A DNA stretch of 42,243 bases, from contig QHUU01000081.1 in NCBI GenBank assembly GCA_003222155.1, positions 1-42,243 on the forward strand, read 5' to 3'. Below the pieces are notes generated by a model, which worked only from the letters and a program-made list of their open reading frames with translations, had not been told where the DNA came from and made no database searches. Below are positions 1 through 42,243 of this stretch, one piece after another; the first letter of the stretch is position 1, and each line of letters starts with the position of its first letter. The position numbers and the translations under genes were made by a program. Source of the stretch: Gemmatimonadota bacterium (GTDB lineage: Bacteria > Gemmatimonadota > Gemmatimonadetes > Gemmatimonadales > GWC2-71-9).

Positions 1-684
1 CAACACCTCCCGCCACGGTTTCGACGTCCCGATGGCGCGATGTCCTTCCGCGGCATCGAGCTCCGCCGTGAGCCGCGCCACCCGCCCTTCGAGCTGGATG
101 GCGCGCTCCTGGGCCTCGGCGCGCCGCCGCGCTTCCTCGGCCAACCGCTCGTGGGCGAATGCCAACGCCACGAGGTCGGCGATCCGCCGCGCCGCCGGCA
201 CGTCGGCCTCGGTGTACGAGTCCGGCGCGCGCGACAGAACGTTCAGAAACCCCAGTACACCGCTCCGCAAGCGGACGGTGAGCCGTATCCACGACGCGTA
301 CGCCTGAGCCCATGGCAAATTGGGGTGCCATTCGAACGGCTCGTCGGCACCGGAGGAGGCGGTGCGCATCTGCCCCACGCACCCCCACGTCTTGCCGGGC
401 AGCGTCCGGACGTGGTGCATGATCGCGAAGTCCTCCCGGAGCAACCGCCGCGACAACGCCGACAGCGGAATCTCCGTCAGTGGCGCCTGCGATTCGTCTT
501 CGGAAACAGCGACGATGCGGTAACGCTCGCCGTCTTCCGTGATGAGACCGAACATCAGGCGATCGTGCGGGACGGTTTCGCGGGCCAGCGCGGAGATCTG
601 GGCGAAGATTTCACGGACGTCGAGGCTCTGCGCCAGAACGTTCAGCAGCGGTCCCCAGGTGTCCTGATTCGAGCCAGCAGGCAT
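1..684 (-). CDS. GAF-domain regulator, probably sigma-54 activator (5' part only)
   Basis: The reading frame enters from the left edge on the minus strand, so only the first 228 residues are present. Residues about 5-170 look like a GAF sensor domain (runs such as PHDRLMFGLITEDG and SGVLGFLNVLSRAPDSYTEADV). A coiled-coil linker rich in Ala/Glu/Arg follows (about 175-215). The last visible residues, GHRAIGTSKPWREVL, match the stretch just before the AAA+ domain of NtrC-type sigma-54 activators, which usually reads 'IGxSxxWxxVL'. The AAA+ and HTH parts would lie outside the window. I infer a GAF-AAA-Fis regulator; a GAF sensor kinase is less likely. The start could instead be an in-frame ATG 12 bases upstream (696); neither start has a strong ribosome site. 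It is transcribed away from the operon that begins at 927. Confidence 0.75.
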   Translation of the reverse strand, partial: MPAGSNQDTWGPLLNVLAQSLDVREIFAQISALARETVPHDRLMFGLITEDGERYRIVAVSEDESQAPLTEIPLSALSRRLLREDFAIMHHVRTLPGKTWGCVGQMRTASSGADEPFEWHPNLPWAQAYASWIRLTVRLRSGVLGFLNVLSRAPDSYTEADVPAARRIADLVALAFAHERLAEEARRRAEAQERAIQLEGRVARLTAELDAAEGHRAIGTSKPWREVL

Positions 685-926
685 CTCACAAGGCATTCTA
701 CGCAGCGCGAGACCGCACGCCAGGCTGCTGTCGACTTCTGTGCACTTGTGCTTGGCGTTCGTCAAAACCCCGACCCTCACGGCGCCGCGCCGTCCCTGGT
801 CGCCGCGAGCGCAAACCCGCTACCCCACAGCGACTTTGGTGCCCGCGCCGCCCGCGCCCTGCGGCTGGCACGCCGGGTGCAAAGACGAGCGGGCGACCGC
901 GATTTCACACACCATAGGAGAAGACG
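685..926. other. Divergent intergenic region
   Basis: This 242-base stretch separates the leftward GAF regulator from the rightward efflux operon and should hold promoters for both. A clear ribosome site (AGGAGAA, about 914-921) precedes the ATG at 927. I see no convincing -35/-10 pair or terminator. If the left gene is a sigma-54 activator it might control this operon, but no clear -24/-12 (TGGCAC-N5-TTGC) element is visible. Confidence 0.4.
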
Positions 927-1538
927 ATGCGAACCAGACAGTTGCTGATGGGGGCCACACTGCTCGCGCTGGGGGCCTGCGCCGAGGGCGTAAGCGTACG
1001 TACCGCGCTGAGTCCCGACGCGAGCCTGCACGGCCTCCGCACGTTCCGGGTCCAGCAGACGCCCCAACCGAAGCTCGCGGGCGCCACCTCCTCGACCAAC
1101 GACCCGATGCTCGTGAACTCGATCTCGAACCGGGCGCTGCGGACCGACCTGACGCAGGAGTTCGCGGGGCTTGGCTACGTGGCGAGCGACAGTAATCCCG
1201 ATTTCTGTGTCGCGTACTACGCTAGCACCAATCAGAAGCTTGACCTCACGTATTGGGACTACGGGTATGCGTGGCGGCCGCACTGGTGGAACGGCTGGGG
1301 ACGCCGCTGGGGACGCGGTTGGGGAGGGGACTGGGGAATAGCGAGCGGCCCAGTGGCGACGCAATACACCGAGGGGACCGTGATCGTCGATGTGTTCGAC
1401 CCCAGGACCAAGGACCTGCTGTGGCGTGGCCAGGGGGTCGCGGCGGTTTCCGACGACGAAGCACAGTACGAGCAGGAGCTCAAGAAGACCGTCGAGGCGA
1501 TCGTCGACAAGTTCCCCGCATCGACCAAGGTGTCATGA
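927..1538 (+). CDS. DUF4136-type lipoprotein
   Basis: A 203-residue protein. The N-terminus (MRTRQLLMGATLLALGAC) is a lipoprotein signal with the lipobox Cys at residue 18. The rest fits the DUF4136 pattern: an early 'TFRV' strand, a middle block ending DFCVAYY, a Trp/Gly-rich insert (WRPHWWNGWGRRWGRGWGG, about 112-130) and a late TVIVDVFDPRTKDLLWRGQG strand pair. DUF4136 proteins are small envelope lipoproteins of unknown role. A good ribosome site (AGGAGAA) precedes the ATG. The stop overlaps the next start (ATGA at 1535), so it is the first gene of a coupled operon. Family assignment is fairly sure; function is unknown. Confidence 0.8.
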   Translation: MRTRQLLMGATLLALGACAEGVSVRTALSPDASLHGLRTFRVQQTPQPKLAGATSSTNDPMLVNSISNRALRTDLTQEFAGLGYVASDSNPDFCVAYYASTNQKLDLTYWDYGYAWRPHWWNGWGRRWGRGWGGDWGIASGPVATQYTEGTVIVDVFDPRTKDLLWRGQGVAAVSDDEAQYEQELKKTVEAIVDKFPASTKVS

Positions 1539-1765
1539 CGCAGCAGAGCGTGGAGATCCTGATCGGCAAGCTCCTCACCGACGAAGAGCTGCGGGAGGCA
1601 TTCGAGCAAAACCCGCACGCGGTGTTGGTGGGGTTGCTGCGGCAGGGTCTCCACCTGAGCCGACTCGAGATGGAAGCGCTCGAGTCCCTCAAGCTGTCGG
1701 ACATGAGCGGTCTCGTAGAGACGATCGACAGACGCCTGCAAAAGGCTTCACTGAGGAGGGCACCT
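1535..1765 (+). CDS. Os1348-like (NHLP clan) small domain, in frame with the next gene
   Basis: These 77 codons start at an ATG overlapping the DUF4136 stop. The sequence (VEILIGKLLTDEELREAF, then a helical tail) resembles Os1348-family NHLP-clan small proteins, relatives of the nitrile-hydratase-like leader peptides. No stop codon separates it from the aldo/keto reductase: the frame runs through CTG AGG AGG GCA CCT ATG. The reductase has its own excellent internal ribosome site (GAGGAGG, 6-7 bases before ATG 1766). One shifted base would create the TGA visible in the +1 frame at that spot. So this is either the N-terminal domain of a 419-residue fusion or a small separate gene whose stop has been lost by a real or sequencing indel. 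The resemblance is judged by eye. Confidence 0.55.
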
Positions 1766-2794
1766 ATGACACACGCAGTTCGCGACACGGACACATTGCC
1801 CACCGCCGCGCTCGGCACGACCGGCATGCGCATCACGCGCGTCGGCTTCGGGGCCTGGGCGATCGGGGGCGGCGGATGGACGTTCGCCTGGGGCAATCAG
1901 GACGACACGGACTCGATCGCCGCGATCCGTCACGCCATCGAGCGCGGCATCAATTGGATCGACACAGCGGCGGTGTACGGCCTCGGACACTCCGAGGAGA
2001 TCGTCGCCCGCGCGCTGCGCGACATCCCGGCCGACGACCGGCCGTACGTCTTCACCAAGGCCGGCCTCGTGTGGGACGAGCGCGACCGCGCGGCCCCGCC
2101 GCGCCGCGTCGGTGATCCGCTGAGCCTGCGCCACGAGGTCGAGGGGTCGCTCCGCCGGCTCGACGTCGAGCGCATCGATTTGTACCAGATGCACTGGCCC
2201 GCCGAGGACGGCACTGCGCTCGAGGACTACTGGGGCACACTGTTGCAGCTGAAAGAGGAAGGGAAGGTGCGTGCCGTCGGGCTCTCCAATCACCATGTCG
2301 GACAGCTCGAAGACGCCGAGCGGCTCGGGCACGTGGATACGCTTCAGCCGCCATTCTCGGCGATCCGCCGGGAGGTCGCGGTGGCGGAGCTCCCGTGGTG
2401 TGCTGCACACGGCACCGGGGTCATCGTCTACAGCCCGATGCAGTCCGGCCTCCTCACGGGCGACTTCAGCCTCGAGCGTGCCGCCCGGCTGGGCGCGGAC
2501 GACTGGCGCTCCCGCTCTCCCGACTTTACGGGCCTCGGGTTGCGCCGCAATGTCGGCCTGGCGGACGCGTTGCGGCCCATCGCGGAGCGTCACGGCGCAA
2601 CGGTCGCCGCCGTAGCCGTTGCCTGGACGCTCGCTTGGCCGGGCATCACCGGCGCCATAGTCGGCGCGCGGTCCCCTGCCCAGGTGGACGGCTGGATCGG
2701 CGCCGCGAGTCTAGAGCTTACGGGCAGCGACCTGGACGACATCGCCGCCGCCATCAAGCGTACGGGTGCGGGCGTGGGACCGGTCCGGCCGTGA
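1766..2794 (+). CDS. Aldo/keto reductase
   Basis: A 342-residue cytoplasmic oxidoreductase of the AKR superfamily, expected to use NADPH to reduce or oxidise carbonyl/alcohol substrates. The whole TIM barrel is present. The catalytic tetrad is visible: Asp66 and Tyr71 (IDTAAVYGLGHSE), Lys98 (FTKAGL) and His143 (YQMHWP). The C-terminal cofactor-binding segment GITGAIVGARSPAQV is intact. The start at 1766 follows a strong GAGGAGG site, but the same frame continues upstream into the Os1348-like domain, so a longer product from 1535 is possible. The stop overlaps the GTG of the tolC-like gene (GTGA, 2791). The substrate cannot be inferred; placement in an efflux operon suggests detoxification. 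Confidence 0.9.
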   Translation: MTHAVRDTDTLPTAALGTTGMRITRVGFGAWAIGGGGWTFAWGNQDDTDSIAAIRHAIERGINWIDTAAVYGLGHSEEIVARALRDIPADDRPYVFTKAGLVWDERDRAAPPRRVGDPLSLRHEVEGSLRRLDVERIDLYQMHWPAEDGTALEDYWGTLLQLKEEGKVRAVGLSNHHVGQLEDAERLGHVDTLQPPFSAIRREVAVAELPWCAAHGTGVIVYSPMQSGLLTGDFSLERAARLGADDWRSRSPDFTGLGLRRNVGLADALRPIAERHGATVAAVAVAWTLAWPGITGAIVGARSPAQVDGWIGAASLELTGSDLDDIAAAIKRTGAGVGPVRP

Positions 2795-4098
2795 AAGCAC
2801 TCGCGCTGGTCGTCGTCTTGGGCTCGTGCCTCCCTGGCACCAGTCAGAGCCAAGAGCCGGATACGGCCGCGCTCGGGCCCCGCCTGTCGCTCGAGACGGT
2901 GGTCGCCCGAACGCTCGCCTACAGTCCGGCCGTGGCCGGCGCGCAGGGCGCGGTGCGCGACGCGGCCGCCCTCCGGCGCGTGACACTCGGGGCGTACCTG
3001 CCGAGTGTCGCGCTCAATTCGAGCGCGGGCTGGACCGATCAATCGCTTGCGACCGCCGGGGTGACGTCCCTCACGCAGCCGGGCACGGTGAACGCGTATG
3101 GCGCGGGACTCGCGGCGGCGGTCGACGTCTTCACGGGGGGCCGCCGCGGCGCGCAACGGAGCCAAGCCGAGGCGATCGGCCTAGCCGCGGATGCCGGGCT
3201 GGTGCAGCAACGGTACGCCACGATCCTGCTCGCGAGACAGAGTTACTTCGACGTGCTGCGCGCGCACCAGCTCGTGCGCGTGGCCGCGGAATTCGTCACG
3301 CAGGCCGAGCTGGGCCTCGGGTACGCCCGCGACCGGCTTGCCGCCGGCACGGCCACACGGGCGGACGTGCTGCTCGCCGAGCTCTCGCTGTCGACGGCCC
3401 GCCGCCAACAGCTCGCGGCTCGCGATACGCTCAGCACGACCAGCGCCGCCCTCGGCCGGCTGGTCGGCGCGAACGGACCCGTCGATGCGGACTCCCTGAC
3501 TACGCTCGAGCCCGAGCCGCTCGCGCTCGGCGATTCGGGCGTCCTCGCGCTGGCACCGGCGGCCGCGCCCGCCGTCGCGCAAGCGCAGGCGCTGGCGAAC
3601 GCCGGCGCCGCGGCGGTCCGCGCCTCGGAGACGCAGTACGTCCCCACGATCTCGCTCGGCGCCGGCTACAACTGGTCGAACGACGGCCGCGTCACCGGGG
3701 CGCTGCGGTCGGGGTGGATCGTCGCGTTCACGACGTCATTCCCCCTCTTCAACGGGTTCGTGCGCGAGGCGTCCGTCACCCAGGCCAAGGTCGCCGTCGA
3801 TGTGGCGACTGCGACCTCGGCGGATACGAAGCGCTTCGTCCGTGCGGAGGCCCAGCGGCTGCTCGGGCGCCTCCACGTCGCCGAGCAGGATATCACGCTG
3901 ACGCGCGACGCCGTGCGGCTCGCCGGCGAAGATCTGCGCGTCATCCAGGCGAGGTATCGCGCCGGCATCGCCACGATTCTCGACGTGCTCACCTCCCAGG
4001 CCGCGCTCATTCAGGCGGAGCTCGATCTCGTGAGCGCTCGGTTCACCTATCAGGTCGCCCGCGCTTCACTCGAAGCGCTGCTCGGCCGGGAGCTATGA
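2791..4098 (+). CDS. TolC-family outer membrane efflux protein
   Basis: A 435-residue outer membrane channel component of the RND pump encoded next. I chose the GTG at 2791 because it overlaps the reductase stop (GTGA) and gives a signal peptide (VKALALVVVLGSCLPGTSQSQ); the open frame upstream to 2395 is antisense/shadow sequence over the reductase. The body shows the two-fold OEP repeat: 'LSLETVVARTLAYSPAVAGAQGAV' type helix starts, the central 'RADVLLAELSLSTARRQ' helix, and 'RYRAGIATILDVLTSQAALIQAELDLVSARFTYQVARASLEALLG' near the C-terminus, which is diagnostic for the family. Ten bases separate its stop from the permease start. Confidence 0.92.
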   Translation: MKALALVVVLGSCLPGTSQSQEPDTAALGPRLSLETVVARTLAYSPAVAGAQGAVRDAAALRRVTLGAYLPSVALNSSAGWTDQSLATAGVTSLTQPGTVNAYGAGLAAAVDVFTGGRRGAQRSQAEAIGLAADAGLVQQRYATILLARQSYFDVLRAHQLVRVAAEFVTQAELGLGYARDRLAAGTATRADVLLAELSLSTARRQQLAARDTLSTTSAALGRLVGANGPVDADSLTTLEPEPLALGDSGVLALAPAAAPAVAQAQALANAGAAAVRASETQYVPTISLGAGYNWSNDGRVTGALRSGWIVAFTTSFPLFNGFVREASVTQAKVAVDVATATSADTKRFVRAEAQRLLGRLHVAEQDITLTRDAVRLAGEDLRVIQARYRAGIATILDVLTSQAALIQAELDLVSARFTYQVARASLEALLGREL

Positions 4099-4108
4099 GG
4101 CTCGAGCG

Positions 4109-7100
4109 ATGATGTGGATCGTGCATGTCGCGCTGCGGCGCCCCTACACCTTCATCTGCGGGGCCATCCTCGTCCTCATCGCCGGGCTGGTGGCGATCAT
4201 CACGACGCCGGTCGACATCTTCCCCGCGATCCCGCTGCCGGTCGCGACGGTGATCTGGCAGTACCAGGGGATGTCGCCCGAAGAGATGGAGCAGCGGGTC
4301 GTCACGATCGTCGAGCGGTCCTACTCGGCAACCGTCAACGACATCGAGCACATCGAGTCGCAGTCGCTCGACGGCGTCGCCGTGATCAAAGTGTTCTTCC
4401 AGCCCACCGCGGACGTCGCGACGGGCATTGCGGAGCTCACCGCGGCGTCCCAGAGCAACACTCGGACTCTGCCGCCGGGGATCACGCCGCCCATCATCCT
4501 GCGGTTCAACGCGACCGACGTCCCGATCCTCCAGATCGGCGTGGGCTCGAGCACCATGTCGCAAGCGGAGTTAAACGACTACGTCTCCAACTTCGTCCGC
4601 ACGCCGCTCGCTACCGCCCAGGGCTCGACCATTCCGTTCCCCTACGGGGGCGCGCCCCGGCTGATCAACGTCGACCTCGACCTGGCGCGATTGTATGCGA
4701 AGGGGCTCTCTCCGGCGGACGTGAGCGCAGCCATCAACGCCGAGAACGTGATCCTGCCGGCCGGGTCGGCGCGGCTGGGCAGCCGAGAGTACAGCGTGCG
4801 CTTGAACTCGAGCCCGGAGGTCGTCCAGCAGCTCAACGACATGCCGATCAAGCAGGTCAACGGGGCGATGGTCTACATCCGCGACGTCGCGTACGTGCGC
4901 GATGGTGCCGGCGTCCAGACCAACATCGTGCGTCAGAACGGACAGCACGGCACCTACATGAGCGTGCTCAAGAACGGCAGCGCCTCGAGCCTGGCGGTGG
5001 TCAACCGCGTGAAGGCACTGCTCGCCGCGCTCAAGCCCGCGCTGCCGTCGTCGCTCGACATACGGCTGCTCGTGGACCAGTCGCTGTTCGTCCGCGCCTC
5101 GATCTCGGGGGTCATCCGTGAAGCCGTCATCGCGGCCTGCCTCACGGCCCTGATGATCCTTCTGTTCCTGGGGAGCTGGCGCAGCACGCTCATCATCGCG
5201 ACCTCGATCCCGCTCGCGGTGCTGTGCTCGATCATCGGCCTCTCGGCCCTGGGGCAGACACTCAACGTGATGACGCTGAGCGGGCTGGCGCTCGCCGTCG
5301 GAATTCTCGTGGACGACGCGACCGTCACGATCGAGAACATCAACCTGAACATGGAGCAGGGGAAGGAGATCTTGCCGGCCATCGTAGACGGCGCGGCGCA
5401 GATCGCGACCCCGGCGTTCGTCTCCACCATCTCGATCTCGATCGTGTTCGTGCCGATGTTCTTCTTGAGCGGTCCCGCGGCCGCGCTGTTCCGCCCGCTG
5501 GCGATGGCGGTCGTGTTCGCCGTGCTCGCCTCGTACGTCCTGTCGCGCACCATCGTGCCCACGATGGCCCATTATCTCCTGGCCGCCGACGCGCACCGTC
5601 TCGCGGCGGGCCGGACGGCGGCGGGGGGGAGCGTGATCGAGCGGGTGAGCGCGCGGTTCGAGGTCGGGTTCGAGCGGTTCCGCGCGGCCTACCAGCGTGT
5701 GCTGAAGTGGGCTCTGGGACGCCGCCGCCCGGTGCTCGGCGCCGTCGGCGGCTTCGCCGCGCTCTCGCTCGCCCTGGTCCCGTTCATCGGGCAGGACTTC
5801 TTTCCGACCACCGACGCCGGTGCCTTCCAGCTGCACCTGCGGGCGCCTGCCGGGATGCGGGTCGAAGAGACGGAGCTCATTGCCGCCGGCGTGGAACGGA
5901 CCATTCGGCGCGTGATCCCTCCCGCGGAGCTGGGGCTCATTCTCGACAACATCGGCATCAACCGTAACGCGATCAATCTGGCCACCGGTGGCAGCGCCAC
6001 CCTGAACGCGGCGGACGCCGATCTGGTGGTCCAGCTCGCGCCGACGCGCCGCACCTCGACGTTCGAGTACGTGCGGCGGCTGCGCGCAACGCTCCCCACC
6101 GAGTTTCCCGGCGTGACGTTCTTCTTCCTGCCGGCGGACATCATGAACCAGGTGCTCAACCTTGGCCTGCCGGCCCCGATCGACGTTCAAGTGGTGGGCC
6201 AGGACAAGACGGCCGATTACCGCGTCGCCACCCGCCTGGCCGCTGAGCTGAGGCGCATCCCCGGCGCCGTGGACGTCCGGGTACAGCAGGTGGTCAACAT
6301 GCCGGAGTTTCTCTTCTCCGTGGACCGGATCCGGGCGCAGCAAGTCGGCCTCACGCAGCGCCAGGTAGCTAGCAATCTGCTCATCTCGCTCTCCTCGAGC
6401 GGGCAGACCGCGCCGAACTACTGGCTCAACCCGCAGAACGGCGTGAGCTACAGCGTGGCCGTCCGCACGCCGCTTTCCAAGATCAACGCGCTGGACGCGT
6501 TGACCAACACGCCGGTCACGGCGCCGGGACTCGCCGCGCCGCAGCTGTTCGGCAATCTGGCGAGCGCGACCCGCACGACCTCCTACGCGGTCGTGAACCA
6601 CTACAACACGCAACCGGTGTCTGACGTGTATGCGGCCGTGGACGACCGGGACCTGGGCGGCGTCGCGAGCGATGTGGACCGGGTCGTCGCCAAGATCGGT
6701 CCGTCCCTGCCGAAGGGTACCCACATCGTGGTGCGCGGCCAGGTCGCCAGCATGCGGTCGTCGTTCGTCGGGCTGGGGTTCGGAGTGCTGTTCGCGATGG
6801 TGCTCGTGTACCTCCTGCTCGTGATCAACTTTCAGTCGTGGCTCGATCCGCTGGTGATCGTGATGGCGCTCCCCGGGGCGCTGTGCGGCATCGTGTGGAT
6901 GCTGTTCGTGACTCAGACCACGTTCAACGTGCCGTCGTTGATGGGAAGCATCATGTCCCTGGGCGTCGCCACCGCCAACAGCGTCCTGCTAATCACCTTC
7001 GCGGATGACCTGCGGCGGGAGGGACGTTCCGCCCTCGAGGCGGCCCTCGAGGCCGGCTCCGTGCGGCTGCGGCCCGTCTGCATGACCGCGCTCGCCATGA

Positions 7101-7291
7101 TCATCGGAATGATGCCCATGGCGCTCGGCCTGGGCGAAGGGGGCGAGCAGAACGCGCCGCTCGGCCGCGCCGTGATCGGCGGGCTGCTCGTCGCGACCTG
7201 CTTCACCCTGGTGGTCGTGCCGGTGCTGTACAGCATCCTGCGCGTCGCACCGCCTACACCACCGATCGTCATCCCGGAGGGACACGCATGA
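4109..7291 (+). CDS. RND efflux permease (AcrB/HAE-type relative)
   Basis: A 1060-residue inner membrane proton-driven pump subunit of full RND length. N-terminal TM1 (about 13-32) is followed by the first periplasmic porter loop, TM2-TM6 (about 335-495), a second porter loop and TM8-TM12 (about 885-1045). TM4 holds GILVDDATVTIENI with the two conserved Asp of the proton relay. In TM10 the AcrB-like motif 'AKNAILIVEFA' reads ATANSVLLITFADD, so the usual relay Lys is replaced; this is also typical of a sub-branch of annotated RND permeases. There is no CusA-type metal-binding Met cluster that I can recognise, so a hydrophobic or organic substrate is more likely than metal. ATG ATG at 4109/4112 are both possible starts. 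The stop overlaps the adaptor start (ATGA). Confidence 0.95.
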   Translation: MMWIVHVALRRPYTFICGAILVLIAGLVAIITTPVDIFPAIPLPVATVIWQYQGMSPEEMEQRVVTIVERSYSATVNDIEHIESQSLDGVAVIKVFFQPTADVATGIAELTAASQSNTRTLPPGITPPIILRFNATDVPILQIGVGSSTMSQAELNDYVSNFVRTPLATAQGSTIPFPYGGAPRLINVDLDLARLYAKGLSPADVSAAINAENVILPAGSARLGSREYSVRLNSSPEVVQQLNDMPIKQVNGAMVYIRDVAYVRDGAGVQTNIVRQNGQHGTYMSVLKNGSASSLAVVNRVKALLAALKPALPSSLDIRLLVDQSLFVRASISGVIREAVIAACLTALMILLFLGSWRSTLIIATSIPLAVLCSIIGLSALGQTLNVMTLSGLALAVGILVDDATVTIENINLNMEQGKEILPAIVDGAAQIATPAFVSTISISIVFVPMFFLSGPAAALFRPLAMAVVFAVLASYVLSRTIVPTMAHYLLAADAHRLAAGRTAAGGSVIERVSARFEVGFERFRAAYQRVLKWALGRRRPVLGAVGGFAALSLALVPFIGQDFFPTTDAGAFQLHLRAPAGMRVEETELIAAGVERTIRRVIPPAELGLILDNIGINRNAINLATGGSATLNAADADLVVQLAPTRRTSTFEYVRRLRATLPTEFPGVTFFFLPADIMNQVLNLGLPAPIDVQVVGQDKTADYRVATRLAAELRRIPGAVDVRVQQVVNMPEFLFSVDRIRAQQVGLTQRQVASNLLISLSSSGQTAPNYWLNPQNGVSYSVAVRTPLSKINALDALTNTPVTAPGLAAPQLFGNLASATRTTSYAVVNHYNTQPVSDVYAAVDDRDLGGVASDVDRVVAKIGPSLPKGTHIVVRGQVASMRSSFVGLGFGVLFAMVLVYLLLVINFQSWLDPLVIVMALPGALCGIVWMLFVTQTTFNVPSLMGSIMSLGVATANSVLLITFADDLRREGRSALEAALEAGSVRLRPVCMTALAMIIGMMPMALGLGEGGEQNAPLGRAVIGGLLVATCFTLVVVPVLYSILRVAPPTPPIVIPEGHA

Positions 7292-8529
7292 GCGCCGTAC
7301 CGGAGATCCTGGAACAGCTCCACGCCAGACAGGGCAATCGGCGACCCGTCCCCACCTCGCCGCGCCGGCGGGGGATCAAGTGGTTGGGGGGCGGGATCGC
7401 CGGGGGCGTGCTGGCGGCGCTCCTGCTTACGGGCATCGTGCCGCGCGTGGCGCAGCAACACCGGCTCGCGGCCGCCGCCACCGCCGTCGGTGTCACCCTG
7501 CCCACCGTGAGCGTGACCACGGTGGCGCATGACACCAGTCCGTCGAGCGTGAGTCTGCCCGGCGCCCTCACGGCCGTACAGACCGCCGCCATCTACGCAC
7601 GCACGCCCGGTTACGTGCGCCGGCGCCTGGTCGATATCGGCGGCCGCGTGCGCGCGGGCCAGCTCTTGGCCGATATCGACGCGCCCGACCTCGACCAGCA
7701 AGTGGCGCAAGCGCGAGGCGTGGTCGCTCAAACGCGCGCCGCCCAGGCGCTCGCTCAGGCCAACCTGGTGCGCTGGCAGGCGCTCGCCGTCGACAGTGCG
7801 GTGACGGCCCAAGAGGTCGATCAGATGCAGGCCGCCTTCAACGAGGCGGTCGCCAACTCGAACAGCGCCGAGGCCAACCTGCGGCGGCTGGTGCAGTTGC
7901 AGGCATACGAGCGGGTGGTCGCTCCGTTCGCCGGCGTGATCACGGCGCGCAATGTGGACCCCGGGGCGCTGGTCGGACCGGCGGGCGGCGTGAGCGAGAC
8001 CTTGGCGGCGGGAACCGGGAGCACACCGGGGAGTCTGTTCACGATCGCGCAGACCGACACGCTCAGCGTGTATGTGACCGTGCCGGAAGACTACGCCGCG
8101 GCGGTGGGGATCGGGAAACCCGCGGTCGTGGTCGTACCCGCGCTCCCCGGCGATACGCTGCGCGGGCGCGTGGCTCGCACCGCCGGATCACTCGACCCCG
8201 CGGCCCGGACGCTCCTCACGGAGGTGCGGGTGGCGAATCCAAAAGGTGTGTTCCTGCCCGGGATGTACGCCCAGGTGCAGCTTGCACTCGGCGCGGGAAC
8301 GCCGCCGCTGCGCGTCCCTGCCACTGCGCTCGTGATCCGCGACGGCCCACCGCAGGTCGTGACCGTGGCTCCCGATTCGACGGCGCGGTACCAGACGGTG
8401 ACTATCGGCCGCGATCTCGGGACCTGGGTGGAAGTGACCGGGGGGCTCGAGCAGGGTGCCCACATCGTGATCAACCCGCCCGCCGACCTGCAGGACGGCG
8501 CGCGCGTGCACGTGGTAAGCGCACGATGA
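7288..8529 (+). CDS. RND efflux periplasmic adaptor (HlyD/MFP family)
   Basis: A 413-residue membrane fusion protein that would bridge the permease and the TolC-like channel. A cytoplasmic N-terminus of about 30 residues is followed by one TM helix (GGIAGGVLAALLLTGIV, about 34-50). Next come the first lipoyl half (ARTPGYVRRRLVDIGGRVRAGQLLADIDAP), an alpha-hairpin (about 130-200), the second lipoyl half with a glycine-rich loop (VVAPFAGVITARNVDPGALVGPAGG), a beta-barrel (TLSVYVTVPEDYAAAVGIG) and a membrane-proximal domain. It uses an uncleaved anchor rather than a lipoprotein signal. The start is fixed by the ATGA overlap with the permease gene. Confidence 0.93.
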   Translation: MSAVPEILEQLHARQGNRRPVPTSPRRRGIKWLGGGIAGGVLAALLLTGIVPRVAQQHRLAAAATAVGVTLPTVSVTTVAHDTSPSSVSLPGALTAVQTAAIYARTPGYVRRRLVDIGGRVRAGQLLADIDAPDLDQQVAQARGVVAQTRAAQALAQANLVRWQALAVDSAVTAQEVDQMQAAFNEAVANSNSAEANLRRLVQLQAYERVVAPFAGVITARNVDPGALVGPAGGVSETLAAGTGSTPGSLFTIAQTDTLSVYVTVPEDYAAAVGIGKPAVVVVPALPGDTLRGRVARTAGSLDPAARTLLTEVRVANPKGVFLPGMYAQVQLALGAGTPPLRVPATALVIRDGPPQVVTVAPDSTARYQTVTIGRDLGTWVEVTGGLEQGAHIVINPPADLQDGARVHVVSAR

Positions 8530-8591
8530 GCGCGAAGCACGAATCCTGGGGCCAGGGCGGCCCCGGGACCACTCATGACCGGGAGACAGCA

Positions 8592-8945
8592 ATGACTTGC
8601 ACCAACCGACTCCTCTTGGCCCTCGGTCTCACCGCAGCGGTCATGGGTTGCACGCGCGCGGCGGGCGATTCCGCAGTGCGCTGGACGGGCGGCGCTGCGG
8701 ACGAGCGGTTCATCGCTGCTAGCGGTGCCGCAATGGAGCAGATGATGAAGGCCATGGCAATCCGACCGTCCGGGGATGTGGACCGTGATTTCGTCGCCAT
8801 GATGGTCCCGCATCACGAGAGTGCGATCGCCATGGCGCAGGCCGAGCTCCGTTATGGCAAGAATGAGCAGCTGCGGCGCATGGCGCAGGAGATCGTGGTG
8901 ACGCAGCAGCAGGAGATCGCGGCGATGCGGCTGGCCCTGAGATGA
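8592..8945 (+). CDS. DUF305 lipoprotein
   Basis: A 117-residue envelope protein. From the ATG at 8592 there is a GGGAGA ribosome site and a lipoprotein signal (MTCTNRLLLALGLTAAVMGC). A longer version from ATG 8526 would overlap the adaptor stop by ATGA but would bury the signal 22 residues in, so I prefer 8592. The DUF305 core is clear: RDFVAMMVPHHESAIAMAQ, where the paired His and the flanking Met are the likely metal-contacting positions, and a C-terminal EIVVTQQQEIAAM helix. DUF305 proteins are ferritin-like four-helix proteins often near copper-handling genes; the metal role here is inference. The stop overlaps the next start (ATGA, 8942). Confidence 0.88.
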   Translation: MTCTNRLLLALGLTAAVMGCTRAAGDSAVRWTGGAADERFIAASGAAMEQMMKAMAIRPSGDVDRDFVAMMVPHHESAIAMAQAELRYGKNEQLRRMAQEIVVTQQQEIAAMRLALR

Positions 8946-10347
8946 AACCCGTCGTCGCCATCGCCGCGCTCGTGGCGGCCACAGCCCTTACACCCGAGTG
9001 CAACCTCGCGGGGCAGGGGATTCCCGTCAGTCACCGCGACCGGGTGTACGCGGCGGAGCAGTTCTCGAACACCGTTTCCGTCACCGATCCCGCGGACCAC
9101 AGGCTGGTCGGCGTGATTCGCCTGGGAGATCCGGCGCCCGGCAATTTCAGCCCGCTGTACCGCGGGCAGGCGCTGGTGCACGGCCTGGGGTTCTCGCCCG
9201 ATCACCGTACCATAGTCGTGGTTTCGATCGGCTCGAATTCCGCGACGTTCATCGAGACTGCGACCAATGCCGTGAAGCACATCACATACGTCGGGCGATC
9301 TCCGCACGAGGCGTTCTTCACCCCGGACGGCTCCGAGGTGTGGGTCACGGTGCGGGGCGAGAACTATGTCGCCGTCCTGGACGCTCACACCTACGAAGAG
9401 AAGGCCCGGATCGTCGTGCCCGGCGGACCGGGCATGCAGATCTTCTCCCCCGAAACGGCCAGTACGGGTACGTCTGCTCCTCCTTCACCCCGGAGACGGT
9501 GGTGATCACGGTGAAGGATCACCAGATCGTCGGCCGGGTCCCTCAGGAGAGTCCGTTCTGCCCCAACATCGCAGTCACTCCGGACGGCGGGCAGGTTTGG
9601 TTCACGCTGAAGGATGTCGGCAAGACCATGGTATTTAGCGGGCGCCCGCCGTTTGCGGTCCTCAGGACCATCGCGACCGGACCGATCACGAACCACGTGA
9701 AGATCGTGGGGAATTCGAGCGGCACGTTCGCGTACGTGACCGTCGGGGGCTTGAACCAGGTCCAGGGGGTGTGGGACTCGGGTGACGGCACCCACGTCTA
9801 CGTGGGATTGGAGAACGACGACCGACTGATCGCCATCAACACCGTGACCAATCAGGTGGTCGCGACGATTCCGATCGGGCAAGCGCCGCAGGCGGTGATC
9901 TACGTGTCCGACGCCGTTCCGACCGGGGCAGGAACAGAAGGTCTCCAACCCCTCGGCGTCGCCGGAGAGGCGGCCCACATTACCCTCGCGGCGTCCGGCG
10001 GCGGCGAGCCCACGAGCGTGTCGCTGTTCGATCAGGGACTCATTCAGGTGCTACAGGGCGCGGTGACCGGGCTCGAGCCCGGTAAGCCGTACGTGCTCGC
10101 GCTGGCGCGCCGCCCGGACGGGGGTGGGGATGGCCCGCTCGAGCCGCTCGCGGCATTCACCACCAACCCGGCGGGAGCGGCCGTCGTGAACGCGATCGGT
10201 CCGATCCGGCAGGTTGTGCGAGCCGGAACCGACGTGGTGCGTCGCTACCTCGTGATCGCGTCGGGCACACCGGCTCAGCCCGGACCGGTGGTGCAGACGC
10301 AGGTCGTGCCGCCGGTGAATAGGCACGCGTGGCGGCGTGGACAGTAG
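8942..10347 (+). pseudogene. YVTN/YncE-like beta-propeller protein, one-base frameshift
   Basis: This gene starts at the ATGA overlap with the DUF305 gene and has a signal peptide (MKPVVAIAALVAATALTPEC). Seven-bladed propeller motifs run across two frames: 'FSPDHRTIVVVS', 'FTPDGSEVWVTVRGENYVAVLD' in the first frame (8942-9505), then 'VTPDGGQVWFTLKD', 'DGTHVYVGLENDDRLIAINTVTNQVVATIPIGQAPQAV' in the second (about 9455-10347). At 9452-9456 the sequence GAAAC would need one more A to give FSPENGQYGYV and a continuous protein of about 468 residues. The C-terminal 130 residues form a separate beta-rich domain. Either a real frameshift mutation or a homopolymer sequencing error; the undisturbed coding character on both sides favours the second or a very recent event. 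Confidence 0.85.
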
Positions 10348-10395
10348 CAGATCGGCCGTCGCCTCAAGAGACACTTCCTCGCGGAGTAGGCCGCA

Positions 10396-10944
10396 ATGAA
10401 GACGCGTACGTTGTCCTTGATCGTCGCGGTTCTTACCGCCGCCGGCGGTTCCCGGCTGGCGGCGCAGGGCCCGCGATTCAGCCTCGGAGGCGGCCTGACC
10501 CTTCCTGGGGGAGGTTATGGGACCGCCGACGGCCCGGGCTGGCATGTGCTGGGCGTCGCCACGCGGCCCCTGTCCGTCCCCCACATGGGCCTCCGCGTCG
10601 ACGCGATGTACGGTCGGACGCCCCGAGAGGGACTCGAGACGGGACACACCACGTTGGTGGGCGGCACCGCCGGCATTGTGTGGCGGTTGCCGGGGGACGG
10701 GCCCAATGTCCGTCCCTACCTCATCACCGGGCTCGGCATGTACGGCGTGAGCGTTACGCGAGCGGGGCTCGCCTCCACGTCCCGCACCGGAATCGCATGG
10801 TCGGGTGGCGGTGGCCTTTCCCTGGTCGGGGTGGGGCCGGCGCTCGGGTTCGTGGAGGCTCGCTTCATTACGATCCGCACGAGCGGCGGCGCGACGAACC
10901 TCTTCCCCCTCAGTGCGGGATTCGCGGTGCGGGAGCCGTGGTGA
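10396..10944 (+). CDS. Small outer-membrane beta-barrel protein
   Basis: A 182-residue exported protein with a signal peptide (LSLIVAVLTAAGGSRLAAQ). The mature part is a run of alternating strands typical of small OmpA/opacity-type barrels: FSLGGGLTLPGGGYG at the N-terminus, 'LRVDAMYGR', 'GGTAGIVWRL', 'RPYLITGLGMYGV', 'GIAWSGGGGLSL', 'GFVEARFITI' and a last strand ending 'PLSAGFAVREPW'. It has the same architecture as the gene at 19693-20304 (same opening 'FGLGGGLMAPVGDY', same 'QPYVIGGVGLYHT', same final 'PFTAGIRFG'), so the two are distant paralogs. It lies 48 bases after the propeller gene, probably the end of the same operon. Confidence 0.8.
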   Translation: MKTRTLSLIVAVLTAAGGSRLAAQGPRFSLGGGLTLPGGGYGTADGPGWHVLGVATRPLSVPHMGLRVDAMYGRTPREGLETGHTTLVGGTAGIVWRLPGDGPNVRPYLITGLGMYGVSVTRAGLASTSRTGIAWSGGGGLSLVGVGPALGFVEARFITIRTSGGATNLFPLSAGFAVREPW

Positions 10945-11083
10945 TCGGGCGGGTTTTCGCTTGACGCCGGCCGGCCACCGGGTAGCGTCGCCCAGCTTAC
11001 CCCTTACGAGGTGGACTGCGGCAGAGCACCTTTGGGCAGGTTACCCGTGACGCCACCTAAGGCGCTTCGTCAGAAAGGGACCC

Positions 11084-12088
11084 GTGCGATCCGTGATGCT
11101 GGTTCGGTGCGCGCTGCTCTGCTTGGCTGGTGCAGCAGCGGCGGGCTGTGGGTCGGATAAGTCCGGGATCGCGGGTCCTGGCAACCCCCCATCTCCCAAC
11201 GACGTGCGCCTCGAGAGTGACGTGGGTGATTATATCGGCGGGGGTCAGTCCTACAACTATACTCAAGCGAACGCAAGTATTACGGTAACTGCAAGTGGGG
11301 GCCACCTCTCGATCGGCATCGCCGGAGACCAAGGGTGGTCCGGGGACTTCCAGATGCCGAGCGCGCTCAACCAGCTCGAGCCCGGTAATTACACTGGCCT
11401 CCAGCGCTACCCATTCAACGACCCGGCGAAGGGAGGCCTCAGCTGGTACGGCGAGGGTCGCGGCTGCAATACGCTCTCGGGTTCGTTCAGCGTCGACAGC
11501 GTCAGGTACGTCGCCGGCAGCCTGACGGCGATCGACCTGCGCTTCGAGCAACACTGTGAGGGCGGCACTCCCGCGTTGCGCGGGACGATTCACTTTAGGT
11601 CCGGTGACACCACCGCGCCGCCGGGACCGGTCAGGCCGATTCCGGGCGGGCTGTGGCGGCCCGCCCCCGGTGCGACGCCGGCCACTGGAAACTATGTCTA
11701 CCTCCAGAGCGACGCCGGAGACTACATCGGCGGGGGCGCGACCACCACGTACACGCCGGCCACGGCCAGCATCGGCGTTACTGCCAGCGGAGGTCACCTC
11801 TCCGTCAGCGTCGATTCGTGGTCTGGAGACTTCCAAGCCATGGCTACGCTCAGTGAGATCGAGGCCGGCTACTATGCCGATCTGCGTCGATACCCGTTCC
11901 ACAATCCCGTGAAAGGCGGCCTCAGCTGGTACGGCCAGGGACGCGGCTGCAACACGCTCCTGGGGTGGTTCGCCGTCGACCGCGTCTCCTATACCGGCAG
12001 CGCCCTGACCGCGCTGGACCTGCGCTTCGAGCAGCATTGTGAGGGAGGCGTCCCAGCCCTGCACGGCGCCATTCACTGGGACGCCTAA
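11084..12088 (+). CDS. Lipoprotein with two copies of a 'GDYIGGG' domain
   Basis: A 334-residue lipoprotein (signal MRSVMLVRCALLCLAGAAAAGC, lipobox Cys 22). The start is GTG at 11084 after AAAGGGA. Residues about 40-170 and 205-334 are clear copies of one domain: LESDVGDYIGGG / LQSDAGDYIGGG, then TASGGHLSI / TASGGHLSV, WSGDFQ in both, RYPFNDPAKGGLSWYGEGRGCNTL / RYPFHNPVKGGLSWYGQGRGCNTL, and DLRFEQHCEGGTPALRG / DLRFEQHCEGGVPALHG. Each copy keeps two Cys (GCNT and QHCEGG) that could form a disulfide. I recognise this module from other bacterial secreted proteins, but I know of no function. A Pro/Gly-rich linker joins the copies. It is a monocistronic gene converging on the cupredoxin gene. Confidence 0.85.
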   Translation: MRSVMLVRCALLCLAGAAAAGCGSDKSGIAGPGNPPSPNDVRLESDVGDYIGGGQSYNYTQANASITVTASGGHLSIGIAGDQGWSGDFQMPSALNQLEPGNYTGLQRYPFNDPAKGGLSWYGEGRGCNTLSGSFSVDSVRYVAGSLTAIDLRFEQHCEGGTPALRGTIHFRSGDTTAPPGPVRPIPGGLWRPAPGATPATGNYVYLQSDAGDYIGGGATTTYTPATASIGVTASGGHLSVSVDSWSGDFQAMATLSEIEAGYYADLRRYPFHNPVKGGLSWYGQGRGCNTLLGWFAVDRVSYTGSALTALDLRFEQHCEGGVPALHGAIHWDA

Positions 12089-12093
12089 CCTCG

Positions 12094-13173
12094 TCAGCTC
12101 GCCGGCTTGCGGGAGCTCGATTTTTCCCAGTTGACGAACAGGAACCCGCCTGGCGCGTCGAACTTGGGCTCGCCTGGTCCGGGCAGAATTTGCAGCTGCA
12201 GCTCTTCGATCTTGTTCTTGGAGCAATCCCAGCACGTCAACGCGAAATCACCGTCGCGCCGGGTGCGCGACAGCAGCATCACGTGTACCATCGCGTTGTC
12301 GGTGACCGGCACGTCATTCTTGTAGAGGTGCCCGACCGCCCACAGCGCCACCGCACTGTTGATCGTGGGCACGAGTGGCGTGTGCACCTGGGTCACGCCG
12401 TGATAGTACAGGCCCATGATCACGCCGCCGAAGCGCGGGTGGTGGGGGACGTCCTTCGTCTGCACGCGGTCCAGCACGAGCTTCCAGCGGGCCCCGTCCT
12501 GGGTAGCGAACTCGGCCACGCCGTCGACCGAGTCGCGCACGGCGCCCTTGTCCCACGCGGTAAAGGTGAACGTGCCAGAGCTCCGGACGACGTTGTTCGA
12601 GTACGGGCCGTTCTTCACCTGCGACTCGAGGCCCTCACGCTCGTCGCCGAAGGCCGCGAGGATCGGGGCGGCGCTGTCGGGGAAGGGAAATGGCCCCGGC
12701 AGGATGTGGATGACGGGCCCGCCGCCGGTCACCCGGATCGCCTGCACCCGTTCCGCCTTCATGTGTGGCTCACTCGTCTCGGACGCGCCATACCCCGACG
12801 GGGCCGGGCTCGTCGCGCTCACCACCTTCAGGTGTGTGTCCATGCCGAGCTTCTTGTGCGAATCTGCTCCCACGGGGCAATACACCTCGTAGCTCCCCTT
12901 CTTGAGCGTCAGCGTGAGCGTGTCGCTCGCCCCGGGCTGGATCGTCTCGATCTCCTGCTCGATCCCCTGTCCCTCGACCTCGAAGCCGTGCGGGATGCTG
13001 CCGGCATTCGTGACGACGAACGTGACCGATCCCGCCGCGACGCTCGCCTGCGACAGCACGACGTTCCATTCGGAGAGTTTGACGCTCACCCGTGAGGGAG
13101 CGGCGGGGTAAGGGCGTGGCGCCGCGCCTATCAGCGCGCCCAGCAGGGCAAGGGTGGTCGAGTTGCGGTTCAT
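12094..13173 (-). CDS. Exported protein with N-terminal cupredoxin domain
   Basis: A 359-residue protein. Residues 1-25 are a signal peptide. Residues about 28-118 form a cupredoxin-like domain: VSVKLSEWNVVLSQ, VTFVVTNAGSIPHGFEV and a C-terminal loop, with plausible type-1 copper ligands His62 (PHGFEV), Cys99 (YCPV), His106 (DSHKKLGM) and Met111. The Cys-x6-His-x4-Met spacing fits a real copper site. Residues about 140-359 form a second domain that I do not recognise (FGGVIMGLYYHGVTQVHTP, ALTCWDCSKNKIEEL, ending FLFVNWEKS). It may be an electron carrier or copper-binding envelope protein. It is divergent from the ECF sigma gene, so it is a candidate target of that sigma factor. Confidence 0.75.
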   Translation of the reverse strand: MNRNSTTLALLGALIGAAPRPYPAAPSRVSVKLSEWNVVLSQASVAAGSVTFVVTNAGSIPHGFEVEGQGIEQEIETIQPGASDTLTLTLKKGSYEVYCPVGADSHKKLGMDTHLKVVSATSPAPSGYGASETSEPHMKAERVQAIRVTGGGPVIHILPGPFPFPDSAAPILAAFGDEREGLESQVKNGPYSNNVVRSSGTFTFTAWDKGAVRDSVDGVAEFATQDGARWKLVLDRVQTKDVPHHPRFGGVIMGLYYHGVTQVHTPLVPTINSAVALWAVGHLYKNDVPVTDNAMVHVMLLSRTRRDGDFALTCWDCSKNKIEELQLQILPGPGEPKFDAPGGFLFVNWEKSSSRKPAS

Positions 13174-13310
13174 GGTAGCCTCCTCGTCAAGTGGTGTAGT
13201 TTGGTGTCCACCTGTCGGACCGCGAGCATCGCCCCCTTATTCCTTTGGGAATATTCCTGCCGCGTCCAAGGTCTGTATCCGGCAGGCTGACTGCGCACCC
13301 CGAGGACCGG
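13174..13310. promoter_or_regulatory. Divergent promoter region with a GGAATATTCC palindrome
   Basis: This gap between the cupredoxin gene and the ECF sigma gene contains a perfect 10-bp palindrome, GGAATATTCC, at 13248-13257, flanked by another GGAAT-like half (CCTTATTCC, 13235-13243). ECF promoters often begin with GGAA-type -35 elements on either strand, but I cannot find a matching CGTC-type -10 at the right distance. A ribosome site for the leftward gene (AGGAGG in GAGGAGGCTACC) is clear. Confidence 0.35.
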
Positions 13311-13841
13311 TTGGAGTCGAGCGAGCTCGAGCGATTCGAAGCCGTCGTGCTGCCGCATCTGGACGCCGCGTACACGCTGGCGCGCTACCTCACGCGGAAC
13401 GACCACGACGCCCAGGACATCGTGCAGGATGCCTCCCTGCGCGCGCTGCGGTACTTCCCGACCTTCCGCGGTGCCGCGGGGGGCGACGGGCGAGCGTGGC
13501 TGCTCGCGATCGTTCGCAACACAGCGTACACCTGGCGGCAGCGGCACCGCGGGGACACGCTCACCACCGAGTTCGACGAGGAGCGACACAGTGAAGCCGT
13601 GGCACACGAGCACCCGGAAGCGGCCGCGGAGGCCCAAAGCGAGCATGCCGCGCTGCGCCGGGCGATTGACGAGCTGGCACCTGACTTCCGCGAGGTGATC
13701 GTGCTGCGCGAGCTGGAAGGGTTGTCCTACAAGGAGATCAGCGATGTGGCGGGGGTGCCGGTCGGCACCGTGATGTCGCGGCTGTCGCGCGCCCGCCGGC
13801 GCCTCGAGGAGGCGCTGTGCGCCGAAACGGAGGACTGCTGA
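13311..13841 (+). CDS. ECF RNA polymerase sigma factor
   Basis: A 176-residue sigma-70 family ECF factor. Region 2 is clear (HLDAAYTLARYLTRNDHDAQDIVQDASLRAL, then FPTFRG and AWLLAIVRNTAYTW). An acidic linker follows, then region 4 (LAPDFREVIVLRELEGLSYKEIS, VAGVPVGTVMSRLSRARRRL), the helix-turn-helix that reads the -35 element. The TTG at 13311 has GAGGA four bases upstream; an alternative TTG at 13245 would add 22 residues but has no ribosome site. The anti-sigma gene follows after one base, so the two are co-translated. Confidence 0.9.
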   Translation: MESSELERFEAVVLPHLDAAYTLARYLTRNDHDAQDIVQDASLRALRYFPTFRGAAGGDGRAWLLAIVRNTAYTWRQRHRGDTLTTEFDEERHSEAVAHEHPEAAAEAQSEHAALRRAIDELAPDFREVIVLRELEGLSYKEISDVAGVPVGTVMSRLSRARRRLEEALCAETEDC

Positions 13842-13842
13842 C

Positions 13843-14616
13843 GTGACCCATCCCGCGTTCGAAGGCCTGCTCGACGCGTACCTGGACGGCGAGCTCGCCG
13901 CGCCCGACCGAGTGGAGCTCGAGGCACACCTGCGCGCGTGCCCGGACTGCTCCCGCCTGGAGCAGCGGCGGCGAGCGCTGAGCGTCGCGGTGCGCGAGCA
14001 GCTGGTGCGCTTCTCGGCGCCGGAAACGCTGCGAGCCCGCGTGCGTGCCGGGGCGCGGGCGGAGGCGGGCCGGACGGCGCGTCGCCGCGTCCCCTACTGG
14101 AGCACGCTCGCGGTCGCCGCATCGCTCGCAGTGGTGGCCCTCGGCAGCCGGCAGCTGGCGTTGCGTGGCGCCGCGGGCGATGCGATCACCAACCAGGTGC
14201 TCGCGAGCCACGTGCGCTCACTCATGCCCGGGCATCTCACCGATGTGCTGTCGTCCGACCAGCACACGGTGAAGCCGTGGTTCAACGGCAAGCTCGACTT
14301 CTCGCCGCCGGTGTACGACTTCGCCGGGGGCGGCTTCCCGCTGATGGGGGCGAGGCTCGAATACGTGGATGGGCGGCCGGTCGCGGCTCTGGCATACGGC
14401 CGGCGGCAGCACGTGATCAACGTGTTCCTGTGGCCCATCGAGCGGGGCAGTACGGCAGGACCTCGCGCGGCGACCCGGCAGGGCTACCACCTGCTGCACT
14501 GGGCCACGCCCGCCTACACGTACTGGGTAGCGTCCGACGTGGGACTAGCGGAGTTGCGCGACTTCGTGGCGCTGCTCCAGCGTGGGGATTCGGCTGCGGC
14601 GGCTACGGTACGCTAG
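13843..14616 (+). CDS. Zinc-finger anti-sigma factor
   Basis: A 257-residue membrane protein that would hold the upstream ECF sigma factor inactive. The N-terminal zf-HC2/ASD motif is visible: His29-x3-Cys33-x2-Cys36 (HLRACPDC). A TM helix lies at about 86-105 (STLAVAASLAVVALGSRQL). The C-terminal 140 residues are periplasmic and contain conserved-looking blocks (VKPWFNGKLDFSPPVYD, GFPLMGARLEYVDGRPVAALAYGRRQHVINVFLWP) found in many sigma-adjacent membrane anti-sigma factors. The GTG at 13843 follows the sigma stop directly. It converges on the kinase gene with only 5 bases between stops. Confidence 0.9.
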   Translation: MTHPAFEGLLDAYLDGELAAPDRVELEAHLRACPDCSRLEQRRRALSVAVREQLVRFSAPETLRARVRAGARAEAGRTARRRVPYWSTLAVAASLAVVALGSRQLALRGAAGDAITNQVLASHVRSLMPGHLTDVLSSDQHTVKPWFNGKLDFSPPVYDFAGGGFPLMGARLEYVDGRPVAALAYGRRQHVINVFLWPIERGSTAGPRAATRQGYHLLHWATPAYTYWVASDVGLAELRDFVALLQRGDSAAAATVR

Positions 14617-14621
14617 GGTTA

Positions 14622-17207
14622 TTAACGGAAATCCTCGACCAGCATGATGTCACTTTCGACCTGGTCCACCCGCTTGTAGAGAATCCATTTTCCATCCGGA
14701 GAGACGTCAAAGCCCCAGGGGCCGGTGACCGAGTACCCCAGATCCAGCGAAGTGATTGTGTTGACGCGTTCGGTCGCGAAATCCAGGAACCTGACGCGAG
14801 CAGGCGTGGTTGATGCGTCGACGAAGTAAATTCCCTTGGGGAAAAGTCTCCACCAGGCAAACACCGGCTCGCCTTGGAGGACGCGGGTGGTCTCCTCGCC
14901 CGAGGGTCGCGTCCGCCAAATCGTCCCTCCATCTTTCCACACGTAGAGCCACCTGCCATCGGGGGACTCCTGTGCGCTGAAGCCGCCGTCTTTCGTGACC
15001 TGTGTGGCACTGCCGCCAACGGATGGGACCTTCCAAATCTGCCAATTCCCCGTCCGGTTGGACGAGAAGTAAATCCATTTGCCGTCGCGCGACCACGCAG
15101 GGACATTGTTCTCCACGGGATCGCTGGTAAGGCGGTGCGGCATGCCTCCCTCGGCGCTGATGATGAAGATGTCACCGTGGCCTTCGAGTCGGGCATCGAA
15201 CGCAATGGTCTTTCCGTCCGGAGACCAGCGTGGCGTGCCGGCATCGGCCGCCTTCAGGAATGTGAGCTGTGTTTGGTTCGTGCCGTCGCCGTTGCACGTC
15301 CAGATCTCGACACTGCCCGAGCGATCGGACGCGAAGGCGATGCGTTGACCATCGGGAGAAAACGAGCCTTCAAAGTCCCAGCGAGACGACGCAATCAGCT
15401 TCGTGGGAGCGGGACGGCGGCCTTTCCAGCCCGGTCCTGCCACTCGCCACAGGTTCGCATCGACGCGGGCCTGAACGTACGCCAGTCGGTTTCCCCGGGA
15501 CGAGATGGCCGGCGCGCCCGCGCCTTCACCCCCGCCGTTCACCGGTTCCGGCGTGCTGCCGGACGAGGTGACACGCCACAGCCTCCACAGCCCGCCACGA
15601 TTTGAGGCGAAGACAATCTCCCGTCCGTCTGCCGTCCAGGCGAGACCGTTCAGGGTTCGGCCGTCGGAAGTGACGCGACGAGGTCGGCCACCACCGACGG
15701 GGACAACGTAGATGTCACCGGCAAGAAAGCCGGCTCCCTGGATATAGGCGACCGCTGTTCCATCGGGGGAGAGACTTGGATTGGCGACGTACAGGTCGGG
15801 CTGGGAGACCAATGCCGTTCTTCGTCCATCCTCGATCGACAGGAGCATGATGCTGGAGCGGGAGTCCTCAGGCGCCATTCTATCCGCCACGATCAGGGAC
15901 TTACCGTCGCGCGACCAGTCGATGCACCGCCCAAACCCGTAGTACTCGCCGTATTGCTCGCCGATCTTGCGCTCGGTCCCACCCAGAGCCGGGATGATGT
16001 AGTAAGCGCCTCTGTCACTCGACGGTCCTTTGCGATAGAAGGCGATGTTGCGTCCGTCGGGCGACCACGCGGGGCAATATTCCGCGGCGGGATTGCTGGT
16101 CAGTCGAAGCGGACCGCCCGCGCCAATGAGCTTGATGTAAATGTCGAAATTGTCCTCGTTCTCGCCTTTCCAGGCATAGGCGATCTCGTTCCCGTCGGGC
16201 GAGAAGGCAGGACCAAACTTCGCACCGCGCGAGCTGGTGAACGGAGCGACGTTCGAGAGGTTGTGGCCGCCTTTGGAGTCCCTGGACGCACGAAACCAGG
16301 CCGCGGCGCCACCGATGACGATCACCACCGCCAGCGCAGCGCTGGCCGACCGCCAGCGGGGGTGTGTCGCCCGAGTCGAGCCGGCCGTGAGCGCTGTGAC
16401 GAAGGCTTCTGACGTGGCGAATCGGTCGGCCGGCGCCTTGGCGAGCGCTTTGGTGACCGCCGCCTCCGCAGCGGCTGGGACGCGGCGGAGCGTGCCCAGG
16501 TGCGGTATCGGTTCGGTCAGGCGTTTGGCGATGACGGCCTGCGCGGTCGGGCCGGTGTAGGGCGGCTCCCCCGCCAGCATCTCGTACAGCACGCAGGCCA
16601 GGCTGTACTGGTCGCTGCGCCCATCGAGCCTGGGCTCGGCGCTCGCCTGCTCCGGGCTCATGTAGGCCGGCGTGCCGGGGGAGAGCCCGGTCTCGGTGAG
16701 CCGCTCCCGCCCCGCCGTGCTTACGGCCAGCGCGATCCCGAAATCCGCCACCATGGGCTCGCCCTGGTGCAGCATGATGTTTTCGGGCTTGATGTCCCGA
16801 TGGATGACGCCGCGTCCGTGCGCGAAGTCGAGGGCCGAGCCGATTGCCCGCGTGAGGCGCAGCGCCTCGTCGAGCGGAAGCTGGCCCTCCCGCTCCAGGC
16901 GTTGGCGCAGGCTCTCGCCCTCGACGAACGGCATCACGTAATAGAGGAAGCCGTCGGCTTCCCCCGAATCGATGAGCGTCAGGATGTGCGGGTGCTGGAG
17001 CTGCGCCGTGAGGCGGATCTCTCTGAGAAACCGCTCGGCACCGAGGACGGCGGCAAGCTCAGGGCGGAGCACTTTGAGCGCGACGGGGCGGTCGTGCTTG
17101 AGATCTCGGGCGAGATAGACCGTGGCCATCCCGCCGCGGCCGAGCTCGCGCTCGATCGTGTAACGACCCGCGAGGGACGCACGCACGCGCTCGAAGAGGT
17201 CGGCCAT
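14622..17207 (-). CDS. Ser/Thr protein kinase with TM helix and PD40/TolB-like propeller
   Basis: An 861-residue receptor-like kinase. The kinase domain (about 18-285) has all key motifs: GRGGMATVY (P-loop), VALK (Lys), HRDIKPEN (catalytic loop), DFG and MSPEQA. A TM helix (SAALAVVIVIGGAAAWF) lies near residue 300. The outer part (about 330-861) holds about ten PD40/WD40-like repeats of the pattern WSPDGKxIAF (for example FSPDGNEIAYAW, WSPDGRNIAFYRKG, FSPDGQRIAFASDRSG, WSRDGKWIYFSSNRTG), which should form periplasmic beta-propellers that sense a ligand or protein. I chose the ATG at 17207; the TTG at 17234 adds nine residues. This domain order is typical of Gemmatimonadota and Acidobacteria. 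Confidence 0.93.
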   Translation of the reverse strand: MADLFERVRASLAGRYTIERELGRGGMATVYLARDLKHDRPVALKVLRPELAAVLGAERFLREIRLTAQLQHPHILTLIDSGEADGFLYYVMPFVEGESLRQRLEREGQLPLDEALRLTRAIGSALDFAHGRGVIHRDIKPENIMLHQGEPMVADFGIALAVSTAGRERLTETGLSPGTPAYMSPEQASAEPRLDGRSDQYSLACVLYEMLAGEPPYTGPTAQAVIAKRLTEPIPHLGTLRRVPAAAEAAVTKALAKAPADRFATSEAFVTALTAGSTRATHPRWRSASAALAVVIVIGGAAAWFRASRDSKGGHNLSNVAPFTSSRGAKFGPAFSPDGNEIAYAWKGENEDNFDIYIKLIGAGGPLRLTSNPAAEYCPAWSPDGRNIAFYRKGPSSDRGAYYIIPALGGTERKIGEQYGEYYGFGRCIDWSRDGKSLIVADRMAPEDSRSSIMLLSIEDGRRTALVSQPDLYVANPSLSPDGTAVAYIQGAGFLAGDIYVVPVGGGRPRRVTSDGRTLNGLAWTADGREIVFASNRGGLWRLWRVTSSGSTPEPVNGGGEGAGAPAISSRGNRLAYVQARVDANLWRVAGPGWKGRRPAPTKLIASSRWDFEGSFSPDGQRIAFASDRSGSVEIWTCNGDGTNQTQLTFLKAADAGTPRWSPDGKTIAFDARLEGHGDIFIISAEGGMPHRLTSDPVENNVPAWSRDGKWIYFSSNRTGNWQIWKVPSVGGSATQVTKDGGFSAQESPDGRWLYVWKDGGTIWRTRPSGEETTRVLQGEPVFAWWRLFPKGIYFVDASTTPARVRFLDFATERVNTITSLDLGYSVTGPWGFDVSPDGKWILYKRVDQVESDIMLVEDFR

Positions 17208-17373
17208 GTAGCCCAAGATTCGGCGTACCAACAATACGACAGGGGGAGAGAGCTAGCGAGTGAGCGTCGCGGCACTGTTCGTGACCCGATAGGGCGGCCT
17301 CTGTTGCGGGCCGCCTGATGGCGGCGCAGATTGTCCATATGTTGCGCCGTCCCACCAACACCAGGATCGCCCC

Positions 17374-19689
17374 GTGACCTTCCCCTTCCGATCGATCGGC
17401 ACTGCGCGCGGGACTGTGCTCGCTTTGGCGCTCGCCGCCTGCAGCAGCGAGACGGCTCCCGCGGGCTGGATTCCCAGCGACGGAACGATTAAAGGCGTGA
17501 TCACGGCGACGAGCGTGTTCCCGGCCCCTCCCCGTGTAACGGGGACGGCGGCCCCGGCTACCGCGGGAGTGATGCTTCCCGCTCCGCCGAGCATCGCGTC
17601 GTTCATTCCCCGCTTGCCGCGGATGGCTCTGCGGGCGCGCCGCCCGCGCGGGACGCGGCCCGCGGCCACGCCGCACGACTTGATCGTCACGTTCCGCCAC
17701 AGTGCGCTCGGGGCTCCCCCCCTGGGGTCGGCGGCGCTCGCGAGCGCGGCAGGCGCGCGGGTGTTCGGGGCGGCGATCCGCGCCCGCTTCGCCGCCATGC
17801 TCCCCCTGGGCGCCGCGGTCAGCGGCGTCTCGCCCACGATCCTCGCGGCGAAGGTTCGCGTGGCCGACACGACGGCGCTCGACGCCGTCGCCGCGGCGTT
17901 GCGCCGGGATCCGGCCATCGCCACGGTCACGCGCAATCGGTTGTTGTGGTTGGACGAGACGGCCTACGCCCGCGCCACCGGCCCGGCAGCCGCGGCGCTG
18001 CGGGTCGTCCCGAACGACACGTTCTACGCGTTCCAGTCGTGGCACTACGGCCTGATCGACCTGCCGCGCGCCTGGGCCATCACGACCGGGAGCCCGTCGG
18101 TGCTCGTCGCGCTGGTCGATGATGGGACGCGCTTCGACCACCCGGCGCTCGCGGGGAACTTGACCACCGACGGATACGACTTCGTGAGCGCCGCCGATAC
18201 CCTGCGGCTCTGCGCCGGCGGCAAGATCACCAATGATGCCGACGACAGCACCGGCTACGATCCCAACCCGACGATCCCGGCGTCATACAGCCCCGATTCC
18301 ACGGGGACGTGCTTCAATTTCGACACGCTGGGGGCGCACGGGGTGCACGTCGCGGGCACGATGGGAGCGGTGGGGAACGATCGCATCGGCGTCACCGGTG
18401 TGAACTGGAACGTCAAGATCCGTCCGGTGCGGGCGCTGGGCGTGGGCGGGTTCGGAGAGTTTTACGACATCGCCCAGGGCATCCTGTATGCCGCCGGCCT
18501 GCCGGCGGACAACGGGACGGGTGGCACCGTCCGGGCGCCCTCTGGGGCCAAAATCATCAACTTGAGCCTGGGTGGCCCGGACACCGACACGACGCTGCAC
18601 AGCGCGATCATCGCCGCCGCGAACACCGGAGCGCTCATCGTGGCGGCGGCGGGAAACGCCGGCACGGCCGCGCCCCACTATCCGGCCGCCTACCCCGAAG
18701 TCCTGGCCGTCGCGGCGGTGGGGCCCGACGGGGTCCCCGCGTCGTACTCGAGCTTCGGCCCCTACGTCGCGATCCGAGCTCCGGGGGGAAACTTCGAGCT
18801 CGGTGACGCGACCGATGGGGTCGTGTCCACCATGTGGGATTTTGCCGTCAACAAGCCCGAGTACGCGTTCGCCGAAGGCACGTCCATGGCGAGCCCGCAC
18901 GTGGCCGGTGTGGCGGCCCTTCTGCTCGCCCAAACCCCGTCCTTGACGGCGAGCGAGCTGCGGGCGCGCCTCACCACGTACGCCGTCGGGCCGGTCACGC
19001 AGTACGGCGTCGGGCTCGTCAACGCGTACAACAGCCTGACCCAGACGCACGGCCCACCGACCCAGCTCTTCGCGCTGCTCTACTCGGCGGTCACGGGCTC
19101 CGTGGTGAAGGCCGTCACCGCCGACCCTGGCGGCGGCTTCGCGTTCAGTGGCGTGGAAGACGGCCGGTACTTCGTCTACGGCGCGAGCGACGAGAGCAGC
19201 GACCGGCAGGTCGGCATTCCCGGCAGATTGTGGGGCGCACTCGGCGGTCCGGCGACGCCGACCGCCATCACGGTGCTGCGCGCGGGGCCGTACACCGCTT
19301 CCTTTGCGATCGGGCTCCCGGCGCAGATTCAACCCAACAACACGTTCGCGAGCGCGAACGGCCTGGCGGTCGGTGGTTACACGCGCGGCATTCTGCTGGA
19401 CACGTTGCAGGTGGACTTCTATCGGGTGAAAATTCCGGTCAACGGGACGTACACGTTCGAGACGTCTGGCTGGGTCGCGTCATGCGGGTTCGCGCTCGAG
19501 GAGGCCACGGCGATCGGTCTGTTCGACGCGGCGCACAACCTGCTCACGGTCGCCGGCTACATCGACCCGCGGCACTTCAACTTCTGCTCGCGCCTGACGC
19601 GCTCGCTCAATGCGGGGACGTACTACGTGGGCGTTGCCGGGCTGTTCAACAACTCCCAGTATCAGCTGCAGGCACGGCCCGGGTCGTGA
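17374..19689 (+). CDS. S8 (subtilisin-like) serine peptidase, secreted
   Basis: A 771-residue exported lipoprotein-like peptidase (GTG start, signal GTVLALALAACSS). Residues about 95-200 look like an I9-type propeptide with a Leu/Ala-rich fold. The catalytic triad is complete: Asp249 (VALVDDGTRFDHP), His322 (GAHGVHVAGTMGA) and Ser504 (EGTSMASPHVAGVAALLL), with the oxyanion Asn in AAAGNAG. The Asp motif has Asp-Gly-Thr in place of the more common Asp-Ser/Thr-Gly, and the His motif reads HGVHVAG rather than HGTHVAG; both are conservative. The C-terminal 130 residues (QPNNTFASANGL...VDFYRVKIPVNGTYTFET...NAGTYYVGVAG) form a PPC-type beta domain used for secretion or substrate binding. It is divergent from the kinase. 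Confidence 0.93.
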   Translation: MTFPFRSIGTARGTVLALALAACSSETAPAGWIPSDGTIKGVITATSVFPAPPRVTGTAAPATAGVMLPAPPSIASFIPRLPRMALRARRPRGTRPAATPHDLIVTFRHSALGAPPLGSAALASAAGARVFGAAIRARFAAMLPLGAAVSGVSPTILAAKVRVADTTALDAVAAALRRDPAIATVTRNRLLWLDETAYARATGPAAAALRVVPNDTFYAFQSWHYGLIDLPRAWAITTGSPSVLVALVDDGTRFDHPALAGNLTTDGYDFVSAADTLRLCAGGKITNDADDSTGYDPNPTIPASYSPDSTGTCFNFDTLGAHGVHVAGTMGAVGNDRIGVTGVNWNVKIRPVRALGVGGFGEFYDIAQGILYAAGLPADNGTGGTVRAPSGAKIINLSLGGPDTDTTLHSAIIAAANTGALIVAAAGNAGTAAPHYPAAYPEVLAVAAVGPDGVPASYSSFGPYVAIRAPGGNFELGDATDGVVSTMWDFAVNKPEYAFAEGTSMASPHVAGVAALLLAQTPSLTASELRARLTTYAVGPVTQYGVGLVNAYNSLTQTHGPPTQLFALLYSAVTGSVVKAVTADPGGGFAFSGVEDGRYFVYGASDESSDRQVGIPGRLWGALGGPATPTAITVLRAGPYTASFAIGLPAQIQPNNTFASANGLAVGGYTRGILLDTLQVDFYRVKIPVNGTYTFETSGWVASCGFALEEATAIGLFDAAHNLLTVAGYIDPRHFNFCSRLTRSLNAGTYYVGVAGLFNNSQYQLQARPGS

Positions 19690-19692
19690 AGG

Positions 19693-20304
19693 CTAGGGCG
19701 CGCCGAAACGGATGCCGGCCGTGAACGGGAGGAACGTGCTTCGAGGAAAGCCGGGCACCGCCGCGACGTTGACGTAGCGCGCCTCGAAAAACAGCGCCAC
19801 CCTGCGCAGCCCGAAGGCCAACCCCCCGCCCAGGTTCCAGGCGAGCTTGGTGGCGGCGTTATCCGCGGTCGAGTCGCTCGTGCTGACTGAGATGGTGGTG
19901 TGGTACAGGCCGACCCCGCCGATCACATACGGCTGCACCCGGGCGGATGACGAAAACTGGTGGGTGAGGTTGACGCTCGCGCCGGCGAGCTTCGTTTTCT
20001 CGTCGGTCGGCTGGCCCAGATTGTTGGTGAGTTGCGCCTTGAGGCGGTCGTTGGCGCTGTTGGCGCCGTAGGTGAGGTCGACCCGGAATCCGACCGGCAG
20101 GCCGGGCAGCTTGAATGCCAGCAGCGCCAATCCGTGCCACGCGGTGCTGAACCCCTGCCCGCCCGCCGTCGCGTGATAGTCGCCCACCGGCGCCATCAGA
20201 CCCCCTCCGAGACCGAACTGCGGGCGCATGCCCTGCGCGGCGACCGTGCCGGCGGCGAGGGAAGCGACGGCCACGGCGCGCGCGGCTCTGGCTGACCAGG
20301 ACAT
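19693..20304 (-). CDS. Small outer-membrane beta-barrel protein
   Basis: A 203-residue exported protein (signal MSWSARAARAVAVASLAAGTVAAQ). The mature chain consists of amphipathic strands: FGLGGGLMAPVGDYH, GFRVDLTYGANSA, KLAGASVNLTHQF, VQPYVIGGVGLYHTTI, KLAWNLGGGLAFGL, ALFFEARYVNV and the last strand LPFTAGIRFG. It is a distant paralog of 10396-10944, with more polar loops. It probably forms an eight-stranded barrel in the outer membrane; no function can be inferred. It ends 3 bases from the subtilase stop (convergent). Confidence 0.8.
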   Translation of the reverse strand: MSWSARAARAVAVASLAAGTVAAQGMRPQFGLGGGLMAPVGDYHATAGGQGFSTAWHGLALLAFKLPGLPVGFRVDLTYGANSANDRLKAQLTNNLGQPTDEKTKLAGASVNLTHQFSSSARVQPYVIGGVGLYHTTISVSTSDSTADNAATKLAWNLGGGLAFGLRRVALFFEARYVNVAAVPGFPRSTFLPFTAGIRFGAP

Positions 20305-20367
20305 GCGGATCTCTCCTCATGCGGAGACTGGAATAGTGGCGGGAGAAGCGATGTCCGGCAACTGCGC

Positions 20368-20697
20368 TCACTCGATGGTGAACACGCCGTTGCAGCGGGC
20401 GCAGCGCACCGGCTCCGGTGTGCGACTGAGGGCGACGCGCTCGGCGCAGTTGGGACACACGGCGTAGGGCCCGCCGAGCATCCACTCGCGCGGCACCACC
20501 GACCAGCGGCTCGGCCGCACGTCGACGATCTCCAGCTGGCTGCGCGGAAAGATCATGGCTTTCCTCCGTACGTCGAGCACCGCATCGTCACCGGCCGCGC
20601 TCAGCACCACATACCACGCGCCCCGGCGCAGCGGAGTCCGGCCCGCACCCGTGAACCTCGCCCACCGCTTGGTCGGAGGCCTCTCCGCGCCATTCAC
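20368..20697 (-). CDS. Small zinc-ribbon protein
   Basis: A 109-residue basic protein. The C-terminus has a four-Cys ribbon, CPNC-x15-CARC (VCPNCAERVALSRTPEPVRCARCNGVFTIE), which probably binds zinc. The N-terminal 65 residues show a short beta structure (GAWYVVLSAAGDDAVLDVRRKAMIFPRSQLEIVDVRPSRWSVVP). It follows the Crp-like gene after 4 bases, so the two are co-transcribed. I do not recognise a named family; it may be a regulator accessory or nucleic acid-binding protein. Confidence 0.65.
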   Translation of the reverse strand: MNGAERPPTKRWARFTGAGRTPLRRGAWYVVLSAAGDDAVLDVRRKAMIFPRSQLEIVDVRPSRWSVVPREWMLGGPYAVCPNCAERVALSRTPEPVRCARCNGVFTIE

Positions 20698-20701
20698 GGG
20701 G

Positions 20702-21403
20702 CTAGCGCGGGGCCGGACGGCGCCCCGCCGCGACGCCCCGCAGCGCGGCGAGGTCGTGGACGTCCACCACCCGCCGCTCGAGGCCCGCCAGGCCGGCGCG
20801 CGCCAGCCGCCGCAACTGCCGGTTGGTGGTCTGACGGCTCAGGTTCGCGAACGCGGCGATCAAGTCCTGACTCACCTGCAACCGCGCGCTCGCCGGCGAG
20901 TCGCCCGCGGCGGCGATCCGCTCGGCCAGGAGCAGCAGGGTATTCGCCACGCGCCGCAGCGGGTCGCGCAGTGACAGCATCGCGAGCCGGTCCAGCAGGG
21001 CGGTGTACTGGTACGCATCCCATGCCAGCACCGCGAGCGCGAGCGGCAGATGCGCCGTCAGATGGCGATCGAATGCTTCGGCGGGGAGCTCGAGCGTCGT
21101 GGTGGGCAGCAGCGCGGCGGCGTGGCGCCCCTCTGCCGTCGAGTCGCCTTGCCACAGCTGTGGTGTCAACAATGAGCCGGGACCGAACACGTCGAGGATC
21201 GCGTGGTTGGCCCGTCCCACCGCCAGGCGCAACCCCAGGGCGCCGTCCCGCACGCAGATGTGCAGTCGCTTCAGTCGCTCGGTGGGGAGGAGCACTTCAC
21301 CCGCCCGGTACGCGTGCGTCTCGACGCCGGGAAGGTTGGCGATCTCGCTGGCCACGAACTCCAAACGACGCGGCTCCTGACGGGCGCGGGCTGCGGTCGA
21401 CAT
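20702..21403 (-). CDS. Crp/Fnr-family transcription regulator
   Basis: A 233-residue regulator. Residues about 20-125 form a cyclic-nucleotide-type beta-barrel (VETHAYRAGEVLLPTERLKRLHICVRDGALGLRLAV, FGPGSLLTP). A dimer helix follows (about 130-165). The C-terminal winged HTH is visible (LQVSQDLIAAFANLSRQTTNRQLRRLARAGLAGLERRVVDVHDLAAL). The usual RPR-type recognition helix is replaced by SRQTTNRQLRRL, a Crp-like form. There are no N-terminal Cys for an iron-sulfur cluster and I see no clear cAMP-binding residues, so the effector is unknown. The ATG lies just after the divergent gap at 21404-21485. Confidence 0.85.
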   Translation of the reverse strand: MSTAARARQEPRRLEFVASEIANLPGVETHAYRAGEVLLPTERLKRLHICVRDGALGLRLAVGRANHAILDVFGPGSLLTPQLWQGDSTAEGRHAAALLPTTTLELPAEAFDRHLTAHLPLALAVLAWDAYQYTALLDRLAMLSLRDPLRRVANTLLLLAERIAAAGDSPASARLQVSQDLIAAFANLSRQTTNRQLRRLARAGLAGLERRVVDVHDLAALRGVAAGRRPAPR

Positions 21404-21485
21404 GCGACGTTCACAACATCATCAAAAACGGGGCCATGGATTCCGGCGGGGTCCACCGTGGACTGCAAACGACGTTGCGGCGGCG

Positions 21486-23408
21486 CTATGCCGGCGTCAT
21501 CTGCTCAGTGGTGTCGAGGGCACGCCTCACCGTCTGCAGCAGCAGCCCGCTCTCGAACGGCTTGCGCACGAACGCCGCGCCTTCGTCGAGCAGGCCGTCG
21601 TGCGCGATCGCCTCGGGGCTGTAGCCGGACATGAACACCACGCGGATCCCCGGGCGCTGCCCCCGCACCCGCTGGGCGACCTCCCGGCCGTTCATCTCGG
21701 GCATGATCACGTCGGTGAGCAGCAGGTGCACCGGTCCCGGATGCTCCCGCAGGGTGTCGAGGGCTTCGACCCCACCGGCCGCCTCGAGCACGGCGTAGCC
21801 GCTGCGCTGCAGGATCCGCTTGGTGATGACTCGCACCGCCGGCTCGTCGTCCACGACGAGCACCGTCTCGCCCGCGCCGCGGGCCGCGCCGGCCGCCTCG
21901 GGCACCGGCGGCACGGCCGCGACGAGCGGCTCGTGCCAGGGCAGATAGATGGTGAACGTGGCGCCGGCGCCCGGCGCACTCTCCGTCCAGATGTAGCCGC
22001 CGCTCTGCTTCACGATCCCGTACGTGGTGGCGAGGCCCAGCCCGGCGCCGTGGCGACCCGGCTTGGTCGTGAAGAAGGGCTCGAACAAATGGCTCTGGGT
22101 CTCCTCGTCCATCCCCACGCCGGTGTCGCGCACCGCGAGGGTGGTGTAGCGGTCCGGCCGCATCGGCGCGTGCTCGCGCGCGAACGCCTCGTCCACGACG
22201 ACGTTCCGCGTGACGACCTCCAACCGGCCGCCCCCCGGCATCGCGTCGCGCGCGTTCAACACGAGATTGAGAAGCGCCTGCTGGAGCTGCGCCGGATCGA
22301 CGCGCACCGCGCCGCTCCGCGCAGCCAGGTCGAGCGCCAGCTCGATCCGCGCGCCCAACAGCGGCCGCAGCGCGCTCTCCATCCCGCCGACCAGGCCGTT
22401 GAGATCGAGCAGGCGCGGCGCCAGCACCTGCTGCCGGCTGTAGGCGAGCACCTGTCGCGTGAGCTGTGCCGCCTGCGTGGCGGCCACTTTGATCTCCTCG
22501 AGGTCACTGCGCCGGGCGTAGGCGCGCGGCAGGTCGTCGAGCAGGATCTCGGCCGAGCCCAGGACCACCGTCAGAAGATTGTTGAAATCGTGCGCGATCC
22601 CGCCCGCCAGGCGGGCCACGGACTCCATACGGTGCGCGCGGCTGAGCCGATCCTCCAGCCGCCGCTGCTCGGTTACGTCCCGCGCGACGCCGAGCACGCC
22701 GATGATGCGACCGTCGTGGTCGCGGAGCGGGCTCCGCGTGAGCAACAACGTACGAGGTCGTCCGTCGACGACCACGTGCTCCTCGGCGGTCTCGCTTTCG
22801 CCACGCGAGCGCACGCGCACGTCCGCTTCGCGCGAGCGGCCGGCCTGGTCGACGGGGAACAGCGCCGTATCGTCGCGGCCCACGATCTCGTCCGCCGGCC
22901 GGCCCAACAGCCGCGCCGCGCTCGAATTGATGAGCACGTAGCGCCCCTCGAGGTCCTTCGCCACGATGGCGTCGCTCGAGCTCTCGATGATCTCCTGCAG
23001 CAGGTCGCGGCTGCCGCGCAGCGCCTGCTCGGCTTGCTTGGTGTCGGTGATATCCTGGGACAGCGACATGCCCGCGACGATCGCATCGTGCTCGTCGCGC
23101 ACGGGGCCGGCGCGCACCAGCAGCCAGCGGTCGTGGCAGGCGACCTCGGCCGCGGCGCGACGGCCGCTCAGCGCGGCCCGGTACAGCGGCTCGAGCACCT
23201 GTGCGATCTCGGGGGGAAGCACGTCCCGCACGGCCTTTCCCTGGCATCCGGCGGGCGCGAGCCCGGCGCCGCTGTCGTCGCCCCCCGCGACGATGTAGCG
23301 GAGGTCGTGATCGAACAACACCAGGTTGCCGTCGGGAAGGTTGCGCGCGAGCGTGCTGTACAGGGCAGCGACATCTGGCACCGTGCGCCGGGGCTGGAGC
23401 TTCCTCAC
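21486..23408 (-). CDS. Hybrid histidine kinase (PAS-PAS-HisKA-HATPase-REC)
   Basis: A 640-residue cytoplasmic sensor (no TM seen). Two PAS domains (about 20-130 and 135-255; DAIVAKDLEGRYVLINSSAARLLG is the second) are followed by HisKA with the phospho-acceptor His (GGIAHDFNNLLTVVLGSAE), HATPase_c (N box LLNLVLNARDAMPGGG, G1 VRDTGVGMDEET, G2 HGAGLGLATTYGIV) and a C-terminal receiver (VLVVDDEPAVR, phospho-Asp in LLLTDVIMPEMNG, Lys in VRKPF). All residues needed for autokinase and intramolecular phosphotransfer are present. The GTG at 23408 has little room for a ribosome site, and an internal GTG nine codons later is possible. No output regulator is adjacent; it lies between the Crp-like gene and the diguanylate cyclase. 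Confidence 0.92.
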   Translation of the reverse strand: MRKLQPRRTVPDVAALYSTLARNLPDGNLVLFDHDLRYIVAGGDDSGAGLAPAGCQGKAVRDVLPPEIAQVLEPLYRAALSGRRAAAEVACHDRWLLVRAGPVRDEHDAIVAGMSLSQDITDTKQAEQALRGSRDLLQEIIESSSDAIVAKDLEGRYVLINSSAARLLGRPADEIVGRDDTALFPVDQAGRSREADVRVRSRGESETAEEHVVVDGRPRTLLLTRSPLRDHDGRIIGVLGVARDVTEQRRLEDRLSRAHRMESVARLAGGIAHDFNNLLTVVLGSAEILLDDLPRAYARRSDLEEIKVAATQAAQLTRQVLAYSRQQVLAPRLLDLNGLVGGMESALRPLLGARIELALDLAARSGAVRVDPAQLQQALLNLVLNARDAMPGGGRLEVVTRNVVVDEAFAREHAPMRPDRYTTLAVRDTGVGMDEETQSHLFEPFFTTKPGRHGAGLGLATTYGIVKQSGGYIWTESAPGAGATFTIYLPWHEPLVAAVPPVPEAAGAARGAGETVLVVDDEPAVRVITKRILQRSGYAVLEAAGGVEALDTLREHPGPVHLLLTDVIMPEMNGREVAQRVRGQRPGIRVVFMSGYSPEAIAHDGLLDEGAAFVRKPFESGLLLQTVRRALDTTEQMTPA

Positions 23409-23530
23409 TCCTGGTCTCCGTCCGTCGAGGGATGCGCGATTGGCGCCATGGGCAGTGCTATCGCACTATCCATGCCCCCCAGTGCTGCTCAGAGACCACA
23501 CCCGTTGCACCATAATGGTGCTGGAGGAGG

Positions 23531-24790
23531 TCAGATCCGCACCTGGTTGCGCCCCCCTTCCTTGGCGCGGTAGAGGGCGCGGTCGGCTGCCTTGATGACC
23601 TGGTCCGACTTCAGGTGGCGGTCGCTCTTCTCGGCCACGCCGATGCTGATGGTCACCGGCACGCGCTCGCCGGGGCCGCGATCGGTGAGCACCTTCTCTT
23701 TCTTCTTCTTGGAGCGGAACCGGGCGCGCAGGATGAAGCGCGTGTCCTCGACGGTTTTGCGCAGCTGGTCCAGGTCCGGGAGACACTGCTCCGCGCTGCG
23801 GCCGGCGACGATCACCGCGAACTCCTCGCCCCCGTAGCGGTAGGCTTTCCCGCCGCCCGGCACCTGAGCCAGCTTCGCGGCGATCATCCTGAGGACCTGA
23901 TCGCCGACGTCGTGCCCGTGCCGGTCGTTGATGCGCTTGAAGTGATCCACGTCGATCATCGCGACGCTGTAGTGCCCGCCGAGCCGTAACAGCGCTTCGT
24001 TGAGGGCGCGCCGGGCCGGCAACCCCGTGAGGCTGTCCTGGTACGCCATGTGGTAGGACGCTTCGACCACGGCGACGATCAGGATGAGCGCGGCGGTGGC
24101 GAGATAGAACGACGAGAACCCGGCGTTGCCGGGCCGCACCGCCGAGAGCCCGATGAATGCCGGGAGCATGGCCCAGGCGAAGGAGCGTCCCGTTTGCGTC
24201 GGCGCGAGCAGCTGGCCCGCCGCCAGCAGGCCCGCTGCCACGAAGAAGGCAAGCAGGGCGGGATCCGCCATCGGTGTCCAGGCGAACATCCAACCAGGCA
24301 GGAGGCGGCTGTGCAGCAAGGCGGCCGTGAGCCCGGGAGTGGCGCGGTCGAGGATCGACACGAGCGCCACCTGCCCCAGAATGAGCCCCAGGCGCATCAT
24401 GCCGGGGGGCGTGAGGAATCCGCGCTCGGCGGTGAGCGCGAGGGCGGCGAAGTTGAGCGGCAGGAGGACGGCGATGGCCTGGTACACCACGCGGTCGCGG
24501 GCCAGGCCGTGGCCGCTGGCGAAGTGCAGCAGGGTACGGTCCGCGAGCGCCAGCACCAGCAGCGCGAACAACAGGCGGCTGCGATGGAACCGCCAGCCGA
24601 GCAGCACGCCGGCGCCGAACACGGCGTAGGGGTAGAACGGCGCGAGCGGCGCGAGCAGGCTCTGCAGCCATTTCGCGTGCGTGTAGACCAGCGCCGCGAG
24701 GATGATCGGGGCTTCCGGGAGACCGTACGACAGGAACTTCCACACGGCCGTGTAGGCGGCGTACGTCGGCTGCGCTGCGGCTCGCGGCAC
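23531..24790 (-). CDS. Membrane diguanylate cyclase (GGDEF)
   Basis: A 419-residue inner membrane protein expected to make cyclic di-GMP from two GTP. The first ~240 residues hold about seven hydrophobic segments (for example ILAALVYTHAKWL, YAVFGAGVLLGW, LLFALLVLALADR, PALLAFFVAAGLLAAG, FYLATAALILIVAVVEASY), a 7TM-like sensor. The GGDEF domain follows (DSLTGLPARRALNEAL, MIDVDHFKRINDRHGHDVGDQVL, YRYGGEEF with an intact active loop). The RxxD inhibitory site normally five residues before GGEEF is not present (QVPGGGKAYRYGGEEF). A lysine-rich insert (RARFRSKKKKEKV) interrupts the last third. The domain ends ALYRAKEGGRNQV. GTG start. Confidence 0.92.
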   Translation of the reverse strand: MPRAAAQPTYAAYTAVWKFLSYGLPEAPIILAALVYTHAKWLQSLLAPLAPFYPYAVFGAGVLLGWRFHRSRLLFALLVLALADRTLLHFASGHGLARDRVVYQAIAVLLPLNFAALALTAERGFLTPPGMMRLGLILGQVALVSILDRATPGLTAALLHSRLLPGWMFAWTPMADPALLAFFVAAGLLAAGQLLAPTQTGRSFAWAMLPAFIGLSAVRPGNAGFSSFYLATAALILIVAVVEASYHMAYQDSLTGLPARRALNEALLRLGGHYSVAMIDVDHFKRINDRHGHDVGDQVLRMIAAKLAQVPGGGKAYRYGGEEFAVIVAGRSAEQCLPDLDQLRKTVEDTRFILRARFRSKKKKEKVLTDRGPGERVPVTISIGVAEKSDRHLKSDQVIKAADRALYRAKEGGRNQVRI

Positions 24791-24890
24791 GGGTCCGGGG
24801 CTCCTGGAGGTTGTTGGGGGCCGCCGGACGACGCACGGTCGCGGCGGGCACTAAAGGGTACGCGGAACGGGCCCGAGGTCAACCGTCGGG

Positions 24891-24920
24891 TTGCGTGTGG
24901 AGCGGGCGGCTGGCGATATT
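24891..24920 (+). promoter_or_regulatory. Probable tRNA-Glu promoter
   Basis: TTGCGT (24891-24896) is separated by 18 bases from GATATT (24915-24920), which ends 11 bases before the first tRNA-Glu base at 24932. The tRNA-Lys gene at 35623 has the same arrangement (TTGCGT, 17 bases, GATCTT, 11 bases), which supports both as sigma-70-type tRNA promoters. Confidence 0.6.
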
Positions 24921-24931
24921 CTCCCCGCCGT

Positions 24932-25004
24932 GGCGGTATCGTCTAGGGGACTAGGACGGAGCCCTCTCAAGGCTCAAACACGGGTTCGAATCCCGTTACC
25001 GCTA
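24932..25004 (+). tRNA. tRNA-Glu (anticodon CTC)
   Basis: The cloverleaf folds by hand: acceptor GGCGGTA with TACCGCT (G-T at the first pair), D arm with the Glu-typical GTCTAGGGGACTAGGAC, anticodon stem GAGCC/GGCTC with loop CTCTCAA (anticodon CTC), T arm ACGGG-TTCGAAT-CCCGT and discriminator A. CCA is not encoded. Confidence 0.95.
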
Positions 25005-25010
25005 TGACAG

Positions 25011-25056
25011 AAAAAAGACGTCGAGTAGAGACGTCGAACAGAGACGTCAAGCAGGG
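25011..25056 (+). repeat. GACGTC array 1 between the two tRNA-Glu genes
   Basis: Three GACGTC hexamers start at 25017, 25030 and 25043, exactly 13 bases apart, embedded in a loose unit GAGACGTCGARYA. The same unit recurs in array 2 after the second tRNA-Glu. The spacer is transcribed with the tRNAs, so the repeats may act at RNA level. Confidence 0.75.
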
Positions 25057-25063
25057 GTCGTTC

Positions 25064-25135
25064 GCCCCCATCGTCTAACGGTCAGGACACCACTCTTTCA
25101 AGGTGGGAACAGGAGTTCGATTCTCCTTGGGGGCA
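25064..25135 (+). tRNA. tRNA-Glu (anticodon TTC)
   Basis: Acceptor GCCCCCA pairs with TGGGGGC, D arm TCGTCTAACGGTCAGGAC, anticodon stem CCACT/GGTGG with loop CTTTCAA (anticodon TTC), T arm AGGAG-TTCGATT-CTCCT and discriminator A. CCA is not encoded. It is 59 bases after the first tRNA-Glu. Confidence 0.95.
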
Positions 25136-25140
25136 GAAGC

Positions 25141-25255
25141 AAAAAGACGTCGAGCAGGAGCGTCGCGCAACGGCGTCGCGCGAACACGTCCAGCAACGTC
25201 TTTGCGACGTCTCTGTGTGACGTTTTTGCGTGACGCCTTTGCTTGACGTCTCTTT
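25141..25255 (+). repeat. GACGTC array 2: long inverted repeat with 13-bp period
   Basis: The left arm has CGTC-containing hexamers at 25146, 25159, 25172 and 25185; the right arm has GACGNC/T hexamers at 25206, 25219, 25232 and 25245. Both arms keep a 13-base period, and every left/right pair is symmetric about 25198, so the region is one 115-base palindrome with eight hexamers. Most arm mismatches are G in the left arm facing T in the right arm, which would be G-U pairs in a + strand RNA. A T-rich tail (TCTCTTTTCTTT) follows. It could be a terminator or an RNase III processing stem. Confidence 0.75.
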
Positions 25256-25261
25256 TCTTTC

Positions 25262-25301
25262 AGGGCCGATAGCTCAACTGGCAGAGCAAACTGACTCTTA
25301 A
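25262..25301 (+). other. attL: tRNA-Lys 5' half left by element integration
   Basis: Forty bases match the 5' half of the intact tRNA-Lys at 35622-35660, from one base before the acceptor stem through the anticodon loop CTCTTAA, then the match stops abruptly. There is one extra A (GAGCAAACTG against GAGCAACTG), so this copy is decaying. It is the original chromosomal 5' half of the third tRNA of the cluster, cut off by integration in the anticodon loop. It marks the left end of a roughly 10.4-kb element. Confidence 0.88.
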
Positions 25302-25431
25302 CGACCTCCGTGCGTGTCCGCCGAGTTCCGCGGGAATCCGTCCCTATCCCGCAACGTCCGCTTCCAACAAGAGTTGCGTCAAGTCCGTGTCCGCGGACGT
25401 TCGTCGGCGTCCGCGTGCGTCCCAGTGATAC

Positions 25432-25450
25432 TGCCCGCATTTTTGCCCAC
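25432..25450 (+). repeat. 19-bp direct repeat, left copy (possible integrase arm site)
   Basis: TGCCCGCATTTTTGCCCAC occurs here, about 131 bases inside the left crossover, and again at 35525-35543, about 117 bases inside the right one, in the same orientation. Position near both ends suggests arm-type binding sites for the integrase or a partner. The stretch 25302-25431 before it is also rich in GTCCG/CGTCCGCG words, including the palindrome GTCCGCGGAC. Confidence 0.6.
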
Positions 25451-25515
25451 CATCATGGCGGTGCGACCCGTTGCCGGAAGCGGACTGGCGAAGCGCGTTA
25501 TTATGGCAGCGCTAC

Positions 25516-25929
25516 CTATCCCGATACCTCCGCCGGCAGCCGTGCCCGGACGGACTGGAGTACCTCTCGCGCGACGGCCAGCGCCTCCTCCGCTTCGGCT
25601 GGTGTCGGTTCCCCCGGCTCGCCCGGGTATCGGAACCGCCAGGCGTATTGCGTCAGAACCACCGCGCGGTCTACGACGGACTTCAGGGCGGGATCGAGGG
25701 CCAGGCACGCCTCGCCCAGCTCCTCGAGGTTGTGCGTCTTGCGGAAGGGCCTGTCGTGCCAGGTCAGGAATGCCTTGAATGCTTTTTCTGCGGTTTGCTG
25801 GGAGTGGAACGTCAGGTCCCCCCGTAGCGGCGGATGCGCCGTCTGGTCGTGTTCGGCGGCTCGGAGATCGTTGTCCGCCTTCTGCAGCCACGCCCTTGTG
25901 TCGGCGACCCGGGCGGGGTCATGCGGCAT
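25516..25929 (-). CDS. HEPN-domain protein (toxin of HEPN/MNT pair)
   Basis: A 137-residue all-helical protein. From ATG 25929 it reads MPHDPARVADTRAWLQKADND, the usual HEPN opening. Helix 2 has TFHSQQTAEKAFKAFL, and the loop RPFRKTHNLEEL carries the Arg-x5-His that fits the RX4-6H ribonuclease motif. The final helix is EEALAVAREVLQSVRARL. The start overlaps the end of the MNT gene by 11 bases, the normal arrangement for HEPN/MNT (HepT/MntA) toxin-antitoxin modules, where the nucleotidyltransferase silences the HEPN RNase. A longer frame to 26061 exists but covers the MNT gene. It is the first cargo gene inside the left end. Confidence 0.88.
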   Translation of the reverse strand: MPHDPARVADTRAWLQKADNDLRAAEHDQTAHPPLRGDLTFHSQQTAEKAFKAFLTWHDRPFRKTHNLEELGEACLALDPALKSVVDRAVVLTQYAWRFRYPGEPGEPTPAEAEEALAVAREVLQSVRARLPAEVSG

Positions 25930-26272
25930 GCAGGAGCACGCCTTCGCGGACCACCGTGGCGGGCAGGGAGGCCTGAAGGTGAAGGCGCTCCTCGAAGTAG
26001 GTCCGTGTGCAGACCAGGACGTCGGCGGCCGCCCCCGTGCCACGCAGCGCCTCGTAGGCAAGCCGGCTGCCGCGCCGCTGTGCCGCGGCCTCGTCGGGGA
26101 CCACGAGCAATAGATCGTAATCGCTGTCCGGCCCCGCCTCGGCGCGCGCCTTGGAGCCGAAGAGGTACACCAGCATCGGATGGTACGCCGCCACGAGCCG
26201 GCGCACGATCTCGGCGAGCAGCGGATCGCTCAACGGCTTCGCTGTGCGTAGCGAGGAAGAGTCGCGCGTCAT
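25919..26272 (-). CDS. MNT-type nucleotidyltransferase (antitoxin of HEPN/MNT pair)
   Basis: A 117-residue minimal nucleotidyltransferase. The signature GSKARAEAGPDSDYDLLLVV gives the Gly-Ser and the Asp-x-Asp metal ligands of the polymerase-beta fold, so it is likely active. In characterised MntA proteins this domain AMPylates or polyAMPylates a Tyr near the HEPN active site to block the toxin. The following helix and a last strand (ADVLVCTRTYFEERL) complete the fold. The ATG at 26272 begins MTRDSSSLRTAK. It precedes and overlaps the HEPN gene. Confidence 0.88.
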   Translation of the reverse strand: MTRDSSSLRTAKPLSDPLLAEIVRRLVAAYHPMLVYLFGSKARAEAGPDSDYDLLLVVPDEAAAQRRGSRLAYEALRGTGAAADVLVCTRTYFEERLHLQASLPATVVREGVLLHAA

Positions 26273-26429
26273 CGGGTTTCGGGAGCTGACATCGCTGCCA
26301 ATCTAGGCTCGCGCAGGGCTCGCGACCAGCACCGGTGGGGAAGGATTGGCCAGCCAGTCTTTCCATTGATGCGCGGGCTGACTAACCTGCTCCCCTGATC
26401 GGGGCGTGTTGAGAGCCCCGACACATCAG

Positions 26430-26540
26430 CCCGAGCAGCGAACGCCGCGGGCGGTCCTCATCCGCACGGTCGCCAGCTGGATCGAAGAGTGGTACGACCG
26501 ACGCCGTCGTCATTCCTCGCTCGGCCAGGCAGCTTCTTGA
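26430..26540 (+). pseudogene. IS3-family transposase C-terminal remnant
   Basis: A short open stretch translates to ...VASWIEEWYDRRRRHSSLGQ and stops at 26538-26540. This matches the typical end of IS3-family OrfB (pattern 'YIxxYNxxRRHSxLGxxxP'). No upstream DDE domain, OrfA or inverted repeats remain, so it is a dead fragment. It shows that other insertions happened in the element's cargo zone. The rest of 26273-26604 holds nothing else I can identify. Confidence 0.7.
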
Positions 26541-26604
26541 GTCGTTGTGAATATCGACTACGATGACCGTTTCGCGCTTTCTGATTCTGGAAGGGGAGCG
26601 TCAG

Positions 26605-28083
26605 TTATGGGCCAAAGACGGGCACAGACGTGGGATGAATCGCGGTTGAACCGTCGCCCAGCTCGCCCTCGCTATTGTCCCCCCAACAGTACGCCGCACC
26701 CTGAGGGGTTACCCCACACGTGTGGAGATACCCAGTACTGACGGTGGCGAACGTCAATCCTCCGGAGACCAGAAGGGGGGTGGGGTTCGGGGCGTTGGTG
26801 AGCGGGGTGGCAGCGTTGCCGAGCTGGCCATAGCCGTTGTATCCCCAGCAGTAGGCGGCGCCGCCGGTTGTCACGCCGCACGTGGCCCCCTGCCCGGCGC
26901 TAATGGCGGCGAAGGTCAGTGCACCGGAGACGGCAACGGGTGATGTGCTCTTTTGGGTCGTGCCGTTCCCCAGCTCGCCTGAGCCGTTCGATCCCCAACA
27001 GTACGCCGCGCCGTCTCGAGTCAGACCGCACGCGTGAGAGTCGCCCGCGCTCAGCGCGACGAAGTTCAGCCCGCCGGCCACCGGTACCGGGACACCGCTC
27101 GACGTCAAGTTTCCGTTTCCGAGCTCGCCAGAAACGTTGTCACCCCAGCAGTACGCTGCACCGCTGGTCGTCAGGCCACAGGAGTATTGGTACCCGGCAG
27201 CAATTGCAACGAAAGACGACTCACCGGAGACAAGGACCGGGCTGCTGTTCACGTAGCTGATGGGGGCGCCGTTGCCGAGCTCGCCGGCGATGTTATTGCC
27301 CCAGCAGTAGATCGCTCCGCCCGTCGCCAGGCCACACGAGTGGTACACACCGGCGCTCACCGCGTTGAACGGGAGCCCACCGGTCACCGCCACGGGCGTT
27401 GGGCTGGCCGTGGTATCGCCGTTGCCGAGCTGGCCGTTGAAGTTGGCCCCCCAGCAGTAGGCGGCGCCGCCGGGCGTCACACCACAGGTGTGTTCGAACC
27501 CGCCACTGAGAACGGCATAGGACAGCCCGCCATCCACGGGCATGGGCGTATCGTATATGGGTTTCGCGGATTGCTTGAGGCTGTCCACGGCGCCGGCACC
27601 GAGCATGCCATTGAGGTTCGACCCCCAGCAGAACCCGGCGCCACGCGTGGTAACGGCGCAGGTGTTGAGGAAGAATCCGACGCTGATGTGCGCGAAGGCG
27701 CCATGCGGAACGGCAGCTTGGGCGTTGATCGTGTCGCTTACCGCGGTTGTTCCGGCGACGCTCCTGATGGTCGCCACGGTCTGGCCGGGCGCCATCGCCC
27801 GGAAATGGTACACCTGCTCCTGGCCTGGCGGCCCTTCCGGGTTATACACCGTCCGGAAATCCATCCCGAGAAACGCAACGGCGGACGACGACAAGGAGGG
27901 CAAGCTGTCATACTCGACTCCTCCTCCATACTCGACGCCTCCGGGCGTGATGTCGGCCCGCTGGGCTACGGAGAGCGACAGCGTTTGCAGATAGCGCACG
28001 GAGGCTTCGGTGGTAATCCCGGTGGGGTGATCCGTGCAAGCCGCCGCTGCCAACGGGAAAAGGGCAAAAAAGAATCTCTTCAC
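26605..28083 (-). CDS. RCC1-repeat lipoprotein
   Basis: A 492-residue exported lipoprotein (signal MKRFFFALFPLAAAAC, lipobox Cys 16). After an ~130-residue beta-rich N-terminal region come about seven RCC1-type repeats of about 50 residues, with consensus 'AVSAGxxHTCGVTxxGAAYCWGxNxxGQLGNG'. Examples: FEHTCGVTPGGAAYCWG, YHSCGLATGGAIYCWG, YLHTCGVTPQGAAYCWG. They should form a seven-bladed propeller. Each repeat keeps two Cys (TCGV and YCWG), which suggests a disulfide in every blade, fitting an exported protein. RCC1 lipoproteins of this type are common in Gemmatimonadota; the function is unknown. It is divergent from the DUF4145 gene. Confidence 0.88.
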   Translation of the reverse strand: MKRFFFALFPLAAAACTDHPTGITTEASVRYLQTLSLSVAQRADITPGGVEYGGGVEYDSLPSLSSSAVAFLGMDFRTVYNPEGPPGQEQVYHFRAMAPGQTVATIRSVAGTTAVSDTINAQAAVPHGAFAHISVGFFLNTCAVTTRGAGFCWGSNLNGMLGAGAVDSLKQSAKPIYDTPMPVDGGLSYAVLSGGFEHTCGVTPGGAAYCWGANFNGQLGNGDTTASPTPVAVTGGLPFNAVSAGVYHSCGLATGGAIYCWGNNIAGELGNGAPISYVNSSPVLVSGESSFVAIAAGYQYSCGLTTSGAAYCWGDNVSGELGNGNLTSSGVPVPVAGGLNFVALSAGDSHACGLTRDGAAYCWGSNGSGELGNGTTQKSTSPVAVSGALTFAAISAGQGATCGVTTGGAAYCWGYNGYGQLGNAATPLTNAPNPTPLLVSGGLTFATVSTGYLHTCGVTPQGAAYCWGDNSEGELGDGSTAIHPTSVPVFGP

Positions 28084-28330
28084 CTTGTGCTCTTTCTGAT
28101 TGCGCTCTTCCGAGATCTGTCCACCCTACCAGAACCTACCCACGCGCCGTTCGATGGCCAAGCGGTGCGCTCCCGGTCCCCGGGGCTCCCGCCACGTGCG
28201 AAGAACTAATAGCGTGAGCAACTACGGAACGGGCCGAAACGCGAGAGGCAGACGGTCGGGTGCGGTCGCTGGATCGCCCCTCTCAGCTGTATTTTGAAGC
28301 TGGGCGGGTGGCATCCACGGAGGCTCCAGG

Positions 28331-29008
28331 GTGGCTTCGAAGCGCAACTACCACGCGGGCCGTGGCAAGACGATCAAGGTTGTGTGCGCCTCGTGCAATG
28401 GTCCCACGCAGCACGATATTGTCTACTCCGTGACCGACGAGGACGGCGACGACAACGTGCAATGGTGGGGCTATTACCAGGTGCTGGAGTGTAGGGGGTG
28501 CGAGCGCATCAGCTTTCGCTACAACTGGCAGAGCAGCGAGGATCTCGAGCCATCCGAAAACGGCGCCTGGGAGGCCGTCGATCATGAGACCCTCTACCCC
28601 TCTCGCATCGCGGGCGCAGCGCCGATGGCAGATAGCCACCTGCTTCCTCCTCAGCTAAGGCGAATCTATGAGGAGACGCACTCGGCTTTGAGCGCTAACC
28701 TGCCTGTGATCGCGGGAATTGGAGTACGCGCCATCGTGGAGACGCTCTGCGCAGAAAAAAAAGCGAAAGGCGGCGACCTAAAGCAGAAGATAGACGACCT
28801 CGTGAAGCAGGGCGTCATAACGCCTGCCGGCGGAGAGATCCTCCATAGTCTTCGCCTCATGGGAAACGAGGCAGCCCACGAGGTGAAGCCCCAGAAGCCT
28901 GAGGATCTCTTGCTCGCCATGCGAGTCGTGGAACACGCGCTCCAGGGAGTCTACATCCTTCCCAGGCAAGCGGAGCACCTCCCTTCGGGACGAACAGTCC
29001 AGCCATAG
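28331..29008 (+). CDS. DUF4145-domain protein
   Basis: A 225-residue cytoplasmic protein. The N-terminus has two Cys pairs (CASC and CRGC) forming a zinc ribbon, and the C-terminal ~130 residues match DUF4145: PPQLRRIYEETHSAL, AGIGVRAIVETLCAEK, LKQKIDDLVKQGVITPAG, ILHSLRLMGNEAAHEVKP. The Arg/Glu and GN-x-AAH positions are the family's signature; the fold is HEPN-like. DUF4145 genes are often found in defence and mobile contexts, sometimes fused to restriction enzymes. The start is GTG at 28331, seven bases after GGAGG. It leads a small operon with the two following reading frames. Confidence 0.85.
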   Translation: MASKRNYHAGRGKTIKVVCASCNGPTQHDIVYSVTDEDGDDNVQWWGYYQVLECRGCERISFRYNWQSSEDLEPSENGAWEAVDHETLYPSRIAGAAPMADSHLLPPQLRRIYEETHSALSANLPVIAGIGVRAIVETLCAEKKAKGGDLKQKIDDLVKQGVITPAGGEILHSLRLMGNEAAHEVKPQKPEDLLLAMRVVEHALQGVYILPRQAEHLPSGRTVQP

Positions 29009-29045
29009 GGAAACCACTTGACTTGCCACCTACCGTGAGGGTTCG

Positions 29046-29267
29046 ATGCTCCCTAGGCCGCTAGACCCGAAGAAGTACTACATCGGCACGCGCTGCGGCT
29101 TTTGCCACCACTACCTGGCCTTCGTCGAAGATCCGAGCGCGGGGAAGGTGAAGCTGGTGTACGAGCGACCCCTCGTCACGCTGACGTGCCAGAGCTGCGG
29201 ACGACCCGCGAACTACCCGACGGCCGGGCTCCACTCGTTTCGGGGCGACGCCCCGGCGTTGAACTAG
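29046..29267 (+). CDS. Small zinc-ribbon protein (first part of a split frame)
   Basis: A 73-residue protein with a four-Cys ribbon: CGFCH near residue 18 and CQSC near residue 50. A GAGGG site precedes the ATG. It ends at a TAG (29265-29267) and the same frame then stays open for 248 more codons to 30011, with no usable start for the first 74. So it may be the N-terminal domain of a single protein interrupted by an amber codon. By itself it resembles stand-alone zinc-ribbon proteins of mobile elements; I do not recognise a family. Confidence 0.6.
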   Translation: MLPRPLDPKKYYIGTRCGFCHHYLAFVEDPSAGKVKLVYERPLVTLTCQSCGRPANYPTAGLHSFRGDAPALN

Positions 29268-30011
29268 AAACTTACGCCAGCGCAAAGCCCCACACCTGGA
29301 CACCTCTTCGGTGTCCCGTGGACCGATGCCGCGATCATCGCCGCCATTCTCGGCGGTGCATTTGCCCTCGCCAAGGAAACGCTCTCGTTCGGCTTTCGCC
29401 TGCTCGAAGGCGCGTGGGAACGCCGTCGCCTGAGGCACAGCCTCTACGCACGGGTTTGGCACGACCACTTCCAGATCGCCACGGGGGCTGTGAAGGCGAT
29501 GCGCGCTTGGCCTTATGACGAGTTCGCCGCGGGCGGGTGGGCCGTTCCGCCACCGCCGGTGGACTTCCTCCGGCGGCACGACGTGCCGCTCGCGGCCGAC
29601 GTCCTGCAGCTGCTGGCCGACTCGCCGGACACCGTGACGGCCTACCTGCACGCCACGATTCAGCGCGACTACGCGGGCGCCGTGGCCAAGACCGAGGAGG
29701 ACGAGTTCGGCCGCATCACCTATGAATATCCCCGCACGCGAAACGTCCTCCGAACCCTGCTCGAAAACGTCGTCAACGCGCTCGAGGAGCTGGCAGGTCA
29801 TCTGCCTGCGAGGCCCTGGTGGAGGAAGAAGACGAAATTGGGGCCGCGGGAGATCTGCGAGGCGAACGTCAAGTACTTTCGCGCGGAGCTGGAGAAGGTG
29901 CCGGCGATCACGAAGCAGGAGGTGCTGCAGATCTCGATCAGGGCTCACGCCCAGCTTAAACGCTTGAAGGCAGAGGAATCCTCAGGCGAGGGCGACCCTA
30001 CGGCGTCGTGA
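29268..30011 (+). pseudogene. Membrane-anchored hypothetical, start missing or amber-split
   Basis: This 247-codon open stretch follows the TAG at 29265 in the same frame. It opens with a likely membrane helix (DAAIIAAILGGAFALAKE) and a basic segment (WERRRLRHSLYARVWHDHF), then a mostly helical soluble domain (VLQLLADSPDTVTAYLHATI, NVLRTLLENVVNALEELAG, EVLQISIRAHAQLKRL). The first in-frame GTG is at 29490 (VKAMRAWPYDEF), which would discard the membrane helix. I see coding character throughout, so either translation reads through the amber, the start is a rare codon, or this is a gene broken by a point mutation. No family recognised. Confidence 0.5.
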
Positions 30012-30148
30012 ATGCCGCCGGCCCCTGGCATCGAGCTGGCATCGCTACTTCCATCAACCGGCACGAACGTGCCGTCGCGCGAGCGGTTCGATAGCTAGGA
30101 CGTGCCCCCGCGTGGACGGGCGCGCCCCGCTGGCGGAATCTCAAAATC

Positions 30149-30168
30149 CCTTGCGTGAGCACGCAAGG
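30149..30168 (+). other. Candidate oriT nic-site hairpin
   Basis: CCTTGCGTGAGCACGCAAGG is a perfect 8-bp inverted repeat with a GAGC loop, followed directly by TGCGGGCAGACC. Relaxases of the MobA type usually nick just 3' of such a hairpin in a GTGCG-like sequence, so the junction near 30169-30176 is a candidate nic site. It lies upstream of mobC and mobA in the only long non-coding stretch of the element. Confidence 0.5.
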
Positions 30169-30232
30169 TGCGGGCAGACCCCGGCTCCCTGTTGTGATCC
30201 TCTCTAGTCAACGGCGTGAGCACCCCTGCACC

Positions 30233-30271
30233 GCGAGGTAATCGTGCGAGGTAATCGTGCGAGGTAATCGT
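30233..30271 (+). repeat. Three perfect 13-bp iterons
   Basis: GCGAGGTAATCGT is repeated three times in tandem without gaps (30233-30245, 30246-30258, 30259-30271). Such iterons usually bind a plasmid or relaxosome protein (for example MobC or an accessory factor). They sit between the candidate nic hairpin and the mob genes. The count is too low and the unit too short for CRISPR. Confidence 0.8.
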
Positions 30272-30281
30272 GCAAGCAAGA

Positions 30282-30327
30282 GGAGCGATATCGGTGCACG
30301 CGCTGGTGCGCGGCACCGAATCGCTCC
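30282..30327 (+). repeat. Inverted repeat in the oriT region
   Basis: Left arm GGAGCGATATCGGTGC (30282-30297) and right arm GGCACCGAATCGCTCC (30312-30327) can pair over about 15 bp with one bulged A, with a 14-base loop. It follows the iterons directly and is a second candidate relaxosome structure. Confidence 0.6.
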
Positions 30328-30392
30328 TGCCCCGCCCATTCGCGCGCGGCCGCGCGCTCAAGGGCGAGCAAGCCCCTAACCCCACGGGCACG

Positions 30393-30634
30393 CTCAGCCC
30401 ATCCGGGCCTCTTTACTTGTAGAGGGGTGTGTGTCGCGACCACCGCTGAGACCCGGGCCGAATCCCCGCGGGCACGGTCGGGGTCATTCGGGACTATTCC
30501 CTTATGGAGGGGTGTGTCGCGACCGCCCCGATGAGACGCTGGGCCGAATCCCGGAGTACCTAAGTAAGGGAACCTTGCGTGCCGTCGACGCTGACACGCT
30601 GGGCCCCATCCGGGACTACTTGTAAGTAGGGGGG
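30393..30634 (+). repeat. Four degenerate ~37-base hairpin repeats upstream of mobC
   Basis: Four related blocks lie at about 30393-30429, 30478-30514, 30538-30574 and 30598-30634. Each has a GGGC/TC..ATYCGGG part, then a small dyad (for example CTACTTGTAAGTAG in the fourth, CTCTTTACTTGTAGAG in the first) and a G-rich tail. Between them, GTGTGTCGCGACC and TGAGAC-GGGCCGAATCC are shared by the first two. Together they make a roughly 240-base repeat cluster with no coding character; it may be part of oriT, a control region for the mob genes, or a replication-like origin. Confidence 0.55.
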
Positions 30635-30800
30635 GACAACTCGTGAACAAGACGCCAGAACGGTCTGCCGAATTGCGAGGTGCTTGGAAGTAGGAAGAGG
30701 TACCTCGTTACGAGCGGGTCAGAACAGTCCGCCGCAACTGGAAGGACTTGTCCACAACGAGGGTCGCGTCGTAGCGCTTCCCGCCCATCCTAAGAGGGCC

Positions 30801-31118
30801 ATGCCCGATCGCCGGACCGCCGCAAAGCTGATTCGCTTCCATCCCGACGAACTCCGCGAGATCACGGAATGCGCCCGGCGCTCAGGCCTCACCCCGGCCC
30901 GCTTCATCCGCGAGACCGCGCTCGGCGCCACCCCAAAGGCCCGGGCCCACGCAGCGGACCAGCCCCTCCTCCGTGAACTCGCCCGCGTCGGCCGCAGCCT
31001 CGAGCACCTCGCCCGCTGCGCCAGGGCCAGCCAGGACGCCGCCCTCGCGGCGAAGACGACCGCTGCCCTGGAACGGCACCACGCGCTGGTCCGGCACGTC
31101 GTGCAGCGCCATCGCTAG
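30801..31118 (+). CDS. mobC: MobC-like relaxosome accessory protein
   Basis: A 105-residue DNA-binding protein that would open oriT for the relaxase. It starts with an Arc/MetJ-like ribbon-helix-helix (KLIRFHPDELREITECARRSGLTPARFIRETALG), followed by a helical tail with LARVGRSLEHLARCA, both typical for MobC. I chose the ATG at 30801 (after AAGAGGG) over an upstream start at 30684, whose first 39 residues have no coding character. It lies 17 bases before the relaxase gene. Confidence 0.85.
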   Translation: MPDRRTAAKLIRFHPDELREITECARRSGLTPARFIRETALGATPKARAHAADQPLLRELARVGRSLEHLARCARASQDAALAAKTTAALERHHALVRHVVQRHR

Positions 31119-31135
31119 AAGGGAGGATCCACCCC

Positions 31136-32680
31136 GTGATCGCGACGACATCGTCCGGCCGCCGCTTCGCCGTGCTGGCCCGCTACCTGCTGCGCGGCCG
31201 CTCGGGAGCGGAGACCGAGCGCGTGGCCTGGACCGCCGGGCGGAACTTGGGCCTCGACGACCCCGAGCTGGCGGCGGTGCTCATGCAAGCCACCGCCGAC
31301 GAGAACCCGCGGGTCGAGGTGCCCGTCTATCACCTGACGATCAACTTCGACCCCAACGATCCGGTGACACCCACCGAGATGCAGGCCGTGGCCGACCGCG
31401 TCCTGCGGGATCTCGGCTTGGCCGAGCACCAGGCCCTGATGGTGGCCCACCAGGACCGGGCGCATCCGCATGTGCACGTGATGGTGAACCGGGTGCACCC
31501 GGAGACGGGCGTGGCGTGGGAGCGCTGGCAGGACCGCCCCCGGATCGAGCGCACGCTCCGGGAGCTCGAACGCGAGTTGGGACTCCGCGAGGTGGCGGGC
31601 CGGCTCTACCAGCTCGACGGCCAGGAGGCGCCGGAGCCCGCCCGGCTGACGAGCGGGGAGCGCCGGCAGGCCGAGCGCACGGGCGAGCCCGCGTTTCCTG
31701 ATCGCGTCCGGGCCCATCTGCCCGAGTTGCGCGCCGCCCGCTCGTGGACCGAGCTCGAGGAGCGGCTCGCCGCCCATGGGCTCCGGCTCGAGCGCAAGGG
31801 CCAGGGGCTCGTGATCACGGACGGCACGCATCAGGTCAAGGCGTCGCGCGTGGCACGCGACCTCTCTCTCCGCCGGCTGGAGGAGCGCTTCCGCGCGCCC
31901 TATCCGGGCCGGGAGGAGGAGCAGGCCCGGCGCGAGCCCCCGAGCCGCGACGTGGCCCAGCTCCAGGGGGCCCTGGCCGAATACGAGCGCGTGGCGGCGC
32001 TGGAGCACGAGCGGGACCGGGCGACGAAGGAGCTCTATGCCGCACAGGCCCGGCGGTCCAACCTTGACCACGCGATCACGGCGGTGCAGGCAGCGGAGAA
32101 GGACTTCGACCGCGCGCTGGCCCGGGTCTATCGGGATCCGCCAGCCGCGCGGGAGCAGTTCCGGAACGCCGTCGCGCAAGCCGGGCCGGAGCGCGCGGCG
32201 GAATGGCTCACCGCCGAACCGGAGCGTTTTGGCGCGCTCCGGACCGTCGACCGGCCGCGGGCCCTGGGGCTCGGCGTCCGGCGCGACGACGCGCCCGCGC
32301 GCCTCGAGGCGCGCCGGGCTGCCGCCTGTGGGCGGGCGCTCGCCGAAACGGAGCGCCGCGCCGCCGCACTCGCCGGACGGGACGCGCCGGACCGGCAGGA
32401 GTCCAGCGTGGGGCCGTGGGTCGAGCGCGCCCTCGCGCACGTGAAGGAGCGCATCGGTGAGACGGAGCGGCTGCTGGACCAGCTGAAGCAGGAACTGCGA
32501 CGGGCGCCGCACCTCGAGCTCCTGCAGCGCAGCATCGCCCGGGTGGTCGCCCGGCTCGAGCCGCGCGAGATCGCCCAACTGCGGCTCCTGGTCACCGCCC
32601 CACAGGTCGCGATCGCGTTCCAAGCGCGGCGCGTGCTCAAGGACCTGCTGCTCGGCCGCGAGCAGGAGGACGATCGCTGA
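31136..32680 (+). CDS. mobA: MobA/VirD2-like relaxase
   Basis: A 514-residue relaxase that should nick oriT and pilot the strand. The N-terminal third is the catalytic domain: RRFAVLARYLLRG (Tyr17 is the likely nucleophile), RVEVPVYHLTINFDPND, and the metal-binding motif HQDRAHPHVHVMVNRVHPETG with the HUH-type histidines. Then comes WERWQDRPRIERTLRELERELGL, conserved in this relaxase group. The C-terminal half is long, charged and coiled (for example EQARREPPSRDVAQLQ, LAHVKERIGETERLLDQLKQEL), with no helicase motifs. Start GTG at 31136 with GGAGG upstream. Its stop overlaps the next start (TGATG at 32678-32682). Confidence 0.9.
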   Translation: MIATTSSGRRFAVLARYLLRGRSGAETERVAWTAGRNLGLDDPELAAVLMQATADENPRVEVPVYHLTINFDPNDPVTPTEMQAVADRVLRDLGLAEHQALMVAHQDRAHPHVHVMVNRVHPETGVAWERWQDRPRIERTLRELERELGLREVAGRLYQLDGQEAPEPARLTSGERRQAERTGEPAFPDRVRAHLPELRAARSWTELEERLAAHGLRLERKGQGLVITDGTHQVKASRVARDLSLRRLEERFRAPYPGREEEQARREPPSRDVAQLQGALAEYERVAALEHERDRATKELYAAQARRSNLDHAITAVQAAEKDFDRALARVYRDPPAAREQFRNAVAQAGPERAAEWLTAEPERFGALRTVDRPRALGLGVRRDDAPARLEARRAAACGRALAETERRAAALAGRDAPDRQESSVGPWVERALAHVKERIGETERLLDQLKQELRRAPHLELLQRSIARVVARLEPREIAQLRLLVTAPQVAIAFQARRVLKDLLLGREQEDDR

Positions 32681-33000
32681 TGGCGGTGCACTCGCGGGGT
32701 CGACAAATTGTGGAACCGGCAGACGGTGATCAACTGGATGCATGGGCGGTGGCTTCAGAGGTCAGTGGGCGAAAAGGTGGAAGGAGACGCTGGGCGCCAC
32801 CCGAAAGTGTACGCGTGACGAACACCTTGATTCCTGGAGAGCGGCTTCTCCGGGCTGCCGACGTCGCCGCCATCCTCAGTGTGCCCACCAAGCGTGTCTA
32901 CGAGCTCGGCATACCTGCCGTGCGATTGTCGTCTCGCTGTCTGCGATGGCGGTGCTCTGATGTCGAGTGCTGGGTCGAGGAAAGGAGGGTCTCGCCGTGA
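32680..33000 (+). CDS. Excisionase-like helix-turn-helix protein
   Basis: A 106-residue protein overlapping mobA by one base (TGATG). The conserved part is the last 60 residues: LLRAADVAAILSVPTKRVYELGI-x-AVRLSSRCLRWRCSDVECWVEERR, a MerR-type winged HTH as in phage and plasmid excisionases (HTH_17 type). The first 45 residues are low-complexity and may be an extension created by the coupled start; an internal GTG at 32815 (VTNTLIPGERLLRAADV) is a good alternative. It sits directly before the integrase, the usual place for a recombination directionality factor. Confidence 0.72.
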   Translation: MAVHSRGRQIVEPADGDQLDAWAVASEVSGRKGGRRRWAPPESVRVTNTLIPGERLLRAADVAAILSVPTKRVYELGIPAVRLSSRCLRWRCSDVECWVEERRVSP

Positions 33001-34253
33001 AACCTCATCGTCGCCTTGGCCACGCCACCTACGAGGTCGACGTGCGTTGGCAAGGGTACCCCCGGCTGCGGCTGGCTTGCGGCACGACTAACAAAGCACG
33101 CGCTGTCGCTATGTGCCGGACCCTCGCCGCCCTCCGCGACGCAGGGCGGCGCGATCTGCTGGGTCTGCTCGCCCAGCATCGGCTGAGGCTCGCCGATGTC
33201 CACGACGCCTTTCTCAGCGATCCCGGCGCGATCGAGCACCTAAAAGCCAAGGCCGTAAGCCCGCGCTTGGGCGACTTGGTCGAGCGTTGGTTAGGCTGGC
33301 TCGCATCGCCGGCTGGTATCAGCCCTCGCACCCGACGAAAGTACTCTGAGAAGACACGCCGGCAGTACGAGGGAAGCTGGAACGGGTTCTTCTCAGTCTT
33401 GGCCTGCGGGCCCGACGCCCGCTTAGCCGACGTCAACCGCGGCTTTGTCCTCGAATACCGGCGCTTGCGCGCGCGTGCGACCGGTGGGAAGCGCCGCAAG
33501 ACCATGCCGGGCCGCTCCGTTAGCGCAGCGACCCTTAATCGTGATTTCGCAGCCCTGGGCGCGTTCCTGACGTGGCTGAGAGACATCGAAGGCGTCGCCA
33601 TCGAGCGGCCGCCGTTACCGCGTGAGCGAGAGTCGAAGGGGCGTGAACGCTGGCTCTCAGCTGAAGAGTTGGCGACGTTCCAGCACGCCTGTCCGGAGGA
33701 ATGGTGGCCCTTCTTCGCAACGCTGTTCTATACCGGGGCGCGACTGGGAGAAGTGCAGGGGCTGCGCGGGGCCGATGTCCTACTCTCGGCAAGACGGATC
33801 TCGATCCATGAAGCGGACCGGCGGGTTAAGACGAAGGAAGCCGTGCGCGACCTACCGATCGCCGGGCCTTTGGAGCGCGCTCTCGGGAAGCACCTGGCGC
33901 GTGTCGCCCCGGGGCCAAACGACCTCGTTTTCGGAGACGAGTTCCAGCGGTACGGCATCGTCCGATACGTGTGGGACGCGACCTGCAGGGCAGCTGGCAT
34001 CTCGGGAGCGCGGCCGCACGATGCGCGGCATACGTTCGCCGTACATGCCGCGCAGGCTGGGGTGCCGATCGTTCGGATGCAGAAGCTTCTCGGCCACGCC
34101 ACCGCCACAATGACCCCGCGTTATATGAAGCACGCTCCGGAAGCGTTTCTCGACGAAGACGCAGCCAGTGTGGCGGCGCACCTCGGCGGGGCCAAGAATG
34201 CCGAAGCGGAAGCTCGCGTCACAGCGGCACGCCGCGAGTTGAAGCAGGCCTAA
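32997..34253 (+). CDS. int: Tyrosine recombinase / integrase
   Basis: A 418-residue integrase that would catalyse insertion into tRNA-Lys. The start is GTG at 32997, overlapping the xis-like stop (GTGA), with a GGAGG site. The N-terminal part (about 60-220) is a SAM-like core-binding domain (WLASPAGISPRTRRKYSEKTRRQ). The catalytic domain has the box I Arg (FYTGARLGEVQGLRGADV), Lys (RRVKTKEAVRDLPI), box II HxxR (PHDARHTFAVHAA), the box II His in LGHATATMTPRY and the nucleophile Tyr in PRYMKH. All residues are present, so it is probably active. It is coupled with mobA and the xis-like gene. Confidence 0.93.
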   Translation: MKPHRRLGHATYEVDVRWQGYPRLRLACGTTNKARAVAMCRTLAALRDAGRRDLLGLLAQHRLRLADVHDAFLSDPGAIEHLKAKAVSPRLGDLVERWLGWLASPAGISPRTRRKYSEKTRRQYEGSWNGFFSVLACGPDARLADVNRGFVLEYRRLRARATGGKRRKTMPGRSVSAATLNRDFAALGAFLTWLRDIEGVAIERPPLPRERESKGRERWLSAEELATFQHACPEEWWPFFATLFYTGARLGEVQGLRGADVLLSARRISIHEADRRVKTKEAVRDLPIAGPLERALGKHLARVAPGPNDLVFGDEFQRYGIVRYVWDATCRAAGISGARPHDARHTFAVHAAQAGVPIVRMQKLLGHATATMTPRYMKHAPEAFLDEDAASVAAHLGGAKNAEAEARVTAARRELKQA

Positions 34254-34541
34254 GTCGCGATCAGAGGGAACGCGCACTCTCGCGGAACACGACGGAGCCA
34301 GTCGAAAGGACGTCTTGATTTGTGCTCGAAGAAGCTAGCCGAGCTGGCACGGGGTGACTGAAAAAAGTAGGGATGTTGCTGGTTAAGAGTAGCAAAGCGG
34401 CGGCCGCGACCCCCCGTTCGGCGTTTCACGCCATTCGGCAGCTGGGCTGGGACGGGAGTTGGTCCAGGGTTTGAGTCGGTGCGGAGAGCGATCCGGGGGC
34501 GTTGGGCCCCAACGCGCTTGCCTACCTCTTGGAGACGAGCT
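34254..34541. other. Intergenic stretch after the integrase
   Basis: These 288 bases between the integrase stop and the lipoprotein start hold no recognisable gene, tRNA or repeat. A good ribosome site (GGAGACGAGCT) lies at the right end for the next gene. Confidence 0.5.
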
Positions 34542-35366
34542 ATGCGCCTGACCTGCACGCGCCTCTTGTTGCTTTGCCTTGTCCCGGCCTGCCAGGCGCC
34601 CGACTTAGACACCTTTGCGAAGGAGCACACCACGCGCGAAGAGCGAGCGTTCGGACAGAGGGACCTAGAGCTGCTCTCCACCGCCCAGGTCGACTCAGCC
34701 GTCGGCCTACTCGCCACGGACCTGCGGAGCGACACGGTGGTCCGCGCCCTCCAGCAAGTCGGCGCACTGCTGCGAGAAGCGCGCCTCGACTCGCTGCACG
34801 TGATTGGGGTCAACGTCAACAACGTCGGGAATGATGTCCACGAGCTGAATCTCAGCTATGAAGTGACAACCACGCGCGGCCGCTGGCTTACGACCAACGT
34901 CGCGACTCGATCGGTACACGGCCGTGTGTCCGTCATCGGTGTCTCTGCCCATCCCATCCCCGGCCCTCTTGAGGAAATCAACACCTTCACGCTACGGGGG
35001 AAGCCCCTGGTCCACTACGTCATACTCGTCTTTGCAGCGCTTGTCCCGCTATTCATCTTGGGGGTCGAGGTCGTTTGCCTCCGCACGTCGGTCCGCCGCA
35101 GGTGGGCATGGATGCTGCTAATCCTGTTGGGCGGTCCTGTCACGGTGCTCAACTGGACCACTGGGGAAATGCACACCAACGAGTTCACTGTGCTGCTATT
35201 AGGCGCCGGGTGGTTTCGGGCGAGCGTGTACGGACCAGTGATCCTCCAGGTCGCGTTCCCCATTGGTGCTGCAATCTTCCTAGCGCGGCGCTACCAGCTC
35301 ATCCTGCAGGCCCGTCACACCACGAAGGCCGGGTACACCAAGCTCAATCTACCTGGGGGATCCTAG
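34542..35366 (+). CDS. Lipoprotein with C-terminal membrane helices
   Basis: A 274-residue protein of unknown family. The ATG at 34542 has a GGAG site and a lipoprotein signal (MRLTCTRLLLLCLVPAC, lipobox Cys 17). Residues about 20-155 are soluble and mixed alpha/beta (SAVGLLATDLRSDTVVRALQ, LSYEVTTTRGRWLTTNVATRSVHG). The C-terminal 120 residues hold four hydrophobic segments (YVILVFAALVPLFILGVEVV, WMLLILLGGPVTVLN, TVLLLGAGWFRASVYG, VILQVAFPIGAAIFLA). It is the last cargo gene before the right end. A longer frame from 34479 is less likely. Confidence 0.65.
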   Translation: MRLTCTRLLLLCLVPACQAPDLDTFAKEHTTREERAFGQRDLELLSTAQVDSAVGLLATDLRSDTVVRALQQVGALLREARLDSLHVIGVNVNNVGNDVHELNLSYEVTTTRGRWLTTNVATRSVHGRVSVIGVSAHPIPGPLEEINTFTLRGKPLVHYVILVFAALVPLFILGVEVVCLRTSVRRRWAWMLLILLGGPVTVLNWTTGEMHTNEFTVLLLGAGWFRASVYGPVILQVAFPIGAAIFLARRYQLILQARHTTKAGYTKLNLPGGS

Positions 35367-35524
35367 CTGGTCGGCCTTCGAGTGGTCCCGCCTCGCGCCT
35401 GCCTCCCACGTTCTGAAGATCTTTTTCCTGTATCCCTCCGGACTCGACGGAGGGGATGCGGTCGAGCGGGACGCGGGACCAACCCACGCCGGAGTGGAAA
35501 AGGGGCATGATCGCGGCCCGAAAG

Positions 35525-35543
35525 TGCCCGCATTTTTGCCCAC
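35525..35543 (+). repeat. 19-bp direct repeat, right copy
   Basis: A perfect copy of TGCCCGCATTTTTGCCCAC from 25432-25450, 117 bases inside the right crossover. The region 35367-35622 holds no gene; it has a weak hairpin (CCCTCCG...CGGAGGG near 35434-35455), this repeat and the tRNA-Lys promoter. Confidence 0.6.
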
Positions 35544-35582
35544 TCAGCTCGGGGCACGGATGGCGGCATGGGGCCCGCACCC

Positions 35583-35611
35583 TTGCGTAAGCTTTTCGGG
35601 CTGACGATCTT
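35583..35611 (+). promoter_or_regulatory. Element-borne tRNA-Lys promoter
   Basis: TTGCGT (35583-35588), 17 bases, GATCTT (35606-35611), then 11 bases to the tRNA start at 35623. The layout matches the tRNA-Glu promoter at 24891. Because it lies left of the crossover, it comes from the mobile element, so expression of tRNA-Lys now depends on the element. Confidence 0.55.
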
Positions 35612-35621
35612 CCGCCGCCCT

Positions 35622-35695
<74 letters not shown>

Positions 35696-35699
35696 TGCC

Positions 35700-35870
35700 T
35701 CACCACATCAGCGCCATCACGAGCAACCCGAGCCCCACGAGCAGATAGACGAACACGTACCGGCCGAGCGAGCGCATCGCCCGCCGCCGCCGGCGCGCGC
35801 GTCCGCGCCGGATCATGTGCGACTGATAGCGCACCAGGCGCAGCCATAGGGTCGGCGACGGTATGGTCAT
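35700..35870 (-). CDS. Small membrane protein
   Basis: A 56-residue frame from ATG 35870. The middle is strongly basic (HMIRRGRARRRRRAMRS) and the C-terminal 20 residues form one TM helix (YVFVYLLVGLGLLVMALMW). The arrangement is that of a single-pass protein with a cytoplasmic basic N-terminus. It lies between tRNA-Lys and the histidine kinase gene and reads towards the tRNA. No family known; a real gene is likely but not certain. Confidence 0.5.
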   Translation of the reverse strand: MTIPSPTLWLRLVRYQSHMIRRGRARRRRRAMRSLGRYVFVYLLVGLGLLVMALMW

Positions 35871-35920
35871 GCGCCTAGGATACGGGTCGCCGGTAGTCCC
35901 GGCAATCCCGGCCGGCGCGG

Positions 35921-37417
35921 TCACGCTGCGGCGGGGGTCCCTGCGGGGAGGGTGAAGAAGAACGTGGCGCCGCCGTCGACCTTCCCGTCCGCCCAGATGC
36001 GGCCGCCGTGGCGCTGGATGATGCGCTGCGCGAGGGCCAGCCCGACGCCGGTGCCCTCGAATTCGTCCGCCCGATGGAGCCGCTGAAACACCCCGAACAA
36101 CTTGTCGGCGTACCGCATGTCGAACCCCACGCCGTTGTCGCGCACGAAGTACACGACGGCCGGTCCCTCGCGCCGCGCCCCGACCTCGATCTGCGGATGG
36201 GGACGGGCGCGACTGAACTTGAAGGCGTTGCCGATGAGGTTCGTGAGCACCTGGCGCAGCAGTGTGCGATCTCCTCTGGCGGGAGGCAGGGGATCGACGA
36301 GGATGTCCATCCCCTCGGTCCCGGCGGACTTGCGCAGCTCGTCGACCACGGCCCGGGCCAGCTCCGTCATGTCCACCGGCTCGACGGACAAGGTCTGCCG
36401 GCCGAGGCGCGAGAAATTGAGCAACGCGTCGATCAGCTCGCCCCCGCGCTTGGCCGAGTCGCGGATGATGCCGAGAAACCGCTTGCCTTCGGCGTCGAGT
36501 GCGGCGGCGTAGTCCTCGAGCACCGCCTGCGCGTAGCCGTTGATGGCGCGCAGCGGGGCGCGCAGGTCGTGCGACACCGAGTAGCTGAACCGCTCGAGCT
36601 CGGCATGGGATTGGCCGAGCTGCTCTTCCGTGCGGCGCCGGGCGGTGAGGTCGCGCGTCACCTTGCCGAAGCCGATCAGGGTGCCGGCCGGGTCGCGAAT
36701 GGCGGTGATGACCGCGTCCGCCCAGAAACGATTGCCATCCTTGCGCACGCGCCACCCTTCGTCTTCCACCCGTCCGTCACGCACGGCGGTGTCCAGCTGC
36801 GCCTGCGGCTTGCCGTGCGCCACGTCTTCCGGCGGGTAGAAGACGGAGAAGTGCTGACCCAGGATCTCCTCCGCGGCGTACCCCTTGATCGCCTCGGCGC
36901 CGGCGTTCCAGCTCGCCACCCGCCCCGCCGGGTCGAGCACGAAGATGGCGTACTCCTTGACGCTCTCCACCAGCAGCCGGAACCGTTCCTCGCTCTCGTG
37001 TAACGCCTGCTCCGCGCGTCGGCGCTCCGTCGTATCGCGCGTCACCTTGGCGAACCCGATCACGGACCCGTCGGGGTCGCGCAGCGCCGTGATGACCACA
37101 TCCGCCCAGAACCGCGAGCCGTCCTGGCGCACCCGCCACCCTTCGTCTTCCACACGGCCGTCGCGCGCCGCCAGCGCAAGCATCCGCGCCGGCTTGCCCG
37201 CCTCCACCGCGTCATCCGGGTAGAAACAGGAGAAGTGCTTCCCGATGATGTCTTCCGCGCGATACCCCTTCAGACGCTCCGCGCCGGCGTTCCACGTCAG
37301 GACCCGCCCGGCGCCATCGAGCATGAAGATGGCGTAGTCGCGCACGCCCTCGACCAGCAGACGGAAAGTGTCCGGCGTTTCCCGGGTGGCGGCCACCGGC
37401 CGGTGGGGCGTGGTCAT
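35921..37417 (-). CDS. Sensor histidine kinase with tandem PAS domains
   Basis: A 498-residue cytoplasmic kinase. PAS1 (about 15-135) and PAS2 (about 140-260) are strikingly alike: DYAIFMLDGAGRVLTWNAGAE / EYAIFVLDPAGRVASWNAGAE, GRVEDEGWRVRQDGSRFWAD / GRVEDEGWRVRKDGNRFWAD and IGFAKVTRDTTERRRAE / IGFGKVTRDLTARRRTE. HisKA follows with the phospho-His in SVSHDLRAPLRAINGYA, then HATPase_c (N box LTNLIGNAFKFS, G1 VRDNGVGFDMRYADKLFGVF, G2 FEGTGVGLALAQRIIQRHGG). It belongs to the phytochrome-type kinase group by its catalytic core. I chose ATG 37417; the frame to 37552 overlaps the divergent murB. No response regulator is adjacent. Confidence 0.9.
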   Translation of the reverse strand: MTTPHRPVAATRETPDTFRLLVEGVRDYAIFMLDGAGRVLTWNAGAERLKGYRAEDIIGKHFSCFYPDDAVEAGKPARMLALAARDGRVEDEGWRVRQDGSRFWADVVITALRDPDGSVIGFAKVTRDTTERRRAEQALHESEERFRLLVESVKEYAIFVLDPAGRVASWNAGAEAIKGYAAEEILGQHFSVFYPPEDVAHGKPQAQLDTAVRDGRVEDEGWRVRKDGNRFWADAVITAIRDPAGTLIGFGKVTRDLTARRRTEEQLGQSHAELERFSYSVSHDLRAPLRAINGYAQAVLEDYAAALDAEGKRFLGIIRDSAKRGGELIDALLNFSRLGRQTLSVEPVDMTELARAVVDELRKSAGTEGMDILVDPLPPARGDRTLLRQVLTNLIGNAFKFSRARPHPQIEVGARREGPAVVYFVRDNGVGFDMRYADKLFGVFQRLHRADEFEGTGVGLALAQRIIQRHGGRIWADGKVDGGATFFFTLPAGTPAAA

Positions 37418-37518
37418 GAGGGAGAAGGTCAGCGTGGCATAGATTTCGTGCAAGTGCGTTCTGTTATGAGAGCCCGTCGCGCCCCCGCCACAACGAGCGA
37501 CCTCAGGGAGGCCGAGCC

Positions 37519-38592
37519 GTGAACCTGCGCGAAAACGTGCGCCTCGCTCCATATACGACGCTCGAGCTGGGTGGACCCGCTCGCTATTTCGTGGAGTGCG
37601 CCAGCGAGTCGGAGGTGCGCGCAGCGCTCGCGCACGCCGCGGCGCACGAGCTGCCGGTGTTCGTGCTGGGGGGCGGCAGCAACGTGGTCTTCGCCGACGA
37701 GGGTTTTCGCGGTCTCGTGCTGCACGTCGCGATCGGTCGCGATCAGGGCATCGCGTTTGGCGAGCGCGACGCGGCCGCGCCGGAAATCAGCGCCGGAGCC
37801 GGCGCCGATTGGGATACGCTGGTGCGCGGGGCGGTGGAGCGCGGCTGGACCGGCGTCGAATGTCTGTCGGGCATCCCCGGCAGCGTCGGCGGCACGCCGA
37901 TTCAGAATGTCGGGGCGTACGGGCAGGAGATCGCCGAGACGCTGGTGCGGGTCACATGCCTCGATCGCGCGACGCTCGAGCGCCGGACCTTCACGGCGCG
38001 CGAATGCGAGTTCGGGTACCGCGACAGCCGGTTCAAGCGGCGCGACCGGGGCCGCTACGTGGTGCTCGACGTCACGCTGCAGCTGCGGCGGGACACGCCC
38101 CCGCGCGTGCGCTATCCGGAGCTGCGCGACGCGGTCACGCGCGCCGGCTCCCTCGACGCCGCCGCGCCGGCGGACGCCGTGCGGTTGGTGCGCCAAACGG
38201 TGCTGGCGCTGCGCCGCTCCAAGTCGATGGTGCTCGATGCGGCCGATCCCAACGCCCGCTCCGCGGGCTCGTTCTTCATGAATCCGGTGCTATCGCGGGC
38301 GGCGTTCGCCGAGCTCGAGCAACGGTGGCACAGCACAGGGGGAGCGGGCGCGATTCCCAGCTTTGCGGCGGGCGACGCGGTGAAGGTGCCGGCGGCGTGG
38401 CTCGTCGAGCGGGCCGGGTTTGTAAAGGGCTACCGACGGGGCGGCGCGGGGGTGTCGGGGCGCCACGCGCTCGCGCTCGTGAATCTGGGCGGGACGAGCG
38501 CCGAGCTGCTGGCGCTCGCTGAAGCGATCCGCGCCGGTGTGAAGGGACGCTTCGGGATCACACTTGAATGCGAGCCGGAGGTGGTGCGCTGA
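37519..38592 (+). CDS. murB: UDP-N-acetylenolpyruvoylglucosamine reductase
   Basis: A 357-residue FAD enzyme of peptidoglycan synthesis: it reduces UDP-GlcNAc-enolpyruvate to UDP-MurNAc with NADPH in the cytoplasm. The FAD-binding part is clear (LAPYTTLELGGPARYFVE, VFVLGGGSNVVFADEGFRGLVLH, GIPGSVGGTPIQNVGAYGQEI). The catalytic Arg lies in YRDSRFK, the Ser proton donor in NARSAGSFFMNP and the Glu near the end (ITLECEPEV). The presence of the extra loop between the domains fits type I MurB. GTG start at 37519 with a GGGAGG site. It converges on the next gene. Confidence 0.95.
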   Translation: MNLRENVRLAPYTTLELGGPARYFVECASESEVRAALAHAAAHELPVFVLGGGSNVVFADEGFRGLVLHVAIGRDQGIAFGERDAAAPEISAGAGADWDTLVRGAVERGWTGVECLSGIPGSVGGTPIQNVGAYGQEIAETLVRVTCLDRATLERRTFTARECEFGYRDSRFKRRDRGRYVVLDVTLQLRRDTPPRVRYPELRDAVTRAGSLDAAAPADAVRLVRQTVLALRRSKSMVLDAADPNARSAGSFFMNPVLSRAAFAELEQRWHSTGGAGAIPSFAAGDAVKVPAAWLVERAGFVKGYRRGGAGVSGRHALALVNLGGTSAELLALAEAIRAGVKGRFGITLECEPEVVR

Positions 38593-38599
38593 ACCGCGT

Positions 38600-39829
38600 C
38601 TACTTCTTGCCGGCTACCTTGCCGAGGGCCCCGATCAAGTCGCTGAAGTCGTACGGCTTCATGACGGACGGCTGGCCGCACTCGTCCAAGAAGCGGCGGG
38701 TCTCGTCGCGCGCGCGGTCGCCCGTGACGAACACGAAGCGCTCCGCCAGCTGGGGCCGCTGCTCGCGCAGCTGCTCGTACAGCGCGCGGCCGCCCAGCCG
38801 GGGCATCTGCAGATCGGTCACCACGGCGTCGAAGCGATCACTCGCAGGCCCGAGCCGCTCGATCGCCTCGAGACCGTTCTCGACCGCGACCACCTCGTGG
38901 CCCTCGCGCTCGAGCAACAGGCGCATCGCCTGGCGGTTCACGGCGTCGTCGTCCACGACGAGAATGCGGAGCTTGGGGAGCGACGGCGTGGCCGCCGTGG
39001 CGCGCGCCAGCGGCGCGAGCACGCTCTTGGGAAGCGTCACCACGACCTCGGCCCCGCCCGCCGGCCGCGGCCGCAGCCGCAGCGTGCCGCCCGACGACTG
39101 GGCCAGGGCGCGGGCCAGCGCGAACTCGATCTCGCCGCCTCCCGCGCTTTGCGTGAAGCGAAACGGCGTCACCAGCCGCTGCTCCGCCTCGACCGAGAGG
39201 GGAGTCCCCGAGTCCCACAACGAAATCGTGAGCGACGGCCCGCTCTCGCTCACGGCGATGCGCAGCTCGCGCGGGGGCTGACTGTCGCGCAGGCGACGGA
39301 GGGCGAAGTCGAGCAGCTTCATCAACATCTCGGTGAGCTGGGCCATGGGGCAGGCGACCATCGGCAGGTCGTGGGGGATGCTGCGCACCAGTTTCACCCC
39401 CAGCTCCTTCAGGGTCCCCTCCCGCTCGGCGAGCACCCCGTTCAAGACGATGGAGCAGTCCGACGGCTCGGCGGCGCCGATGGGATGCTGGGCCAGCTCG
39501 AGGAAATGCTGCGTGATCTCCGCGGCGCGGCGCACTTCGCCGTGCAGCATCATGAGGGCGCGGGCGCGCTCGGGGTCGAGCGGACTGCCGTGCAGCAGAT
39601 CCGCGAGCGCGCCGATCGCCGCGAGGCGGTTGTTGAGGGCGTTGAGGACGTTGGCGGAGCCCTCGTCGAGCACCACGTGCTGCACCTCGGGCGGAGCGAA
39701 GCGCTGCGCGGACGGCGGCGAAACCGCCGGCGTCGTGTTGGTCGTTTGCGCGGTACGCAGTCGACCGATCAACACGCCGATGAACGCACCGACCAGTGCC
39801 CCGAATCCGAACGCCACCCACAGTCCCAT
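38600..39829 (-). CDS. Degenerate histidine-kinase-like protein with receiver domain
   Basis: A 409-residue protein. A TM helix (LWVAFGFGALVGAFIGVLIG) comes first. The HisKA-like region reads NVLNALNNRLAAIGALADLL: the position of the phospho-His in 'H-x-L-N-N' is Asn63. The HATPase-like part is weak (LTEMLMKLLDFALRRLRDSQ at the N box, DSGTPLSVEAEQRL instead of D-x-G-x-G), with only a G2-like GGGEIEFALARALAQSSGG. The C-terminal receiver is intact (ILVVDDDAVNRQAM, phospho-Asp in VVTDLQMPRLGG, Thr in FVTGD, Lys in MKPYDF). It cannot autophosphorylate by itself as seen, so it may act as a pseudokinase that regulates or receives phosphate from another kinase. Confidence 0.8.
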   Translation of the reverse strand: MGLWVAFGFGALVGAFIGVLIGRLRTAQTTNTTPAVSPPSAQRFAPPEVQHVVLDEGSANVLNALNNRLAAIGALADLLHGSPLDPERARALMMLHGEVRRAAEITQHFLELAQHPIGAAEPSDCSIVLNGVLAEREGTLKELGVKLVRSIPHDLPMVACPMAQLTEMLMKLLDFALRRLRDSQPPRELRIAVSESGPSLTISLWDSGTPLSVEAEQRLVTPFRFTQSAGGGEIEFALARALAQSSGGTLRLRPRPAGGAEVVVTLPKSVLAPLARATAATPSLPKLRILVVDDDAVNRQAMRLLLEREGHEVVAVENGLEAIERLGPASDRFDAVVTDLQMPRLGGRALYEQLREQRPQLAERFVFVTGDRARDETRRFLDECGQPSVMKPYDFSDLIGALGKVAGKK

Positions 39830-39955
39830 TGGAGCACCAATCTAGTGCAGGTGGGCGCGACGCGCCGCCGGGGGCGTGCCTGGCGGGCGTGATCGGGCCC
39901 ACGGTTGCCCCCTCCGGCCCGGGATTCTAGCTTATTCTTCACGTTTGTTGGGCCC

Positions 39956-40037
39956 GCCCTGGTGGTGAAACTGGTAGACACGCTGTCTTGAGGGGGCAGT
40001 GCCGCAAGGCGTCCCGGTTCGAATCCGGGCCAGGGCA
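39956..40037 (+). tRNA. tRNA-Leu (anticodon GAG)
   Basis: Acceptor GCCCTGG pairs with CCAGGGC, D arm TGGTGAAACTGGTAGACAC, anticodon stem CTGTC/GGCAG with loop TTGAGGG (anticodon GAG), a long variable arm (TGCCGCAAGGCG) as in class II tRNA-Leu, T arm CCCGG-TTCGAAT-CCGGG and discriminator A. CCA is not encoded. A weak TTGCCC/TAGCTT promoter pair lies about 50 bases upstream. Confidence 0.95.
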
Positions 40038-40094
40038 TTTTCCGAGACTCCCAAATCCGAGCACAACCCGCCGCCGTACCGGCGCCCGTCGTAC

Positions 40095-41645
40095 CTAGTG
40101 CCGTTCCAACCTGATCGGGATGGCCTCGGACTTCAGGTACGCGTGATGGTCGTGGCTGAGAGCGCCCTGAGGCAGCCAGTGCCACAGGGGCCCGAGGTCG
40201 CGGCGCACCTGGTTCTCATAGAACGCCGGGAGCTCGGTGGTGGCCCGGTCGAAATAGCCCCGCAGCTGCGGGTCGGTATCGAGCCGCCGGCGCACCTCGC
40301 TGTGATACCGGATCCGGCCGAACCCCTCGGACGATACGGCGCGCACCACGTTCATCCAGCGCGGGATCGGGGCGCGGGTCGCCCGGAAGCGCCGCACGAT
40401 CGCCCGCCGCGAGAAGGTGTAGCGGGTGAGGTCGATCACGTGGTCGTAGAACTCCTGCCAGGAATAGTTCTGCGGCTTCACGTTCATCGCGTGGTTGTTG
40501 TCCAGGAAGTGAAACGGGAACGGCAGCACGCGATCGCTCCGCTGATACTGCAAATTGAGCGGCGCCGCCCGGCCGAATGCGGAGAGCAGTGAATACCCGG
40601 GGAAGGCGCCCGGCGTGAGATCGACGAACCGCTTGGTGAGCTCGAACGGCTCGGGGCCCCGGTCCGAGTCGAGGCCGAGCACGAAGTTGGTCTGCACGTA
40701 GGGGATGTGGCGCAGGATCATGTTCACGTGCTCGGACACCTGCTCGACCTTGGCGTGCCCCTCCACCTTGCCGGTTTTCGATTTGTTGCCGAGATCGAAC
40801 CACGACTCCACGCCCGGGAGCAGCGCCTTGAACCCGTTGCGCTTGAGGCGGATCACGTGCGGCTCCGACAAGAGCGACAGGCTGCTCTCGGCGATGAAAT
40901 CGATGCTCCCGGGCGGGGCCGCCGCTTCGATCGCGTCGAGGAACTCGTCGAACCGGACGCCGAAATTGGGATCGTGCCAGCCGACGCGCGGCCGGCGCAG
41001 CTGCTGCCGCAGAAACCGCAGGTCCTCCTGCAGCACGTCCAGGTCCAGCTGTTGATAGGGGACGACCGAGTCGATGCAGAAGCTGCAGGTATACGGGCAG
41101 CCGAGGCTGCCGAGCATCGGGACGATTTTGAACAGGGGCGCTTTCTTGAGGGTCGGGGCGATGAACTTCCAACGCTCGCGCACGCCGGGGAGCGCAGCCG
41201 GTTGCCGCCCGGCCGCCAGGTGGCGGCCGTCGGGGCGGTGCGGCGCGCAGTCATCCAGGATTTCGCGCACCACGGTCCGGTCGGTGAAACCGAGCACGTA
41301 GTCGAAATACTGCCGGGCGTCTTCGGGATAGCAGCGTGCGTGTGGGCCGCCCAGCACGGTGACCGCGCCGCGCGAGCGGAACAGATTGCTGAGCGAATAG
41401 GCCAGCAGGGCGGCTTCAGTGAACGCCCCGATGAATACGAGATCGACGTCGGCGGGCAGCTCGCGGACGAGGTCCTCGAAGCCGGTGTAGCAGACGAAGG
41501 TGACCTCGTGCCCCTCCGCCTCGCACCACACGCCGACCACCTGCGGCATGATGCTCGCGAGGTTGGCGTGCATGATGCGCGCGTACAGGGCGCGCGTGGG
41601 GCCTCTCGTTACGAGATCGACGATGCCGACGCGGAGCTTACGCAC
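40095..41645 (-). CDS. B12-binding-domain radical SAM protein
   Basis: A 516-residue enzyme. The N-terminal ~140 residues form a Rossmann-type cobalamin-binding-like domain (DVDLVFIGAFTEAALLAYSLSNLFRSRGAVTVLGGPHARCYPED); the classical DxHxxG base-off motif is not evident. The radical SAM core starts near 165 with the 4Fe-4S motif Cys183-x3-Cys187-x2-Cys190 (LGCPYTCSFC), followed by the usual barrel segments (IDFIAESSLSLLSEPHVIRLKRNGFKALLPGVESW, YVQTNFVLGLDSDRGPE). The last ~130 residues are helical and unlike named families. This architecture is common in methylases and modifying enzymes for lipids or natural products; the substrate is unknown. Confidence 0.88.
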   Translation of the reverse strand: MRKLRVGIVDLVTRGPTRALYARIMHANLASIMPQVVGVWCEAEGHEVTFVCYTGFEDLVRELPADVDLVFIGAFTEAALLAYSLSNLFRSRGAVTVLGGPHARCYPEDARQYFDYVLGFTDRTVVREILDDCAPHRPDGRHLAAGRQPAALPGVRERWKFIAPTLKKAPLFKIVPMLGSLGCPYTCSFCIDSVVPYQQLDLDVLQEDLRFLRQQLRRPRVGWHDPNFGVRFDEFLDAIEAAAPPGSIDFIAESSLSLLSEPHVIRLKRNGFKALLPGVESWFDLGNKSKTGKVEGHAKVEQVSEHVNMILRHIPYVQTNFVLGLDSDRGPEPFELTKRFVDLTPGAFPGYSLLSAFGRAAPLNLQYQRSDRVLPFPFHFLDNNHAMNVKPQNYSWQEFYDHVIDLTRYTFSRRAIVRRFRATRAPIPRWMNVVRAVSSEGFGRIRYHSEVRRRLDTDPQLRGYFDRATTELPAFYENQVRRDLGPLWHWLPQGALSHDHHAYLKSEAIPIRLERH

Positions 41646-41891
41646 TCACCACCGCACGACAGGTGATCGGGCACTCCTGGGCGAGGTCCCCCAATCTAAG
41701 AAGCCGGCCCGGGCGGGCATAGGTGTTGCGATGTGCAACTAGCTATTGGTGGTCCCTTCCGCTAGGTTGAGTCATGCGCGGGACGGCAGGGCTAAACGAC
41801 CGCGCGTGCAGCACAGCGACAGCGGCCACCCAGCCAACGCCTGGGTTGAGCTACAAGACGTAGGCCACGCGAGATCCGCCGACCGATTGGC
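41646..41891. other. Intergenic stretch before the last gene
   Basis: A 246-base gap between the divergent radical SAM gene and the final partial gene. I see no tRNA, repeat or terminator. A strong AGGAGG (41912-41917) appears just inside the next reading frame. Confidence 0.4.
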
Positions 41892-42243
41892 GTGTCTCGC
41901 GTTTTCGTTTCAGGAGGCGAAGAGACGAGCCTGGCGAAACCACAGCGACAGCAGGTGCCCCAACGGCACTGGGTGTACGCGTACCAGATCGAGCCGCCCC
42001 AGCCCGACACGCGGTTCGCCAAGGTGAAGACGCTGCTGCGCCGGGCGCACCTGGCGGCGCGGCGCGCGGCCCGGATGTGGGCAGGCCGCGTCGTGCTGCA
42101 GACGAGCGTCAGCCACATCCTGATCGTCACCGACAGCCCCAGCCGGAATCGCGCCGTCAACCGGGCGCTCGAGGCCCAGCTCAAGCGTCAGGGCGTGCGG
42201 TTCTCGGTGGGCGAGCCCGTCTCCCTCCCGATCGCTCCGCGCT
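41892..42243 (+). CDS. Conserved hypothetical protein, cut by the right edge
   Basis: An open frame with strong coding character reads out of the window. From about residue 25 it is HWVYAYQIEPPQPDTRFAKV, then a helix (KTLLRRAHLAARRAARMWAGRV), a strand pair (VSHILIVTDSPSRNRAVNRAL) and EAQLKRQGVRFSVGEPVSLP. The alternation looks like a small alpha/beta protein; I have a vague memory of similar small hypotheticals but no name. The start is unclear: GTG 41892 lies upstream of an AGGAGG (41912-41917), which would fit better a start shortly after it, but only a CTG (41931) and the GTG at 41955 are in frame there. Confidence 0.55.
   Translation, partial: MSRVFVSGGEETSLAKPQRQQVPQRHWVYAYQIEPPQPDTRFAKVKTLLRRAHLAARRAARMWAGRVVLQTSVSHILIVTDSPSRNRAVNRALEAQLKRQGVRFSVGEPVSLPIAPR

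Follow-up and report, generated by a model that had tools for sequence, protein, structure and literature searches.

An Os1348-like domain fused in frame to an aldo/keto reductase in a Gemmatimonadota efflux operon

The gene at positions 1535-2794 (+ strand) of a 42,243-nucleotide stretch from the start of a Gemmatimonadota contig, QHUU01000081.1, referred to here as the window, has a 1260-base frame that is open without a stop and encodes a 419-aa protein in which an Os1348-like helical domain runs directly into an aldo/keto reductase. This in-frame fusion is real and is common to three related bacteria. We consider it reasonably probable that the gene encodes a two-domain protein of a detoxification/efflux operon that is probably controlled by sigma-54, that the fusion is old, that two products are made from it and that the small domain serves for docking or dimerisation.

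Residues 4-69 of the product match NF038399, ‘Os1348 family NHLP clan protein’, and the 77-aa segment that contains them (1535-1765, + strand) scores 54.9 bits in isolation against a cut-off of 40. Residues 103-406 match the aldo/keto reductase family Aldo_ket_red (PF00248, 206.9 bits, E 4.6e-61), and the reductase has its own ATG start, from which it would be 342 aa long (1766-2794, + strand). Its nearest solved relatives are 3n2t, GSP69 (1pz1) and IolS (1pyf), and D143, Y148, K175 and H220, which we take to be the D-Y-K-H catalytic tetrad of aldo/keto reductases, are invariant across the three fused proteins. The window protein thus resembles AKR11-like reductases such as IolS and GSP69 over the whole reductase domain, catalytic residues included, but differs from them in its added N-terminal helical domain and its pump-operon context. 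Its start overlaps the stop of the preceding DUF4136 gene by 4 nt, and no second Os1348-like gene was found in the window's genome at E<=1e-5. At the junction, a strong internal ribosome-binding site, AGGAGG (1754-1759, + strand), lies 6 nt 5' of the ATG at 1766 and is overlapped by a TGA in the +1 frame (1752-1754, + strand), whose counterpart is TAA in one fused ortholog (G024) and TGA in the other (G109). A second +1-frame TGA (1767-1769, + strand) is part of the ATGA at the reductase start, arranged just as in those stand-alone relatives that have a 4-nt overlap. A first-pass annotation, made by a model from the letters of the window alone, had described the in-frame pairing, the near-ideal internal ribosome site and the overlapping +1-frame TGA, and all of these hold.

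The same annotation had proposed a comparison of homologs for separate or fused forms, and the gene is fused, and syntenic, in both orthologs. A whole-protein search of 101 genomes returned the G024 ortholog, which is 84% identical over residues 1-419 and has an open frame of 423 codons, and a family-model search of 201 genomes returned the G109 ortholog, which was confirmed and is 83% identical, with its contig ending at residue 359; dS is about 0.40-0.53. A five-sequence profile matched 3 of 395 Gemmatimonadota genomes at E<=1e-5, and these are the same three fused genomes, representing three species in two genera. A scan of the named genome collection, covering close relatives only, gave four loci, with the G024 and G109 metagenome-assembled genomes fused and the other two loci unfused. 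Unfused aldo/keto reductases at 58-69% identity turned out to be separate loci: the nine with flanking sequence (L054-L062) had neither Os1348 nor the window's pump operon, and one of them (L057) had a single remote RND match at 25%.

The linkers read KASLRRAP-M in the window, KASLRGRQGRH-M in G024 and KASLRRSH-M in G109. Comparison of the three shows that the frame is preserved across a length difference of 9 nt (three codons), and the junction is in frame in all three genes. The first-pass annotation had considered that one wrong base at 1752-1760 might hide a stop, and the +1-frame TGAs at 1752 and 1767 would be in keeping with a sequencing or assembly error of this kind. However, two other Gemmatimonadota assemblies have the identical in-frame junction with different linker sequence, so the fusion is not a read error; for practical purposes the removal of a stop by error is refuted, and we give it a negligible chance.

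The substitution pattern suggests that the small domain is under purifying selection. Its dN/dS is 0.30, 0.39 and 0.25 in the three pairs, and its differences are concentrated at third codon positions in two of them (Fisher p 0.009 and 0.008; p 0.10 for G024-G109), statistics that, like the arginine-codon counts given below, are small and non-independent because the fused sequences number just three. These values bear on an alternative explanation, in which only the 342-aa reductase matters and what lies before it is regulatory sequence, or coding sequence in decay, that is read through by accident. A strong internal Shine-Dalgarno sequence with a natural aldo/keto reductase start is what such an explanation would predict, and the reductase, with a dN/dS of 0.13-0.14, is indeed held more tightly than the segment before it. 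Yet the segment is intact in three species of two genera, all family-invariant residues are present in the fused proteins, and the codon-position bias is seen in two of three pairs; we therefore regard accidental read-through as rather unlikely.

Both the purine-rich internal ribosome site and the ATG are retained in G024 and G109 despite the divergence at synonymous sites given above. Moreover, all seven arginine codons that follow KASL in the linkers of the three genes are AGR (AGA or AGG), whereas AGR accounts for 6 of 175 arginine codons across the operon genes of the window and for 2 of 140 across those of G024, which argues that the ribosome site is maintained. As the site and the ATG are kept, we infer that translation probably yields two products, the 419-aa fusion and the 342-aa reductase. 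The earlier suggestion of a fused product plus a short reductase is a live option, with the internal site and ATG retained in three genes. Two further possibilities at the junction were rejected. A +1 frameshift at nucleotide 217 of the coding sequence, which would release the small domain on its own, would require CTG, CTA and TTG in the P site to re-pair with TGA or TAA, and inspection by eye revealed no slippery site. As for selection acting on the +1 stop, three sequences do not suffice to show it, and leucine followed by AGR often creates such a stop.

Relatives of the small domain occur as stand-alone proteins in other phyla. At E<=1e-4 the same profile had matches in 24 of the 396 genomes from the phylum to which L067, a Thermoanaerobaculum metagenome-assembled genome, belongs, and in 18 of the 95 from the phylum of L068 (Methylomirabilota). 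From 46 fetched loci and four known ones, 44 were retained at >=40 bits, comprising two fused and 42 stand-alone loci; six low-scoring loci (L141-L143, L160, L162 and L163) were excluded before counting, and near-duplicates such as L132/L133 and L138-L140 were retained, so related loci are non-independent and binomial p values come out too small. Stand-alone proteins are mostly 73-88 residues long, usually begin with MSQ..VE and end soon past a D-x-R-[LI] motif. In an alignment of 35 sequences they have residues G11, T15, D16, R20 and E45 in common, and all 35 proteins examined, the window's included, match NF038399 (E<=0.01).

These relatives offer an explanation for the unusual junction. The TGA of the small gene and the start of the next gene overlap by 4 nt in 28 of the 42 stand-alone loci, and in 23 of those 28 a Shine-Dalgarno-like 4-mer lies inside the tail of the small gene. 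In the window AGGAGG is still present in the tail and ATGA where the reductase begins, but the small frame is shifted and reads on past them. Because most relatives overlap in this way, with the ribosome site mostly inside the small gene, the internal site and the +1-frame TGAs of the window look like signals of translational coupling that were inherited; taken by itself, the ATGA is weak evidence for an ancestral overlap. An ancestral overlap followed by a frame change would account for both the internal ribosome site and the +1-frame TGAs, and from the sequences compared the fusion looks like an old frame change. The first-pass idea of a stop lost by one base thus fails as a sequencing error and is plausible as an old evolutionary event, given that those 28 relatives overlap in the +1 frame. 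We envisage that an ancestor of the three Gemmatimonadota lineages had a small gene before a carbonyl-reducing aldo/keto reductase, that its stop overlapped the reductase start by 4 nt and its tail held the ribosome site, so that translation of the two was coupled, that a frame change in this tail joined them, and that the old ribosome site and ATG 1766 were kept after joining. The locus would then illustrate clearly how two genes coupled in translation can become a fusion with the internal start kept. No aldo/keto reductase adjoining the small gene was seen among the stand-alone loci.

The operon around the fused gene has the order regulator fragment, -24/-12 element, DUF4136, Os1348-reductase, TolC, RND and membrane fusion protein (MFP), which fits the layout of the stand-alone relatives. 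The contig start truncates a gene (1-780, - strand) for a probable sigma-54 enhancer-binding protein, leaving the N-terminal part with its GAF domain and cutting it just before the AAA+ domain; the GAF_2 match (5.4e-6) is slightly under the cut-off, and the fragment shares 64% identity with a protein of G109 that matches the L068 sigma-54 activator in its AAA+ part. A sigma-54 -24/-12 promoter-like element, TGGCACGCCGGGTGCA (866-881, + strand), is the sole exact match in the window, with 0.06 expected. It is placed 45 bases 5' of the gene for a DUF4136 protein (927-1538, + strand; PF13590, E 7.1e-26) whose orthologs occupy the equivalent location in G024 and G109, where -24/-12-like elements at the matching position agree with 10 and 11 of the 12 consensus positions. 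With both the element and a nearby activator fragment present, the operon is probably under sigma-54 control.

Downstream of the fused gene, the reductase stop overlaps, in GTGA, the start of a TolC-type outer-membrane efflux protein (2791-4098, + strand; OEP, PF02321, 3e-49). It is followed by a 1060-aa RND-type pump protein (4109-7291, + strand), which resembles the RND genes of related loci, and by the MFP (7288-8529, + strand). The tripartite RND efflux set is complete at this locus, with TolC and MFP assigned by Pfam (OEP and HlyD_D23) and RND by similarity. Relatives of the pump were found in 5 of 102 family genomes at E<=1e-150, and only G024 has an ortholog with 95% identity. A DUF305 gene (8526-8945, + strand; PF03713, 1.4e-18) overlaps the MFP stop and probably shares the operon with the pump genes; within 8526-9505 it is accompanied by a frame that weakly matches cytochrome D1.

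A comparable setting surrounds the stand-alone genes. A sigma-54 activator ends <=1 kb upstream in 25 of the 40 loci with enough sequence (0.21 expected from activators per genome) and lies within 3 kb upstream in 26 of 33, and an RND gene starts <=3.5 kb downstream in 19 of 35 (0.14 expected); by the same distance test, 8 of the 44 confident loci have neither. Among the 42 stand-alone loci, 15 have a -24/-12-like element (score >=9 of 12) in the 150 nt upstream, versus 3 of 42 on the reverse complement. Loci of this kind, combining a sigma-54 activator, an Os1348-like gene and RND or ABC efflux in the phyla of L067 and L068, resemble the window in subfamily, in the kinds of neighbours and in coupling geometry, but their small gene stands alone with its own stop and without a reductase. 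Some have ABC-type or VTT-domain genes as neighbours; at L145, L148, L149 and L159 the small gene is followed by a VTT-domain (DedA-like) membrane protein, with no pump. Past a gap, L068 also has zinc-binding dehydrogenase family, NmrA-like and isochorismatase-family proteins (6028-9204), another detoxification-like set.

Psp-like feedback circuits provide an analogy for a regulatory role, in which the stand-alone small protein would serve the sigma-54 activator encoded beside it as anti-activator or co-sensor, and its fusion would make the reductase a substrate-sensing regulator. The tight adjacency to sigma-54 activators across phyla and the place of the small gene at the head of the regulated operon in many loci agree with such a role, but some loci are without an activator and the activator type differs in G024: it is of the GAF type in the window and G109 and, judged by eye, of the receiver type in G024. 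The regulatory partner of the operon is hence not constant, and we regard the anti-activator role as possible but unlikely. On its divergent side (L051, 4600-8420), G024 carries a histidine kinase, response regulators and the receiver-bearing activator, with domains assigned by eye and not of the GAF type.

The predicted structure of the small domain (AF2, pLDDT 87) has as its top PDB match Os1348 itself (6lk7; VIA Z 7.2, rmsd 2.4 over 65 residues), which is also the best Foldseek match (TM 0.61, prob 1.00, E 0.056) and is recovered by sequence against the PDB at E 0.052; structural alignments give about 23-25% identity. The next-best matches are the helical domains of the borosin proteins OphMA and SonA (Z 3.4-6.6). 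For the whole fusion the model has a pLDDT of 78, falling below 50 in the linker at residues 74-86, as expected for a flexible tether. According to its authors, the Os1348 crystal structure 6lk7 is a homodimer (PMC7726476).

The first-pass annotation had linked the gene to the biosynthesis of modified peptides (RiPPs), a link that was not supported, as the closest relatives are without a core region and lie beside sigma-54 activators and efflux pumps. A RiPP reading of the locus, with the domain as a genuine NHLP/Os1348 leader and the reductase as a tailoring enzyme that works in cis like the fused borosin enzymes, is weak. It draws on the NF038399 match, on weaker matches to PF14407 and to the NHLP RiPP precursor model TIGR04509 (18.7 bits, below the cut-off of 34; TIGR03793 was not reported by the model search), on the OphMA and SonA fold matches and on Pseudomonas Os1348, described in PMC7726476 as lying beside a SagB-type dehydrogenase and upstream of the EmhABC pump. 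However, the core peptide is absent: the domain continues straight into the enzyme, where stand-alone relatives stop shortly past the conserved helix, and none of the 42 stand-alone relatives has a core peptide, most ending ~5-20 residues past the conserved C-terminal motif. Furthermore, the neighbours are activators and pumps, and a RiPP-like context exists but separately, in another genome (G124). In a survey of 100 neighbouring proteins from stand-alone loci (L133, L139 and L140 excluded; gene calls by a simple GC3 rule), RiPP-modifying enzymes were not seen among the 25 of 57 Pfam families listed or the 10 of 31 otherwise unexplained neighbours scanned singly. We regard a leader function as improbable.

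Comparison with known proteins shows both likenesses and differences. The domain shares its NCBIfam family, predicted fold and a nearby RND pump with Os1348 of Pseudomonas sp. Os17, but it is fused to a reductase, is only about 23-25% identical to 6lk7, and has no SagB, peptidase or acetyltransferase seen beside its gene. With OphMA and SonA it has a weak fold similarity, and in OphMA, too, a domain of this kind and an enzyme share one polypeptide, but the window protein is without core peptide and methyltransferase and has the domain at the opposite end of the enzyme. In the literature found, no link of the Os1348 family to sigma-54 or efflux control appeared beyond the remark in PMC7726476 on the EmhABC neighbour.

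Together, this suggests that the function of a small protein now classed as an antibiotic precursor is another one. We infer that the most likely role of the Os1348 domain is docking or dimerisation of the reductase in the cytosol, and not that of a leader for an exported peptide; it would bring the enzyme to whatever the small protein binds, be it pump, activator or the small protein itself, and the fusion is a natural hint of that contact partner. More broadly, and tentatively, this branch of the Os1348 family may be a widespread class of small proteins that act in the cytosol to control or dock onto efflux systems switched by sigma-54, here joined to a carbonyl reductase of which one message would give two forms, with and without the docking domain, and which would link chemical detoxification to its own pump and regulator. 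A branch of a family labelled as RiPP precursors would thereby be set apart from RiPP biology, with a sigma-54 activator and an efflux pump as its testable setting, and this separation would alter genome-mining calls.

Elsewhere in the window, far from the operon, a radical SAM protein with a weak B12-binding match is encoded at 40098-41645 (- strand). In G124 (L036 / L053), which belongs to the same bacterial family, a more distant NF038399 protein (129-aa frame) lies near a LanM-type DUF4135 gene.

Follow-up and report, generated by a model that had tools for sequence, protein, structure and literature searches.

A 13-nucleotide tandem repeat between tRNA genes of a Gemmatimonadota bacterium and its likely place in a dispersed modular repeat family

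Results

The window, i.e. the whole stretch of DNA analysed here, comprises 42,243 nucleotides of a Gemmatimonadota contig (QHUU01000081.1). On its plus strand lies a tRNA-Glu(CTC) gene (24931..25005; ARAGORN, Rfam RF00005), the upstream neighbour of a short repeat designated array 1. This array opens with an A-rich head recognised from the sequence and the head profile (AGAAAAAAGA, 25009..25018) and continues as a single arm of three 13-mer units (25019..25057, plus strand; unit chain of 40.3 bits). It is followed by tRNA-Glu(TTC) (25064..25135, plus strand; ARAGORN, Rfam) and, directly after this gene, by a long palindrome. The palindrome consists of an A-rich left head (GAAGCAAAAAGA, 25136..25147, plus strand), of a sequence type common to both hairpin feet and to single arrays; a left arm of four forward units starting at 25148, 25161, 25174 and 25187 (25148..25199, plus strand); a right arm of four reverse-complement units (25197..25248, minus strand; unit chain of 63.2 bits); and a T-rich right foot identified by sequence and foot profile (TCTCTTTTCTTTCA, 25249..25262, plus strand), which is the complement of the A-rich head and resembles the U tract of a terminator. 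The element stops at the 5′ half of a tRNA-Lys gene (25263..25301, plus strand). This half gene is the left copy of a 38-39 bp repeat, and its right copy, with a 97% match, is part of an intact tRNA-Lys(CTT) at 35623-35695. In relatives, an intact tRNA-Lys is found immediately after the hairpin spacer.

The original prediction, made from the sequence of the window, had described eight cores, four per arm, keeping a 13-base period and symmetric about position 25198, and every part of this description was reproduced. CGTC cores start at 25148, 25161, 25174 and 25187 and GACG cores at 25206, 25219, 25232 and 25245, with the centre of symmetry at 25198. Shifting each arm by 13 positions gave identities of 0.69 (left) and 0.78 (right), whereas other lags gave 0.09-0.41, so that the period is exactly 13. 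Gapless 54-bp arms centred on 25198 matched at 39 of 54 positions, which makes this the strongest inverted repeat of that size among all centres of the window (mean score 15.3, sd 3.6; next non-overlapping centre, 31). Folding of the plus-strand RNA from 25136 to 25262 gave a stable stem of -71.7 kcal/mol (z -7.7, 0 of 200 shuffles) compared with -58.9 kcal/mol for the minus strand (z -4.8). A strand-neutral alignment of the hairpin contained 43 Watson-Crick pairs, 9 G.U, 3 A.C and 3 other pairs, and thus the predicted G-U wobble signature holds for the window copy. An Rfam search of the window returned tRNAs only and no RNA family for the hairpin. As predicted, the repeat is not a CRISPR, which would have identical repeats of 24-48 bp and unique spacers at one locus, since its 13-mers stand head to tail without spacers at dozens of loci.

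We noted separately that 25263-35695 is likely to be an integrative mobilisable element of about 10.4 kb inserted in tRNA-Lys(CTT). The 38-39 bp repeat of the tRNA-Lys 5′ half lies at both of its ends (25263-25301 and 35622-35660), and it codes for a tyrosine integrase (32967-34253, plus strand), a MobA/VirD2 relaxase (31136-32680, plus strand), a HEPN protein (25516-26061, minus strand), a DUF4145 protein and an RCC1-repeat protein. The intact tRNA-Lys(CTT) is now at the far end of this element, away from the tRNA-Glu cluster.

Copies of the repeat in the same genome were collected from searches and from retrieved stretches of that genome. A similarity search with the region gave 20 matches, and a two-unit pattern matched 65 times against 6 for its reversed control. 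Scored with a unit matrix, the retrieved DNA yielded 47 tandem chains at 24 bits or more and the reversed DNA yielded none; in the same scan isolated single units showed no excess over the control. The genome holds about 35 elements with about 200 units, and relatives within one family of Gemmatimonadota carry comparable sets. Chance or local slippage as the origin of the palindrome was excluded by these pattern counts and unit chains, taken together with the fold z-score and the window-best symmetry. From this and related genomes we parsed 114 elements, at loci picked by likeness to the window copy or by pattern, in genomes that are MAGs and with genes called by a home-made codon score. Sixty-six were hairpins with forward units followed by reverse units, three had the reverse order, and about 40 were single arrays of 2-8 units. 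Four plus four units was the commonest arm size of the hairpins.

The elements have a common anatomy, namely an A-rich head of about 13 nt followed by tandem 13-mers, typically 3-8 of them, with the own-species consensus CGT[C/A][G/A][C/A][G/A]C[A/G][A/G][A/C][G/A][A/G]. The head, which ends in AAAGA or similar, is found in both feet of the hairpins when these are read inward as well as at the start of single arrays, and several of its positions are 60-70% A, compared with 15% after other stop codons. Single arrays finish with CGT at the tail, beyond which similarity is lost. Since hairpin feet and single arrays share the head, the sequences show that the basic module is head plus units, and that the hairpin is an inverted dimer of this module with its heads outward. 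As an observation in its own right, the units of the genome include two subtypes, CGTC..GC and CGT[A/T].CAC, in which unit positions 4 and 7 seem to covary, and this may reflect two reading modes.

The elements start a few bases after gene 3′ ends, whether these are stop codons, tRNAs or apparently a 5S rRNA, the last being identified by eye. Facing gene 3′ ends were at most 24 nt away in 69 of 72 cases, with a modal distance of 3 nt after the stop, and distances to 5′ ends were scattered. The hairpins occupied 48 codirectional, 12 convergent and 6 divergent contexts, and the neighbours of elements also included core genes such as citrate synthase, ftsX, glnA and a kdsD/kpsF-type isomerase. 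Two further settings were observed. A three-unit array codes for a protein C-terminus at L125:4967-5005 and L228:1554-1592, in the dialect of each species (GC in G000, GG in G006), and a five-unit array at L149:5135-5199, L175 and L201 apparently opens a reading frame (ATGAGCGACGTCACGCAAAACC...) conserved in three species.

A stable stem with a U tract at gene 3′ ends is the sequence feature of an intrinsic terminator, and the hairpins could accordingly be read as bidirectional terminators with oversized stems, their left feet being A-rich, their right feet T-rich, and the stems standing directly after stop codons, convergent gene pairs included. We consider this reading rather doubtful. Many stems lie only 4-17 nt ahead of the next start codon or tRNA, where a promoter outside the stem has no room; the tRNA-Glu and tRNA-Lys genes are 13-18 nt from the stem on either side, and read-through of the stem is inferred from this spacing. 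Moreover, single arrays, which are unable to terminate in this way, have an A-rich head of the same strength, and terminators have no need of a genome-wide consensus.

In order to assess pairing between the arms, compensatory changes were counted among close orthologues under a null model that holds the change rate of each unit position fixed. Covariance gave the predicted stem partial support, with 24 compensatory changes against 17.5 expected (P = 0.023) and 474 standard pairs against 461 expected (P = 0.002). The uncorrected comparison, 24 against 5.8, fell mostly away at these fixed rates, and covariation was rejected as proof of RNA structure. The arms of one hairpin matched each other slightly better than arms of different hairpins in the same genome (0.676 against 0.651; 0 of 2000 shuffles; own genome, P = 0.0015). 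Pairing thus comes mostly from both arms keeping one 13-mer consensus, with a small but significant excess.

The wobble signature was carried by the tRNA spacers. Over all hairpins G.U and A.C were equal (317:304), and along the transcript the ratio was 79:43 in tRNA spacers and 169:147 behind codirectional protein genes. In 11 of 12 tRNA spacers the tRNA strand formed the more stable fold of the two strands (P = 0.006; P values for these related spacers are optimistic, since six of them are orthologues and not independent), and the coding strand did so in 22 of 37 protein spacers, which was not significant (P = 0.32). The RNA reading is therefore favoured for the tRNA spacers, but it does not define the family.

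These figures bear on the claim of the original prediction that a stem is selected on the tRNA precursor. Among six species whose orthologous tRNA-Glu/Lys spacer has a hairpin, the stem is indeed kept, and the strand and wobble biases of the tRNA spacers agree with it. As a general account, a tRNA-only feature was nevertheless excluded because the majority of copies stand behind protein genes, some apparently also behind 5S rRNA, and the wobble bias is weak there. The genome's own tRNA-Thr copy (L144:8290) is biased in the opposite direction, and G009, G010 and G012 have the same tRNA-Glu/Glu/Lys cluster with no stem. A processing stem specific to tRNA precursors is therefore quite improbable as the explanation. 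Alternatively, the G.U bias might reflect a mutational asymmetry of the strands, in which C turns to T on the non-template strand, with no selection on RNA. In line with this, A gains at the expense of G in the 3′ arm of tRNA spacers, read in unit orientation (G fraction 0.446, compared with 0.549 in the 5′ arm), but the 5′ arm shows no surplus of C-to-T changes of the unit (3/170 against 3/164, a test of little power because the positions are conserved), and we regard this origin as unlikely.

Comparison of flanks showed that species of the genera g1, g16 and g37 share element sites. At orthologous sites a hairpin mostly matched a hairpin and a single array mostly matched a single array; L129/L172/L183/L202 and L152/L223/L191/L213/L176 are examples of a kept type. 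In the tRNA-Glu/Glu/Lys cluster, stems were found in G001, G005, G006, G007 and G024, and they were reduced or different in G008 and G003. It had also been suggested that array 1 could compete for the right arm of the palindrome. Array 1 does carry the same unit as the hairpin and is complementary to the right arm over 18 nt at 94%, but the arrangement is not conserved, its orthologous spacer having a hairpin of its own, full in G001 and G007 and short in G005. Arrays with one arm only, for which the long stem is impossible, are conserved as single arrays, which speaks against a stem on the tRNA precursor and indicates that the hairpin accounts for no more than part of the function.

Presence and absence differed at a few sites, and empty sites compared at three loci had no clear target duplication. 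Together with the dispersed copies and the defined head, such differences could suggest a miniature mobile element, either a MITE or a REP moved by a tyrosine transposase, but this is very improbable given that sites are common to several genera. The genome's single Y1 transposase gene (C112) has no array in its retrieved 1.5-kb flanks, so the RAYT association typical of REPs is absent here and mobilisation of a REP by RAYT is unsupported. Phage and plasmid collections contained no record resembling the hairpin, and a three-unit pattern hit 36 viral contigs, in nearly all of them a single time, which was read as chance.

When the phylum was scanned with the three-unit pattern, matches were dense only in the organism's own family (g1, g16, g30, and a few in others). 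Spread to other families was rejected, as matches there were sparse or looked like perfect local tandem repeats and control matches were similar. In the sister family f2, the genomes G264, G275, G134 and G166 have perfect 13-bp tandem repeats with CGTC cores; some backwards controls give similar counts, and these are perhaps unrelated satellites. Two hairpins between tRNA-Glu genes, L162 (G019) at 1674-1826 and L159 (G003) at 1488-1636, have a period near 13 with another unit spelling (CGTAGAGGGANNN), from which we infer that the family is probably wider than our search patterns show. On balance, these comparisons lead us to favour the view that the palindrome belongs to a modular repeat family that is dispersed and vertically inherited in one family of Gemmatimonadota.

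Each genome spells the unit uniformly, but the spelling varies from species to species (CGTCnnGC, CGTCnnGG and others). Most genomes of g1 and g16 are rich in CGTCnnGC (65, 73, 48, 50 and 91 matches, the first three in G000, G001 and G007). G006 and G009 have 13 and 6 matches to the GC form and 50 and 49 to the GG form, and G044 of g30 has 56 GG matches with the consensus CGTCGAGG. Units are spelled CGTAGAGG or CGTTGAGG in G019 and CGTCGAGC in g37. At the tRNA locus G006 is 89% identical to G000, and as its g1 relatives mostly use GC, the dialect switch in G006 is derived; G006 was placed by this flank identity, rpoB not having been recovered from it, and the other genomes by an rpoB tree. At orthologous sites the units of G006 are in register with those of G000 and G001 and differ mainly at the dialect position, the array that forms the 3′ terminus of a coding sequence included. 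Single arrays have the same dialect as the rest of their genome. The in-register change in G006 is our strongest evidence that the sequence of the unit itself, beyond the stem alone, is under a genome-wide homogenising force.

It is possible, on lesser odds than the explanation preferred below, that the arrays are DNA sites for a sequence-specific protein, such as an uptake receptor or a nucleoid, segregation or topology factor. The hairpins would then be a by-product of inverted site pairs at gene ends, and dialect switches would follow a change in reader specificity or molecular drive. The genome-wide dialects, the in-register switch (including the C-terminus array in G000 and G006) and the shared dialect of single arrays agree with such sites, as does the occurrence of dialects and of inverted pairs at gene ends among the DNA uptake sequences (DUS) of Neisseriaceae (PMC3630211). 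Against it stand the low number of elements, the lack of isolated units above the control, the strict 13-nt tandem spacing, which is unlike that of DUS, and the fold bias towards the tRNA strand, which would be unexpected for a DNA site.

Discussion

The explanation that we prefer, by a modest degree, is that these are transcribed 3′-end hairpins of the REP/BIME kind whose unit is in addition homogenised by a sequence-specific process. The hairpin dimers would be transcribed and often read through into the gene that starts within 20 nt. As RNA, the long imperfect stems may act in the manner of REP/BIME elements on the 3′ side of the upstream transcript, by protecting, processing or ending it, and the tRNA-Glu 3′ trailers in the window may be among the 3′ sides acted upon. 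At convergent pairs, the T-rich feet could possibly end transcripts arriving from either side. Since arrays incapable of forming a stem share the dialect, uniformity of the 13-mer is presumably kept by a process that recognises sequence, which could be a trans-acting protein reading the unit or biased copying between loci. More tentatively, we propose that a trans-acting factor specific to Gemmatimonadota reads 13-bp tandem arrays behind core genes, and that a shift of its specificity between sister species may convert all chromosomal arrays in situ to a new dialect.

To our knowledge, no function of extragenic palindromic repeats has been agreed upon in the decades since they were recognised. 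The present family offers three new handles on them: a fixed 13-nt module, single-arm and inverted-dimer forms that are separately conserved at shared sites, and genome-wide dialect switches among close relatives. Because a reader should change with the dialect, the dialects allow a direct test of whether the repeat is read by anything. The family would also account for the unusually long stems between tRNA genes of this lineage. In the literature searched we found no published description of 13-nt arrays, or of Gemmatimonadota repeats or terminators of this type.

REPs are described as GTAG- and CGTC-tagged single palindromes of 20-40 bp with stems of 5-13 bp, in an account that does not mention Gemmatimonadota (PMC3733652). 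REP/BIME elements are dispersed and extragenic, lie behind ORFs, mainly in codirectional or convergent gaps with few divergent ones, form inverted dimers and are in some cases located inside genes, and their G-T pairing has been read as a mark of transcription (PMC3733652). The 13-mer hairpins resemble them in being dispersed behind genes in codirectional and convergent contexts, in forming inverted dimers, in their G-T pairing and in having some copies in genes. They differ in that the Gemmatimonadota unit is a non-palindromic tandem 13-mer, which is not itself a stem-loop and pairs only between inverted arrays, with arms of about 52 bp, an A-rich head and dialects that differ at shared sites.

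The DUS of Neisseriaceae are short 10-12-mer motifs with genome-specific dialects that track phylogeny and with inverted pairs tied to terminators (PMC3630211). The 13-mer is likewise short, has species dialects as DUS do and forms inverted pairs at gene ends. However, DUS number hundreds to thousands of mostly single copies with no fixed-spacing tandem, whereas the present genome has about 200 units, grouped into about 35 elements, with the 65 two-unit matches and no surplus of isolated units. Because the unit departs from the definition of a REP and its copy number from that of a DUS, the sequences place this family with neither. With bidirectional terminators it shares an A-rich foot, a GC-containing stem, a T-rich foot and a position at gene 3′ ends and in convergent pairs, but its stem is about five times longer, modular, built on a genome-wide consensus, and found within apparent operons and tRNA clusters.
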